Part shown: in pieces, positions 1 through 54,962 of the stretch
Layout of the letters: each line of letters starts with the position of its first letter
How positions within the stretch are numbered: the stretch's first letter is position 1
From: an uncultured Hyphomicrobiaceae bacterium
Lineage (GTDB): Bacteria > Pseudomonadota > Alphaproteobacteria > Rhizobiales > CALHAX01
Length of the DNA: 54,962 nt
Assembly (NCBI GenBank): GCA_937931785.1
Contig: CALHAX010000095.1
Coordinates: 1-54,962, forward strand
Direction: 5' to 3'
Made by a program: the position numbers and the translations under genes
The notes under the pieces: generated by a model
The model's input: the letters and a program-made list of their open reading frames with translations, nothing else
Databases searched by the model: none
What the model was told of the DNA's origin: nothing

Positions 1-150
1 ACGTTGGCGATGATCAGCCCGTATGCGCCGGAAGAAAAACAGGCACTTCTGGAAGCACCAGACCTGAAGTCGCGATCCGATATTCTGATTGCGCTTGCCG
101 AAATGGAAATGATGGCGGGAGGCACAGAGCCAGGATCGACACTACAATGA
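1..150 (+). CDS. LON peptidase substrate-binding domain protein, C-terminal fragment
   Basis: The window opens inside this gene. Only the last 49 codons are present, ending in TGA at 148-150. The visible protein is an acidic, helical C-terminus with the pattern ...[18 protein letters not shown]... followed by [11 protein letters not shown]. This matches the end of stand-alone proteins carrying the Lon N-terminal (substrate-binding) domain, which lack the ATPase and protease domains. In alphaproteobacteria that gene commonly sits just before a Trm112 gene, as here. Its stop overlaps the next start in an ATGA, so the two are probably translationally coupled. The family call rests on a short piece plus context. 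Confidence 0.7.
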
Positions 151-368
151 ACGACGCACCAGAACAGCAAGACGAACAGCACCAGGCTGTCGATCCACGG
201 TTGCTCGAAATCCTCGTTTGCCCGTTGACCAAAACCACGTTGCACTATGACCGGGATGCCAATGAGCTTGTCAGCAAGGCTGCGAATCTTGCGTTCCCGA
301 TCCGTGACGGTGTGCCAATCATGCTGATCGACGAAGCACGGGATCTGGACACGCCCCATACGGCTTGA
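147..368 (+). CDS. Trm112 family protein (UPF0434)
   Basis: A 73-residue protein of the Trm112/YcaR family. It has the family core [14 protein letters not shown] near residues 16-29 and the ending [17 protein letters not shown]. Eukaryotic Trm112 is a small partner that activates several methyltransferases. Bacterial single-domain versions are widely conserved, but their partner is usually not established. The start ATG overlaps the stop of the LON-domain gene by four bases, which favours one operon. The last helix and stop are intact and the length is normal for the family. Confidence 0.9.
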
Positions 369-375
369 ACAGTGG

Positions 376-1608
376 CTACGTGGTGCCCTCAGCCAGTCGC
401 GCCAATGGCTTTTCGTTGATGGGCCAGTGGACGAGAGCGGCCAAGACGCCAAGTACGATACCCGCATACCATATGGGATCATACGAGCCAGTCGTGTCGT
501 GGAGATATCCTCCGAGAAACACACCCAGGAAACTGCCGATCTGGTGGCTAAGGAATACGACACCGAAGAGCGTTGCCATGTAACGCACACCAAAAACCTG
601 CGCCACAATGCCGGTGGTCAACGGCACGGTTGAAAGCCAGAGGAGCCCCATGACCGCTGAAAATATGTAAAGCGTGAGTGTAGTCTTTGGTGCGGCAAGT
701 AACACTGCGATCGCGATGGCGCGGAGCAAATAAATTGCGCTGAGACTGATATGTTTCGGATAACGTTGACCGATGGCCCCGGATCCCAACGAGCCGACGA
801 TGTTGAACAATCCAATCAACGACAGACAATAGGCGCCCACTTCCGGACCCAACCCAAGGTCCCTGACATATGCGGGCATATGCACCGTGATGAAGGCAAC
901 ATGGAAGCCGCAAACGAAGAAACCGATAGTCAGAAGAATGTAACCCTGATGACTCAGAGCTTCCCGCAACGCCTGACCGATGGTCTGCTCGGCTGCTGCG
1001 ACGCCACTTGCTGCGCCCTTGTCGTTTGGCAAGGCCATTGCGAAGGGGATAATGAGCATCGCAACGCCAACGAAAATCCAGAGTGCCTGCTGCCAGCCAT
1101 AGTTACTGATGAACTGCTGACTAATCGGAGAAAAAATAACCTGTCCGAACGACCCGGCGGCTGTCCCAAGGCCCAGTGCTAGTGAACGGCGTTCCGGACC
1201 GACAACTCTGGCCATGGCGGCCAGTGCAAGGGTGAATGCGGTGAACGCCACACCGACACCTGTCAAAACGCCTGCAAAGAGATGGAACATGGTCGTGGTG
1301 TCGGCCGTTGCCATGCCCCAGATACCCGCGGCGTAAATCATTGCTCCAAGCGCGATAACCCGGGCCGGACCAAACCGGTCTGCCAGTGCCCCTGCGAACG
1401 GTAATCCCAGACCCCAGCACAGGTTTTGCGTCGCAAGCGCAAGCGAGAACGTGCTGCGGGACCAGTTCCGCATCTCGGTGATCGGTTCAAGGAAGAGGCC
1501 AAATGACGAACGCAATCCGAAGCCAATGACCGCGATCATGCAGGCTGCGAAGATCACGAACATTACAAAGCCCGTGCGCGGGGACTGTTCTTGCGTGGCT
1601 GCTGTCAT
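376..1608 (-). CDS. MFS transporter, 12-TM
   Basis: A 410-residue integral inner-membrane protein of the major facilitator superfamily. About twelve hydrophobic segments alternate with short loops. The cytoplasmic loop after the second segment reads GALADRFGPARVIALG, a good match to the MFS A-motif. The N-terminal pattern FGLRSSFGLFLEPITE resembles the oxalate/formate and monocarboxylate antiporter subgroup. No substrate can be assigned. It lies 14 bases after the UbiH-like gene on the same strand, so it may share that transcript. It converges on the Trm112 gene with only a 7-base gap and no obvious terminator. Confidence 0.88.
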   Translation of the reverse strand: MTAATQEQSPRTGFVMFVIFAACMIAVIGFGLRSSFGLFLEPITEMRNWSRSTFSLALATQNLCWGLGLPFAGALADRFGPARVIALGAMIYAAGIWGMATADTTTMFHLFAGVLTGVGVAFTAFTLALAAMARVVGPERRSLALGLGTAAGSFGQVIFSPISQQFISNYGWQQALWIFVGVAMLIIPFAMALPNDKGAASGVAAAEQTIGQALREALSHQGYILLTIGFFVCGFHVAFITVHMPAYVRDLGLGPEVGAYCLSLIGLFNIVGSLGSGAIGQRYPKHISLSAIYLLRAIAIAVLLAAPKTTLTLYIFSAVMGLLWLSTVPLTTGIVAQVFGVRYMATLFGVVFLSHQIGSFLGVFLGGYLHDTTGSYDPIWYAGIVLGVLAALVHWPINEKPLARLAEGTT

Positions 1609-1622
1609 TGGACCAGTTCCGA

Positions 1623-2924
1623 TCAGATCTCTGCGGGGGCGAGGGCCAACCCCGTGTCGTCCACCGCAGCGTTGTTCAAGGGACGCATCAGCGATGGAAC
1701 GGCGTCGCCCGTCAAGCCTGCTGCTTCACGCACGAAGAATGATTTCAGGCGATCCGATCGGCCGACCGCTTCCAGTCCGGCGTCGCGGATCGATCGCACC
1801 AGCGGATTGGTATTGGAGAAAAGGCGGTTGATCGCGTCGAAAGCAAGGGCAGATGTACCAGCATCAAAATTGCGCCATTGGGCGTATTGCGCGAGTGTTT
1901 CCGCGTTGCCCGGATCAATGCCAAGCGCAACAGCATCGGCCAGTGTATCGGTCAGCGCAGCAATATCGCGGATTGCGAGATTCAGGCCCTGACCGGCAAT
2001 CGGGTGGACCGTGCGAGCCGCTTCACCGACCAGCGCAAGGCGCGGCGCAACAAGATCGCGCGCGAGTTGGAGGCGCAACGGCCATGATGCGCGCGGACCA
2101 TCAAGTGTGATGTTACCCAAACGGGTGCCGAAACGGTCCGAGAGGATTTCCAGGAATGCGTCATCGTTGCATTTCATGATCTGCGCTGCGGTGTCGGATG
2201 CTTCCGACCAGACGATGGATGAGCGGTTGCCAGGCAGCGGAAGAATGGCAAAAGGGCCAGCGGGGAGAAAATGTTGCGTTGCCGTGGCGTTGTGTGGGCG
2301 ATCGTGACGCACGGTCGTGACAATTCCCGTCTGCTTGTACGCCCAGCCGGTGGTCTTGATGCCAGCAAGACGGCGCAATGGGGAATGACCTCCATCTGCA
2401 GCGATCACAAGCCCGCCGTGAACAGCGGTGTCAGCGCCATCCAGCGTTATCCGTACCTGAGCGGCGTCGGTCTCCAGTCCTCTGACAGATGCTGCCGGAC
2501 AGATCTTGATCTGCTCATCATTTGCTACAGCCCCATGGAGTGCTGCCCGCAAGTCGTTGTTCTCGACAATCCAAGAAGCCGCCAGAGACGTGTCGTCGCC
2601 TCCGTCGACCGTGTTTTCGTAGCTCAGCATGATCTGGCGCAGCGGGGAGTCGCCAATCGGGTCCGTGATATCGATGTGCTCGACCGGTTGCGCTTTCGCG
2701 GCGAGGTCCTGCCACACGCCAAGGCGGTGCAACGCGTTCACAGTACCGGCGGAGAGTGCCGACGCACGGATATCAGCAACATGCGTATTCCATGGGTTGC
2801 GGTCCAATAGTCCGATACTGAGATGCGCGCCGAGTCGGTGCGAGAGCGCGAGGGCCATTGTGAGGCCCGTATAGCCAGCGCCAACAACCAGAATATCAAA
2901 ACGAGTGTACTGCATTCCTGCCAT
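1623..2924 (-). CDS. UbiH/UbiF/COQ6-type FAD monooxygenase (ubiquinone ring hydroxylase)
   Basis: A 433-residue flavoprotein hydroxylase. It shows an N-terminal dinucleotide-binding GAGYTG (residues ~15-20), a central AADGGHSPLR corresponding to the family DG motif, and a C-terminal FAD/ribose-binding GEAARTVHPIAGQGLNLAIRD. The last normally reads GDAAH-x-HP, so Asp and His are replaced by Glu and Arg here. The family adds hydroxyl groups to the ubiquinone ring. Which carbon (UbiH, UbiF, UbiI or UbiL type) cannot be told. The start at 2924 has GAGAG six bases upstream. The second ATG at 2915 has a worse-spaced purine tract. It runs into the MFS gene. Confidence 0.88.
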   Translation of the reverse strand: MAGMQYTRFDILVVGAGYTGLTMALALSHRLGAHLSIGLLDRNPWNTHVADIRASALSAGTVNALHRLGVWQDLAAKAQPVEHIDITDPIGDSPLRQIMLSYENTVDGGDDTSLAASWIVENNDLRAALHGAVANDEQIKICPAASVRGLETDAAQVRITLDGADTAVHGGLVIAADGGHSPLRRLAGIKTTGWAYKQTGIVTTVRHDRPHNATATQHFLPAGPFAILPLPGNRSSIVWSEASDTAAQIMKCNDDAFLEILSDRFGTRLGNITLDGPRASWPLRLQLARDLVAPRLALVGEAARTVHPIAGQGLNLAIRDIAALTDTLADAVALGIDPGNAETLAQYAQWRNFDAGTSALAFDAINRLFSNTNPLVRSIRDAGLEAVGRSDRLKSFFVREAAGLTGDAVPSLMRPLNNAAVDDTGLALAPAEI

Positions 2925-2982
2925 ATGGGCTCTCGCAGGTCGGACGGGTTGACTTCACTGCCTGTGGTGCGCTCTTTCGCGA

Positions 2983-3915
2983 ATGCCCGATACGCTCAAT
3001 CAGGATCCAGACATGCCCCGCCCGGTCGACGAGACGATGACGAAGCAGCCCATGGCGCTTGCCGAATTGCTGGGAACACTGGATCTGGAGCGGTTGGAGG
3101 TCAACTTGTTCCGTGGCCGCAGCCCTGATGTGGGATGGCAGCGCGTCTATGGCGGCCAAGTCATCGGACAGGCTTTGGTGGCAGCCTGCCGGACGGTCGA
3201 GACAGACCGGATGGCGCATTCGCTACACGGCTACTTCATGCGGCCCGGCGATCCGAGCGTTCCGATCATCTACGAGGTTGAGCGTATCCGGGACGGGCGC
3301 AGTTTTCTGACCCGGCGTGTTGTGGCCTTGCAGCACGGGCACGCGATCTTCTCGATGTCCGTATCCTTTCACAAGGCCGAGGACGGGTACGATCATCAGA
3401 TCGATCTCCCTGAAGACCTCCCGATGCCTGAAGATCTGCCAAGTGAAAAGGCGCTGATTGAGAAATTCAGCGACCACATGCCGGCGAATATACGCACTTA
3501 CTGGGAGCGCGAGCGGCCCATCGAGATGCGATTGACAGACATCTCACGTTATTTGTCGCGCGCAGATCGCAAGCCGCAACAGTTCGTCTGGATTCGCGCG
3601 AACGGGAAACTTCCGGATGATCTGCCATTGCACCAGTGCATCTTGGCGTACGCGTCGGACTTCACATTGCTCGACACGACGTTGATCGCGCATGGCAAAC
3701 TGATCTTCGACAAGGACCTCCAACTCGCCAGCCTGGACCACGCGCTTTGGTTCCATCGACCGTTCAAGGCTGACGAATGGCTGCTCTATCAGCAGGACAG
3801 TCCTTCGGCCTTCGGAGCCCGCGGCTTCTGTCGTGGCTCGGTGTACACGCGCGACGGCGTTTTGGTTGCTTCCGTAGCTCAGGAAGGGTTGGTTCGACTA
3901 CGGAAGGACGCTTGA
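2983..3915 (+). CDS. tesB: acyl-CoA thioesterase II
   Basis: A double-hotdog thioesterase that hydrolyses acyl-CoA to free fatty acid and CoA in the cytoplasm. The N-terminal hotdog shows GRSPDVGWQRVYGGQVIGQAL. The C-terminal hotdog has ILAYASDFTLLDTTL, holding the expected catalytic Asp, and ASLDHALWFHRPF. The stretch QDSPSAFGARGFCRGSVY follows, with the Gln/Ser region near the active site. The 310-residue length slightly exceeds the E. coli enzyme because of the N-terminus. Starts at 3013 or 3037 are also possible, since conservation begins only near MALAELL. It is divergent from the UbiH-like gene. Confidence 0.92.
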   Translation: MPDTLNQDPDMPRPVDETMTKQPMALAELLGTLDLERLEVNLFRGRSPDVGWQRVYGGQVIGQALVAACRTVETDRMAHSLHGYFMRPGDPSVPIIYEVERIRDGRSFLTRRVVALQHGHAIFSMSVSFHKAEDGYDHQIDLPEDLPMPEDLPSEKALIEKFSDHMPANIRTYWERERPIEMRLTDISRYLSRADRKPQQFVWIRANGKLPDDLPLHQCILAYASDFTLLDTTLIAHGKLIFDKDLQLASLDHALWFHRPFKADEWLLYQQDSPSAFGARGFCRGSVYTRDGVLVASVAQEGLVRLRKDA

Positions 3916-4055
3916 TACGATACTGCCTATTTTTCAACCATCGATATTGATATGCTACTTATTTGTGCAATTCTTGCTTTGCCAAAATAAACCCTTCAAT
4001 CACTTCGCTTATTTTTATTTAATAAAATCAAACGATTAGACTCTTTTTTAAATCT

Positions 4056-4071
4056 TGGCATACGCCTTGAG
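4056..4071 (+). promoter_or_regulatory. sigma-54-like promoter before glnK
   Basis: TGGCAT, five bases, then TTGAG matches the -24/-12 plan (consensus TGGCAC-N5-TTGCW) with GG and the second G-containing element ten bases apart. It lies about 63 bases before the glnK start, downstream of an AT-rich stretch at about 3930-4050. The same -12 word TTGAG recurs in the candidate promoter of the second amt gene. Nitrogen-controlled sigma-54 promoters are common for glnK-amt. No clear NtrC dyad was found. Confidence 0.5.
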
Positions 4072-4133
4072 ACTCATCCCCTGATCGCGCGGTCGAAAGG
4101 CCCGTGGCACGTCTGAACAACAGGGGACGACAT

Positions 4134-4472
4134 ATGAAACTCGTGATGGCGGTGATCAAACCGCCCAAACTTGACGATGTCCGTGCGGCACTCACCGATC
4201 TCGGCGTGACCGGCATGACCGTGACCGCCGTGAAGGGGTACGGACGGCAGAAGGGCCAGACGGAAATCTACCGCGGTGCCGAGTACGACATCAATTTCAT
4301 CCCAAAGATCAAAGTGGAGGCCGTCGTCGCAGATGACCGGGTCGATGCTGTGATGTCTGCAATCGCAAGCGCGGCGAACACCGGGAAAATTGGCGACGGA
4401 AAAATATTCGTCACGCCGATCGAGCAATCGCTGCGCATTCGCACGGGTGAAACAGGCGCTGAAGCGCTTTGA
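4134..4472 (+). CDS. glnK: PII nitrogen-regulatory protein, GlnK type
   Basis: A 112-residue PII signal protein, the exact family length when started at the ATG at 4134. That ATG is preceded by AGGGGA at good spacing. An upstream ATG at 4104 would add ten non-conserved residues. The T-loop carries Tyr46 and Tyr51 in EIYRGAEYDINF, Tyr51 being the usual uridylylation site. The B-loop reads TGKIGDGKIFV. PII trimers sense ATP/ADP and 2-oxoglutarate. GlnK binds and blocks the ammonium channel encoded next to it. The adjacent amt gene and sigma-54-like promoter favour GlnK over GlnB. Confidence 0.95.
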   Translation: MKLVMAVIKPPKLDDVRAALTDLGVTGMTVTAVKGYGRQKGQTEIYRGAEYDINFIPKIKVEAVVADDRVDAVMSAIASAANTGKIGDGKIFVTPIEQSLRIRTGETGAEAL

Positions 4473-4500
4473 GGTTTTCAACACCATGAACGGGGATACC

Positions 4501-5859
4501 ATGACATCAACACTCTATCGCCTCGCTGTACGGCCAACCGCCGTTACGGCCAGTGCTCTCGCCCTTTTCGCTGCTGCCTCATTGCCGGCACTGGCACAGG
4601 ATGCGCCTATGGCTGTGCCACGCGACTCAGCTTTCATTTTCAATACACTGCTGTTCATCATTGGCGGGTTTCTGGTCATGTGGATGGCAGCCGGTTTTGC
4701 CATGCTCGAAGCCGGGATGGTGCGGACCAAAAATGTCTCGATGCAATGCACCAAAAATATTGCGCTCTACTCGATCTCGGGCCTGATGTTCTGGTTGGTC
4801 GGATACAGCCTGATGTATCCAGGTGACGGCAACTGGATCATGCAGGACGTCGTCGGCAAGATATCACCTTACCCGACGCAAGCTGTCGGTGCCGGCATCG
4901 ATCAGGGCACTTACTCGGTTGCGTCGGACTGGTTTTTCCAGATGGTGTTCTGCGCTGCGACAGCCTCGATCGTGTCGGGTACCATCGCTGAACGTGTGAA
5001 ACTCTGGCCGTTCCTGATTTTCGTCGCGGTCCTCACCGGGATCATCTACCCGATCCAGGGGTCCTGGGAATGGGGCACGGGATTTCTTGACGATCTGGGC
5101 TTCTCGGACTTCGCAGGCTCGACGCTCGTGCACTCAACAGGCGGCTGGGCCGCACTCGCCGGTGCCATCTTCGTGGGGGCACGCATCGGCAAGTACGGTT
5201 CTGATGGTCGGGTCAATCCGCTTCCAGGCTCAAGCATGCCACTGGCAACGCTTGGGACATTCATCCTGTGGCTTGGCTGGTTCGGTTTCAACGGCGCATC
5301 GCAGCTTGCGATGGGTACGATTGGTGATGTTTCCGACGTATCCCGCATCTTCGTGAACACGAACATGGCTGCGGCCGGTGGCGTGATGACTGCACTCATC
5401 CTGACGCAACTGTTCTACGGCAAAGTCGATCTGACTATGGCCCTGAACGGCGCCCTGGCCGGTTTGGTCTCGATTACTGCTGAACCGTTACAGCCTGAAG
5501 TCTGGCAATCGGTTGCCATTGGTTCGATCGGTGGCGTGATCGTTGTGTTCACAGTGCCACTACTCGACAAGCTCAAGATCGATGATGTTGTGGGCGCTAT
5601 CCCGGTCCATCTTTTTGCTGGCATCTGGGGCACCATGGTTGTTCCCGTCACAAACAGTGACGCGACATTTGCCGCCCAGTTCATCGGCGTCGCATCAGTC
5701 GGCATTTTTGTGTTTGTTACCAGTGCCGTGCTCTGGGGCATTCTCAAAATGACGATCGGACTGCGCCCCACTGAGGAAGAAGAAGTGATGGGCCTCGATC
5801 TCGTGGATATCGGTGTTGAAGCCTATCCGGAGTTCGGAAGCGGCAGCCAGAGGATCTAG
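4501..5859 (+). CDS. amtB: ammonium transporter with signal peptide
   Basis: Inner-membrane ammonium channel of the Amt/Rh family, 452 residues from the ATG at 4501, which has CGGGGA just upstream. An ATG at 4486 is possible but lacks a well-spaced site. A cleavable signal peptide runs to about ALA-QD (residue ~33), as in E. coli AmtB. The family signature DFAGSTLVHSTGGW carries the first pore His and IPVHLFAGIWG carries the second. About eleven transmembrane segments are visible. It starts 28 bases after glnK, so channel and blocker are made together. A hairpin terminator follows. Confidence 0.95.
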   Translation: MTSTLYRLAVRPTAVTASALALFAAASLPALAQDAPMAVPRDSAFIFNTLLFIIGGFLVMWMAAGFAMLEAGMVRTKNVSMQCTKNIALYSISGLMFWLVGYSLMYPGDGNWIMQDVVGKISPYPTQAVGAGIDQGTYSVASDWFFQMVFCAATASIVSGTIAERVKLWPFLIFVAVLTGIIYPIQGSWEWGTGFLDDLGFSDFAGSTLVHSTGGWAALAGAIFVGARIGKYGSDGRVNPLPGSSMPLATLGTFILWLGWFGFNGASQLAMGTIGDVSDVSRIFVNTNMAAAGGVMTALILTQLFYGKVDLTMALNGALAGLVSITAEPLQPEVWQSVAIGSIGGVIVVFTVPLLDKLKIDDVVGAIPVHLFAGIWGTMVVPVTNSDATFAAQFIGVASVGIFVFVTSAVLWGILKMTIGLRPTEEEEVMGLDLVDIGVEAYPEFGSGSQRI

Positions 5860-5901
5860 GTTCCTGAACTGTCTACGGGTTTTCTGATCCGCTATCGAAG
5901 G

Positions 5902-5936
5902 AAGGCTCCGGCGCACCCCATTCGCTGGAGCCTTTC
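5902..5936 (+). terminator. hairpin after amtB
   Basis: AAGGCTCC at 5902-5909 pairs with GGAGCCTT at 5927-5934, and the inner GCG/CGC can extend the stem. The T-run is short. It lies 42 bases after the amtB stop and would separate it from the second amt gene. Confidence 0.6.
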
Positions 5937-6067
5937 ACCTGTCTCTTTGATTATATTTTGGGCAACAACCATCACTGCTGACTATATTTTAATCGGTGTT
6001 CAGTTTTTGTGGCACAGCTTTTTTCATAACCTGCTGAAATTTCAATCGAAAATTCAACAGTTGCTGA

Positions 6068-6083
6068 TGGCACGCGACTTGAG
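6068..6083 (+). promoter_or_regulatory. sigma-54-like promoter before second amt
   Basis: TGGCAC, five bases, then TTGAG is a close match to the sigma-54 consensus, with a perfect -24 half. It lies about 79 bases before the second amt start, in the 302-base gap after amtB (5860-6161). The rest of that gap holds the amtB hairpin and an AT-rich stretch at 5945-6060, with no gene. A weaker TGGCAC word at about 6010 in the same gap has no matching -12 half. Confidence 0.55.
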
Positions 6084-6161
6084 TCCGTCTGATGCTGGCG
6101 CGCTTACGAGTTCAGGCGTGAGCGCTGCCGGATCATCAGCCTTTGAATGGGGAGAAGCAAT

Positions 6162-7388
6162 ATGGAAGCCGTCGCAACCGGGACGGACGTCTTTTTCGTG
6201 CTTGTGGGGGCGATACTGGTCTTCGCCATGCACGCCGGGTTTGCATTTCTGGAGGTCGGCACGGTCCGGCACAAGAACCAGGTCAATGCGCTCGTGAAAA
6301 TCATGGTCGACTTTGCAATTTCGACCACCGCCTATTTTTTCATCGGCTACACGGTCGCTTACGGTACGACGTTCTTTGCCAATGCTGCGATCCTTGGCGG
6401 CGGGGGAGAGGCGTTCGAGCCACAGGGCCTGACGCTGGTAAAATTCTTCTTTCTGACGACGTTTGCTGCGGCCATTCCAGCTATCATTTCTGGCGGCATC
6501 GCAGAGCGGGCAAAGTTCTGGCCGCAATGTGCAGCGACAGCCGCCATCGTCGGTCTCTTCTATCCATTTTTTGAGGGGATCGTGTGGAACGGAAATTTTG
6601 GCCTGCAGGACAACTTTTTTGAAGGTGTGCTTGGTGCGAAGTTCCATGACTTTGCCGGCTCGATCGTCGTGCATGCAGTTGGTGGCTGGATCGCCTTCTC
6701 TGCCGTTCGCCTCTTGGGTATCCGCATCGGACGGTACAAAGCCGACGGAACAGCGATCGGTATTCCACCATCGTCCATTCCATGGTTGGCGCTTGGCTCC
6801 TGGCTGCTGTGCATTGGCTGGTTCGGCTTCAACGTGATGACCGCTGCATCCGTGAAAGACGTCTCGGGACTGATCGCACTGAACTCGCTGATGGCAATGG
6901 TCGGCGGCATTCTCGCGGCACTCATCGTGGGCGACAATGATCCGGGCTTCATCCACAACGGTGCACTGGCCGGACTGGTCGCCGTGTGCGCCGGGTCCGA
7001 CATCATGCACCCCGTTGGCTCGTTCATCGTCGGTGGCGTTGCCGGGGCCTTGTTCGTCGTCGTGTTTGGTCTTTGCCACAACAAATGGAAGATCGACGAC
7101 GTGCTTGGCGTGTGGCCCCTCCATGGACTCTGCGGTCTTTGGGGCGGTGTTGCTGCTGGCATCTTCGGTCTTGAGGCTTTTGGTGGCCTGGGTGGTGTCA
7201 CGTTCCTGTCGCAACTTGTAGGCAGCCTGCTCGGTTGCGCTTACGCCGCAGTGGCCGGGTTGATCGTCTACGGTTTGCTCAAGAACACGATGGGCATTCG
7301 TCTCACAGAGGACGAAGAACGCATGGGCGCTGACCTTGCGATTCACAAGATCGGTGCAAACCCCGAAAGCGACATCGTCGGAAGATAA
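6162..7388 (+). CDS. amt: second ammonium transporter, no signal peptide
   Basis: A second Amt-family channel, 408 residues from the ATG at 6162, preceded by GGGGAG. An in-frame ATG at 6147 lies on the ribosome site and is unlikely. It starts directly with the first membrane helix (TDVFFVLVGAILVFAMHAGFAFLE) and lacks the leader seen in the first copy. The twin pore histidines are present in DFAGSIVVHAVGGW and WPLHGLCGLWGG. The sequence is clearly diverged from its neighbour, so this is an old paralogue rather than a recent duplication. It has its own sigma-54-like promoter and a strong terminator. Confidence 0.93.
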   Translation: MEAVATGTDVFFVLVGAILVFAMHAGFAFLEVGTVRHKNQVNALVKIMVDFAISTTAYFFIGYTVAYGTTFFANAAILGGGGEAFEPQGLTLVKFFFLTTFAAAIPAIISGGIAERAKFWPQCAATAAIVGLFYPFFEGIVWNGNFGLQDNFFEGVLGAKFHDFAGSIVVHAVGGWIAFSAVRLLGIRIGRYKADGTAIGIPPSSIPWLALGSWLLCIGWFGFNVMTAASVKDVSGLIALNSLMAMVGGILAALIVGDNDPGFIHNGALAGLVAVCAGSDIMHPVGSFIVGGVAGALFVVVFGLCHNKWKIDDVLGVWPLHGLCGLWGGVAAGIFGLEAFGGLGGVTFLSQLVGSLLGCAYAAVAGLIVYGLLKNTMGIRLTEDEERMGADLAIHKIGANPESDIVGR

Positions 7389-7410
7389 CCCCCCTTTGAT
7401 CTTCCGACGA

Positions 7411-7452
7411 AGGGAGGGCTGTCCACAAACGTTGGATGGCCCTTCTTTTTTT
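7411..7452 (+). terminator. Rho-independent terminator after second amt
   Basis: GGGC-TG-TCC at 7416-7424 pairs with GGA-TG-GCCC at 7434-7442. A T-rich tract (CTTCTTTTTTT) follows. It lies 25-60 bases after the stop codon. Confidence 0.85.
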
Positions 7453-7503
7453 GCTACATCGTGCGGCGTTCCCCTGCCATCCATTTCTGCTTGAAAGCCG
7501 CTC

Positions 7504-8694
7504 ATGTCCCTCGCCAGCCAGTCTGTCATCCAGTCACCATGGGATGGAATTCGTGCACTTCTTGGAACCACGGAACCGGGGGACACGCCGATCGATTTGA
7601 CAATCGGGGAACCGCGGCATCCGATGCCCGACTTCCTGATGGCGACCATGGCGGAGGCGGCGTCCGGGTTTGGGCAATACCCACCCATCCGTGGCACGGA
7701 CGCGCTGCGCACTGCGATTTCCAGCTGGATCAAACGGCGCTATGACGTCGTGGTGGATCCCGATGCCTCTATCCTGGCGCTGAACGGATCGCGGGAGGGG
7801 CTTTATTCTGCAGTGGTACCTGCCGTGGAACGACGGAGCGACATCGAACGACCGGCTGTTCTTGTTCCGAACCCGTTTTATCAGTGCTACGCAGCCGCAG
7901 CTATTGCAGCAGGAACCGAGCCCGTATTCCTTCCTGCGCTTCGGGATACAAATTTCCTGCCCTGCCTGGACACACTTGAAGCAAACACACTTTTGCTTGA
8001 GCGAACCGTCGCCTTCTATCTTTGCTCTCCTGCAAACCCGCAGGGCACGCTTGCTGATGTCGCTTATATCGAACGGGCATTAAATCTAGCGCGACGATAC
8101 AATTTTATCCTCTTCGCTGACGAGTGCTATTCGGAAATTTATGATTCTGCACCACCAGCCGGGGGACTGGAAACAGCGTTGAAGAAGACCGGGTCACTGG
8201 AGAACCTGATCGTATTCAACTCTTTGTCGAAACGCTCCAATCTCCCAGGCTTGCGATCCGGGTTTTGCGCGGGTGATCCGGATTTCATCGAACACTTTGC
8301 ACGTTTCCGGAACGTCACCTGCCCCCAGGTGCCAACGCCCATTCAACATGCATCAGCTGCGCTCTGGTCCGATGAGGTGCACGTTGAGGCCAACCGAGCG
8401 CTTTATAGAGCGAAATTCGATGCATCGGATCGGATCATCGGGCAACGCTACGGTTATCAACGTCCAGGTGGAGCGTTCTTCCTCTGGCTCGATATGGCAC
8501 AATTCGGGGGATCAGAGGCGGCGGCGGTAACACTCTGGAAAGGATGTGGTGTCAAAGTTCTGCCTGGCGCCTATCTCTGCCACAGGTCTGTCGAAGGGCC
8601 CGATCCAGGATCGGACTTCATTCGACTGGCGCTTGTGCACGACATTGATGTCACAGAGGCTGCGCTTACGCGTTTGGTAACACAGTTGAGTTGA
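7504..8694 (+). CDS. class I/II PLP aminotransferase
   Basis: A 396-residue fold-type I aminotransferase. PLP-site features are [11 protein letters not shown] (phosphate-binding turn), CSPANPQGT (Asn to the ring), [10 protein letters not shown] (Asp to the ring nitrogen) and [14 protein letters not shown] with Lys243 as the Schiff-base lysine. A C-terminal FIRLALV holds the carboxylate-binding Arg. The overall pattern resembles succinyldiaminopimelate or aspartate-type aminotransferases, but substrate cannot be read safely. DapB elsewhere in the window makes a lysine-pathway role attractive but unproven. It ends 10 bases before ftsK on the same strand. Confidence 0.85.
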
Positions 8695-8704
8695 ACCGTC
8701 TGAC

Positions 8705-11344
8705 ATGTCACTGCGCCACGAAAGCCTCCCGCGCCAAGGGTTTCTGCCCCATGCGGTCGAAGCGTTGCTGCGCACATGGTCTTATCGCGCTGCCGGACTT
8801 GGCCTTGGTGCCCTTGCCCTCTTCTTCTGGATCGCACTGCTCACCTGGCGGACCCACACCGTTGGTATGCTCGATACTGAGAGTGGCAATGCGTTCGGTC
8901 CGATTGGCAGCATCCTGTCAGATCTAATGATCCAGGGATTGGGGCTCGCGTCCGTCGTCGCAATTCTACCACTGATGTTCTTTGCGGGAGAACTCTTTCA
9001 GAAAGAACGCGTCAGCCTTCTGAGCGCACGGCTGGTGTTCTGGCCAACCAGCATCATTTTGATCGCCGGGGGTTTTGCCGCACTGCCGACCGTGGCTGCC
9101 TGGCCGTTGCAGCATAGCTTTGGCGGGCTTGTCGGTGATTTTCTCTACACCTTCACACGCCAGATTCTTGACACCGTGGAGCCATCGCTCGGTGGGTTCA
9201 TTGCTGGTGTTCTTCTGCTTGCTGCCGGATTCGCTCTGCTGTTTCGCGCGTTGAACCTGATGCCTCGGGATCTGCTGTTGCTGCTCGAATTCGAACCACG
9301 CATTTCACGCGAGGTCGCCGAGCGACCCAAGCGCAAACGGTTCGGTGGTTTGTTCGGACGGAAACCGCGCCACAACGCCTCAACACCAGCGCCAGTCGTT
9401 GCTCCCGAAGTTGCTTACCCACATTCTTCCACTCGCTACCCGGAATCCATGCACGTCGCTGTTGCTCCATCACCTGTCATACATGCGCCCATTGCAACAC
9501 ATGCAGCGCCGGTGGCTGTCGCTCCGGATCTGTTTGACGACGCTGACGATCTGCCACAACTGCTTCGCCGGGATGCGGGCGAACGCGCCGGGATGACCGC
9601 ACCGCTTCTGTCTACGGATTCACATTCAGACGAGCAGGCCATGGCTGCGCGCTTTGCGCCATCCAACATGCAATTGGAACAACAGCTCACAAACATGCAG
9701 GATGCAGCACCTGTCGTCGCGCAACACGCTGATCCTGAACCTGTTCCGTCATCGTACGCGCCCGTTCAACTTTCTTCTGACGCGCCAAAATCGACACTCG
9801 CTGCATCGCTTCTCGGTAAAAAGACGCGGCGCACCCCCGCGACGTTCCGGTTGCCTTCGACGAAACTTCTTGCTCGTGGAAAAGCTGCACGCAGCGGCGC
9901 TGAGTTCACTCAGAATGTGCTGCGCGGCAATGCCAGTCTGCTTGAAGATGTTCTGGCAGACTTCGGCGTGAAGGGCCAAATCATCAACGTCCACCCCGGA
10001 CCTGTCGTGACCCGCTATGAGCTGGAACCTGCACGCGGAATCAAAGCTGCGCGTGTTATCGGTCTTGCGGATGATATAGCACGCTCCATGAGCGCACATT
10101 CTGCGCGCGTTGCCGTCGTGCCCGGCAAGAACGCGATCGGGATCGAGTTACCCAATGCGCGCCGTGACTCCGTCATGCTCCGCGATCTGCTTGAAGATGA
10201 CGCGTTCAAGGGCACGGACGGACCGCTTCCCATGGCGATCGGCAAGGCCATCGATGGCACTCCGATCGTGACAGATCTGAGCCGCATGCCGCACTTGCTC
10301 GTCGCAGGCACAACCGGATCCGGTAAATCCGTCGGTATCAACGCAATGATCCTGTCGCTGCTCTACCGACATACACCCGATACCTGCCGCTTCATCATGA
10401 TCGATCCGAAGATGCTGGAGCTGTCCGTTTACAACGGTATCCCACATTTGCTGACGCCTGTCGTAACCGATCCGCAAAAGGCCGTGCTTGCACTGAACTG
10501 GGCCGTGCGGGAAATGGAAGAACGCTACAAGCGCATGTCGGAACTTGGGGTCCGCAACATGTCGGCTTACAACGCACGACTTGCGGAAGCCGCGTCACAG
10601 AACAAGCCGACAGACCGTGTCGTGAAAACAGGATTCGACCCCGAAACCGGTGAACCTGTTTACGAGAACCGCGCAATCGCACACACACCGATGAGCTATA
10701 TCGTGGTTGTCATCGACGAAATGGCCGACCTGATGATGACGGCTGGCAAAGACATCGAAGCTGCCATTCAGCGTCTTGCGCAAATGGCACGTGCGGCGGG
10801 GATACACCTGATCACCGCCACACAACGCCCTAGCGTGGATGTGATCACGGGTACGGTAAAGGCCAACCTGCCCACCCGGATCAGCTTCAAGGTGACAACA
10901 GCCACGGACAGCCGCACCATTCTCGGGCAGCAAGGCGCAGAGCAATTGCTGGGCGCCGGGGACATGTTGTTCAGCCAGGGTGGCGGGCAACTCAGTCGTG
11001 TACACGGGCCGTTTGTGTCTGAAGATGAGGTTGAAGCGGTTGTTGCGCACTTGTCCGCGCAAGGAACACCTCAGCATATCGAAGGCATCACGGATGAACC
11101 CGTTGGCCCCACAGGTGGCGGCACGTCATCCGGAATGGCGAGTGGTGATGCCAAGAGCGAGCTTTACGACAAGGCTGTCGCCATCGTGCTTCGAGACGGC
11201 AAGGCGTCCACGAGCTATGTGCAACGCCGTCTGTCGATTGGCTACAATCGGGCTGCAGATCTGATCGAGCAAATGGAAGCAGCCGGCATTGTCAGCCCGG
11301 CAGGACCAACCGGACGTCGAGACATTCTGGCCGAGCGCGTCTAG
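8705..11344 (+). CDS. ftsK: DNA translocase FtsK
   Basis: An 879-residue septal DNA pump that moves chromosome ends and activates XerCD recombination at dif. The N-terminus (about 1-190) has four membrane segments. A low-complexity linker rich in Ala, Pro, His and Thr follows (about 205-390). The RecA-like motor has Walker [12 protein letters not shown] near residue 535 and Walker [13 protein letters not shown] near residue 670. The C-terminal winged-helix gamma domain, from [11 protein letters not shown] to GPTGRRDIL, reads KOPS sequences. The linker is shorter than in E. coli but normal for alphaproteobacteria. The neighbouring lolA order is typical. Confidence 0.96.
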
Positions 11345-11552
11345 TCCGTACACGATCTGCGATCTCCAGATGTGTGGACATCACATCACTGTGCCATTTG
11401 CTGCGCGTGCAAACCAGACTAAGCTTGCCACCAAGTCGTCTCATTGGTGATCAATCACGATCTGATGTATCTGCGCCTGCTTGAGGCGCGACGCAGCGCG
11501 GTTGACGTCAGTTTCCGTGTAATCAGGTTCCAGAACATTGCAGGGGAATTTC

Positions 11553-12287
11553 ATGACACCTTCACTGAAGCATGCGATCGTGGCGCTTGTGCTCCTTGGT
11601 GGTTCAAGCCTGAACCCTGCAATGAGTTTGGCACAGGACACGAAAACCAAGACGAATGCTGTGGGGGCCGGTTCTGCTTGGCAGGGCTCCTTGACCGGCG
11701 CCACCAGTATCGATGGATCGACATTCGACGACGGGCAGCTGAATGTTATTGAGAGCGTCAACAAGTATTTTAATGATATCAAGCATTTACGTGGTCGCTT
11801 CGCACAAATCGATGCGCAGAACCGAACGCTCAAGGGGCGGTTCTATGTGCAGTGGCCCGGCCGCTTTCGGTTTGACTACTCCCGACCTAGCCGTCTGGTG
11901 ATTTTTTCAGATGGTCGATATCTTCGGATTGAAGACCGTGAGCTCAAAAATTCCGAAACCTACGCGCTGAGCTCGACGCCGTTTCGGATCATACTCGCCA
12001 AAACTGTCAACATCCAGCGTGATGCCCGCATTCTTCAAGTGGGGCAAAGTGACAATGAAGTCCTGGTTGCGCTGCGAGACAAGAAAGAAGATACCGGTGT
12101 GATCCAGCTCCGTTTTGCCCGCAACGAGAACGATGCGTTGCATTTGAAGTCCTGGACGATCACTGATGCGCAAGGCCTGGATACACGGATTGAGGTGTCC
12201 AGTCTTGTCACGGGAAAACCCGCCAACGCAAAACTGTTCAAACCTTCGCCACTCGCGGTGCCGAACTCTGGGGGCGACCGTAACTGA
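11553..12287 (+). CDS. lolA: outer-membrane lipoprotein carrier protein LolA
   Basis: A 244-residue periplasmic chaperone that carries lipoproteins from LolCDE to the outer membrane. The start at 11553 is set by AGGGGA seven bases upstream. A TTG fifteen bases earlier is less likely. A signal peptide ends near SLA-Q (residue ~27). The mature part shows the LolA core: VNKYFNDIKHLRGRFAQ, KGRFYVQWPGRFRFDY and VIFSDGRYLRIED, in a beta-rich layout. It follows ftsK after a 208-base gap in which I see no gene and no convincing promoter. A structured stretch and a strong terminator follow. Confidence 0.9.
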   Translation: MTPSLKHAIVALVLLGGSSLNPAMSLAQDTKTKTNAVGAGSAWQGSLTGATSIDGSTFDDGQLNVIESVNKYFNDIKHLRGRFAQIDAQNRTLKGRFYVQWPGRFRFDYSRPSRLVIFSDGRYLRIEDRELKNSETYALSSTPFRIILAKTVNIQRDARILQVGQSDNEVLVALRDKKEDTGVIQLRFARNENDALHLKSWTITDAQGLDTRIEVSSLVTGKPANAKLFKPSPLAVPNSGGDRN

Positions 12288-12340
12288 TTCACGGGTTGTC
12301 AACAGATTGAGCAACCTGACTGGACGTTTATTCTTGCTGT

Positions 12341-12497
12341 GGTATCGTTGTCGCACTCTTTGAAGTGCATCGCGTATATTCGGCGCAGCCCCCCTTTGCC
12401 GAAGTTGCATTTCAAGCGCCGCAATCCCTCATGGCGCTTGCGCACGTCGCGCTATCCTGCGCCCAACCTCCGCTTATTGGTTGGGCGCATTTTTTTT
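12341..12497 (+). ncRNA. possible small RNA or structured 3' end of lolA mRNA
   Basis: Three successive stem-loops are visible. An outer stem of GAAGTGCA with TGCATTTC, with one non-pairing position, encloses TTCGGC/GCCGAA (about 12361-12413). Next is AAGCGCC/GGCGCTT (12414-12439), then the terminator hairpin. A weak promoter-like pair TTGAGC (12307) and TATTCT (12329), 16 bases apart, would start RNA near 12341. There is no ORF in the stretch. It may equally be the untranslated end of lolA mRNA. No known RNA family is recognised, and it does not fold like 6S RNA. Confidence 0.3.
12458..12497 (+). terminator. Rho-independent terminator after lolA
   Basis: TGCGCCCAACC at 12458-12468 pairs perfectly with GGTTGGGCGCA at 12479-12489. 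A run of eight T follows on the plus strand. It ends 12 bases short of the stop codon of the convergent response-regulator gene. Confidence 0.92.
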
Positions 12498-12508
12498 GAA
12501 TAACTTTC

Positions 12509-13195
12509 TCACGGAACAAGCTTGTATCCGCCAGTCTCCGTAATCAACAATTCTGCATTCGACGGGTCGGTTTCGATTTTCTGACGCAACCGGTAGATAT
12601 GCGTTTCCAGCGTATGGGTTGTGACACCCGCATTGTAACCCCAAACCTCATGAAGCAGCACGTCGCGCGTCACGACCTGTTCGCCCGAACGATAAAGGAA
12701 TTTGAGGATCGAGGTTTCCTTCTCTGTAAGACGCACCTTGCTGCCATCGGGATTGGTCAGCAATTTCGCAGCGGGTTTGAATGTGTATTGGCCGATCGTG
12801 AATACGGCGTCTTCACTTTGCTCAAGCTGGCGGAGTTGTGCACGGATGCGTGCAAGAAGAACGGCAAAGCGAAACGGCTTCGTAACGTAATCATTCGCAC
12901 CCGCATCAAGGCCAAGGATCATATCGGCATCGGAATCCTGTCCCGTCAGCATCACAACCGGCCCCTTGAAGCCGTTTTTACGAAGCAATTTGCAGCACTC
13001 TCGGCCATCCATGTCCGGCAAACCGACATCCAGCAGAATGATGTCCACGTGCTCGGATTTTGCAATCTCCTGAGCCATTCCGGCGGTGGGCGCCTGATGA
13101 ACGACGAATTCCTCGTGAACGCTCAACTGGTCAACCAGTGACTCGCGAAGGTCGTCCTCGTCTTCCACGATCAAGATTGCGCGTGCTGTGCTCAT
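12509..13195 (-). CDS. OmpR-family response regulator, orphan
   Basis: A 228-residue two-component response regulator, started at the ATG at 13195. An upstream ATG at 13243 would add sixteen residues of no family character. The receiver domain (1-120) has acidic residues EDEDD at 11-15, phospho-acceptor Asp56 in LLDVGLPD, a Thr in MLTGQD and Lys in VTKPF. The DNA-binding domain is a winged helix of the OmpR/PhoB type ending THTLETHIYRLRQKIE...GGYKLVP. No histidine kinase is adjacent, so its partner lies elsewhere. It is divergent from the L,D-transpeptidase gene, which hints at cell-wall control, but that is inference. Confidence 0.92.
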   Translation of the reverse strand: MSTARAILIVEDEDDLRESLVDQLSVHEEFVVHQAPTAGMAQEIAKSEHVDIILLDVGLPDMDGRECCKLLRKNGFKGPVVMLTGQDSDADMILGLDAGANDYVTKPFRFAVLLARIRAQLRQLEQSEDAVFTIGQYTFKPAAKLLTNPDGSKVRLTEKETSILKFLYRSGEQVVTRDVLLHEVWGYNAGVTTHTLETHIYRLRQKIETDPSNAELLITETGGYKLVP

Positions 13196-13323
13196 TGGGG
13201 GTAAGTCCTCTGTCAGCAGCTCAGAAAGCTGCGCTGATTTCAATCACAATTGACGCCAAGCCATGGCATCGATCACTATACCTGTGAGTGCCATACGAGA
13301 TATTTTCGATGGAGAATAACACA

Positions 13324-13860
13324 ATGCCGTCAGGAATATTACGTACGCGAACAGCATCGGTTCACTTGTTGTCACAACAATCCACGACCGGGACGCTGCG
13401 TTTTGGCCATCTGCAGCTTCCATGTGCAGTGGGCCGCTCCGGTGTGACTGCGTTGAAACACGAAGGGGACGGGGCCAGTCCCAAGGGTACCTGGCGCGTG
13501 GAGCAGCTGTTCTATCGCGCAGATCGTGTGCAACGCCCCAGGACACAACTACCGATCAGGGCCATGACCCGGCGCGATGCCTGGTGCGATATCGCTGGTG
13601 ATCGAAATTACAACAGGCTTGTGGCGATTCCATATCCGGTGATTGATGAGCAACTCTGGCGGGAGGATCATCTGTACGATGTTGTCGGCGTGCTCAGCTA
13701 CAACCGCGTCCCACGCGTACAATGGGCCGGGAGTGCTATTTTTCTCCACGGTGCGCGACCTGGATATCTGCCGACAGCCGGTTGCGTCGCACTGTCCATG
13801 CCAGATCTAATCCGGCTCGTCCAATACGAGCCGGGGGTGCAGGCGATCCGGTTTGGATGA
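13324..13860 (+). CDS. YkuD-type L,D-transpeptidase family protein
   Basis: A 178-residue protein from the ATG at 13324, preceded by GGAGA at 8-base spacing. In-frame ATGs at 13288 and 13309 lack a ribosome site. The YkuD catalytic region is seen as the substrate His in AIFLHGARP and the nucleophile Cys in TAGCVALS. The usual SHGC is TAGC here, as in a known short subgroup. Such enzymes make 3-3 cross-links or attach proteins to peptidoglycan. No signal peptide or membrane helix is visible at any possible start, so its route to the periplasm is unclear. It converges on the next gene with 9 bases between. Confidence 0.8.
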   Translation: MPSGILRTRTASVHLLSQQSTTGTLRFGHLQLPCAVGRSGVTALKHEGDGASPKGTWRVEQLFYRADRVQRPRTQLPIRAMTRRDAWCDIAGDRNYNRLVAIPYPVIDEQLWREDHLYDVVGVLSYNRVPRVQWAGSAIFLHGARPGYLPTAGCVALSMPDLIRLVQYEPGVQAIRFG

Positions 13861-13869
13861 TCGTTATTG

Positions 13870-14721
13870 TCAGCGAACGCGACGCGGGTTCATGTAGAGA
13901 TCAACCTCCTGCGACTCCAGTTTTGGAATCACATCTCCGCCGTGCATTTCGCCGACGAGATCTTGAATATGATGGCGGCAGTCGTCATTGAACCGCAACA
14001 TCGCGCAGAAGAGTTGAAGAACAGTCTTGAGGACCTTGCAAGAATGTTCCTTCTCGATCCAGCAGACCCACTTGCCACCGATGTTGATCACGCGGCCATT
14101 CAGCTTGCCAATTCGGCGATCGTGTTCGTCATAAACCGTATAATCATCGCCAATGGAGATCCAGTTGCGCCGGACACGGTAGAAGCAGGGCTTCTTATCA
14201 CGGAGAATAAAGAAGGAAAAACTCTCCGGCGTTCCGACCCATTTGTAAGCTGATCGCTCCACCTGCACGAGTTGATCGTGACCCGAAATGTTTACGCTAT
14301 ATGCCGGAACCGGGAACCCGCCAGCCCCATGCGTCAGCTGGACACTGCGCCCCAACATCAGATCGAGTGTTCCGCGCCAATTCAGGTTGTCTGTGAAGTG
14401 TTTGATAACGAGACGACGGTCCATCCCCTCGTTATCTTCCCAAAGCCCCTTGCGGTAGGCGAGCAGGTTCGTGCGTTCGCCATTTTCCTTCACTTCCGCA
14501 AAGATATCCATGTCCGTCGTGAACTGGCGGGACTTCGCACGATTGCGACTGTGCTGGTAGATTCCAATTTCAGCGGAGTTCAGATTGGTCACCCACAGGT
14601 TGACCTCAAACTCTTCATACGCAGTCTTTACGCCGCGTGGATTGGTGCGCGAGGTTTCTTCTTCAGCGTATGTCCCGTCGTCTTCGGCACGGTCGCTGGC
14701 CTTCACTGGTTTCTTCGCCAT
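13870..14721 (-). CDS. conserved protein of unknown function
   Basis: A 283-residue protein from the ATG at 14721, which has GGGGAA four bases upstream; the ORF could open at 14781. Residues 1-40 are charged and probably disordered (MAKKPVKASDRAEDDG, then EEETSR). The rest is beta-rich with many aromatics. DYTVYDEHDRRIGKLNGRV followed by GGKWVCWIE near residues 195-225 recalls strands of the LURP/tubby-like beta-barrel fold, but this is only a resemblance. A Cys-containing helical segment (VLQLFCAMLRFNDDCRHHI) lies near the end. No signal peptide. It lies 109 bases after yggS on the same strand. No function is proposed. Confidence 0.75.
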   Translation of the reverse strand: MAKKPVKASDRAEDDGTYAEEETSRTNPRGVKTAYEEFEVNLWVTNLNSAEIGIYQHSRNRAKSRQFTTDMDIFAEVKENGERTNLLAYRKGLWEDNEGMDRRLVIKHFTDNLNWRGTLDLMLGRSVQLTHGAGGFPVPAYSVNISGHDQLVQVERSAYKWVGTPESFSFFILRDKKPCFYRVRRNWISIGDDYTVYDEHDRRIGKLNGRVINIGGKWVCWIEKEHSCKVLKTVLQLFCAMLRFNDDCRHHIQDLVGEMHGGDVIPKLESQEVDLYMNPRRVR

Positions 14722-14830
14722 TTCGTTCCCCGATTGCTGACAGGATTGAACCGAATCAATTCGGGTCAGACTAGCAAACATGATGACCGGGTTCGGCCCA
14801 CGGCTTACCGATCATCCACAGGCAAAGTCA

Positions 14831-15520
14831 TTATCCACCAACAGGTTTTGTACGCGCGCCAAAAATTGCGGAACCCACACGAACATGCGTGGCACCAAAC
14901 TGGATGGCCGTTTTGAAGTCGCTGCTCATACCCATTGAAAGCCCCTCAAGGCCGTTACGTTTCGCAAGCGTTGCGAGAAACCCGAAGTGAACGGCCGGCT
15001 CGTCTTCTACGGGCGGGATGCACATCAGCCCCTTTACATCAAGCTTGAGCTCGTCCCGACACAGTTTGAGGAAATCGTCGATATCTTCGGGCAACACGCC
15101 TGCCTTCTGCGCTTCTGCGCCCGTGTTGACCTGAATGAATACAGGCAGATGTCGATCCGTCCGACCCATCTCTGCGGCCAGAGCCTTTGCGATCTTGGGA
15201 CGATCGACGGTGTGAATGACATCGAACAAGGCCACAGCCTCCTGCGTCTTGTTGGACTGAAGCGGGCCAATGAGATGCAGTTCTATACCAGCATATTGCT
15301 CGCGTAGAGCTGGCCATTTCCCAGCGGATTCCTGCACCCGGTTTTCGCCGAATACCCGCTGACCTGCGTCAAGCACAGGACGGATCGCGTCTGCATCAAA
15401 TGTCTTGCTGACGGCGATCAGGTTGACAGAACGCGGTGCACGATCTGTGTCCTTCGCTGCCTTTGTGAGTTGCGCCTGCACGGCGCTCAAGTGTTCAGCT
15501 GCTTCAGACATATCGGCCAA
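14831..15520 (-). CDS. yggS: YggS-family pyridoxal-phosphate homeostasis protein
   Basis: A 229-residue single-domain PLP-binding protein with the fold of the alanine racemase barrel. Lys39 in LIAVSKTF is the expected Schiff-base residue. GENRVQE, LHLIGPLQSNK and GLSMGMSSDFKTAI are the family signatures, the last near the phosphate site. Members have no known catalytic activity and keep free PLP low. The ATG at 15520 gives MADMSEAA, and a start three codons later is also possible. It is divergent from leuS across a 92-base gap. Confidence 0.93.
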   Translation of the reverse strand: MADMSEAAEHLSAVQAQLTKAAKDTDRAPRSVNLIAVSKTFDADAIRPVLDAGQRVFGENRVQESAGKWPALREQYAGIELHLIGPLQSNKTQEAVALFDVIHTVDRPKIAKALAAEMGRTDRHLPVFIQVNTGAEAQKAGVLPEDIDDFLKLCRDELKLDVKGLMCIPPVEDEPAVHFGFLATLAKRNGLEGLSMGMSSDFKTAIQFGATHVRVGSAIFGARTKPVGG

Positions 15521-15612
15521 TCATGGTTGTGCGGGTTGACGCTTGCGGCTCAATGGGGACTATGCGCGCCAACACGCGCATGGAGCGCACGAGATAGCGT
15601 CGAGCACCACTC

Positions 15613-18219
15613 ATGACAACCGAACGATACAATGCTCCGGATCGGGAGCGACACTGGCAATCCGTATGGGACGAAGCGCAAACCTTCGTTGCGACCGAGG
15701 ACTACGATCGTCCGAAGTACTACGTGCTTGAGATGTTCCCGTATCCGTCTGGACGAATCCACATGGGCCACGTGCGAAACTACGCCATGGGCGACGTGGT
15801 GGCCCGGTACAAGCGCGCCAAGGGCTTCAACGTGCTGCATCCCATGGGATGGGACGCGTTCGGCATGCCGGCGGAAAATGCCGCGATGGAGCGGCAGACG
15901 CACCCAGGCAAATGGACATACGAAAACATCGCAGTGATGCGAGACCAGCTCAAGTCCATGGGGCTTTCATTGGACTGGTCACGTGAATTCGCAACCTGCG
16001 ATCCGGAATACTACGCGCAGCAGCAGGCGCTGTTTCTGGATTTCCTGGACAAGGGTCTGGCTTATCGCAAGAGCGCGATGGTGAACTGGGACCCGGTCGA
16101 TAACACCGTGCTCGCGAACGAGCAGGTGATTGACGGCAAGGGTTGGCGGTCGGGCGCAGAGGTCGAGAAGCGCGAGCTAACGCAGTGGTTCTTCAAGATC
16201 ACGGAATATGCCGACGACCTGCTGGAGACGCTGGAGACGCTGGAGCGCTGGCCCGAAAAGGTTCGCGTGATGCAGGCGAACTGGATCGGGCGGTCCGAAG
16301 GACTTGAGATGTCCTGGGAGCTGCGTGGTGACGCGCGACCTGCGGATCATGAGCAATTGACGGTCTTTACGACCCGTCACGATACGATCTTTGGCGCCAG
16401 TTTCATGGCGATTTCGGCAGAGCATCCGCTTGCATCTGCCGTAGCAGTCAATGATCCGGATTGCGCAGCTTTCATAGAGGAGTGCCGCAAGGGTGGCACG
16501 ACTGAAGAAGAGATCGAGCGCGCCGAGAAGAAGGGCTACAACACCGGCATCACAGCCGTACATCCGTTTGATCCCGACTTGGAAGTCCCGGTCTACATCG
16601 CAAATTTCGTCTTGATGGGCTACGGTACGGGGGCGGTGTTTGGTTGTCCTGCGCATGATCAGCGCGACCTGGACTTTGCCCGGAAGTACGGATTGCAGGT
16701 GACCCCTGTTGTGGTGCCGAGCGATCAGGATGCAGCCACGTTCGATGTCGGCAATGAGGCCTATGTGGGGCCGGGGAAACTTGCGAACTCCCGTTTCCTT
16801 GACGGTATGACGATTGAGGACGGCAAGACCGAGATTGCCGACCGGATCGAACTAGATGACCGTGGCGTGCGGAAGGTGAACTATCGCCTGCGCGACTGGG
16901 GCGTTTCACGACAGCGGTATTGGGGCTGCCCGATCCCCGTGATCCACTGTGAGGACTGCGGCGTCCTTCCTGTGCCCAAGGCCGACCTGCCAGTAAAGCT
17001 GCCAGATGATGTTTCGTTTGCCGAGCCAGGTAACCCACTTGAACGTCATCCAACATGGAAGACTGTTGCCTGCCCGTCCTGCGGGAAGGATGCACGGCGT
17101 GAAACCGACACGTTCGACACGTTCGTTGACTCCTCCTGGTATTTTGCGCGGTTCTGTTCGCCGCGTGCTGAAAATCCAGTTGATCCCAAAGCTGCCAACT
17201 ACTGGCTGGCCGTGGACCAGTACATTGGTGGGATCGAGCACGCGATCCTGCACCTGCTGTACTCACGCTTCTTCACGCGGGCAATGCAGGAAACCGGTCA
17301 CCTTGGCCTCAAGGAACCATTCGCCGGTCTGTTCACACAGGGCATGGTGAACCATGAAACCTACGGCACGAAGGAAACGGGCTGGTACGCCCCGAGCGAT
17401 GTGCGCATCGAGGGCGAGGGTGACGCACGCAAAGCGACGCTGATCAACAGCGGCACAGAAGTGCCGATCGGCGGCGTGGAAAAGATGTCAAAGTCGAAGC
17501 GGAACACGATCGATCCAACGGACATCATGCAGCACTATGGCGCCGACGTAGCCCGATGGTTCATGCTGTCAGACTCTCCGCCTGAGCGAGACGTACAGTG
17601 GACCGAGGCTGGGGTTGAAGGGGCCTGGCGCTTCCAACAGCGAATCTGGCGCGTCATGAACGAGGCGTCAAACCTGGTGGGGGTTGCGGATGACAGCGCT
17701 CCCACGACTTTCAGTGAAGCGGCGATGGCGTTGCACAAATCTGCACACAAGGCAGTGCATCTGGTGGCAGAGGCTGTTGAGTCCCTGCGATTCAACCGTG
17801 CCGTCGCCCATATCTACGAGTTCACCAATACGCTGACCGATGCCCTCAAGAAGCAACCTGCAGACGATGCATCCTTCGCCTGGGCCATGAAAGAGGGCGT
17901 TTCGTTTCTCGTTCAGATGCTCGGGCCAATGATGCCGCATATCGCGGAAGAGTGCTGGGCGCGACTTGGTTACAACACTTTGCTGGCGGAAACGGACTGG
18001 CCGACGGTTGATCCGGCGTTGCTCGTTGACGATCTGATCACCATCGCCGTACAAGTGAACGGTAAAAGACGCGATGAGCTTGAAATCAGCCGCGATGCTG
18101 ATAACGCCACTGTCGAATCGGCGGCGCTCAAACTTGACGCGATTGTCCGGGCCCTTGAAGGCCGCGCGCCCAAAAAGGTGATCGTGGTCCCGCAAAGGAT
18201 TGTGAATGTCGTCGCGTAA
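15613..18219 (+). CDS. leuS: leucyl-tRNA synthetase
   Basis: An 868-residue class I aminoacyl-tRNA synthetase that charges tRNA-Leu. The HIGH motif is HMGH in [15 protein letters not shown] (about 43-57) and KMSKS is present near residue 625. The connective-peptide editing domain shows [15 protein letters not shown], with the Asp used in proofreading. The zinc-like part has [10 protein letters not shown] and CPSCGKD. The tRNA-binding C-terminus ends [22 protein letters not shown]. The length is full. Its last 14 bases overlap lptE, which makes the usual leuS-lptE-holA operon. Confidence 0.97.
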
Positions 18220-18763
18220 CGCACCATCGCTGAACCACACCACGCTTATACGCCGCACCGTTGCAGCGGCAGCATGTGCATGTGTTGGTCTTTTCGCTGT
18301 GGGTTGTGGCGGCAGTGGCTTCCAGCCACTTCACGGCGCGACGGCGAGTGGTGGCCATCTTTCGTCGACACTCGCGAGTGTGGACATTACGCCGATCCCT
18401 GGTCGGGTTGGTCAGCAGCTTCGGAATGAACTTTTGTTCCAGACGCAAGGGGGCAGCGGGGCAGCAGGTTCTGAATACGAACTGCAAATTGCCATCCGTG
18501 AGAGTGTGCGGCAGATCATTGTTCAGCGCGATGGTGACTCACAGGGTGAAGCTTATCGGGTAACGTCGGAATTCAAGCTGATCAGTAATGCTGACAAAAC
18601 AGTCGTACTGACGGGTAGTAATCATGCTCAGGCCGCTTATCGCAAGTTCGACTCGATCTACGCCAATTTGCGCGCACGCCGTGATGCCGAAAATCGCGCT
18701 GCCAAAGACTCAGCACGTGCGATTTCCACGCGCATCGCAGCCTTCCTCTCCCGTGCGTCCTGA
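18206..18763 (+). CDS. lptE: LPS-assembly lipoprotein LptE
   Basis: A 185-residue outer-membrane lipoprotein that plugs the LptD barrel during lipopolysaccharide insertion. A signal sequence ([19 protein letters not shown]) ends in a lipobox with Cys34 as the lipidated residue. GFQPLHG follows directly, as in alphaproteobacterial LptE. The remainder has the family alternation of strands and helices, such as [15 protein letters not shown] and a C-terminal [14 protein letters not shown]. The start overlaps leuS by 14 bases in another frame, and holA follows 34 bases on. Sequence identity in this family is low, so the call relies on lipobox plus position. Confidence 0.88.
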
Positions 18764-18797
18764 TCGACACGTTGTTGCCTGACCGAGGCCCTGTCCA

Positions 18798-19820
18798 TTG
18801 GTAGCCATCAAAGCCGGACAAGTTTCATCGACCGTGAACCGTCCACCTGATGGGACGCAGGCCTTTCTCGTTTATGGTCCTGATACAGGGTTGGTGCATG
18901 AGACTGGCAAGAAGCTAGCCGACAAGCTTGCCTCTGCGACTGATGAGCCTGGCGATATTCTGCGGCTTGATGAAACAGATCTGGACTCTGATCCTGACAG
19001 GTTGCCCGTCGAGCTTCGCACCGTGTCCATGTTTGGTGGCGCAAAGATCATTCGATTGCGGTTTGGACCAAAGATCAATCCCGATGTACTTGCCGATTTT
19101 CTGAACGGGGAACCGATTGAAGGTCGTCTGATCGTCGAAGCCGGAGACCTGAAAAAAACTGCTAAACTTCGCAAATTGTTCGAAGCCTCAAAATGTGCCG
19201 CAGCGCTCCCTTGCTATAGCGACACCAGTCGAGGACTTGAAAGTCTCGTCGACGATGTTCTGAACGAGGCCGGGCTACAAATTTCGCCAGACGCCAAGGG
19301 GATCCTCGTCTCCCTGCTCGGGGCGGATCGCGGACTGTCCCGCAACGAGATTGAAAAACTTGCACTCTACGCCGCTGATCAGGAGCGAATCTCTGCAGAC
19401 GATGTCCGCGCTGTCGTCGGCGACGCATCAGAGATGGCGCTTGACCGGATCGTTCGTGCAGCATTTACCGGAAATGCCGGTGCAGCAGTACACGAATACG
19501 ATCGCGCAGTCGGAGCAGGCCAAGCAGCCCAAAGTGTTCTGCTCGCACTGCAACGCCACGTGATGCGACTCTATCGGTTTCGCACGGCCAGCGATGCAGG
19601 CCGCTCAACGGATCAGGCGATGCGTTTGTTACGACCACCGGTGTTCGGCCAGGATCGTGACGTATTTCTCAGGCAGGCCAATTCCTGGAGTGCTCACCGG
19701 TTGGCCGCATTGCAGACTGCTGTCGGGAGAACGATCCGAAACGGACGCACAGATGCACGGCTTGAGTCCGCGGAGACGGAAAGATTACTTTTACTGATTG
19801 GGCAATCTGCGCGTCGATAG
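18798..19820 (+). CDS. holA: DNA polymerase III delta subunit
   Basis: A 340-residue clamp-loader subunit that opens the sliding clamp. It has the AAA+ fold without a Walker A, as expected for delta. Seen are FLVYGPDTGLVHETGKKLA, a conserved GGAKIIRLRFG, IVEAGDLKKTAKLRKLFE and LLGADRGLSRNEIEKLALYA. The start is a TTG at 18798 (codons TTG GTA GCC) supported by GAGG at 18785-18788, since no ATG or GTG fits. It ends three bases before the parB stop, so the two operons converge tightly without a visible terminator. Confidence 0.92.
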   Translation: MVAIKAGQVSSTVNRPPDGTQAFLVYGPDTGLVHETGKKLADKLASATDEPGDILRLDETDLDSDPDRLPVELRTVSMFGGAKIIRLRFGPKINPDVLADFLNGEPIEGRLIVEAGDLKKTAKLRKLFEASKCAAALPCYSDTSRGLESLVDDVLNEAGLQISPDAKGILVSLLGADRGLSRNEIEKLALYAADQERISADDVRAVVGDASEMALDRIVRAAFTGNAGAAVHEYDRAVGAGQAAQSVLLALQRHVMRLYRFRTASDAGRSTDQAMRLLRPPVFGQDRDVFLRQANSWSAHRLAALQTAVGRTIRNGRTDARLESAETERLLLLIGQSARR

Positions 19821-19823
19821 GTT

Positions 19824-20702
19824 CTATCCAGCACCCAACAGTCGATTGCGGATGTATTCCAGTTGATCGAAGTTCCCGTACTGAATCGACAGCATTCCTG
19901 TTTCACCTGATCCAGCCTTGATATCGATTTTCAGACCAAGCGCTTCAGCCAGTTCCTTTTCAACCGCTCGCGTGTCGGCGTCCTTTTCCCGCTTTGCCTG
20001 ACGTGTGCTACCCGTGCGGCCTGCCTTGGCCTGCATCAGCGTTTCCACGTCGCGGACGCTGAGGTCTTTGGCAACGATCGTTTCCGCAAGCTTTTCTGCG
20101 TCCGGTCGTCCAATCAGAGGCCGCGCGTGTCCGGCCGAAATCCGACCATCACGAACGAATTCAAGCACCTTTTCAGGTAACTTCAGAAGACGAATTGTAT
20201 TGGCAAGGTGACTGCGGCTCTTACCGATGACCTGAGCCAGATCTTCCTGTGTGTAGTTGTACCGCTCCATCAGTTCGGCGTAGCCGTTGGCCTCTTCCAC
20301 GACATTCAGATCTGCACGCTGAACGTTCTCGATTATGGCAAGTTCAAGCACTTCGCGGTCGGACAGATTGCGGACAATAACCGGGATCGTGTGGAGATTT
20401 GCCAGTTGCGATGCGCGCCAGCGCCGCTCGCCAGCGACAATCTCGTAACCTTCACCCTGTGCTTCCGAAGGACGGACCAGGAGGGGTTGTACGAGACCTT
20501 TTTCCTTGATGGAGGCGGATAGTTCCACAAGTTCCGTTTGTGGAAACGTACGACGCGGGTTCAAGGGGCTTGGGCGAACCTGATCAATGGGGACGACTCG
20601 CTGTTCGCCTTCCGGCGGCAGACTTTCGACCGCATTTGCCGGCTCTCCAATCAGCGACGCAAGGCCCCGGCCCAGTCGTCCATTTTGTGCGGTTGCTACC
20701 AT
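19824..20702 (-). CDS. parB: chromosome-partitioning protein ParB
   Basis: A 292-residue CTP-dependent sliding clamp that loads at parS and organises the origin region. The N-terminus GRLGRGLASLIG is the ParA-stimulating segment. The CTP-binding and ParB/Srx domain shows LNPRRTF, LVQPLLVRP and GERRWRAS. The HTH domain contains YTQEDLAQVIGKSRSHLANTIRLL, and the C-terminal dimer domain ends QLEYIRNRLLGAG. Two perfect parS sites lie 1.5-3.6 kb upstream of the gene. It starts 44 bases after parA. Confidence 0.97.
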   Translation of the reverse strand: MVATAQNGRLGRGLASLIGEPANAVESLPPEGEQRVVPIDQVRPSPLNPRRTFPQTELVELSASIKEKGLVQPLLVRPSEAQGEGYEIVAGERRWRASQLANLHTIPVIVRNLSDREVLELAIIENVQRADLNVVEEANGYAELMERYNYTQEDLAQVIGKSRSHLANTIRLLKLPEKVLEFVRDGRISAGHARPLIGRPDAEKLAETIVAKDLSVRDVETLMQAKAGRTGSTRQAKREKDADTRAVEKELAEALGLKIDIKAGSGETGMLSIQYGNFDQLEYIRNRLLGAG

Positions 20703-20746
20703 CTCTTGTCCCCTGTGCCGCGCGTCTTTATCTCTTGCTTGAATGT

Positions 20747-21607
20747 CTACGCTGCTGTGAGTTGACGTTCCCGCTCGATTATTTCTCCCGCAAGCCGGAT
20801 ATAGGCTTGACTCCCAGTCGACTTATGATCGTAGAGCAGGATGGGTTTGCCGTGTGATGGTGCTTCTGCAATCCGCACGTTTCGAGGTATCACGGCGCTA
20901 TAGACTTTCTGACCGAAGAACCGGCGAACCTCTGTTGCAACTTCCTCAGAGAAATTCGTGCGGGCGTCATGCATCGTCAAAACAACGCCCTGAATGTCAA
21001 GACGCGGATTCAATGTCGCCCGCACGCCCTCGATGGTTTCCCTCAGCTGGGAGATCCCCTCCAGCGCAAAGAACTCGCACTGCACGGGCACAAGTACAGA
21101 GTGTGCGGCCACAAGTGCGTTGAGCGTCAGCGCGTTCAAGGAGGGTGGACAATCGATCAGGATATAGCTGATGGGTTTTTCGGACGTGTTCGCGTTCTGC
21201 TCCGCCATCAAAACGTTAATGGCATCGCGGAGGCGAAAATTCCTGTCTTGCTCGTGCAGGATTGCACTCTCGAGGCCGACCAGATCCGAGTTGGCTGTAA
21301 CAATTGACAAACCTGGAACTGCCGTGGGCAATGCAGCCTGGGACAGCGAGACACCTCCCGCCAATATATCGTACATTGTCTGCGTTCTGTTCAACTCGGG
21401 AATGCCGAGGCCTGTACTCGCATTGCCTTGTGGATCAAGATCCAGCACGAGCACACGCTCCCCTATTGCTGCAAGCGCGGTTCCCAGATTGATGGCAGTC
21501 GTCGTTTTACCGACTCCTCCCTTCTGGTTCGCAACAGCCAGAACGCGAATCTCACCACGTGGCGTTGGCACGCCCCCGGGTTGCATATGCCCTTGATGTG
21601 AAGTCAT
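20747..21607 (-). CDS. parA: chromosome-partitioning ATPase ParA
   Basis: A 286-residue Walker-type ATPase that positions the ParB-parS complex along the nucleoid. It has the deviant Walker A KGGVGKTT (signature Lys plus P-loop Lys) near residue 30, Walker B-type ILIDCPPSLN, and GVVLTMHDART. The ATG at 21607 has GAGG close upstream, and a GTG one codon earlier is also possible. It follows rsmG by 35 bases. The mnmG-rsmG-parA-parB order is the classical origin-proximal arrangement. Confidence 0.97.
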   Translation of the reverse strand: MTSHQGHMQPGGVPTPRGEIRVLAVANQKGGVGKTTTAINLGTALAAIGERVLVLDLDPQGNASTGLGIPELNRTQTMYDILAGGVSLSQAALPTAVPGLSIVTANSDLVGLESAILHEQDRNFRLRDAINVLMAEQNANTSEKPISYILIDCPPSLNALTLNALVAAHSVLVPVQCEFFALEGISQLRETIEGVRATLNPRLDIQGVVLTMHDARTNFSEEVATEVRRFFGQKVYSAVIPRNVRIAEAPSHGKPILLYDHKSTGSQAYIRLAGEIIERERQLTAA

Positions 21608-21642
21608 CACGCCTCATTCCCTTCCTGATCGGAGGTCTCCCC

Positions 21643-22272
21643 TCAGCGGGGATGTAACGAACGCACGTCGACAATCGTACTGCCAGCCTGACTTACGCTA
21701 TCGTGACGGGTCGCTTCGAAAACCCAGTCTTGTTCGGCTGTGGCAATCTCTGCCTCGACGCCGCGCCCCTTCATAAACAAGGCTCTCGCGCCGGACGCCA
21801 ATACTGGATGACTGTACTGGAAAAGTTGCGAGAGCGGCGCTAGGGCACGTGCCGTTACGATGTCCACACCAACGATCCTACTTTGCACCACCGGACTTTC
21901 AATTCGCTCTGACAGTATTTCCACAGGGGCGCCTGTCTGACGTTTCACATCGCGCAGAAAAGCGGTCTTTTTCCGATTGCTTTCGACGAGATAGACTTTT
22001 GCGTGTGGATGATCTGACAGCAGAATTGCAATCACCAGGCCTGGCAAACCGGCACCTGAGCCAAAGTCAGCCCAAATACGTGCCTCCGGCGCCAAACGAA
22101 TCAATTGCGCGCAGTCTACAATATGGCGCGACCAGAGGTTGGCGATGGTATCGGGCGCAACGAGATTGATCGACTTCTGCCAATGACGCAGCGCATCTGC
22201 ATATCGGTCCAGATGAACCATTGTTTCACGTGAAACATCAAGGGTTTCTGAAAGATAGGCACGTGGCTCCAT
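21643..22272 (-). CDS. rsmG: 16S rRNA (guanine-527-N7)-methyltransferase RsmG
   Basis: A 209-residue SAM-dependent methyltransferase acting on G527 of 16S rRNA (formerly GidB). The Rossmann part shows WADFGSGAGLPGLVIAILL (SAM loop) and VYLVESNRKKTAFLRDV. VTARALAPL follows. Residues near 13-18 read VSRETM, a short motif whose codons contain a complete parS site. The start ATG and the mnmG stop share one base (TGATG), so the two are coupled. Confidence 0.95.
   Translation of the reverse strand: MEPRAYLSETLDVSRETMVHLDRYADALRHWQKSINLVAPDTIANLWSRHIVDCAQLIRLAPEARIWADFGSGAGLPGLVIAILLSDHPHAKVYLVESNRKKTAFLRDVKRQTGAPVEILSERIESPVVQSRIVGVDIVTARALAPLSQLFQYSHPVLASGARALFMKGRGVEAEIATAEQDWVFEATRHDSVSQAGSTIVDVRSLHPR
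22222..22237. promoter_or_regulatory. parS centromere site 1 (inside rsmG)
   Basis: TGTTTCACGTGAAACA is a perfect 16-base palindrome identical to the consensus ParB-binding site. It lies within the early codons of rsmG, spelling the VSRETM residues, about 1.5 kb upstream of the parB start. ParB nucleates here. Confidence 0.95.
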
Positions 22273-24158
22273 CAGGCAGATGCCTTGTGATTGTCCAATG
22301 TGCGCTTGAATTTCCGGACACTCGCAATGACGAGCATGATCGCAGCGGGAGTAATGCCATCAAGACGACGGGTCTGTGCGATGGTCGTTGGCTGTGCCGC
22401 AATCAGCTTTTCACGCATCTCGTTTGAGAGGCTTAGAACACTGGAAAAATCAAAATCAGCGGGAATGGCCAGTTGTTCGTCTCTCTGCAACGCAGCCACA
22501 TCTGCGTCCTGGCGTTCTACGTACACCGCGTATCGGGCATCCACTTCAATCTGACCGGCGATGACCGGATCTACCTCGGCAATCTCGGGCCAGACAGCTG
22601 CGAGCCGGTTGATATCGATGCCAGTGAACGAAAGAAGCTGCCACGCACTCCGGCGCCGTCCATCCTTGTTCAATGTCAAACCATGCTCTGCAGCTTCATT
22701 TGGCGTGAGCGTCAGTTGATGAAGACGTTCTGTTGCGTGTGAGAGCATTGACTGTTTGGTGCGGAATCTATTTTTGCGGTCTCCCGACACGCAATCCAGT
22801 TCCATCGCAGCCGGTGTCAACCGCTGGTCTGCATTGTCCGCGCGCAGCCGAAGCCGGTACTCTGCACGCGATGTGAACATGCGATACGGCTCAGCGACAC
22901 CACGTGTGATCAGATCATCGACCATGACACCCATATACCCTTCCGAGCGGGATACAGTGAATGGTTCTGATGTCCCTGACGCACGACGCGCCGCATTAAT
23001 ACCTGCAAGCAAGCCCTGGGCGCCTGCTTCCTCATAACCGGTTGTTCCGTTGATTTGACCAGCCAGATAAAGCCCTGGTAATTTACGGACACCGAGATCA
23101 GGAGTCAGCTCGCGAGGGTCGACGTAGTCATATTCAATTGCATAGCCCGGGCGCATAATCTTCGCGTGCTCCAGCCCAGGAATTGTCTTCAGTATCTCAA
23201 CCTGAACGGTTTCTGGCAGAGATGTGGAAATACCGTTCGGATAGACAGTTGGATCGTCGAGACCTTCCGGTTCAAGAAAGATCTGATGACTCTCACGATC
23301 CGGGAACCTGACGATCTTGTCTTCGACAGATGGACAGTACCGAGGACCAATGCCATCGATCTGCCCGGAATACATCGCAGATTTCATCAAGTTGTTCCTG
23401 ATGACCTCATGTGTCGTCGCGTTTGTATGGGTGATGTGGCAGGCGATCTGAGGTGTTAAAATCTGATCCGTCATGAACGAGAACGGAGTTGGTGGACTAT
23501 CGCCGTCCTGTTTCTCAAGGCGATCCCATTGGATTGTTCGTCCGTCGAGCCTTGGAGGTGTGCCCGTTTTCAAGCGCCCCATATCCAGCCCCATCGCATA
23601 AAGCCGCCTGGAAAGCGCTATCGCCGGTTGTTCACCGGCGCGACCTGCTGGAATCTTCTGATCGCCAATGTGAATCAACCCATTCAGAAACGTACCTGTG
23701 GTGATGACCACTGCCCCAGCGCGCAGTTCTGTTTTGTCTTTGAGAACGACGCCATTTGCAGTTCCATTCAACACCAGAAGGTCGGCCACTTCTCCTTGAT
23801 GAACGCAAAGGTTTTTCGTTGCCTGGATCTGTTGCTGAACAGATTCCCTGTAAAGCTTGCGATCAGACTGTGCCCGGGGCCCCTGAACCGCCGGCCCTTT
23901 CGATCGATTGAGCATGCGGAACTGGATTCCGGCTGCATCGGCTGCGCGCGCCATAATTCCGTCAAAGGCGTCGATCTCACGAACCAGGTGACCTTTGCCC
24001 AAACCGCCAATGGCTGGGTTGCAAGACATCTCACCGATGGTGGCGAACTGATGTGTAACGAGGCAGGTACTTGCACCCATTCGCGCAGCGACGGCTGCGG
24101 CTTCAGTGCCGGCGTGTCCACCGCCAACGACAATTACATCGTAGGTCATATCGTTCAT
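22272..24158 (-). CDS. mnmG: tRNA uridine-34 carboxymethylaminomethyl synthase subunit MnmG
   Basis: A 628-residue FAD enzyme (formerly GidA) that, with MnmE, makes the cmnm5 group on U34 of tRNAs. It shows FAD-binding [18 protein letters not shown] near the N-terminus, [19 protein letters not shown], the GNAVQ-like [13 protein letters not shown] and [22 protein letters not shown]-terminal helical part binds MnmE. Length is standard. It is separated from mnmE (upstream on the same strand) by a 181-base gap that carries parS site 2. The start could also be the ATG three codons on. Confidence 0.97.
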
Positions 24159-24309
24159 AAGGTTGTCTCAAGATTGGTACGCCTGTTTATGGCATACTTC
24201 TGCGTGCGCAGGAATCCCTGCAGGATCATGTCTTGATGTATCAATCCAAGGTATGAGATAGCAGGAATCTCTAGATGAGAGTGTCCTGAATACTGTCAGA
24301 TTGGTTGAA

Positions 24310-24325
24310 TGTTTCACGTGAAACA
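24310..24325. promoter_or_regulatory. parS centromere site 2 (mnmE-mnmG gap)
   Basis: A second perfect TGTTTCACGTGAAACA, in the gap between mnmE and mnmG, 2.1 kb from site 1 and about 3.4 kb from the edge of the candidate oriC. Confidence 0.95.
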
Positions 24326-24339
24326 TCGAGTCTTTTGAG

Positions 24340-25659
24340 TCACTTACCGATACAGAAACCGGCAAAGATATCGTCCAGCACATCCTCTGCGCCAATCTCA
24401 CCGGTCAGTTGACCAAGCGCAACAGCAGCTGTTCGCAAGTCTTCGGCTCGGAGTTCGAGGTCCGACAGATCGGCATCTTGAAAATATTCAAGTGCTGAAA
24501 GGCACCTGACGAGGCACTGGCGCTGACGTGCACGAGTCACGATTGCGGGCTCAACGTTGGAGACACTTGCCTTGCACCAGTCCGTCAATTTCTGAATCAG
24601 ATGATCGATGCCTGCTCCTGTCTTTGCAGATATGCAGATGCTGGCTGGATTGTGAGCAACAGGATCGCTCGCAAGAAGATCCACCTTGTTCAACACGATC
24701 AAGACGTCATCGGATTCGAAATGTATTGCGTCAGGTGCGGCTGCATCAACAATATGAATTACAAGATCGGCATCCTTTGCAGCAATCCGGGCGCGCGCAA
24801 TACCCTCACGTTCGATCGCATTATCCGTTTCCCGCAATCCAGCAGTATCAATCAAAGTAACTGGCAAACCGGCCAACTCCAACTGAACCTCAATCGTATC
24901 GCGTGTGGTTCCGGCTTCTGGCGTAACGATGGCCACGTCCCGGGCAGCCAGAATATTGAGGAGGCTTGACTTACCAGCATTCGGTGCGCCAACGATCGCA
25001 ACTTTCATTCCGTTTCGGATTGTTTCGGCGCGTGCGGTATCTGACAGAGCGGCATGAATGGAAGCGACGAGTTCACGAACCGCCGTGTGAGCCTCTGCAA
25101 TTGGTCCCTCCGTGACGTCGCCTTCGTCGGAAAAATCCAGAACAGCTTCAATCAGCGCCAAGGCATGGATCAGCGCACGTCGCCATGCCGTGCTTTTTTT
25201 TCTCAGGATGCCGGAAGACTGGGCCAGGGCCTGTGTCCGTTGCAATTCGGTGTCGGCCGCTATGAGATCAGCAAGACCCTCGACTTCTGTCAGATCCAAT
25301 TTGCCGTTGAGGAAAGCGCGCTCGGTAAATGCACCAGGGGCCGCCAGCTCACAGCTCTCATCAGTGCTCAATTCTTCGAGCAGCCGTCGAACCACAGCTG
25401 GACTGCCATGAACCTGGAATTCTGCAACATCTTCGCCTGTAAAGCTGTGAGGTGCTGGAAAAAAGAGAACCAGAGCTCTATCGATTTCAGTATTATCTTG
25501 TGCTGATCGGATTGCGCAGAGATTAGCTTTTCGTGGTTCTGGAACTGAACCTGTCAAATTCTGCAAAACAGATCGGGTGTCAGGACCAGATAGTCGAATG
25601 ACTGCCACACCGGAACGGCCACTGCCACTCGAAAGCGCAAATATTGTCTGGGCCGCCAT
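24340..25659 (-). CDS. mnmE: tRNA modification GTPase MnmE
   Basis: A 439-residue potassium-activated GTPase, partner of MnmG. The start ATG at 25659 gives MAAQTIFALSSG, the family N-terminus; the open frame upstream to 25767 is not conserved. The N-terminal tetrahydrofolate-binding domain is followed by a helical domain with an inserted G domain: VGAPNAGKSSLLN (G1), TRDTIEV, DTAGLRET (G3), LNKVDLL (G4) and ISAKTG (G5). The last four residues are CIGK, the conserved one-carbon-binding Cys ending. It lies 150 bases after rho. Confidence 0.96.
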   Translation of the reverse strand: MAAQTIFALSSGSGRSGVAVIRLSGPDTRSVLQNLTGSVPEPRKANLCAIRSAQDNTEIDRALVLFFPAPHSFTGEDVAEFQVHGSPAVVRRLLEELSTDESCELAAPGAFTERAFLNGKLDLTEVEGLADLIAADTELQRTQALAQSSGILRKKSTAWRRALIHALALIEAVLDFSDEGDVTEGPIAEAHTAVRELVASIHAALSDTARAETIRNGMKVAIVGAPNAGKSSLLNILAARDVAIVTPEAGTTRDTIEVQLELAGLPVTLIDTAGLRETDNAIEREGIARARIAAKDADLVIHIVDAAAPDAIHFESDDVLIVLNKVDLLASDPVAHNPASICISAKTGAGIDHLIQKLTDWCKASVSNVEPAIVTRARQRQCLVRCLSALEYFQDADLSDLELRAEDLRTAAVALGQLTGEIGAEDVLDDIFAGFCIGK

Positions 25660-25809
25660 CTGATCTGCTACCGGACACAAAACTGAACAATTCAAACGAC
25701 AGATATGACCGCTCGTGCCGTCATGGTCCACACGATTGTCCGAGGCACATCCTGCTCCCCCGGACACATTCGATTCTGATATACAACTCAGCGATGAATC
25801 AGACTTTGA

Positions 25810-27075
25810 TCACGTATTCATGGAATCGAAGAAATCATCGTTCGATTTGGTCTGCCGGAGTTTATCCAGCAGGAACTCGATGGATTCCATTGGGCCCATC
25901 GGATTGAGGATTCTGCGAAGAACGAACATCTTCTTGAGTTGTTCTGCTTCGACCAGAAGTTCTTCTTTCCGGGTTCCGGACTTGGCAATGTCCATTGACG
26001 GGAAGATCCGCTTGTCAGCGACTTTGCGATCAAGCACGACCTCTGAATTGCCGGTCCCTTTGAATTCCTCGAAAATGACTTCGTCCATACGAGACCCTGT
26101 ATCGATCAATGCTGTTGCGATGATCGTGAGTGATCCACCTTCCTCGATGTTTCGCGCTGCACCGAAAAAACGTTTCGGGCGTTGCAGGGCGTTTGAATCC
26201 ACACCACCAGTGAGAACCTTGCCGGAGGATGGCACGACCGTATTGTAGGCCCGGCCGAGACGCGTGATTGAATCCAGAAGGATGACCACATCACGCTTGT
26301 GTTCAACCAGGCGTTTGGCTTTTTCGATGACCATTTCCGACACCTGCACATGGCGTGTCGGTGGTTCATCAAACGTGGACGAAACAACCTCGCCTTTGAC
26401 CGAACGCTGCATGTCGGTCACCTCTTCCGGGCGCTCGTCGATCAGAAGGACGATGACGTAACATTCCGGGTGATTTGTCGTAATGGAATGCGCGATGTTC
26501 TGGAGCAGCACCGTTTTACCCGTCCGTGGTGGCGCAACGATCAAACCACGTTGCCCCTTACCGAGAGGCGCTACGATGTCGATCACGCGGCCACTCGGGT
26601 CCTTGAGTGTCGGATCCTCGATTTCCATCTTGAACGGCTCATCCGGGTAGAGCGGCGTCAGATTGTCGAAGTGAATCTTGTGGCGGGCCGCTTCAGGCTC
26701 ATCGAAGTTAATTGTGTTGACCTTCAGCAGCGCAAAGTAACGCTCGTTGTCTTTGGGTGAGCGTATCTCCCCCTCAACGGTATCGCCTGTGCGCAGGGCA
26801 AAACGACGGATTTGATTGGGGCTAACATAAATATCGTCCGGCCCTGGCAAATAGTTCGCGTCCGGCGAACGCAGGAAAGCAAAACCATCCTGCAACACTT
26901 CAACAACCCCAATGCCGGTAATTTCGACGTCTCGTTCAGCAAGCTGTTTGAGGATTGCGAACATCAACTCCTGCTTGCGCATGGTGCTGGCGTTCTCGAC
27001 CTCGACCTCTTCGGCAAAGCTGAGGAGCTCTGTCGGCGTTTTGGACTTGAGGTCCTTGAGTTTCATTTCTTTCAT
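25810..27075 (-). CDS. rho: transcription termination factor Rho
   Basis: A 421-residue hexameric RNA translocase that ends transcription. The start at 27075 ([14 protein letters not shown]) fits the family; the frame is open to 27165 without conservation. The RNA-binding cold-shock-like domain has [22 protein letters not shown]. The motor has Walker [13 protein letters not shown] and Walker [17 protein letters not shown]. The Q-loop/R-loop region [21 protein letters not shown] is intact, and so is [13 protein letters not shown] in its variant [14 protein letters not shown] 216-base leader with an inverted repeat precedes it. Confidence 0.97.
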
Positions 27076-27202
27076 GGGACATGGGCTCCGAATGGGCTCA
27101 ACCGGTGCGCTCGCACGGGAGGGATCGGGATAAATTGGGAAGGATGCAGTCACAAAATACGTCAAGACGACGAGGTGTGCTTATGCATATATATGGAGGG
27201 AT

Positions 27203-27237
27203 GTTGACGCACCGTTTGATGCGGTAGAATCGTCAAC
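27203..27237 (-). promoter_or_regulatory. inverted repeat in rho leader
   Basis: GTTGACG (27203-27209) is mirrored by CGTCAAC (27231-27237), with an inner ACCG/CGGT pair. It lies about 130-160 bases before the rho start, in a leader that otherwise holds no gene. It could be an operator, or a hairpin in the rho mRNA leader; rho genes are often self-regulated. No clear -35/-10 pair was found. Confidence 0.35.
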
Positions 27238-27291
27238 ACAAATGATACCTAACACATCTGATGGCATCGTGGAAGACAGAAAAGTGGACGA

Positions 27292-27714
27292 TTAAAATGG
27301 TCGGACAATCACAAGTACAACGATGAAAATCATCAGAACTGTCGGAACCTCGTTGATGACGCGATAAAAATTCTCGGAGCGGTTGTTCTGATCAGCCTCA
27401 AAATCTTTGCGCCACTTGCCGAGTGCAATGTGAAACCCTGTCATCGCGATGACGCAAGCTAATTTGATGTGAAACCAGATTTCGGTGAACGCAGCTGCAT
27501 TCACAGCAGCCCAAATCCCGAAAACCCATGTGGCGATCATCGCCGGGTTCATGATGGCTTTAAGAAGCCTGTACTCCATGACCTTAAGGGTTTCAGATAG
27601 TTCGCCGTCTTTTGTGGCACGTGCGTGATACACGTACAGGCGAGGTAGATAGAAAATTCCAGCCATCCAGGCGATCACTGCAATGACGTGCAAGGCCTTG
27701 ATCCAGAGTTCCAT
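27292..27714 (-). CDS. hemJ: HemJ-type protoporphyrinogen oxidase (CopD-like membrane protein)
   Basis: A 140-residue inner-membrane protein with four hydrophobic segments. The N-terminus LWIKALHVIAVIAWMAGIFYLPRLYVYH has the conserved early His (residue 9). IWFHIKLACVIAMTGFHIALGKWRKDF and a terminal LVIVRPF complete the HemJ pattern. HemJ oxidises protoporphyrinogen IX to protoporphyrin IX in bacteria lacking HemG or HemY. In many alphaproteobacteria it lies by rho and the origin, as here. It is the last gene on the leftward arm before oriC. Confidence 0.9.
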   Translation of the reverse strand: MELWIKALHVIAVIAWMAGIFYLPRLYVYHARATKDGELSETLKVMEYRLLKAIMNPAMIATWVFGIWAAVNAAAFTEIWFHIKLACVIAMTGFHIALGKWRKDFEADQNNRSENFYRVINEVPTVLMIFIVVLVIVRPF

Positions 27715-28387
27715 ACTTGCCTCGGTTGATGTTGTTCACGCAGTTGAACTGCGACGTTTTTGGAAAGGTGTCGGAACTTCTCGCACGATTCCGGGGTGAG
27801 TTCGAAATTTATCTCTGTTTGGCAGAGAGGATTGAGGCGTCTAGTTGATGCAGAGACCCATGCGATGGTCTCATCATATCTGAACAGTCGTTGTGAAGCC
27901 CTCGTTTGTGCCGGTTAGCGATGGTGTTTTCTGCGCTTTCGGATTGCCTGATGCCAGCTGGGAACGGGATTTGTCCTCATCCCCCTATAAAGAATCCAAG
28001 ATTCAATCTTTTTGCTGTTTCTTATTGTTATGCGGGGGATAGCGGACATTCCTGAGTATCAACAGCTTATCCTTGTCCTTGGGGCGAGAGTTTTACTCTA
28101 AGCTCAGGTGTGGCGAGATGCGATCTACATGTTGTGTTGGCCTGAATAGTATTTGCAATCCAATCTGTTGCGTGCCCGATATGTATGGCTTGTCGTTCGT
28201 GCAGATTGTTGATCTGCTGTTCAAAACGTGGTGGCTAAAAATTGTATTCACAGAGATGTACTGACTGCGGAGAGGTTTGTTGATTTCGTGATGTGTGTGG
28301 AGGGAATTGTGAACAACGAATGCCGACTTTGGAGCAATTGTTCAGAGGGGCAGAGTGGCTGTGGACAAGTGATGGAGTTATACACAC
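27715..28387. other. candidate chromosomal replication origin (oriC)
   Basis: A 673-base gene-free gap between hemJ (leftward) and the PEPS regulator (rightward), the same gene context as mapped origins in Caulobacter and Rickettsia (next to the RP001-type gene). It contains a perfect TTATNCACA DnaA box (TTATACACA, 28378-28386). Near matches are TGTGGACAA (28360-28368), TGTGAACAA (28308-28316), GTATTCACA (28244-28252), TTATCCTTG (28068-28076) and TTGTTCACG (27732-27740). An AT-rich stretch at 27984-28031 could unwind. GANTC sites occur at 27787, 27992 and 28000. Genes diverge from this gap and parS sites are nearby. Confidence 0.75.
28378..28386 (+). promoter_or_regulatory. DnaA box, perfect match
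   Basis: TTATACACA equals the TTATNCACA consensus. It lies between the GGAG ribosome site (28374-28377) and the GTG start (28388) of the PEPS regulator, at the right edge of the candidate oriC. Confidence 0.7.
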
Positions 28388-29254
28388 GTGTCCCCGATTG
28401 AACCCAGCTACTTTCACGTTCATTTGGTTTCTGATTCAACTGGAGAGACGCTCACTACAATCGCGAAGGCTGCTGCTGTGCAGTATGCTGATAAACGAGC
28501 CATCGAGCATGTTCATGCGCTTGTGAGATCAGAACGCCAATTAACCCGAGTGCTTCAGGACATTGAGCAATCGCCGGGGATTGTACTCTATACAATGGTC
28601 AATCAGGAGCTGGCGAGTGCGCTCAATGAGTACTGCAAATCCTTGAATTTGCCGGCTGTGGCTGTGCTTGATCCCGTTACGAAAGTGTTCGGTAATTATC
28701 TTGGTGTCCCTCAACAAGGTCGGGTTGGTGCGCAGCACGTGCTTGATGCTGAATATTTCCGCCGGATTGATGCGCTGACATTTTCGATGGCGCACGATGA
28801 TGGTGTTTTGCCAGAGCGGCTGAGTGATGCCGATATAATTGTGCTTGGGATCAGCCGAACATCGAAAACACCAACCAGCATTTATCTGGCAAACCGGGGG
28901 TATAAAACGGCCAACGTGCCGTTGGTTCCGGAAATCCCACTTGATATCAGGCTGGAGCAACCGACCTCTGCTTTCATTGTCGGGCTTGTTGCCAGTGCGG
29001 AACGCATTTCCCAGATCCGACGAAATCGTGTGTTGTCACTCGCAGACAAGGATCTGTCGACTTACGTCGACAAGGCGCGGATTGCTGAAGAAATTACCTG
29101 GACGCGGAAATTGTGCGCGCGCAATGACTGGCCGGTCATTGATGTGACGCGCAGGTCTATCGAGGAAACAGCTGCGGGCATTCTGCAACTCTATATGGAG
29201 CAGAGGCCGCTCGACGTTGTGAGCGGCGCACAGGGACAATATGGAAAAGAATAA
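28388..29254 (+). CDS. pyruvate,phosphate dikinase / PEP synthase regulatory protein (DUF299)
   Basis: A 288-residue bifunctional serine/threonine kinase and Pi-dependent pyrophosphorylase that switches PPDK or PEP synthase off and on. The N-terminus FHVHLVSDSTGETLTTIAKA is diagnostic. A P-loop-like GISRTSKTPTSIYLANRG lies near residue 154. The start is the GTG at 28388, with GGAG ten bases upstream and a DnaA box in between. This is the RP001 homologue that flanks oriC in alphaproteobacteria. Its end overlaps maf by 14 bases. Whether the target is PPDK or PEP synthase cannot be told. Confidence 0.93.
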   Translation: MSPIEPSYFHVHLVSDSTGETLTTIAKAAAVQYADKRAIEHVHALVRSERQLTRVLQDIEQSPGIVLYTMVNQELASALNEYCKSLNLPAVAVLDPVTKVFGNYLGVPQQGRVGAQHVLDAEYFRRIDALTFSMAHDDGVLPERLSDADIIVLGISRTSKTPTSIYLANRGYKTANVPLVPEIPLDIRLEQPTSAFIVGLVASAERISQIRRNRVLSLADKDLSTYVDKARIAEEITWTRKLCARNDWPVIDVTRRSIEETAAGILQLYMEQRPLDVVSGAQGQYGKE

Positions 29255-29864
29255 CTTGAATCGTGCGGACCAAAGTCGGTTGATTTTAGCATCTGGGAGT
29301 GCGAGCCGCAGAATGCTCCTGAAAAACGCTGGGCTGTCTTTCGACGTTCAGCCGGCGAAATTTGACGAGGTTGCTGCGCGAAAAACCCTCAAGGGAACAG
29401 GGGCAACGCCTGGTGATGTGGCCGAAGTGCTTGCACGCGGCAAGGCTGAAGAAGTGAGCGCAACGACAAGCAACCGGATTGTGATTGGTGGTGATCAGAT
29501 CCTGGCCCTTGGTGATGAGATCTTCGAGAAGCCGGCAGATATGGATGGTGCGCGGCAGACATTGCTCAAGTTGAAGGGCAAATCTCACACTTTAAACTGT
29601 GGGGTTTGTCTGGCACGGAATGGTGAAGTGTTCTGGTCGCATGTCGATACAGCGCACATGACCATGCATGATTTTTCTCCTGAATGGTTGGGGCAGCATT
29701 TGGCGGACGTCGGTCCGGATGTGTGCCAATCGGTTGGGGCGTATCAACTTGAGGGACGGGGCGTTCAACTCTTTTCGGAGATCAAGGGAAGCTATTTCAC
29801 GATTCTCGGCCTTCCGCTTTTGCCGCTTCTTGGTGAATTGCGCCGGCTCGGTGTGTTGGCATGA
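29241..29864 (+). CDS. maf: Maf-like nucleotide pyrophosphatase
   Basis: A 207-residue cytoplasmic enzyme that hydrolyses non-canonical or modified nucleoside triphosphates to monophosphates. Conserved parts are LILASGSASRRMLL near residue 14, FDEVAAR, VIGGDQILAL with the catalytic Asp, and KSHTLNCGV. The usual SPRR is SASRR, the YceF-like (m7GTP) subgroup pattern, although subgroup assignment is tentative. It overlaps both neighbours, PEPS regulator by 14 bases and aroE by four (ATGA), so translation is coupled. Confidence 0.9.
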   Translation: MEKNNLNRADQSRLILASGSASRRMLLKNAGLSFDVQPAKFDEVAARKTLKGTGATPGDVAEVLARGKAEEVSATTSNRIVIGGDQILALGDEIFEKPADMDGARQTLLKLKGKSHTLNCGVCLARNGEVFWSHVDTAHMTMHDFSPEWLGQHLADVGPDVCQSVGAYQLEGRGVQLFSEIKGSYFTILGLPLLPLLGELRRLGVLA

Positions 29865-30697
29865 CCATTTCGCACGCGTGCGTGATCGGGCATCCAATCG
29901 GGCATTCGCGATCTCCATTGATTCATGGGTACTGGCTCGAACAACATGGCCTTGCTGGGCGCTATGAGAAGTGTGATGTTTCGGGTAACGACCTTGCGGC
30001 GTTCGTTTCGCGTATTGGCCATGACGGTTTGCGCGGATGTAATGTAACGGTTCCCCACAAGGTCGCAGTGATGGATCTGGTGGATTACGTTTCGCCAGTT
30101 GCACAGGCGATCGGTGCGGCCAATACGCTTTGGTTTGAGGACGGCAGTGTGCATGCAACCAACACGGACGTGTCAGGCTTTATGGCACACCTGGAGCTTT
30201 CGGCGCCCGCATGGCGACCTGAAGGCGGTCCAGCTGTTGTTATTGGAGCAGGTGGTGCGGCGCGGGCGGTCGTTTACGGATTGCGTGAAGCGGGTGTTCC
30301 GGAAATCCGAGTGGTGAACCGGACTGTCTCCAAGGCTGCTCTCCTGCGTGAGGATTTTGGTGCGCGCATCGTTCCGTGGGCTCTGGATAGTGTTCAGTCT
30401 TCGCTGAATGGGGCGCAGCTGGTGGTTAATGCATCAAGCCTCGGAATGACCGGACAGCTACCTCTTACAGTGGATTTATCTCCACTCGAACCCGGTGGTG
30501 TTGTGGTTGACATTGTATACGCGCCGCTGGAAACCGAGCTTCTGACCAATGCAAGAGCATTTGGTCTGACGGCGGTGGACGGTCTTGGCATGTTGCTGCA
30601 CCAGGCCGTGCCAGGATTCGAGCTGTGGTTCGGTGTTCGCCCGGATGTTACGCCAGAACTTCGCGCAAAGATTGTTGCCACACTCGAGGCTGTGTGA
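29861..30697 (+). CDS. aroE: shikimate dehydrogenase
   Basis: A 278-residue NADP-dependent enzyme reducing 3-dehydroshikimate in the aromatic amino-acid pathway. The substrate domain has VIGHPIGHSRSPLIHGYWL and GCNVTVPHKVAVMDLVD with the catalytic Lys. NTDVSGF supplies the catalytic Asp. The cofactor site is VIGAGGAARAVVYGL followed by VVNRTVSKA, the Asn-Arg-Thr favouring NADPH. The ATGA overlap with maf and the one-base overlap (TGATG) with coaE show an operon. Confidence 0.96.
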   Translation: MTISHACVIGHPIGHSRSPLIHGYWLEQHGLAGRYEKCDVSGNDLAAFVSRIGHDGLRGCNVTVPHKVAVMDLVDYVSPVAQAIGAANTLWFEDGSVHATNTDVSGFMAHLELSAPAWRPEGGPAVVIGAGGAARAVVYGLREAGVPEIRVVNRTVSKAALLREDFGARIVPWALDSVQSSLNGAQLVVNASSLGMTGQLPLTVDLSPLEPGGVVVDIVYAPLETELLTNARAFGLTAVDGLGMLLHQAVPGFELWFGVRPDVTPELRAKIVATLEAV

Positions 30698-31311
30698 TGC
30701 TGGTTGTTGGATTGACAGGGTCCATTGGTATGGGAAAGTCCACAGCGGCACACCAGTTGCGGCATCACGGACTGGCGGTATTCGATGCAGATGCGGCGGT
30801 TCATGAGCTCTATGCCGGCAAGGCTGTTCCGTTGATCGAAGATGCGTTCCCGGGATCGACCCGCGACGGGATTGTTGATCGTCAGATGTTAAGCTCTCTG
30901 CTTGCTGGTCAGCGGGAGCGGTTTCAAAAGCTTGAGGCGATTGTACATCCGCTTGTTCAGGCTGAGGAGCGGGCTTTTCTTCAGGCAGAGCATGCACGTG
31001 GTGCGGATGCGGCTGTGCTTGAAATTCCACTGTTGTTCGAGACTGGTCTGAATCAGAAGGTGGATGTTGTAATTGTCGTGAGTGCTCCGGCTCATGTGCA
31101 GCGTGAACGTGTTCTTGCCAGAGCGGGCATGAGCGAACAAAAGTTCGAGTCCATCGTGGCTTTGCAGGTTCCAGATGAACAGAAGCGCGCCAAAGCAGAT
31201 TTTGTGGTGGATACCTCAGGTTCGATCGAAGCATCGCATCGGCAAATCGACGATATTGTTTCGAGGCTTTCAGTTTTGACGGGTGATGCGTTTGAAACCC
31301 ACTGGTGCTGA
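30697..31311 (+). CDS. coaE: dephospho-CoA kinase
   Basis: A 204-residue P-loop kinase for the last step of coenzyme A synthesis. The start at 30697 gives MLVVGLTGSIGMGKST, with the P-loop at residues 8-15. The open frame upstream to 30625 overlaps aroE and is not conserved. DADAAVHELY, VLEIPLLFETGL and VVSAPAHVQRERVLARAGM are family blocks. C-terminal VVDTSGSIEASHRQI is typical. It shares one base with the aroE stop. Confidence 0.95.
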   Translation: MLVVGLTGSIGMGKSTAAHQLRHHGLAVFDADAAVHELYAGKAVPLIEDAFPGSTRDGIVDRQMLSSLLAGQRERFQKLEAIVHPLVQAEERAFLQAEHARGADAAVLEIPLLFETGLNQKVDVVIVVSAPAHVQRERVLARAGMSEQKFESIVALQVPDEQKRAKADFVVDTSGSIEASHRQIDDIVSRLSVLTGDAFETHWC

Positions 31312-31340
31312 GACCAGAGCTGTAGTGCGAGGGATGAACC

Positions 31341-32036
31341 ATGCGCGAGATTGTCTTTGATACTGAAACAACTGGCCTTGATCCCAAAACGGGTGATCGT
31401 GTTGTTGAAATTGGATGCGTCGAGCTGATGGACCATTTCCCGACAGGGGAAACCTATCATCAGTACATCAACCCTCAGCGCGACATGCCTCAGGAAGCGT
31501 TCAACGTTCACGGGCTTTCTGCGCAATTCCTTTCGGACAAACCGATATTTTCCGATATCGCGGGTGCTTTTGTGGAGTTTATTGGCGATGCCGTTCTTGT
31601 GGCGCATAATGCCAGCTTTGACATAAACTTCCTCAATCATGAGTTGTCGGTCCTGGATTATCCGACGATCAGCACAGATCGGGTGATCGATACGCTGGCT
31701 CTTGCACGGCGGAAACATCCGGGCGGGCAAAACAGTCTTGATGCGCTGTGCCGCCGGTTTGGTATCGACAATTCTGCACGTACGTTACACGGGGCGCTGC
31801 TTGACTCCGAGATTCTGGCTGAGGTGTACCTTGAGCTGATTGGAGGACACCAGGCGCTTTTGAATCTGTCTGAGCAAGGTGGACAGCAGGTGCACGGAGA
31901 TGCGGACGTGACTTTGGGTCAGGCGTTACAACGTTCAATGCCACTTGGAAGCCGACTTACAGATGTCGAGCGTTCAGAGCATGAGACATTCGTTGGAACA
32001 CTAGGCGACAAGGCAATCTGGTCGCAATACTCGTAA
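31341..32036 (+). CDS. dnaQ: DNA polymerase III epsilon subunit (3'-5' exonuclease)
   Basis: A 231-residue proofreading exonuclease of the DEDDh type. Exo I is FDTETTGLDP (residues 6-15), Exo II is LVAHNASFDINFLNHEL, and Exo III is the HGALLDSEILAEVYLEL stretch with catalytic His and Asp. The short C-terminal tail would bind the polymerase alpha subunit. It lies 29 bases after coaE on the same strand, an order (aroE-coaE-dnaQ) common in alphaproteobacteria. It converges on secB with four bases between. Confidence 0.95.
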   Translation: MREIVFDTETTGLDPKTGDRVVEIGCVELMDHFPTGETYHQYINPQRDMPQEAFNVHGLSAQFLSDKPIFSDIAGAFVEFIGDAVLVAHNASFDINFLNHELSVLDYPTISTDRVIDTLALARRKHPGGQNSLDALCRRFGIDNSARTLHGALLDSEILAEVYLELIGGHQALLNLSEQGGQQVHGDADVTLGQALQRSMPLGSRLTDVERSEHETFVGTLGDKAIWSQYS

Positions 32037-32040
32037 CGTC

Positions 32041-32565
32041 TCAGGACTCCGGCGGTTCTGCCGCTGCGTGTTTCATCGCTTCCTGTTGCTGCTTCTTTAT
32101 GTTTTGCGCGTAGAGCCCACCGAAGTCGATCGGATCGAGCATCAGTGGGGGGAATCCCCCTTCACGGGTGAGGTCTGCAACAACGCGACGCAGAAACGGG
32201 AAGACAAGTGTTGGACAATTGATCAGCAATACGGGCTGCAACATGTTGTCCGGCACATTTTCCAACTTCACCAAACCGGCATAAACCAGTTCCAGTTCAT
32301 AGGCTGTGCCATTGTCTGATGTGGCCTTGGCGTTGAAGTTTATTGCGCTTTCGTAAACGTCATCTGCGACTTTCTTGGCACCAACATTCACTTCGATGTG
32401 CATTTTCGGGTTTTCACCCTGCCCTTGCAAGGAGGCAGGCGCGTGCGGATTTTCAAATGACAAGTCGCGAATGTACTGACCAAGCATCTGAATGTTTGGC
32501 TGGGCCTTCGGATCGTTCTCTGCGCCATGGCCGTTTGGTGCTGGCGTTTCGTTGTTGTCCGTCAT
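32041..32565 (-). CDS. secB: protein-export chaperone SecB
   Basis: A 174-residue tetrameric cytosolic chaperone that keeps preproteins unfolded for SecA. It has the family core: QYIRDLSFENPHAP, IEVNVGAKKV, YELELVYAGLVKLENV, ILINCPTLVFPFLRRVVADLTREGGFPPLMLDPIDF (here LLINCP) and GLYAQN. The N-terminal 20 residues are polar and the C-terminal tail is variable, as usual. The secB/dnaQ pair facing each other is a frequent alphaproteobacterial arrangement. Confidence 0.96.
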   Translation of the reverse strand: MTDNNETPAPNGHGAENDPKAQPNIQMLGQYIRDLSFENPHAPASLQGQGENPKMHIEVNVGAKKVADDVYESAINFNAKATSDNGTAYELELVYAGLVKLENVPDNMLQPVLLINCPTLVFPFLRRVVADLTREGGFPPLMLDPIDFGGLYAQNIKKQQQEAMKHAAAEPPES

Positions 32566-32692
32566 GGATCCGCAGGTCCCCGTCGTTGTTTGCCGTTGTC
32601 CGATTGTATCCTGATGCGGACAGCAACCTTGTTATATTTGCGCAGTGGCTATCACGCACGATTGTACTGGGCAACTGGATGACGCCACGGAA

Positions 32693-33259
32693 TCATTGCC
32701 TTTTGCCCGGATCGCGCCATGGAGAGCTTGAATCGCCCTTTTTACCTTGTGTGGAGGGGTTTGGTTCACCTGGATCCATATGTTCGAATTCCCCGTCGAT
32801 GACCGGGCCTGCTCCGTCGTTATAAATATCGGCATCAGGCTTTCCCGTACGAAATGTGTCCGTATGGCGCGAAGAGCCTGATGTGGATACATTTATGTTT
32901 GCACCCCGCATGAAGCGCTTGAAAGCGATATGGCCCAGCCAGCGTCTGAACGGTGGAACGAAAAGCAGAAAACCGACTGCGTCCGTAATGAAACCAGGTG
33001 TGAGCAGGAATGCGCCAGCCATGAGCAGGTACACCCCATCCATCATGGATTCGACGGGTATCCGGCCAGCGGCCATTGCTTCCTGGGTTCGTGCCATCGC
33101 TGATAAACCCTGCCTTTGGAGCAGAAACGTGCCGATGATGGCTGTTACAACCACAGTTGCAATGGTTGGTAACAGTCCGATTGCGTTCCCCGCGGCTATA
33201 AAGACGGATATTTCTGCAAGAGGAACGAGTATGAACAGGGCGAGAATAATAAGTGGCAT
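32693..33259 (-). CDS. fxsA: FxsA family membrane protein
   Basis: A 188-residue inner-membrane protein. The first 120 residues hold about three hydrophobic segments: ILALFILVPLAEISVFIAAG, TIATVVVTAIIGTFLLQRQG and YLLMAGAFLLTPGFITDAVGFLLFVPPFR. All are FxsA hallmarks. The rest is a polar, acidic cytoplasmic tail. E. coli FxsA is known for easing F-plasmid exclusion of phage T7, but its normal role is unclear. It is 127 bases upstream of secB on the same strand and divergent from the Tim44-like gene. The 251-base gap there (33260-33510) shows no gene. Confidence 0.88.
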   Translation of the reverse strand: MPLIILALFILVPLAEISVFIAAGNAIGLLPTIATVVVTAIIGTFLLQRQGLSAMARTQEAMAAGRIPVESMMDGVYLLMAGAFLLTPGFITDAVGFLLFVPPFRRWLGHIAFKRFMRGANINVSTSGSSRHTDTFRTGKPDADIYNDGAGPVIDGEFEHMDPGEPNPSTQGKKGDSSSPWRDPGKRQ

Positions 33260-33510
33260 GTGCTCGGTGGTCCGCTGAACTGAAGTGTGCGCTGAATAAA
33301 TGTATGAAATTGCTGCCCCAGTGACGTTATGGTGCGCAATCGTTGGTTGGCTTGCTGTGTGGCATGCCCTAAACTTTTACGAAACCGAGATTGCGTCGTC
33401 GACAGAACTGGTTTCAATCACCTTGAAATCAGACATTGGGACGCACACCTCAACCTGCAAGAGGCGGATGGTGAATTGCACCATACCTGCAAACGCGAGA
33501 GTCAGCCTTC

Positions 33511-34233
33511 ATGAGTGGTGAATTCGATATCTATACGATCCTGTTCCTTGTTCTGGCCGTTGTGATCTTTCTGAGATTGCGAAACGTGTTGGGTCGCCGT
33601 ACGGGGCATGAGCAACCCCCGATTGACTACACGGCACGCGAACAGCAATCGCCTGCGGCTGCAACTGGCGAGCGTGATAATGTTGTGCCAATGCCTGGTG
33701 CAGCTCAGCCTCCCGTCACGCATGAAGAGACACTCGAGGATGCGGAAGACCGTGTTCGCGATTTCATGAAAAAGGACAATGCGGTTCAGGCCGGGCTTCT
33801 GGATATCGTACGGATCGAGAATGCATTCGATCCAAAGCAGTTCGTGAGCGGTGCACGCGCAGCCTATGAAATGATCGTGACGGCGTTTGCAGAGGGTAAC
33901 AAGAAGTCTCTGAAACCTTTGCTTGCTGGCGACGTTTATGAAGGGTTTGTTCAGTCTATCGATGACCGTAAGCGCAATGAGCAGCAGATGGACTCGAGCT
34001 TCATCGGGATCAACAGCGCAGATATCATTGAAGCAGAAGTCAAGGACTCGTCCGCTCACGTGACGATCAAATTTGTCAGTCAACTCATCACTGCTATTCG
34101 TAACAAGCAGGGTGAGGTGATTGATGGGGATCCAAAGAAAGTTCGTGAAGTGACTGATATCTGGACCTTCGCGCGTGAAATTCCGTCGAACAATCCGAAC
34201 TGGAAATTGATCTCGACGCAGGCGGCGAACTGA
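33511..34233 (+). CDS. Tim44/TimA-family protein
   Basis: A 240-residue protein with one N-terminal membrane anchor (IYTILFLVLAVVIFLRLRNVLG, about 7-28), a polar linker (about 30-80) and a Tim44-like domain. The domain runs from DFMKKDNAVQAGLLDIV through MIVTAFAEGNKKSLKPLLAGDVYEGFV to the end TFAREIPSNNPNWKLISTQA. The family is homologous to the mitochondrial import adaptor Tim44. In Caulobacter such a protein (TimA) is membrane-bound with no settled role. It is followed 24 bases on by mltA in the same reading frame, with only its TGA separating them. Confidence 0.9.
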   Translation: MSGEFDIYTILFLVLAVVIFLRLRNVLGRRTGHEQPPIDYTAREQQSPAAATGERDNVVPMPGAAQPPVTHEETLEDAEDRVRDFMKKDNAVQAGLLDIVRIENAFDPKQFVSGARAAYEMIVTAFAEGNKKSLKPLLAGDVYEGFVQSIDDRKRNEQQMDSSFIGINSADIIEAEVKDSSAHVTIKFVSQLITAIRNKQGEVIDGDPKKVREVTDIWTFAREIPSNNPNWKLISTQAAN

Positions 34234-34257
34234 TTCCGCGCGTTTGAGGCCAGGCTC

Positions 34258-35292
34258 GTGACAGATCGCGACGCAGTTGCTTCGCAGTATGAACCGGTTT
34301 CGTATGATGCCCTTTCAGGCTGGTTGCATGATGATCATGGAGCGGCCATTTCTGTCCTGAGGGCTGCTGGCTCGCTTGACGGATTTGATTTGATGCAGGC
34401 TGATCTTGCCCCGCGAGAATTTCTTGAAATGCATTTTGTTCCTCATCGTGTTGTTCACGAAGGAACGGACGGCCTTCTGACGGGATATTATGAGCCTGTT
34501 CTGCGTGGATCACGAACGCAGTCGGATACTTATTCTATACCGCTTTACTTGCAGCCTGACGATCTCACCAAGATTCATGACGATGCCGCACGAGGGCACC
34601 GCAACGATGAACTTGTTGCGGGACGGTTGGTAGATAGCGTTCTGACACCCTACTTTACGCGTGCTGAAATCGAGAACGGTGCCCTCGCCGGACGTAATCT
34701 TGAGTTTATTTTCCTGGCTGATGCGATTGATGCGTATTTTCTCCATGTCCAGGGCTCCGGTCGTGTGGAGCTTGAAGACGGGACATCAGTGCGTGTTGGA
34801 TTTGCTGCGAAGAACGGGCTTCCGTATACCTCGATTGGCCGGGTGTTGATCGATCGTGGTGAGATTTCGGAAGCTGATATGTCGCTTGAGGCATTACGCT
34901 CCTGGCTGGAAGCGCATCCCCGACAGGCGGCAGGTGTCATGCAGGAGAACGCGTCGTTTATTTTCTTCCAGGAGCACAATGAACCTGGTGTGCCAGGTTG
35001 CGGGCCAGTGGGTTCGCTTGGCGTCACTTTGACAGAAGGTCGAAGTCTGGCGGTGGACACGTCATACCATGCGCTTGGAACGCCTGTGTATGTATCGAGT
35101 CCGGGTCTGACCCATCACGGTGAAGACGGGTTTCACCGCTTGATGGTTGCGCAGGATGTCGGTTCTGCAATTCGTGGTGCGGAACGGGGTGACATATTCT
35201 GGGGCACTGGGGATCATGCAGGACGTCTGGCTGGTGCGACGGTTCACAAGGGCAATTTCTTTGTTCTGTTACGTCGTGAGTTGGTGCCGTGA
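34258..35292 (+). CDS. mltA: MltA-type lytic murein transglycosylase, no signal peptide
   Basis: A 344-residue peptidoglycan lytic transglycosylase. The MltA domain shows GLLTGYYEPVLRGSR, YSIPLYLQPDDL and YFLHVQGSGRVEL. The C-terminal 3D domain has TLTEGRSLAVDTSYHALGTPVYV and IFWGTGDHAGRLAG with the catalytic Asp. The start is the GTG at 34258. Upstream in the same frame is the Tim44 stop at 34231-34233, so a signal peptide cannot be encoded. The protein begins almost at the mature domain. Family members normally have a lipoprotein or Sec leader. Export is therefore unexplained. It overlaps the next gene by four bases. Confidence 0.9.
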   Translation: MTDRDAVASQYEPVSYDALSGWLHDDHGAAISVLRAAGSLDGFDLMQADLAPREFLEMHFVPHRVVHEGTDGLLTGYYEPVLRGSRTQSDTYSIPLYLQPDDLTKIHDDAARGHRNDELVAGRLVDSVLTPYFTRAEIENGALAGRNLEFIFLADAIDAYFLHVQGSGRVELEDGTSVRVGFAAKNGLPYTSIGRVLIDRGEISEADMSLEALRSWLEAHPRQAAGVMQENASFIFFQEHNEPGVPGCGPVGSLGVTLTEGRSLAVDTSYHALGTPVYVSSPGLTHHGEDGFHRLMVAQDVGSAIRGAERGDIFWGTGDHAGRLAGATVHKGNFFVLLRRELVP

Positions 35293-35903
35293 GCTCCGGG
35301 TCGGGTAAACCGTCCAAAGGACGCGTACTGCAACCTGAAGAGATGCAACTTTGGCGCAAGGTGACTGAGACGGTGGTTCCTGTTGAGGCGCGCCCGGCTT
35401 CAGATGATGAGATGTTTGCTGCGATGATGCGGCAGCATGATGTGCCGCAGACCCCACGCCCGGTTCAGAAGGCCTCGTCACAGTCCTATTCAATTCCTGT
35501 GGTGCAACCTGCGGGACGATCCAAAGCGCCTGAGCTTGGTGCTTTTGACTCCCGACAGTCGCGGCAGATTTCACGAGGACATATTGAGATTGATGCAGTT
35601 CTTGATTTGCACGGGATGCGGCAGGACGAAGCGCACGGCGCGCTGAAGCGGTTTCTGGTTCAGTCTCAGGCACGTGGGAGCCGGTATGTCACCGTGATCA
35701 CGGGTAAAGGACGGCGTGTTGATGAAGATGACCTCTGGGGCGAACGTGAAAGGGGCGTTTTGCGTCGTGTCGTCCGAACCTGGCTTGAGGACGCGGATTT
35801 TCGCTCTCTTGTGGTGAGCTATACGACTGCGCCACGCAATCACGGTGGTGAGGGTGCCTTGTTCGTGCATGTTCGGAGGGCAAATCGTCCCCGAAAGCGA
35901 TGA
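35289..35903 (+). CDS. Smr-domain protein
   Basis: A 204-residue protein whose C-terminal part is the Smr (small MutS-related) domain: IDAVLDLHGMRQDEAHGALKRFL, then YVTVITGKGRR, and a terminal SYTTAPRNHGGEGALFVHVRR. Smr domains nick or bind nucleic acid; some rescue stalled ribosomes. The N-terminal 90 residues are polar and probably disordered. The start is a GTG overlapping the mltA stop (GTGA). Tim44-mltA-smr is a recurring alphaproteobacterial trio, here clearly co-transcribed. Confidence 0.9.
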   Translation: MSSGSGKPSKGRVLQPEEMQLWRKVTETVVPVEARPASDDEMFAAMMRQHDVPQTPRPVQKASSQSYSIPVVQPAGRSKAPELGAFDSRQSRQISRGHIEIDAVLDLHGMRQDEAHGALKRFLVQSQARGSRYVTVITGKGRRVDEDDLWGERERGVLRRVVRTWLEDADFRSLVVSYTTAPRNHGGEGALFVHVRRANRPRKR

Positions 35904-35907
35904 CAGA

Positions 35908-37215
35908 CTACAAAATGAATCGAGACAGATCGGTGTTTTTCGCCAGATCACCAATATGCTTTGTGACGTAAGCGGCGTCGACCGTGACGGTTTCGCCATC
36001 CTGTTCTGATGCGCTGTAGCTGATGCTGTCGAGGACGCGTTCCATAACAGTCATTAGCCGACGCGCGCCAATATTTTCCACGTTTGAATTCACTTCGACA
36101 GCAATGTCTGCGAGTGCATCGATGGCGTCTTCTGTGAAATCGAGTGTTACGCCTTCTGTTCCGAGCAGTGCGACGTACTGCTTGATCAGGCTCGCTTTTG
36201 GTTCCGTCAGGATGCGCTTGAGATCATCTCGTGTCAGGGCGTTGAGTTCGACACGAATCGGCAAACGACCTTGCAATTCTGGAAGCAGGTCTGAAGGTTT
36301 TGCAATATGAAATGCGCCGGATGCGATGAACAGAATGTGGTCTGTGCGAACTGGTCCGTATTTCGTGCTGACAATTGTGCCTTCGATCAGGGGCAGCAGA
36401 TCGCGCTGAACACCTTCGCGGCTCACATCGCCGCCGACTTTCTCCGAGCGGGCGCAAATCTTGTCGATTTCATCAAGAAATACAATGCCGTCATTCTCTA
36501 CGGCTGAGAGTGCTTCCTGAATGATCTGATCTTCGTCGATCAGCTTATCCGACTCTTCGTGCAGCAGGATTTCGTGGCTGTCCTTGACCATCATGCGGCG
36601 TTTCTTGGTGCGTCCGCCCATGGCCTTGCCAAGCATGTCATTCAGGTTGATCATGCCGACGGACCCACCCGGCATGCCTGGAATGTCGAAACTGGGCATG
36701 CCACCACCCGTGTCCTCGACTTCGATCTCGATTTCTTTTTCGTCCATCTCTCCTTCGCGGAGACGTTTTCGGAAACTTGCTCGTGTTGCCTCTGAAGCGC
36801 CTTCTCCGACCAATGCGCTCAAAACTCGATCTTCGGCGAGAATGTGGGCGCGGGCTTCGACCTCGTCGCGTTTGGTGGTTCGTATGATAGAAATGCCGGC
36901 CTCGACGAGATCGCGAACGATCTGCTCCACGTCCCGGCCAACGTATCCAACTTCGGTAAATTTTGTTGCTTCGATCTTGATGAATGGTGCGTTTGCCAGT
37001 TTTGCCAGGCGACGGGAGATTTCGGTTTTGCCAACGCCTGTTGGCCCGATCATCAGAATGTTCTTTGGCAGCACCTCTTCGCGCATTTCACCTTCGAGTT
37101 GTTGGCGGCGCCACCGGTTGCGCAAGGCAATTGCGACAGCACGCTTTGCATCGTTCTGGCCAATGATATAGCGATCGAGTTCCGATACGATCTCGCGCGG
37201 AGAAAAACTGGTCAT
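35908..37215 (-). CDS. hslU: HslU, ATPase of the HslUV protease
   Basis: A 435-residue AAA+ unfoldase that feeds substrates into HslV. Walker A is [10 protein letters not shown], Walker B is [11 protein letters not shown], and the pore loop is GYVGRDVEQ. The I domain inserted between contains charged helices and the Gly/Met-rich [17 protein letters not shown]. Sensor regions [20 protein letters not shown] and [16 protein letters not shown] are intact, and the C-terminus ends TDLSRFIL, the tail that docks into HslV. It starts 23 bases after hslV. Confidence 0.97.
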
Positions 37216-37238
37216 CTGTGACTTTTCTAATCGTGTGT

Positions 37239-37793
37239 TCAGGCCGTACTGTCCATCTGCTCGACCACGAGGTTCTCGTTGGTGTAAACGCAGATTTCAG
37301 CGGCGATTTTCATGGATTTGCGTGCGATGGCTTCAGCGTCCATCTCAGTGTCGATCAGAGCCCGTGCGGCAGCGAGGGCATAGTTTCCGCCAGACCCAAT
37401 CGCCATAAGGCTGTCTTCGGGTTCCAGAACATCGCCGGTGCCGGTCAGAACGAGCGTGGTGGAGGGATCTGCAACAATCATCATGGCTTCAAGGCGACGG
37501 AGGTAGCGATCAGTACGCCAGTCCTTGGCCATCTCTACGCATGCGCGAGTCAGTTGGGCGGGGTACTGTTCCAGTTTGCTTTCAAGCCGCTCGAAAAGAG
37601 TGAACGCATCGGCGGTTGCTCCTGCGAACCCGGAAATCACGTTCCCACCTGCCAGAGAGCGCACTTTGCGGGCATTCCCCTTTATAATTGTCTGACCAAG
37701 GCTGACTTGCCCGTCGCCTGCAATCACGACCTTACCGGCCTTGCGGACGGTCAGAATTGTTGTGGCGTGCCACGTGTCTGGTGCTGAGGTCAT
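37239..37793 (-). CDS. hslV: HslV, peptidase of the HslUV protease
   Basis: A 184-residue proteasome-like peptidase, taken from the ATG at 37793. Cleavage before Thr11 in [10 protein letters not shown] would expose the N-terminal Thr nucleophile after a ten-residue propeptide, as in related alphaproteobacteria. [31 protein letters not shown] and [14 protein letters not shown] are family blocks. The frame is open to a TTG at 37853 with no ribosome site. It is first in the hslVU operon and divergent from hisB. Confidence 0.95.
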
Positions 37794-37824
37794 TGTTACC
37801 GTTGGATGGGTTGGCTGTAGCTCG

Positions 37825-37854
37825 GATATCAGGTGTTGGGTGACGTGAGTCAAG
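37825..37854 (-). promoter_or_regulatory. possible hslV promoter
   Basis: On the minus strand CTTGACT (37854-37848) is followed, about 17 bases on, by GATATC (37830-37825). The -35 is good for sigma-70 or sigma-32 and the -10 is weak. It lies about 32 bases before the hslV start. Heat-shock control of hslVU is common elsewhere, but the sequence alone does not prove it here. Confidence 0.3.
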
Positions 37855-37967
37855 GTAAGGAGCAGCTCTGTCTGCCGAGATTGTCTTTGCGATGCCGTTG
37901 TTGGTGGCGTCGTTCTTGCTCACCTGTTACATGGATGCGCAATTGAGTGAGCCAGTAGCAGTAGATC

Positions 37968-38576
37968 ATGAGCAAGCAAGACACACATGTGCGCCGCGCC
38001 GCGATTACGCGCGAGACGCGCGAGACAAAGATATCGGCTGACATTGATATCGACGGGACCGGTGCGGCCGACATCAAAACCGGGATCGGTTTCCTGGATC
38101 ACATGCTTGAGCAGGTTGCACGACACGGTTTGATGGATATTACTTTGCGGTGTGAAGGTGATCTACATATTGATCAGCACCATACAACAGAGGATTGTGG
38201 GATCGTTCTTGGGCAGGCGCTTGCGCAGGCGTTAGGCACCAAGGCCGGTATAACGCGTTACGCGTCGGAACATCTTGCAATGGATGAAACGCTCACCCGG
38301 GTTGCAGTGGATGTGTCTGGTCGGCCGTTCCTAGTGTGGGACGTCAGCTTTTCTCAACCAAAGGTTGGAGACTTCGATACGGAGTTGTTCCGGGAATGGT
38401 TTCAGGCTTTTGCGCAGAATGCGGGTATCACATTGCACGTGTCGAACCTCTACGGCGCTAACAATCACCATATCGCAGAAACATGTTTCAAGGGACTGGC
38501 CCGTGCTCTGCGAACAGCAATGACAATTGATCTGCGGCAAGCCGGACGGATCCCTTCAACCAAAGGGTCCCTGTAG
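37968..38576 (+). CDS. hisB: imidazoleglycerol-phosphate dehydratase
   Basis: A 202-residue manganese enzyme of histidine synthesis, stand-alone (no fused phosphatase). The metal-binding repeats are [24 protein letters not shown], and [18 protein letters not shown] near the end. The ATG at 37968 begins [22 protein letters not shown]. It opens the window's his operon; DUF2628 follows after three bases. Confidence 0.96.
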
Positions 38577-38579
38577 GCG

Positions 38580-38951
38580 ATGGCCACCTATACGGTTCAT
38601 GTGCAGGATGGAGAAATCAACGATCCGGTTGAGGACGTGATTTTTGTCCGTGATGGCTTTTCCGTGAAAGCGTTGATCTTTGGCGGCTTGTGGTTCCTCT
38701 GGCATCGCATGTGGCTGGTGTTTGGGGGATATATTGTCCTGGTCCTCATTCTGGGTGGTGTTGTGGGACTTGGCCTCCTTCACCCTTTGGGCGCGTCGCT
38801 ACTGCAGACGCTTTTGGCATTTACCGTTGGATTGCATGCGACGGCCCTGCATCGGCATCACATCGAGCGTGCCGGGTTTCGTGAAGTGGCCGTTGTCACG
38901 GGTGAATCTCGTGATGATGCCGAGTTGCGTTATTTTTCCTATTCTGCCTGA
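38580..38951 (+). CDS. DUF2628 membrane protein
   Basis: A 123-residue inner-membrane protein with the DUF2628 plan: an N-terminal strand region with [24 protein letters not shown], two hydrophobic segments (about 46-65 and 70-92), and a polar C-terminus [10 protein letters not shown]. Its function is unknown. It sits between hisB and hisH with gaps of 3 and 11 bases, an arrangement found in other alphaproteobacteria, so it is part of the his transcript without known enzymatic role. Confidence 0.85.
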
Positions 38952-38962
38952 CGGATTCAAAC

Positions 38963-39616
38963 ATGGAACAGGTTGCAATCATCGACTACGGGTCGGGGAA
39001 CTTGCATTCGGCTGCGAAGGCGTTCGAGCGGGCGGTGCGTGAAGCCAACCTGAATAGCGTGGTATCGGTGACGTCTGATCCGGATGTGGTCCGACGTGCG
39101 GACCGTATCGTGCTCCCGGGTGTGGGAGCGTTTGCGGACTGCATGTCTGGATTGAGCACGGTCATGGGAATGCGAGAGACCCTGCAGGAGGTTGTCATTG
39201 AAGGCGGACGTCCGTTTTGCGGCATATGCGTTGGTATGCAGTTGATGGCAACTCGGGGGCTGGAACATGGCGTGACGGATGGGTTTGGCTGGCTCGCTGG
39301 CGAGGTTGTGGCGATTGAGCCGAACGTGTCTGATATCAAGATTCCGCACATGGGCTGGAACACGCTTGATGCAGGGGTTCCACACGCATTGTTCGATGGC
39401 ATTCCGCTGGGACCGAGTGGCTGGCATGCGTATTTTGTTCATTCCTATCATATGAATGCCGGGGCGACTGACATTGTGCTCGCGACTACGGATCATGGTG
39501 GTCCGGTAACCGCTGCGGTTGGTCGTGATAATCTTGTTGGTACGCAATTTCATCCCGAGAAGAGTCAGCAACTCGGTGTGGCTTTCATTACGAACTTTCT
39601 GAGGTGGCGCCCGTGA
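38963..39616 (+). CDS. hisH: imidazole glycerol phosphate synthase, glutaminase subunit
   Basis: A 217-residue class I glutamine amidotransferase that supplies ammonia to HisF. The nucleophile Cys is in [11 protein letters not shown], the oxyanion side is [11 protein letters not shown], and the catalytic His/Glu are in [21 protein letters not shown] begins the protein as in all HisH. It overlaps hisA by four bases. Confidence 0.97.
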
Positions 39617-40362
39617 TTCTGTTTCCTGCAATTGATCTGAAGGATGGGCAGTGCGTGCGTCTGGTCCAGGGCGAGATGGATGCGGCGACTGTGTTCAACG
39701 ACAGTCCCGCGGCGCAAGCTTTGGAATTCGAACGTCAGGGATTTGAATATCTCCATGTGGTGGACCTCAATGGGGCGTTTGCCGGAGAGCCGGTCAATGG
39801 TGCCGCTGTGGACGATATTCTGAGCTCGGTTTCCATGCCGTTGCAGCTTGGTGGTGGCATCCGCGATCTGACGACAATCGATATGTGGCTTGGCAAGGGT
39901 GTTCGGCGCGTGATCCTCGGTACGGTCGCATTGCGGGACCCGGATTTGGTGCGAGCGGCCTGCAAGGCGTTTCCCGGTCAGATCGTTGTGGGGATTGATG
40001 CGAAGGACCATCGTGTTGCCGTGGAAGGGTGGGCGGATGTGAGCGATGTGTTGGCTGTTGACCTTGCGAAACAGTTTGAGAACGCTGGCGTGGCTGCAAT
40101 CATCTACACGGACATCGCTCGGGACGGGGTGCTGAAAGGTTTGAACCTTGAGGCGACGCTGGATCTGGCGAATGCTGTTTCCATTCCGGTAATAGCATCC
40201 GGAGGATTGGCGTCGATGGATGATATTTCAGCATTGGTCGAGCCTGAGTGCGCCATACTTGAAGGTGCCATAACCGGGCGTGCGCTGTACGATGGACGTA
40301 TTGATCCGATGGAAGCCCTGAGAGTGATCCGGGATTCCGGTGTGGCAGGAGCAGCAGCGTGA
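39613..40362 (+). CDS. hisA: ProFAR isomerase HisA
   Basis: A 249-residue (beta-alpha)8-barrel isomerase of histidine synthesis. It starts at the GTG at 39613, which overlaps the hisH stop (GTGA) and has GAGG about eight bases upstream. A GTG three codons earlier is also in frame. Catalytic Asp residues lie in [14 protein letters not shown] and [12 protein letters not shown], and phosphate sites are QLGGGIRD and VIASGGLAS. It overlaps the following arginase-fold gene by four bases. Confidence 0.96.
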
Positions 40363-41195
40363 GTGTTTGCCTGATTTATGCGTACTGGCCAAACCGGCCG
40401 TTCGGGATGAACTGGTGCGATTTGCCTCTGGCGCTGCGTGAGGCTGGATTGCCTGAGCAGCTCCACAAGGCCGGACACGACGTTGTGGAGATGACACTGT
40501 TCACCGAAGGTGACGAAGGTGAGGAGCTTGCCGGTGGGTTTCAGCTCGCGCGTGACATTGGCGGTGCGATTGATGTTGCGCGAGAGGCGGGTGATCTGCC
40601 CGTCGTGCTGTGCGGGAGTTGTGCGCTTGCAGCGGTCGGTGTTGCAGCGAGCGAACTTGGTGGTTCGGATACAGGTACAGTTTGGTGCGATGCGCATCCG
40701 GATTTGAATACGCCAGAGACATCGACCAGCGGATTGTTCGAAGGTATGGCGCTTGCAGCAGCGTGCGGCCGTGCCTGGCAGGGGATGGCGACGGACATTG
40801 CTGGGGCCAAACCGTTATCGCTTGACCATACGGTCCTCTTTGGTGCGCGGGAAATCGACTCCGGTGAGGCTGTGCTGATCGAAGCGGAAAAAATTCCTGT
40901 TGCTGACACTGTCAGTGGCGTGAACTCAAGGCTTTCTGGCACCACGCACGCCTATGTGCACCTCGATATGGATGTTCACGATGCCTTGCAGGTTCGCAGC
41001 AATCGGTTCGCGGTGCCTGATGGGCCTTCAATTGACGCTGTTCGAGACATTCTGACACACGTTGATCATCTGGCCGTTCTTGCAGTGACGGGCCTTGATT
41101 CATCCGCTGATGGTGCCAAAGAGGCATTAAAAGTTGCGATCGACCACGTTCACGCTGTTGCGGACGCATGGAAGGACGGGCGCTATGTCACTTAA
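40359..41195 (+). CDS. arginase-fold (ureohydrolase superfamily) protein, divergent active site
   Basis: A 278-residue protein. The clearest match is [17 protein letters not shown] (109-125), the metal-binding block of true arginases, and [10 protein letters not shown] (201-210), with Asp203 and Asp205. Other key positions are changed. The GGDHS His is Cys88 (CGSCA), the SGNxHG His is Glu128 (SGLFEG), and the GLDxxE Glu is Ala250 (GLDSSA). Five of six metal ligands remain. The enzyme may use another metal or substrate, or be a non-catalytic relative. It starts with a GTG overlapping hisA and overlaps hisF by 11 bases, so it is tightly coupled to histidine synthesis. No function is assigned. 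Confidence 0.8.
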
Positions 41196-41970
41196 AGTGC
41201 GGATTATTCCCTGTCTCGACGTGAAGGATGGGCGTGTCGTCAAGGGTGTAAATTTTGTCGATCTGATTGATGCCGGTGATCCGGTGGAAGCGGCGGCGGC
41301 GTATGATGCGGCTGGTGCAGATGAGCTGTGTTTTCTGGATATTACAGCCAGTAATGAGAATCGTGGAACGATCCTCGATATCGTGCAGCGGACGGCGGAA
41401 CGCTGTTTCATGCCGCTCACGGTTGGGGGTGGTGTGCGTGAGCCTGAAGATATTCGCCGGTTGCTACAGGCTGGAGCGGACAAAGTGTCCATCAACACAG
41501 CGGCTGTGAAACGCCCGGAGCTTGTACGTGAGTGTGCCGAGAAGTTTGGAACGCAATGCATTGTTGTGGCGATCGATGCGAAGAAGGTATCTGATGCGGG
41601 GCAGCCGGATCGCTGGGAGATCTTTACGCACGGAGGTCGCGAGCCGACGGGCATCGATGCGGTGGCTTTTGCACGCCAGGTTGTCGACCTTGGCGCGGGT
41701 GAAATTCTTCTGACATCCATGGATCGAGACGGCACGCGTGCGGGTTTCAATCTACCTCTGACCCGCGCAATTGCGGATGCCGTACCCGTGCCCGTTGTAG
41801 CGAGCGGCGGGGTGGGCACGCTCGACCATCTGGTGGATGGCGTGCGTGAGGGGCACGCGAGTGCTGTCCTTGCTGCGTCGATCTTTCATTTTGGTGATTT
41901 TACTATCGGTGATGCGAAACGTCATATGGCGGATGCTGGAATTGCCATACGTCTGGATGCGGCGGAGTAA
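41185..41970 (+). CDS. hisF: imidazole glycerol phosphate synthase, cyclase subunit
   Basis: A 261-residue barrel enzyme that closes the imidazole ring with ammonia from HisH. The start at 41185 ([16 protein letters not shown]) is set by family alignment; the open frame to 41134 lies in the upstream gene. Catalytic Asp residues lie in [14 protein letters not shown] and [13 protein letters not shown], with phosphate loops TVGGGVR and VASGGVG. A slight C-terminal extension ([10 protein letters not shown]) is normal. It overlaps the arginase-fold gene by 11 bases. Confidence 0.97.
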
Positions 41971-42022
41971 GCCGAAGGCTTGAATTTCGTATTGGCCTGC
42001 GCCATGGAGCACCTGCAACTTC

Positions 42023-42382
42023 ATGAACCACCGGACAACACCCGCAATGACTGCGATTGAAACGCTTGCTGCCACGATCCGTGCGCGTCGAACCGCATCG
42101 ACCGAACAATCCTACACGCGTATGCTTCTGGATGGAGGTGTTGCAAAGTGCGCCAAGAAGCTGGGTGAGGAGGCGGCCGAGACGATCATCGCAGCGATGG
42201 GTGAAAGTGATGAGGCATTGACCGGCGAAGCTGCCGATCTGATTTTTCATCTGCTTGTCTTGCTGGAAGCGCGTGATGTTTCACTCGATGACGTGTGTGC
42301 TGAACTGAATCGACGTGCTGGAACATCCGGACTTGATGAGAAAGCATCGCGGAGCGCGCCAGGGAAGGTTGATAACGCATGA
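42023..42382 (+). CDS. hisE: phosphoribosyl-ATP pyrophosphatase
   Basis: A 119-residue MazG-like all-alpha enzyme for the second step of histidine synthesis. It shows [29 protein letters not shown] with the metal-binding Glu residues, then [27 protein letters not shown]. Start at 42023 or at 42047 (MTAIETLAA) is possible; neither has a strong ribosome site. It ends in an ATGA overlap with coaA. Confidence 0.94.
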
Positions 42383-43353
42383 ACAGCCTCTGGACACCGG
42401 GGGTTGACGATAGCGATATCGGTTTTTCCCCGTATCAGATCTTTTCCCGAGAAGAATGGGCGGGCCTGCGGGCGGATACGCCAATGGTGCTGTCTGAAGA
42501 GGATCTCGAACAGCTTTCCGGCATCAACGAAGAATTGTCCATGTCCGAGGTTGAAGCGATCTATCTTCCGATGTCGCGATTGCTGAACCTGTATGTAGCT
42601 GGATCGCAGGACCTGTATTCTGTGACCTCGAAGTTTCTTGGTAAGAAAAGCGAGCGTGTTCCGTTCATTATCGGGGTGGCGGGGAGTGTGGCCGTTGGCA
42701 AGAGCACAATGGCACGCGTGCTTCAGTCACTGCTTGCCGGATGGCCAAACCATCCGCGCGTGGAACTTGTCACGACTGATGGTTTTCTACTGGACAATGC
42801 AACGCTGGAAGCACGGGGCTTGATGAATCGGAAGGGATTTCCGGAAAGTTATGACTCCCGTCGACTGCTGAATTTCCTTGCGGAGGTCAAAGCCGGCAAG
42901 TCGAAGGTTAAAGCTCCGGTGTACTCACATTTTCATTATGACGTGCAGAACGATGTGACAATTGAAGTGGATCGCCCGGACATCCTGATTGTAGAAGGAT
43001 TGAATGTTTTGCAACCGGCGCGACTGCCTCGTGATGGAGAGGCCATTCCATTTGTCTCGGATTTCTTCGACTTCTCCATTTACCTGGATGCGTCTTCGGA
43101 TGTTGCGGGGCATTGGTATCGGGAACGATTCATGCGTCTACGTTCAACGGCGTTTCGTGATCCCGCAGCGTATTTTCACCGATATGCAACATTGTCACCT
43201 GAAGATGCGCTTGAGACAGCCGATGATATCTGGCGGACGATTAACCTGGTCAATCTAACGGAAAATATATTACCTACCCGCCAGCGCGCTGATCTGATTG
43301 TGCGCAAGGGGCGTGATCACAGCGTTGAAGCTGTTGCCTTGCGCAAAATATGA
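42379..43353 (+). CDS. coaA: type I pantothenate kinase
   Basis: A 324-residue kinase for the first step of coenzyme A synthesis. The P-loop is [14 protein letters not shown] (about 98-111). Further blocks are [45 protein letters not shown] and [12 protein letters not shown]. The N-terminus with [20 protein letters not shown] is typical. It overlaps hisE by four bases, so histidine and CoA genes share a transcript. It is followed by a strong bidirectional terminator. Confidence 0.96.
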
Positions 43354-43385
43354 TTGCTTTACGCGGAGCTTGTTGTCGTTTGGTC

Positions 43386-43424
43386 AAAAAAATAGGCCGC
43401 CCTGATTAAGGACAGCCTGTTTTT
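43386..43424. terminator. bidirectional terminator between coaA and the histone-like gene
   Basis: AAAAATAGGC (43388-43397) pairs with GCCTGTTTTT (43415-43424) apart from one G-T pair, and CCT/AGG extends inside. T-runs occur on both strands, fitting the convergent coaA and minus-strand gene. Confidence 0.8.
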
Positions 43425-43452
43425 CAGTCCCGACAACGTACAGCTGTTAGAG

Positions 43453-43750
43453 CTACCGCTGCTTTCGCAACCGGCGCTGTGCTCGAACTGCCGACAGTGT
43501 CATGTCGATGAGCAGGGCCTGTTGTCGCAAAAATGCAGCAACAGGCGCCTGCTTCATAATTGTTTCGTAGAGACCAATCTGTTGTTCAATGAACATGCGA
43601 GCCGCTTGCGTGGTTCCGTTCATTGCATCAGGTTGTAGTCCGATCCCCAACTGACGGAGCGTATTCAGAGCGTCGTTGATGTTGACACCTGTTTGGAACG
43701 CTTCGCCTCGTGTTTCTGTGTTTTGCTCTCGCAGGTCGCCGTAACTGTTG
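43453..43750 (-). pseudogene. out-of-frame C-terminal domain of the histone-like gene
   Basis: On the minus strand, one base out of step with the histone-like gene, an open frame encodes about 99 residues with normal protein character. These include SYGDLREQNTETRGEAF, NINDALNTLRQLGIGL, RMFIEQQIGLYETIMKQ and LIDMTLSAVRAQRRLRKQ. It has no ATG, GTG or TTG near its conserved-looking beginning (the first ATG is at DAMNG), so it is unlikely to be an independent gene. Its amphipathic helices recall phasin-like proteins, but this is only an impression. Removing one G of the GGG run (plus-strand CCC, 43761-43763) would join it to the upstream gene as a protein of about 325 residues. Confidence 0.5.
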
Positions 43751-44431
43751 CTAGCGGCGGCCCTTTGCTTTTGCAGGAGCTTTCTTGGCTGTCGCGCGCT
43801 TGGCAGGAGCCTTTTTAGCGGCCGGCTTTTTGGCGGCTGCTGCAGCCCGTTTTGCTGGAGCTTTTTTGGCAGGAGCCTTTTTAGCGACTGCTTTTTTGGC
43901 AGCGGGCTTCTTGGCTGCCGGCTTTTTGGCAACAGCTGCTTTTTTGGCTGGAGCTTTTTTAGCTACAGCTTTCTTGGCGGCTGGCTTTTTAGCTGCAACT
44001 GCTTTTTTAGCCGGAGCTTTTTTAGCTACAACTTTCTTAGCGGCTGGCTTTTTGGCTGCAACGGCCTTTTTGGCGGGTGCTGCTTTTTTAGCTGCCGGCT
44101 TCTTGGCAACCGCTTTCTTAGCGGCTGGTTTCTTAGCAACGGCCTTCTTGGCAGTTGTCGTTTTCGCTGCGGTCTTGGAAGAGCTCGCAACGCCGTTCAT
44201 CTTTCTAGCCATGGGTTTTCCACCTGCTTGTTTGATCAGCGTGTTTGCACTCTCGTTGAACTTGTCTCTCAACCGACGAATGATCGAGGCATTGGTGATA
44301 CCAATTCGCTTGATCGCGGTTGTACGCTTCATGTCCGGGTCCTTCGCGATCAGTTTCGCGATCTTCGCCAGAGTTTTGCTATCGTCGATGCCTGATCCTT
44401 TGGGCCGACCTCGACGCGGTCTTACATTCAT
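43751..44431 (-). CDS. AT-hook, histone H1-like lysine/alanine-rich protein (possibly frameshifted)
   Basis: 226 residues. The N-terminus has an AT-hook core, RRGRPKGSG at residues 6-14, followed by a helical, HTH-like stretch [39 protein letters not shown] (about 22-60, in pieces). From about residue 80 to the end it is a repetitive tail of AAKKP, AVAKK and APAKK units, as in histone H1-like and PhaF-type proteins. It is a likely nucleoid or granule DNA-binding protein. GGAGGT precedes the ATG. The stop at 43751 comes where the reading frame seems to break; the following 300 bases code in the next frame. See the neighbouring entry. Confidence 0.75.
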
Positions 44432-44494
44432 CTCGACCTCCTAGTCACTTGATTCGACACACATCGTATATGCGAGTCTTGTTTGGTTGATCTA

Positions 44495-44516
44495 CAAAAA
44501 AAGGGATTAAAATCCC
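44495..44516 (-). terminator. terminator after adenosine kinase gene
   Basis: On the minus strand GGGATT (44516-44511) pairs with AATCCC (44508-44503) and is followed by a run of T (A-run 44495-44502 on plus). It would end the nth-adenosine kinase transcript. The 265-base gap around it (44432-44696) shows nothing else. Confidence 0.7.
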
Positions 44517-44696
44517 CTGAATGAGTTCCAAAACATGCTGTTTGGAGCAGTTTTGGGAGAAATACGTTGTTTTACTCCCAATCTGTTGCGCAGATGTCTC
44601 AGCGGTAATTTCTGCAATGCAGTTTTTTGTGCCTCGTTGTTTCGATCTAACTCAACCTCGATGCACGTACGACAATTACCGTTTTTCTATCTGAAG

Positions 44697-45692
44697 TCAC
44701 ACCAGTTTGTTGGCCTTAGCCAACTCGTGGAGTGAAATTTCTGGTCGTGCGCCGATGTGGCTTATGACCTCTGCTGCAGCAATGCTCCCCAATGTTCCAC
44801 ATGTTTCGATTTTGTGTCCTTGCGCGTATCCGTACAAGAACCCAGCAGCATATAGATCACCTGCACCTGTTGTGTCGACAACTTCTTGTACTGGTTGTGG
44901 TAAAATATGGTGCTTTTCACTCCGATGGGAGATGAATGATCCCTCCGCACCGCGTGTCATGACCACGGTTTTATTCTCGCCAGCGAGTTTGATGGCTGCG
45001 TTTACCGTGTCTGTTGCGCCAGTCAGTGCTTGAAGTTCGTCTTCGTTTGCAAAAAGTATGTCGATGTGGGTTTCGATGAGATCCAGGAAGGCATCACGAT
45101 GTCTCTCCACACAGAACGTGTCGGAAAGTGTCAGTGATATGAGTGTATCGGCTGTTTTTGCGATGTCGCATGCAGCATAAAATGCGGCTTTCGCTTCATC
45201 ACGGTCGAACAGGTATCCTTCCAGGTAGAGGATCTTGGCCTGTTCGATGTGTTCGGGTGTGATCTCTTGCTTGTCGAGAGCTGGGCTACATCCAAGGAAG
45301 GTATTCATGGTGCGTTCACCGTCCGGGGTGACAAAAATCAGGCATCTAGCTGTCGGATCTCCGCCTGATACCGGTTTGGAGGCGAATTCCACGCCGATGG
45401 AGCGAATGTCGTGTGTGAAGATTTGACCGAATTCGTCTGATGCGACGCGCCCGATGAAGCCCGTTCTCCCCCCAAAGCTTGCGATACCAGCAATCGTGTT
45501 TGCCGCTGATCCACCGGAGCGCTCCTGCCCTGGTCCCATGGCTGCATATATTGGTGCAATGTCGGTTTCCTCGATCAATTGCATGGCACCCTTTGCAAGA
45601 TTGAGGTCTGCAAGGGTTTGATCATCGCTTTTTGCGATAACGTCGACGATGGCATTGCCGATTCCGAGGACATCGAGCTGTTGTGCGGACAT
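44697..45692 (-). CDS. adenosine kinase / PfkB-family sugar kinase
   Basis: A 331-residue ribokinase-fold enzyme. PfkB signature 1 is the GGSAANTIAGIASFGGRTGFIGRVASDEFG stretch (about 60-88 in pieces). Signature 2 is VDTTGAGDLYAAGFLYG with the catalytic Asp. AIVDVIAKSDD at the N-terminus and FANEDELQALTG match the bacterial adenosine kinase subgroup. That subgroup phosphorylates adenosine or related nucleosides, though some members act on other sugars. It lies 54 bases after nth on the same strand. Confidence 0.88.
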   Translation of the reverse strand: MSAQQLDVLGIGNAIVDVIAKSDDQTLADLNLAKGAMQLIEETDIAPIYAAMGPGQERSGGSAANTIAGIASFGGRTGFIGRVASDEFGQIFTHDIRSIGVEFASKPVSGGDPTARCLIFVTPDGERTMNTFLGCSPALDKQEITPEHIEQAKILYLEGYLFDRDEAKAAFYAACDIAKTADTLISLTLSDTFCVERHRDAFLDLIETHIDILFANEDELQALTGATDTVNAAIKLAGENKTVVMTRGAEGSFISHRSEKHHILPQPVQEVVDTTGAGDLYAAGFLYGYAQGHKIETCGTLGSIAAAEVISHIGARPEISLHELAKANKLV

Positions 45693-45746
45693 GATTGGTC
45701 TCCGTTATAAGTAAAATTTTCTTGTAAGGGATTGTGGTCGTGCCGG

Positions 45747-46481
45747 TTAATCGGCAGAGGGCGTTTTGTCTTTAAATTTGCACCAGTTATTGATGCTGCA
45801 GTCTGCACAACGTGGCTTGCGCGCGACGCATATATAACGTCCATGCAGAATGAGCCAGTGATGGCTGTGCAATTTGTATGTTTCTGGCACCATTCGTTCG
45901 AGATTGAGCTCTACATCGAGTGGATCCTTGCCTGGAGCGAGCCCAGTGCGGTTGGCAACACGGAATATGTGCGTATCAACGGCGATGCGGGCTTCACCAA
46001 AGGCCATGTTGAGTACGACGTTTGCTGTTTTGCGTCCGACTCCCGGCAATTCTTCCAGAGCATCGCGGTCTTGAGGAACTTCACTGGCGTGTTTTTGTAT
46101 GAGCTGATCCGACAGTGCGATGACGTTTTTCGCCTTGTTGCGAAACAAACCGATGGTTTTTATGTGCTCACGGACCGTGTCTTCGCCGAGTGCGACCATT
46201 TTTTCTGGTGTGTCAGCCTTTGCGAAGAGTGCCCGGGTCGCCTTGTTGACGCCCGCATCCGTGGCCTGGGCTGACAACACGACGGCGACGAGCAATGTAT
46301 AGGCATTTACGTGCTCCAGTTCGCCCTTTGGTTCGGGTTCGGCGGCTTTGAACGTTTCGAACATCGCGACGATTTCGTCTGGTTTCAGCTTTGAACGGGA
46401 TAGTCGCTTCTTTTTCGCCGCCGGTTTCCTTTTGGGTCCGGCTGCGGGTTTACCTGTTGCGACCATTGGTGCCTCGCTCAT
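45747..46481 (-). CDS. nth: endonuclease III
   Basis: A 244-residue base-excision repair glycosylase/AP lyase for oxidised pyrimidines. The HhH motif with catalytic Lys is LPGVGRKTANVVL, and the catalytic Asp is in AVDTHIFRVANR. The [4Fe-4S] cluster Cys pattern is C-x6-C-x2-C-x5-C in CVARKPRCADCSINNWC. The N-terminal 35 residues are lysine-rich (GPKRKPAAKKKRLSRSK), longer than in E. coli. It is divergent from the DUF2244 gene, 18 bases apart. Confidence 0.96.
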   Translation of the reverse strand: MSEAPMVATGKPAAGPKRKPAAKKKRLSRSKLKPDEIVAMFETFKAAEPEPKGELEHVNAYTLLVAVVLSAQATDAGVNKATRALFAKADTPEKMVALGEDTVREHIKTIGLFRNKAKNVIALSDQLIQKHASEVPQDRDALEELPGVGRKTANVVLNMAFGEARIAVDTHIFRVANRTGLAPGKDPLDVELNLERMVPETYKLHSHHWLILHGRYICVARKPRCADCSINNWCKFKDKTPSAD

Positions 46482-46499
46482 GTCGTTTCTGCTGGTATT

Positions 46500-47033
46500 G
46501 TGTCCGGTATGCAGGACGGTGACTTACATAACGCGCTGCGCAGTGGCGAGCGACCCGATTTCGATGCCACCCTGATGCCGCATCGATCTTTGGGACCACG
46601 CGGTTTTCTGATTTTTATGATTGCGGTGACCGTTGTCTCCTTTCTTGCAGGCGTTTTCTTCTGGAGTTTGGGAGCGTGGCCGGTCTTCGTGTTCTTCGGA
46701 CTTGATGTTCTGCTGATTTATGGTGCGTTCAAACTCAATTATCGGGCTGGCCGCCAGCACGAACGCGTCACCATCGTTGGTTCCGAGCTCGTTGTGAGTG
46801 AAATGCTTCCATCCGGGCGGGTTCGTACTGCCAAACTTGATGCATATTGGGTGCGTGTCGGGTTGATTGCCCTGTCACAAGAACGTGTGCGGCTTGTGCT
46901 CATGTCGCATGGCAGGGAATATCCGATTGGTCTCTTTCTCAATGATGACGAGAAGCGGTCCTTTGCTGCGGCATTAACCGATGCACTCCAAAGGTTCCGC
47001 TCCAGCCGTGGCGCTCGTGCTGTTGATGCCTAA
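46500..47033 (+). CDS. DUF2244 membrane protein
   Basis: A 177-residue (or 174 from the ATG at 46509) protein of the DUF2244 family. PHRSLGPRGFLIFMIAVTVVSFLAGVFFW and AWPVFVFFGLDVLLIYGAFKLNYRAG are two membrane hairpins, followed by a soluble beta part RVTIVGSELVVSEMLPSGR and YPIGLFLNDDEKRSFAAALTDAL. The family is widespread in alphaproteobacteria with no known function. Its TAA stop abuts repeat copy A. Confidence 0.87.
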   Translation: MSGMQDGDLHNALRSGERPDFDATLMPHRSLGPRGFLIFMIAVTVVSFLAGVFFWSLGAWPVFVFFGLDVLLIYGAFKLNYRAGRQHERVTIVGSELVVSEMLPSGRVRTAKLDAYWVRVGLIALSQERVRLVLMSHGREYPIGLFLNDDEKRSFAAALTDALQRFRSSRGARAVDA

Positions 47034-47124
47034 GGTGTGTCCGACTTAAATGGAGACACCGGGATGTCTGCGGAGCTACCTGGGGCGTCGCGTCATGATT
47101 CCATTTGAATCAGACGCGCTATAG
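47033..47124 (+). repeat. ~92-base structured intergenic repeat, copy A
   Basis: This stretch recurs in inverted orientation at 51133-51225 with roughly 85% identity by eye. Conserved blocks are CCGACTTAAATGGAGACACC, CGTCGCGTCATGATTCCATT and CAGACGCGCTATAG. AAATGGA near the left end pairs with TCCATTT near the right, so the element can fold. It begins right at the DUF2244 stop. It resembles REP-like dispersed elements; no name is recognised. Confidence 0.75.
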
Positions 47125-47223
47125 TTGAACTATGAAAGTTTCTGGCTTGACCCAGAATCGGGTCGTCTGCCTGATTGATCCTGCCTAACGTGGCCTTCAA
47201 ATTGGTTTTTGGAGGTTGCTGCA

Positions 47224-48084
47224 ATGATCGCTTTGACTCATCAACTGGACGATTATGAACGCGTTCGGGTCGGGATTGAATTCCTGTACCAGAATTGGCG
47301 CGATCATCCGGACCTGGACGTGCTCGCACGTGAAATGGATCTCAGCCCAGGGCATTGTCAGAAGCTGTTCAAGCGGTGGTGCGGTTTGAGCCCGAAAGAG
47401 TTCATTCAGGTCATAACCATTGATCATGCGCGCGAGATGTTGCGGGGGTCTGCGAGCTTGCTTGAGACAGCCTATGATGTGGGTTTGTCTGGTGCGGGGC
47501 GTTTGCACGATCTGTTTGTCGACCATGAGGCAATGACGCCCGGGGATTACAAGCGACGGGGTGACGGTTTGATGATCCGCTACGGATTTCATCCGTCTCC
47601 GTTCGGGCTTGTTCTTGTCATGGCGACGGAACGTGGCATGTGTGGTCTGGCATTTTGCGATGACGAAAATGATCGGGATGCTGCATTGGCGGATATGATG
47701 CGCCGCTGGCCGGCTGCAACTTATCTGGAAGACAGTGCGGCGACAGCCAAAACAGCTGGCCAGATCTTCCAACCGGAGAAATGGCGAGAGGATCGCCCGA
47801 TCAAGTTGGTTTTGATCGGTTCGGACTTTGAAATCGATGTCTGGCGTGCACTGCTCAAGATTCCGGCAGGAAAATCCGTCACTTATTCCGATATTGCGGA
47901 TCATATTGGTCGAACAGGAGCGTCGCGCGCTGTTGGCAGTGCTGTGGGTCGGAATCCAATTTCGTTTGTGGTGCCGTGTCACCGCGCCATGCGGAAAGAT
48001 GGCAGTCTGGGTGGATATCACTGGGGCATCACGCGCAAGCAGGCGATCATCGGATGGGAAAAAGGCCGGATGATTGCGGGTTAA
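47224..48084 (+). CDS. AraC-type HTH fused to methylated-DNA-protein cysteine methyltransferase
   Basis: A 286-residue Ada-like protein from the ATG at 47224, behind GGAGG at eight-base spacing. Residues ~10-115 form an AraC-type double HTH (LAREMDLSPGHCQKLFKRWCGLSPKEF and LLETAYDVGLSG). Residues ~120-286 are the O6-alkylguanine transferase with acceptor Cys252 in VVPCHRAMR and SRAVGSAVGRNP before it. The zinc-binding N-terminal phosphotriester domain of classic Ada is absent. It repairs O6-methylguanine and may act in regulation. Its stop and the gpmI stop share TTAA on opposite strands. Confidence 0.9.
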   Translation: MIALTHQLDDYERVRVGIEFLYQNWRDHPDLDVLAREMDLSPGHCQKLFKRWCGLSPKEFIQVITIDHAREMLRGSASLLETAYDVGLSGAGRLHDLFVDHEAMTPGDYKRRGDGLMIRYGFHPSPFGLVLVMATERGMCGLAFCDDENDRDAALADMMRRWPAATYLEDSAATAKTAGQIFQPEKWREDRPIKLVLIGSDFEIDVWRALLKIPAGKSVTYSDIADHIGRTGASRAVGSAVGRNPISFVVPCHRAMRKDGSLGGYHWGITRKQAIIGWEKGRMIAG

Positions 48085-49625
48085 GTCGCCGTGATCAGGG
48101 ATTTTCCTGTCATTTCGGCTGGCTGAGCGACTCCGAGCAGTTCCAGTAGCGTTGGTGCGACGTCGGCGAGGCGGCCGTCACTGATTTTCGCTGCGACATC
48201 AGGATGATTGACGAGAACGGTTGGCACCGGATTCAAAGTATGCGCCGTATGCGGGCCGCCGGTTTCCGGATCGATCATCATTTCGCAGTTTCCGTGGTCC
48301 GCAGTGACGATCATTGTGCCGTTTGATTCCTTGATCGCCTTCTCCAGATTGCCAAGGCACTGATCGAGATAGGTTGTGGCTTTCATCGCCGCATCCAGAC
48401 TGCCGGTATGGCCGACCATGTCGCCGTTGGCGTAGTTCACGATAATGAGATCGACGCGTTTGCTTGTGATCGCCTCAAGAAGGTGTTCTGTGACTTGCGG
48501 TGCCGACATTTCCGGTTGCAGGTCATAGGTTGCGACCTTTGGCGATGGGACAAGAATGCGTTCTTCTCCATCGAACGGTTGTTCGCGCCCCCCGTTGAAG
48601 AAAAACGTCACGTGGGGATACTTTTCCGTTTCAGCCATCCGGAGTTGTGTACGGTTGGCGGCTGCAACAACGACACCAAGCGTATTGTCCAGCACTTCAG
48701 GTGCAAAAATGGATGGCATGAACCGGTCGAGATGGTCGGAATAGGAGACCATTCCGAGTTGGGCTGCGAAGGTGACCTGTTTGCTCCTTGGGAATCCGTC
48801 GAAATCCGAATCGACAAGTGCGCCTAGTATTTCACGCATGCGATCGGCACGAAAATTAGCTGAGAGTAGACCGTCGCCGTTGCTCATGCCCGCTACTTTA
48901 TAGTTGCCAAACGAGACTGGCTCCACGAACTCGTCGGTTGTACCGGCTGTATAACTGACTTCCAGAGCCTCGATTGGGCTGTCGTGCGTTGTTCCAGTGC
49001 CGCTCGTGAGGAGGTCGTAGGCCTTTTCGACGCGGTCCCAGCGGTTATCGCGGTCCATAGCAAAGTAACGACCACAAACGGTGGCGATTTTTACGCCTTC
49101 GATGCTGGCAATCTGGTTTGCGAGTACGTCAAGGAAGCCTGCACCGCTTTGAGGTGGTGTGTCGCGACCGTCGGTGAGGGCGTGTATGGATACGGGGACA
49201 CCTTCATTTGCAACGATGCGTGCCAGGGCAACGATGTGATCCTGATGGGAGTGAACGCCGCCGTTCGAGACGAGGCCAAGAAGATGACATGTGCCTCCTG
49301 AGGCTTTCATTTTGGCGATAAAATTCTGCAGTTCTGGTGATTTTGCCAAGGAACCGTCGGCAATCGCGTTGTTGATGCGCGGAAGATCTTGCCAGACGAT
49401 GCGACCGGCCCCCAGGTTCATGTGACCGACCTCGGAATTGCCCATTTGCCCGTCCGGCAAGCCGACATCTGCGCCGTGGCAGACCAGTTCGCCGGTTGGC
49501 CACTCTTGCACCATGCGGTCCCAGTTGGGTGTGTCGCCCAGTGCGATGGCATTGGCGTCGCGTTCAGCTCTCTTGCCCCAGCCATCGAGAATGCAAAGGA
49601 CAACGGGTCCGTTGTTGTTGGTCAT
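48081..49625 (-). CDS. gpmI: cofactor-independent phosphoglycerate mutase
   Basis: A 514-residue manganese enzyme interconverting 3- and 2-phosphoglycerate in glycolysis. The metal and phospho-Ser region is CILDGWG followed by GLPDGQMGNSEVGHMNLGAG with the catalytic Ser. GGVHSHQDHI, ALTDGRDTPP, GRYFAMDRDNRWDR and VTADHGNCEMM are all intact. FFFNGGREQPF and NYANGDMVGHTG complete the set. It lies 13 bases before dapB's end on the minus strand; dapB is upstream. Confidence 0.97.
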   Translation of the reverse strand: MTNNNGPVVLCILDGWGKRAERDANAIALGDTPNWDRMVQEWPTGELVCHGADVGLPDGQMGNSEVGHMNLGAGRIVWQDLPRINNAIADGSLAKSPELQNFIAKMKASGGTCHLLGLVSNGGVHSHQDHIVALARIVANEGVPVSIHALTDGRDTPPQSGAGFLDVLANQIASIEGVKIATVCGRYFAMDRDNRWDRVEKAYDLLTSGTGTTHDSPIEALEVSYTAGTTDEFVEPVSFGNYKVAGMSNGDGLLSANFRADRMREILGALVDSDFDGFPRSKQVTFAAQLGMVSYSDHLDRFMPSIFAPEVLDNTLGVVVAAANRTQLRMAETEKYPHVTFFFNGGREQPFDGEERILVPSPKVATYDLQPEMSAPQVTEHLLEAITSKRVDLIIVNYANGDMVGHTGSLDAAMKATTYLDQCLGNLEKAIKESNGTMIVTADHGNCEMMIDPETGGPHTAHTLNPVPTVLVNHPDVAAKISDGRLADVAPTLLELLGVAQPAEMTGKSLITAT

Positions 49626-49638
49626 GTCAGATCTGCTT

Positions 49639-50451
49639 TCAATCCGTCAGCCCGAGCACGTCGAGCATGGAATAATATCCGGGCTTGCGATCCCGACCCC
49701 AAAGTGCAGCCTTGATGGCCCCGTTGGCGAAGATCTGGCGGTTTTCAGCCTTGTGGGTGATTTCTATACGCTCGTCCGGTCCGGCGAAGATGACGCTATG
49801 TTCTCCAATCACGCTGCCTCCACGCAAAGTCGCAAATCCGATCGTTCCCTCTTCTCGCGCGCCGGTATGGCCATCGCGGGAGCGCACAGATTTGTCTTTC
49901 AGGGAGATTTGACGCCCTTCGGCTGCGGCTTCACCGAGCATCAGTGCGGTGCCGGATGGTGCGTCGACCTTGTGGCGGTGATGCATTTCCAGAACCTCGA
50001 TGTCGAAGTCTTCGCCGAGCGCGGCAGCGACCCTGCGCGTGAGTGCGGTCAGCAGGTTCACGCCCAGGCTCATATTCCCAGCCTTGATGATGGTTGCATG
50101 GCGCGCTGCAGCCTTCAGCCTGGTCTCGTCATCGTCCGTGCAACCGGTGGTTCCGATGATATGGACAATGCGCGCCTGTGCGGCGAGTGCTGCGAAGTCA
50201 CAGGTGGCAGCCGGTGTGGTGAAATCGATGATGCCATCGATTTGCGTGAACAGTTCAAGGGGATCATCAATGACAGGAATACCGATTGTGCCGACATCGG
50301 CGAGCTCACCAGCGTCCTGACCAACAAAAGGTGATCCTGCAGGCTCACTCGCACCGGCGACCGAGCATCCTTCAGCGTTGTGGACTGCGGCGACCAGCGT
50401 GCGTCCCATCCGTCCGGCAGCGCCCATGATCGCGATTTTCATGTCTGACAT
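49639..50451 (-). CDS. dapB: 4-hydroxy-tetrahydrodipicolinate reductase
   Basis: A 270-residue NAD(P)H enzyme of lysine and diaminopimelate synthesis. The start ATG at 50451 ([17 protein letters not shown]) has AGGGA upstream; the frame is open to 50544 without conservation. The cofactor loop is [11 protein letters not shown]. The catalytic [16 protein letters not shown] carries the His pair and Lys. [24 protein letters not shown] and [11 protein letters not shown] are typical. It is followed 13 bases on by gpmI. Confidence 0.96.
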
Positions 50452-50493
50452 TTTTGGATTCCCTGTTGCGGCCACTTCTGGCGGCACCTGTGA

Positions 50494-50517
50494 GGGTCGG
50501 GGTTTAAACCCCGACCC
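50494..50517. repeat. 24-base perfect palindrome between GNAT gene and dapB
   Basis: GGGTCGGGGTTT is followed directly by its reverse complement, a perfect uninterrupted 24-base palindrome. It has no T-run, so it is a weak candidate for a terminator of the GNAT gene or an operator for dapB, whose start is 43 bases away. Confidence 0.6.
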
Positions 50518-50561
50518 ACTGTCAGGCAATGCTGCATGGCGCAACAGATGACTGTTGGAGC

Positions 50562-51065
50562 CTATGCAAAGGCAAATGCTGTCTTCGAGAGCGTCTTGCC
50601 CGAGAATTTCTGGTGGGTTTCGCCTTTGGGTTCGCCGCCGCGGCGTTCGTAGAATATCTGGGCACCTGTATTATCAGACAGGGCCCAGACAATCATGCCA
50701 CGCTTGCCGCTCTCCTCAAGACGAAGGCGTGCAGTTTCGAACAGGCGTTCGCCAAGGCCCAGGCCCTGATACTCTGGTGCGACATACAGTTCGTAGATTT
50801 CACCTTCGAACGCACCGCGTGTGCGGGCAGGGCCGAGCGTAACGTATCCCGCAATGGTGTTGTTCACCTCTACGACCAGCAGGCCACCGCTGTGTTCGAG
50901 GAAATTGCGCCAGTAGGGCTCACGTCGGCTGGTGATCATCCGGCGGATGTCGATATCGGGGATGATGCCGACGTAAGCGCCATGCCACGCCGCCGCAAAG
51001 ATGCGTGTAAGTGATTGCGCGTCGTCAGGACGTCCGTTGCGGATCTTGGTCGCGTCGTCGTTCAT
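50562..51065 (-). CDS. GNAT-family N-acetyltransferase
   Basis: A 167-residue acyltransferase. It shows the N-terminal [25 protein letters not shown] and central strands [18 protein letters not shown]. The acetyl-CoA loop is [21 protein letters not shown]. The end has [22 protein letters not shown], normal for the RimI-like subgroup. Target unknown. It lies between repeat copy B and the palindrome before dapB. Confidence 0.9.
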
Positions 51066-51132
51066 TGCTGAAACGTAGTTCAGACACGTCGAGGTGCCAA
51101 CATCTGTTGGACGATCTCAGTTTGGCCCTCTG

Positions 51133-51225
51133 CTATAGCGCGTCTGCTTCAAATGGAATCATGACGCGACGCTCCAGGTCGCTCTACTGGCATCCCGGTG
51201 TCTCCATTTAAGTCGGATACACCCT
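51133..51225 (-). repeat. ~92-base structured intergenic repeat, copy B
   Basis: Inverted copy of the element at 47033-47124. Read on the minus strand it begins AGGGTGTATCCGACTTAAAT and ends GACGCGCTATAG. The flanks add CCCTCT and AGAGGG, lengthening the fold, and an inner GCGAC/GTCGC stem is perfect here. It fills the gap between the Pif1-like helicase gene and the GNAT gene. Confidence 0.75.
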
Positions 51226-51247
51226 AGAGGGAAAGGCATTTAACCCT

Positions 51248-52552
51248 TCAAGCCGCATCGTGGAGGGGTTCGAATGTGGCACGGTAAGCGGTGACGGCCT
51301 GATCGAAGATCACATCGGAGCGGCGCAGAGGGCGTGCCATGGTGAGACCGGAGAGGGAGCGACAGCGCGACAAGGCAACGTAGGCCTGTCCATGAGAGAA
51401 TGTTCCGCGGCCAAAGTCGATGTGGGCGCGGTCGAGGGTCATGCCTTGTGATTTGTGAATTGTAATTGCCCAGGCGAGTCGCAAGGGAAGTTGTACGAAC
51501 TTGCCGGCGACGCTTTCAACGATCTTGTCGGCCTTTTGATCGTAGGCGTAATGCACGTTTTCCCAGGTTTCCGGTTCGATCTCGTATTCTTCGCCCTTGA
51601 TCTCGACGTAGACAGTGTCCTCGTCAATCTCGCTCACAGTGGCAATTGTCCCATTGACCCAGCGGCCCTTGCTGTCGTTGCGCAGCATGATCACGCGCGC
51701 GCCAATCTTGAGATGGAGCTGCTGGTCGGTCGGGTAAGCGCCTTGCGAGAAGTCACCCGAAACGATGGCGTCTATCTTGACGGTTTCGCCTTCGAGGTGC
51801 TTCAGAAATGCAGAGTTGATCTGAAGTGCTGCCTGATTCGTTGTCGTCAGCACGACGGTGTTCTGGGGATCTGCCAGATCCTGGAAACTGCAGACACGTC
51901 CATTCAGTTCTTCGACGCTCATTTCATCCGGATCACCATCGCGGACGGCATTCAGTACGTTGACGAAGCGTTCGTCGGACTGTCGGAACACCTCGGAAAG
52001 TTCGAGACGGGGCACCTCGACCTGCCGGAAAACGGGGGCGTTGAAGAAATATGGTCCACCGTAGGTTTCCTCGAAGTAGTGCTGTACCTCGCCGCCTTGC
52101 ACGATGGGTGGAAGCTGGTGGAGGTCGCCAAACATGACGACCTGAACGCCGCCGAACGGCAGATCCGGTGCGTTGCGGGTCTTGCGCAACGATTTATCGA
52201 TGGCATCCATCAGGTCCGCACGGACCATGGAGATCTCGTCGATGACGAGGAGCTCGAGCTTACGGATCAGGCGGGCGTTGCGTGACGAGCGGATCAGATC
52301 TGGTGTGATCAACTTTGGTGGCAGTGTGAAGAACGAATGGATGGTTTGTCCACCGACGTTTACGGCGGCCAGTCCTGTGGGGGCGACGACGGCCATTTTT
52401 GTGCTTACGGTGTCACGCAGTAACCGGAGTAGCGTGGATTTGCCGGTGCCTGCCTTTCCGGTCACGAACAGGTGCGTTTTCTCGCGTTTGATGGCATCCA
52501 GCGCCCGCTCGAATTCGGGCGTCATGTCCAAGGTGTCTGGCGTATCGCTCAT
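51248..52552 (-). CDS. Pif1-like DNA helicase (AAA ATPase)
   Basis: A 434-residue superfamily 1B helicase. Walker A is VTGKAGTGKSTLLRLL (about 31-46), then VVAPTGLAAVNVGGQTIHSFF, Walker B LELLVIDEISMV, and MFGDLHQLPP (motif III). Motif V/VI is LAWAITIHKSQGMTLDRAHIDFG and YVALSRCRSLSGL. It is a compact bacterial Pif1-type helicase, likely acting on DNA forks or G-quadruplexes. No partner gene is evident. Confidence 0.92.
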   Translation of the reverse strand: MSDTPDTLDMTPEFERALDAIKREKTHLFVTGKAGTGKSTLLRLLRDTVSTKMAVVAPTGLAAVNVGGQTIHSFFTLPPKLITPDLIRSSRNARLIRKLELLVIDEISMVRADLMDAIDKSLRKTRNAPDLPFGGVQVVMFGDLHQLPPIVQGGEVQHYFEETYGGPYFFNAPVFRQVEVPRLELSEVFRQSDERFVNVLNAVRDGDPDEMSVEELNGRVCSFQDLADPQNTVVLTTTNQAALQINSAFLKHLEGETVKIDAIVSGDFSQGAYPTDQQLHLKIGARVIMLRNDSKGRWVNGTIATVSEIDEDTVYVEIKGEEYEIEPETWENVHYAYDQKADKIVESVAGKFVQLPLRLAWAITIHKSQGMTLDRAHIDFGRGTFSHGQAYVALSRCRSLSGLTMARPLRRSDVIFDQAVTAYRATFEPLHDAA

Positions 52553-52683
52553 GCGTCGGACAGTGGGATGATTTGGGCTGCGGGGGCAAGGCTCATTGCT
52601 GTTGTCGACGGCATCATCCCCGATCTCCTAAAGCCGTCGTGAGATCGGTTATATCCTGGCGCTGGTGCCTCAGGTGCGATGAG

Positions 52684-52704
52684 TCCTGGGGACGAGCCCC
52701 AGGA
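52684..52704. terminator. hairpin after the bactofilin gene
   Basis: TCCTGGGG (52684-52691) pairs perfectly with CCCCAGGA (52697-52704). It lies 19 bases after the bactofilin stop on the minus strand and has no T-run. It is probably a transcript-end hairpin. Confidence 0.5.
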
Positions 52705-52722
52705 TTACAATCGAGTGTTCAG

Positions 52723-53271
52723 CTATTGTCGCGGGTTTGTGGCTTCGGCGTTCGGATCAACATGTTGCTGCACTGGTGTAGCTCCGTTCTGCGCTGCCTG
52801 CTTGAGTGCCTCGACAGTACGTGTCGTGCCGTTGGCGGCGAGTGACGGATCGCCATTCCATTTTAAACGACCGTCGTAGTGGGTGCCCATTTCTATGCCG
52901 ATGCCCTGGTGGAGAATGTCCCCCTCGACGATGGCAGTTTTGGCGAGTTGCACCGTGGTGGCGGTGATGGTGCCTTGCACGCGACCACGTACGGTAAGGG
53001 ATTCTGCGACGATTGAGCCGATCACGCGGCCTTTTTCGCCGATCTCTATCTCTCCACCGCGGACTTCGCCCTCGATCGCACCTTCGATCAGGAGATTTTC
53101 GCGGGAGGTCAGGTCGCCGCGGATCTGGATATCATCACAAATGATGGTTTCGCGGTCCGGAATACGGACGGCGGTCGAACGCGGGTGCTTGTGTCGCACG
53201 TCGTGCGGGGCGATTGGTTCTGCTTCGATGACAGGTTCGGTTTGTGGTTTTCCAATTGAGAATGAACGCAC
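52723..53271 (-). CDS. bactofilin (polymer-forming cytoskeletal protein)
   Basis: A 182-residue bactofilin. The central beta-helix (about 40-130) has the typical turn pattern ETIICDDIQIRGDLTSRENLLIEGAIEGEV, GEKGRVIGSIVAESLTVRGRVQGTITA and AIVEGDILHQGIGIEMG. The N-terminal 35 residues and the Gln/Asn-rich C-terminus are disordered. Bactofilins polymerise without nucleotide on the inner face of the membrane and shape cells or stalks. It stands alone here; the 445-base gap upstream (53272-53716) holds a possible tiny ORF and an inverted repeat. Confidence 0.93.
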   Translation of the reverse strand: MRSFSIGKPQTEPVIEAEPIAPHDVRHKHPRSTAVRIPDRETIICDDIQIRGDLTSRENLLIEGAIEGEVRGGEIEIGEKGRVIGSIVAESLTVRGRVQGTITATTVQLAKTAIVEGDILHQGIGIEMGTHYDGRLKWNGDPSLAANGTTRTVEALKQAAQNGATPVQQHVDPNAEATNPRQ

Positions 53272-53405
53272 TGCGTTTCCCCCCTCTGTGTGAGGTGTGA
53301 TCGCAGCTCACCACCTTGTGTTCCCAGCCCGCCATGTGGGGCGTGTGACATGCAACCTTGGTGGGATTGGGGCGGTGTGGAATGGAAGAGGTGCTCGGGA
53401 TGACT

Positions 53406-53504
53406 TCAGGCCGCATTAACTGGCAGTGTCAGTACGTCTGCATTCACACCTAGCATCAGGTCGTCCAGAAGGCGGCGATATCTGCTTTTGAGTGTGATGG
53501 ACAT
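53406..53504 (-). CDS. possible 32-residue small protein
   Basis: Within the bactofilin-carbonic anhydrase gap an ATG at 53504 opens a 32-codon frame reading MSITLKSRYRRLLDDLML and then GVNADVLTLPVNAA. The composition is protein-like, with a basic and hydrophobic helix, but there is no clear ribosome site and no known family. It points towards bactofilin, 134 bases ahead. Chance is a real alternative. Confidence 0.2.
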   Translation of the reverse strand: MSITLKSRYRRLLDDLMLGVNADVLTLPVNAA

Positions 53505-53558
53505 TGTAACGTGTCTTCACAATGATTTCAGGGGCCACAGGCATCTCTTGTCAAAGCT

Positions 53559-53596
53559 ACGTTTGGCACTCTTTAATTGAGTCGATAGTCAAACGT
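53559..53596. promoter_or_regulatory. inverted repeat before the carbonic anhydrase gene
   Basis: ACGTTTG (53559-53565) is mirrored by CAAACGT (53590-53596), 24 bases apart, about 120 bases before the start of the carbonic anhydrase gene. It could be a regulator site; no promoter hexamers are clear around it. Confidence 0.3.
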
Positions 53597-53716
53597 GATT
53601 GTTCGCCGGGCTCTGTCGTGAACGCAGTCCCAATACGGCGAGTTTTGCGCCCGGCATTATGGTTGGTCAGACTAATCCGGTCGGTCGTACAGTGAACAGA
53701 TATCCAAGGATCCGAA

Positions 53717-54577
53717 ATGAACATGCGAGTTTTGCCTTTTGTCGCAACAGCCATTCATCTGCATCTCATGAGCAGTGCCGCACTCGCCGCAGGCGGTGTC
53801 GTGTCGAATGCCGTTATTGAAAAACAGAGGCAAACTCTGGCGAATGCGACCAGAGATGTCGGGTTCGGCCCACAATCTCCCCGGGATATCGATGCAACTG
53901 CGGGGGAAAACACGCGCCATTTCCAGCCTGCACCCCAATACACACGGATGAACCTGTGCAATATCCATTTTCATGAAGGTGCGGAACACAAGGGTGGCGA
54001 GTTTACGAAGTTTGCGGGCAATGGCGATGGCAAAGGATATGGATCCGGTTATCTTTTCTCTGGAACATTGACTGACAAAGAACTTGCACCCGTTGACATC
54101 AAGGTCGGGTCAGAAAAGCACGGCACCCTGGTCCCAGGTGACACGATCGAGGTGCACTACGTCTTTACGACGGCCAAAATCAAACCTGGCCCAACACTCG
54201 GTTCTTGCCTGAGTGATGCGATTAAAAATCCTCAATTGCGCGTTGAAGCACAGGTTTTCGTTCTGGTGAATGACGACAAGGCATTGGATTTTGGCGAGCT
54301 GACACGCATTGATACAGTTGATGATCTGCATCAGGCGATCAACATACCGAAGACGACTGGAACACCCATTCGGTATGCGGGGTCGACCACTGGCCCAAGC
54401 TACAATGAAAAAGGTTCACCTTTGCAAGTGTCCTGGAGCGTTCGTCCGAAGGTTGCAAAAGTCAACATTCGGTCACTTGCGAAATGGTTGGAGGGTAACG
54501 TCTTCAAGGAAGATCACGCTCACGGCGTCAGGAACCTAGTCAAAAACAAAAAGCTTCTGTCCGGTATAACCCAATAG
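53717..54577 (+). CDS. delta-class carbonic anhydrase, periplasmic
   Basis: A 286-residue exported protein. Residues 1-25 form a signal peptide ending ALAA-GG. The core YTRMNLCNIHFHEGAEHKGGEF (in pieces, about 75-96) has Cys81 and His84, His86, His91; the histidines are the likely zinc ligands. GNGDGKGYGSGYLFSG and GDTIEVHYVFTTAK follow. These are features of bacterial delta-class carbonic anhydrases, which convert CO2 and bicarbonate. A second Cys in GSCLSDAIKNP could form a disulfide. The ATG at 53717 has AAGGA upstream. It stands alone and converges on typA. Confidence 0.82.
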   Translation: MNMRVLPFVATAIHLHLMSSAALAAGGVVSNAVIEKQRQTLANATRDVGFGPQSPRDIDATAGENTRHFQPAPQYTRMNLCNIHFHEGAEHKGGEFTKFAGNGDGKGYGSGYLFSGTLTDKELAPVDIKVGSEKHGTLVPGDTIEVHYVFTTAKIKPGPTLGSCLSDAIKNPQLRVEAQVFVLVNDDKALDFGELTRIDTVDDLHQAINIPKTTGTPIRYAGSTTGPSYNEKGSPLQVSWSVRPKVAKVNIRSLAKWLEGNVFKEDHAHGVRNLVKNKKLLSGITQ

Positions 54578-54674
54578 ATTTTGTGCGTGAGCCCGGCGTT
54601 ATTATTTGTATCGCTCGTCTGCTCCATTGAGACGCCATGGCACGCGAGCGAGTCGCGCGCTTGCGCTTATGATA

Positions 54675-54744
54675 TGTCTGCTTCCAGTCCTTTGCTGCAG
54701 GGTTCTGAAACCCTGTTTTGCGTGGCTTCTTCTGGAAGCAGACA
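54675..54744. terminator. nested dyad element between carbonic anhydrase gene and typA
   Basis: TGTCTGCTTCCAG (54675-54687) is the exact reverse complement of CTGGAAGCAGACA (54732-54744). Inside, CAGGGTT (54698-54704) pairs with AACCCTG (54709-54715), followed by TTTT on the plus strand. The inner hairpin can end the carbonic anhydrase transcript. The 13-bp outer stem is unusual for a terminator. Confidence 0.6.
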
Positions 54745-54775
54745 TTGATGCTTTTGACAATCGTTGAGCACAGAA

Positions 54776-54962
54776 CTATTCCGCTGCCGCAGCTGCCCGT
54801 TCTGCGCGCTTGCGTTCGTGTGGACATAAATGCCGTTTGCGCAACCGGATGTTTTCCGGAGTGATTTCGACGAGTTCATCGTCGCCGATGTAGGCCAACG
54901 CGCGTTCGAGCGTGAGGATCAACGGTGTTGTAAGTTTCACCGCTTCGTCCTTGCCGGACGCG
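54776..54962 (-). CDS. typA: GTPase TypA/BipA, C-terminal fragment
   Basis: Minus-strand frame that runs off the window edge; only the last 61 codons are present, ending at TAG (54778-54776). The protein reads ASGKDEAVKLTTP, TLERALAYIGDDELVEITP, and ENIRLRKRHLCPHERKR, the conserved ribosome-binding C-terminus of TypA/BipA, with an Ala-rich ending. TypA is a translational GTPase involved in ribosome assembly and stress or cold growth. The G domain lies outside the window. Confidence 0.92.
   Translation of the reverse strand, partial: ASGKDEAVKLTTPLILTLERALAYIGDDELVEITPENIRLRKRHLCPHERKRAERAAAAAE

Follow-up and report, generated by a model that had tools for sequence, protein, structure and literature searches.

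AlgP of Pseudomonas aeruginosa is described, in the part of PMC9239181 on which we draw, as a predicted helical domain followed by a long, predicted disordered region of Lys/Pro/Ala repeats that is likened to the tail of histone H1. The same source states that a fragment of the repeat region binds DNA, calls the region a rearrangement hot spot and ties AlgP to the even spacing of polyphosphate granules. It also describes nucleoid-associated phasins of the PhaF type, in which a DNA-binding Lys/Ala-rich tail is combined with a helical domain (PMC9239181). Here we analyse a gene of an uncultured Hyphomicrobiaceae bacterium, located in a DNA stretch of 54,962 nucleotides (the window, contig CALHAX010000095.1), that resembles AlgP in joining a helical domain to an H1-like repeat region; this is a likeness of description and no homology is claimed. 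Among the systems described, AlgP appears to be the closest analogue. The order of parts differs, however: as AlgP is outlined in this source, its helical part is N-terminal and its repeats are C-terminal, whereas the family of the window gene has an AT-hook motif and a predicted three-helix domain first and a predicted hairpin last. Moreover, the AlgP truncation studied there removed the repeats, whereas the frameshift in the window cuts off the helical hairpin.

PhaF-type phasins, as described in that source, share with the window gene the combination of a Lys/Ala-rich tail and a helical domain, and the same genome elsewhere contains one match to PhaC_N (PHA synthase) and two to Phasin_2. 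A phasin identity of the C-terminal domain was considered and rejected, as the domain had no Pfam phasin match and hhalign found no match between its profile and the stronger of the two Phasin_2 matches (P 0.8, one phasin compared). Hc2-like H1-like proteins (PF07382; NF038052, NF038053) have the same Lys/Ala tail composition as the window gene, which differs from them in its additional N-terminal domain and, in relatives, C-terminal domain. The NCBIfam equivalog cut-offs for Hc2 and for the Burkholderia-type H1-like proteins were not reached (42.8 bits against 135 required and 46.4 against 80, respectively).

A putative nucleoid-type gene with an AT-hook motif and an H1-like tail

The gene is read from the minus strand and comprises the following parts.

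44431-43751, minus strand: nucleoid-type ORF of 226 aa, with AT-hook motif RGRPKGSG, three-helix domain and Lys/Ala-rich H1-like tail
44234-44431, minus strand: conserved N-terminal domain (N-domain) of 66 aa, from profile matches and alignment
43754-44176, minus strand: Lys/Ala-rich tail or linker, limits drawn by eye

The ATG of the 226-residue ORF is preceded by an AGGAGG ribosome site. An AT-hook consists of an RGRP core with flanking basic residues, and this arrangement is found at residues 6-14 (RRGRPKGSG); the region from G8 to D17 is invariant in 18 aligned sequences. The motif is followed by a three-helix domain with predicted helices at residues 18-30, 36-42 and 48-65 and a pLDDT near 90 at residues 21-60. 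Comparison of the N-domain with known folds gave nothing convincing (best Foldseek E 2.0), and its best sequence matches among solved structures were inorganic pyrophosphatases (E 0.008). HTH_29 fell below the Pfam cut-off for the N-domain of one relative (E 0.019), and PHROGs gave one weak N-domain match (E 0.029). The tail exceeded the Pfam HC2 gathering cut-off (57.3 bits vs 40, residues 122-221), a match to low-complexity Lys/Ala sequence, and contains imperfect repeats of 15-78 bases between 43839 and 44149. The only other DNA match of the gene in the same genome lies at C109:5728-5787 (L002), in the Lys/Ala-rich C-terminal tail of a protein that we take to be a topoisomerase I. A second copy of the gene was rejected on this basis, the lone match being confined to that tail.

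A coding-like piece continues out of frame beyond the stop codon

43453-43752, minus strand: out-of-frame C-terminal piece (C-piece) of 99 aa and stop, +1 frame
43751-43768, minus strand: approximate frame-change site, +1 relative to the family, from the frames here compared with in-frame relatives

The C-piece is open for 99 codons (43752-43456) and ends at a stop codon at 43455-43453. We scored it with a fourth-order Markov model of coding sequence, built from 140 long ORFs in a sample of this genome. It scored +6.0 in the proposed frame and -21 and -34 in the other two frames of the strand; the antisense frames scored -7, -28 and -23. For 612 genic windows of 300 bases, which overlap the training ORFs, the 5th percentile of the true frame was 0.5 and the 95th percentile of the best wrong frame was -12.8. 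Frames and coding statistics thus agree with an earlier note, made from the sequence alone, which had pointed to a protein-like stretch of about 99 residues lying one base out of step after 43751; the arithmetic also bears out its fused product of about 325 residues. Possible in-frame starts are a TTG at 43932, upstream in the tail, and a TTG at 43650 and an ATG at 43623 inside the piece. Since no Shine-Dalgarno-like sequence was seen before any of the three, the C-piece appears to have no start near its beginning, as the note had also held. The note placed the frame change at the loss of one G from a GGG run. The complementary CCC does sit at 43761-43763 of the plus strand, but the run is one possible place among several: a single step anywhere from the last Lys/Ala codons (about 43768-43763) to the stop fits the change of frame, across the junction AAG GGC CGC CGC TAG C.

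Structure prediction suggested a helical hairpin in the C-piece, with helices at residues 47-67 (pLDDT about 52-69) and 70-98 (about 84-94); the model as a whole had a mean pLDDT of 67.6 and a pTM of 0.32. Searches of solved structures gave nothing convincing (best E 0.47 by sequence and 4.9 by Foldseek). The C-domain had no Pfam or NCBIfam match above cut-off. Below the Pfam cut-off, the C-piece matched DUF6399 (E 0.089) and Phage_connect_2 (E 0.17), and NAD_binding_2 appeared in two of the five rows of alignment A2 (best E 0.15), which represent four genomes since relative L004 was entered twice. PHROGs searched with the C-pieces gave nothing at E 0.1. The family is named by neither Pfam nor NCBIfam, and in a literature search no title or abstract opening among the matches listed named it.

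Relatives carry the C-domain in the same reading frame

Homologues of the C-piece were found in three of 40 other genomes searched (E 3e-10, 4e-9 and 7.5e-7). Its profile matched five of 397 genomes of the order, the window genome included; among 385 genomes sampled from the class it matched one, the window genome itself. Sixteen residues are invariant among five distinct C-domain copies (alignment A5, from five distinct genomes). A chance ORF was therefore rejected on the strength of homologues, coding statistics and invariant residues. N-domain, Lys/Ala linker and C-domain form one ORF in G038, G009, G024 and G045. In relatives, a single frame thus runs from the AT-hook motif through the helical domain and linker into the C-domain, which lends good support to the note's reading of the stretch as a hidden C-terminal part of this protein. 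The C-piece homologues that we read were fused to the N-domain, and none was free-standing; the two outcomes that would have spoken against the note, a stretch lacking homologues or one kept as a gene with its own start, were thus not observed.

The N-domain matched 27 of the 397 genomes of the order, the window genome counted in. Fourteen of the 27 have the C-domain in the same ORF (counting L025, whose C-domain is doubtful, as a profile member) and two have it out of frame, namely the window genome and G219, at locus L021. Seven are short forms with no C-domain detected, one (L015) runs off its contig and three are weak N-domain matches without a C-domain. In 10 of the 14 in-frame genomes the C-domain is of a more distant type, tied to that of the window by hhalign (P 5.9e-5, probability 65%), and the doubtful L025 is one of these 10. 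Genus g100, to which G219 belongs (nine genomes), supplied five further in-frame cases; its remaining genomes are G199, already counted among the 14, the split G219, G782, whose gene is cut short by the contig end, and G783, which had no match. In total, 19 other genomes have the N- and C-domains in the same ORF and one other (L021) has the C-domain out of frame. Because 13 of the 19 were members of the C-domain profile used, only their frame counts as an independent fact; the six outside it (L019, L022, L024, L029, L081 and L082) matched at E about 3e-11 or better.

Genome contigs scanned with the C-piece yielded no relative; when the N-domain alignment served as query instead, 18 loci were found. 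The C-domain was in frame in 11 of the 18 named loci and went undetected in four (L052-L055), and three ran off the contig (L040, L051 and L056). Eight of the 11 in-frame loci seem to come from genomes already counted under G handles, and L043, L044 and L047 are further ones. We take 12 of the 18 to belong to Hyphomicrobiales, to Hyphomicrobiaceae or to genera within them. Taken together, the sequences suggest a small alphaproteobacterial family of nucleoid type with an AT-hook motif, a three-helix domain, a variable linker (H1-like here) and a C-terminal helical hairpin.

The seven short forms (L023, L026 and L030-L034) measure 87-96 residues, counted from the N-domain up to the stop codon. 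Reading the frames of their strand revealed no C-domain; for L023 this reading covers just about 100 bases beyond the stop. These short members suggest repeated loss of the hairpin and, at seven of 27, loss of the C-domain seems to be tolerated in the family.

Neighbouring genes and transcript

42379-43353, plus strand: presumed coaA (pantothenate kinase; Pfam PRK family), a frequent neighbour
44697-45692, minus strand: sugar kinase that we take to be adoK-like, a frequent neighbour
43418-43394, minus strand: terminator-like hairpin and T run after the C-piece, from a consensus-match scan
44501-44518, minus strand: terminator-like hairpin upstream, after adoK, from the same kind of scan

Among 13 other genomes checked, seven have both adoK and coaA as neighbours of the gene, three have coaA alone (L041, whose upstream flank is short, and L045 and L048, with 3 kb each) and three have neither (L040, L054 and L055). 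No adoK was found within about 3 kb upstream of the N-domain in L040, L045 and L048. The neighbourhood is common to about half of the genomes checked, not general. In a scan for consensus matches only, no terminator-like site was found between 43751 and 43453 on the minus strand. Since the first downstream terminator-like site on that strand is the one at 43418-43394, the message would include the C-piece, and the transcript probably still carries it.

Divergence of the window C-domain

The window C-domain shares 40-49% identity with those of its four nearest relatives; among these four the identity is 51-71%. The corresponding values for the N-domain are 70-81% and 66-79%. The window C-domain has lost six of 22 residues that are invariant in the four relatives. 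When each relative was left out in turn, the losses were 0/16, 0/16, 1/17 and 0/16 (pooled 1/65; Fisher p 0.0009 vs the window, in a post hoc test of 45 ungapped columns and five sequences whose pooled counts are not independent). Losses in the window N-domain were ordinary (one of 31 invariant residues). CoaA gave no sign of a fast lineage in the window genome, which lost 14/176 residues (8.0%) compared with 10/172, 10/172, 20/182 and 11/173 in the others (5.8-11%). The window C-domain thus seems to diverge faster than the N-domain of the same gene. A C-frame without a stop in 99 codons is what an error or a very recent event would leave. In simulations, the chance that it would stay open after 15-25 neutral residue changes was 0.38-0.22, so the open 99-codon frame is a weak argument against a real, older mutation.

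Origin of the frame change

Because relatives have the C-domain in the same ORF, flanking genes are shared and the C-piece is coding-like, we read the locus as most likely a single gene interrupted by a shift of one base. In our judgement it is very probably a single nucleoid-type gene in which an ordinary one-base frameshift, real or erroneous, at the end of the linker cuts off the hairpin. The earlier note had left three options, a sequencing error, a recent frameshift and a programmed frameshift; the last is disfavoured, and the other two both stand. An error of sequencing or assembly, with the gene intact in the cell and the shift present only in the record, is a reading that we take seriously without quite preferring it. 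It would account for nearly all relatives with a C-domain having it in frame and for a C-frame that is still open and coding-like, and it would suit a draft assembly of 134 contigs in which the site adjoins a repeat-rich stretch. However, the site itself has just a three-base run, the apparently faster evolution of the C-domain relative to the N-domain speaks weakly against an error, and a sample of 362,075 bases (20 stretches and the window) gave no sign of frequent indels. In this sample 15 frame changes were called. Twelve had a start in the downstream frame at -17 to +8 from the upstream stop, like neighbouring genes, two ended in stubs of 15-19 codons and one (L071 near 4255) had no nearby start. 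The codon-based signal of this last case, at L071:3403-4747, may be spurious, as the upstream ORF looks complete. Planted indels were found in 42/60 and 48/60 trials; the method is insensitive to short, weakly coding tails, since it missed the split in the window at its penalty. None of the calls was a clear break in a long gene, the L071 case being the one in doubt. Indels thus do not look common in the assembly, and of the two readings we slightly favour a real mutation, which would have struck a domain whose constraint had already weakened, over an error of sequencing.

A short and a long product would instead result if the ribosome shifted by +1 in a programmed manner or if transcription slipped on the A6 runs of the tail, and the C-piece is indeed open and coding-like ahead of the first downstream terminator-like site. 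Genome G219 supplies a second split family member, on the minus strand of L021 at 1016-1680. Its N-domain ORF encodes 138 aa up to a stop codon at 1266-1264; its C-domain is read in the -1 frame, and the open part of that frame begins exactly at an eight-A run (1344-1337). Yet the split arrangement is not conserved: 19 other genomes are in frame, including six of the seven readable genes of L021's own genus, and the split goes in the +1 direction in the window but in the -1 direction in L021, at a different kind of site. By eye, no familiar +1 slippery motif was seen at 43751-43768, and to our knowledge the junction fits no known +1 site. The C-domain is, moreover, the less conserved part of the window gene. 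Because the split is not shared, a +1 motif is not recognised and the C-domain seems to diverge faster, we consider programmed frameshifting very unlikely. We give as little credence to a broader version in which slippage at A-rich lysine codons would turn the family's linker into a switch and produce mixtures of short DNA-coating and long hairpin-bearing forms, with the window and L021 splits as two frozen or active states. The least probable reading is a separate small gene, reinitiated at TTG 43650 or ATG 43623 and encoding a hairpin of roughly 56-65 residues. ATG 43623 does lie just ahead of the conserved core, but neither start follows a Shine-Dalgarno-like sequence and no relative read supports a C-piece with its own start.

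Discussion

The preferred reading remains that of one gene whose frame shifts by one base near 43751-43768, where the linker ends, so that the hairpin would be lost from the product. By its architecture the protein would belong to the nucleoid; its DNA binding, self-association and expression we infer from sequence. The AT-hook and helical domain would engage DNA, which the cationic linker may coat or bridge, and the hairpin may be the part that self-associates or binds a partner. The 226-residue product could still bind DNA through its AT-hook and Lys/Ala tail, so that the window protein would keep its DNA-binding parts without the hairpin, as short forms elsewhere seem to have done.

The frameshift itself is ordinary. 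What it uncovers is that the 300-base stretch past the stop codon is a real domain, which gives the full architecture of an alphaproteobacterial protein of putative nucleoid type: AT-hook, three-helix domain, H1-like linker and C-terminal hairpin. A standard gene finder would probably call just the short form here, and some relatives seem to have shortened the full architecture.
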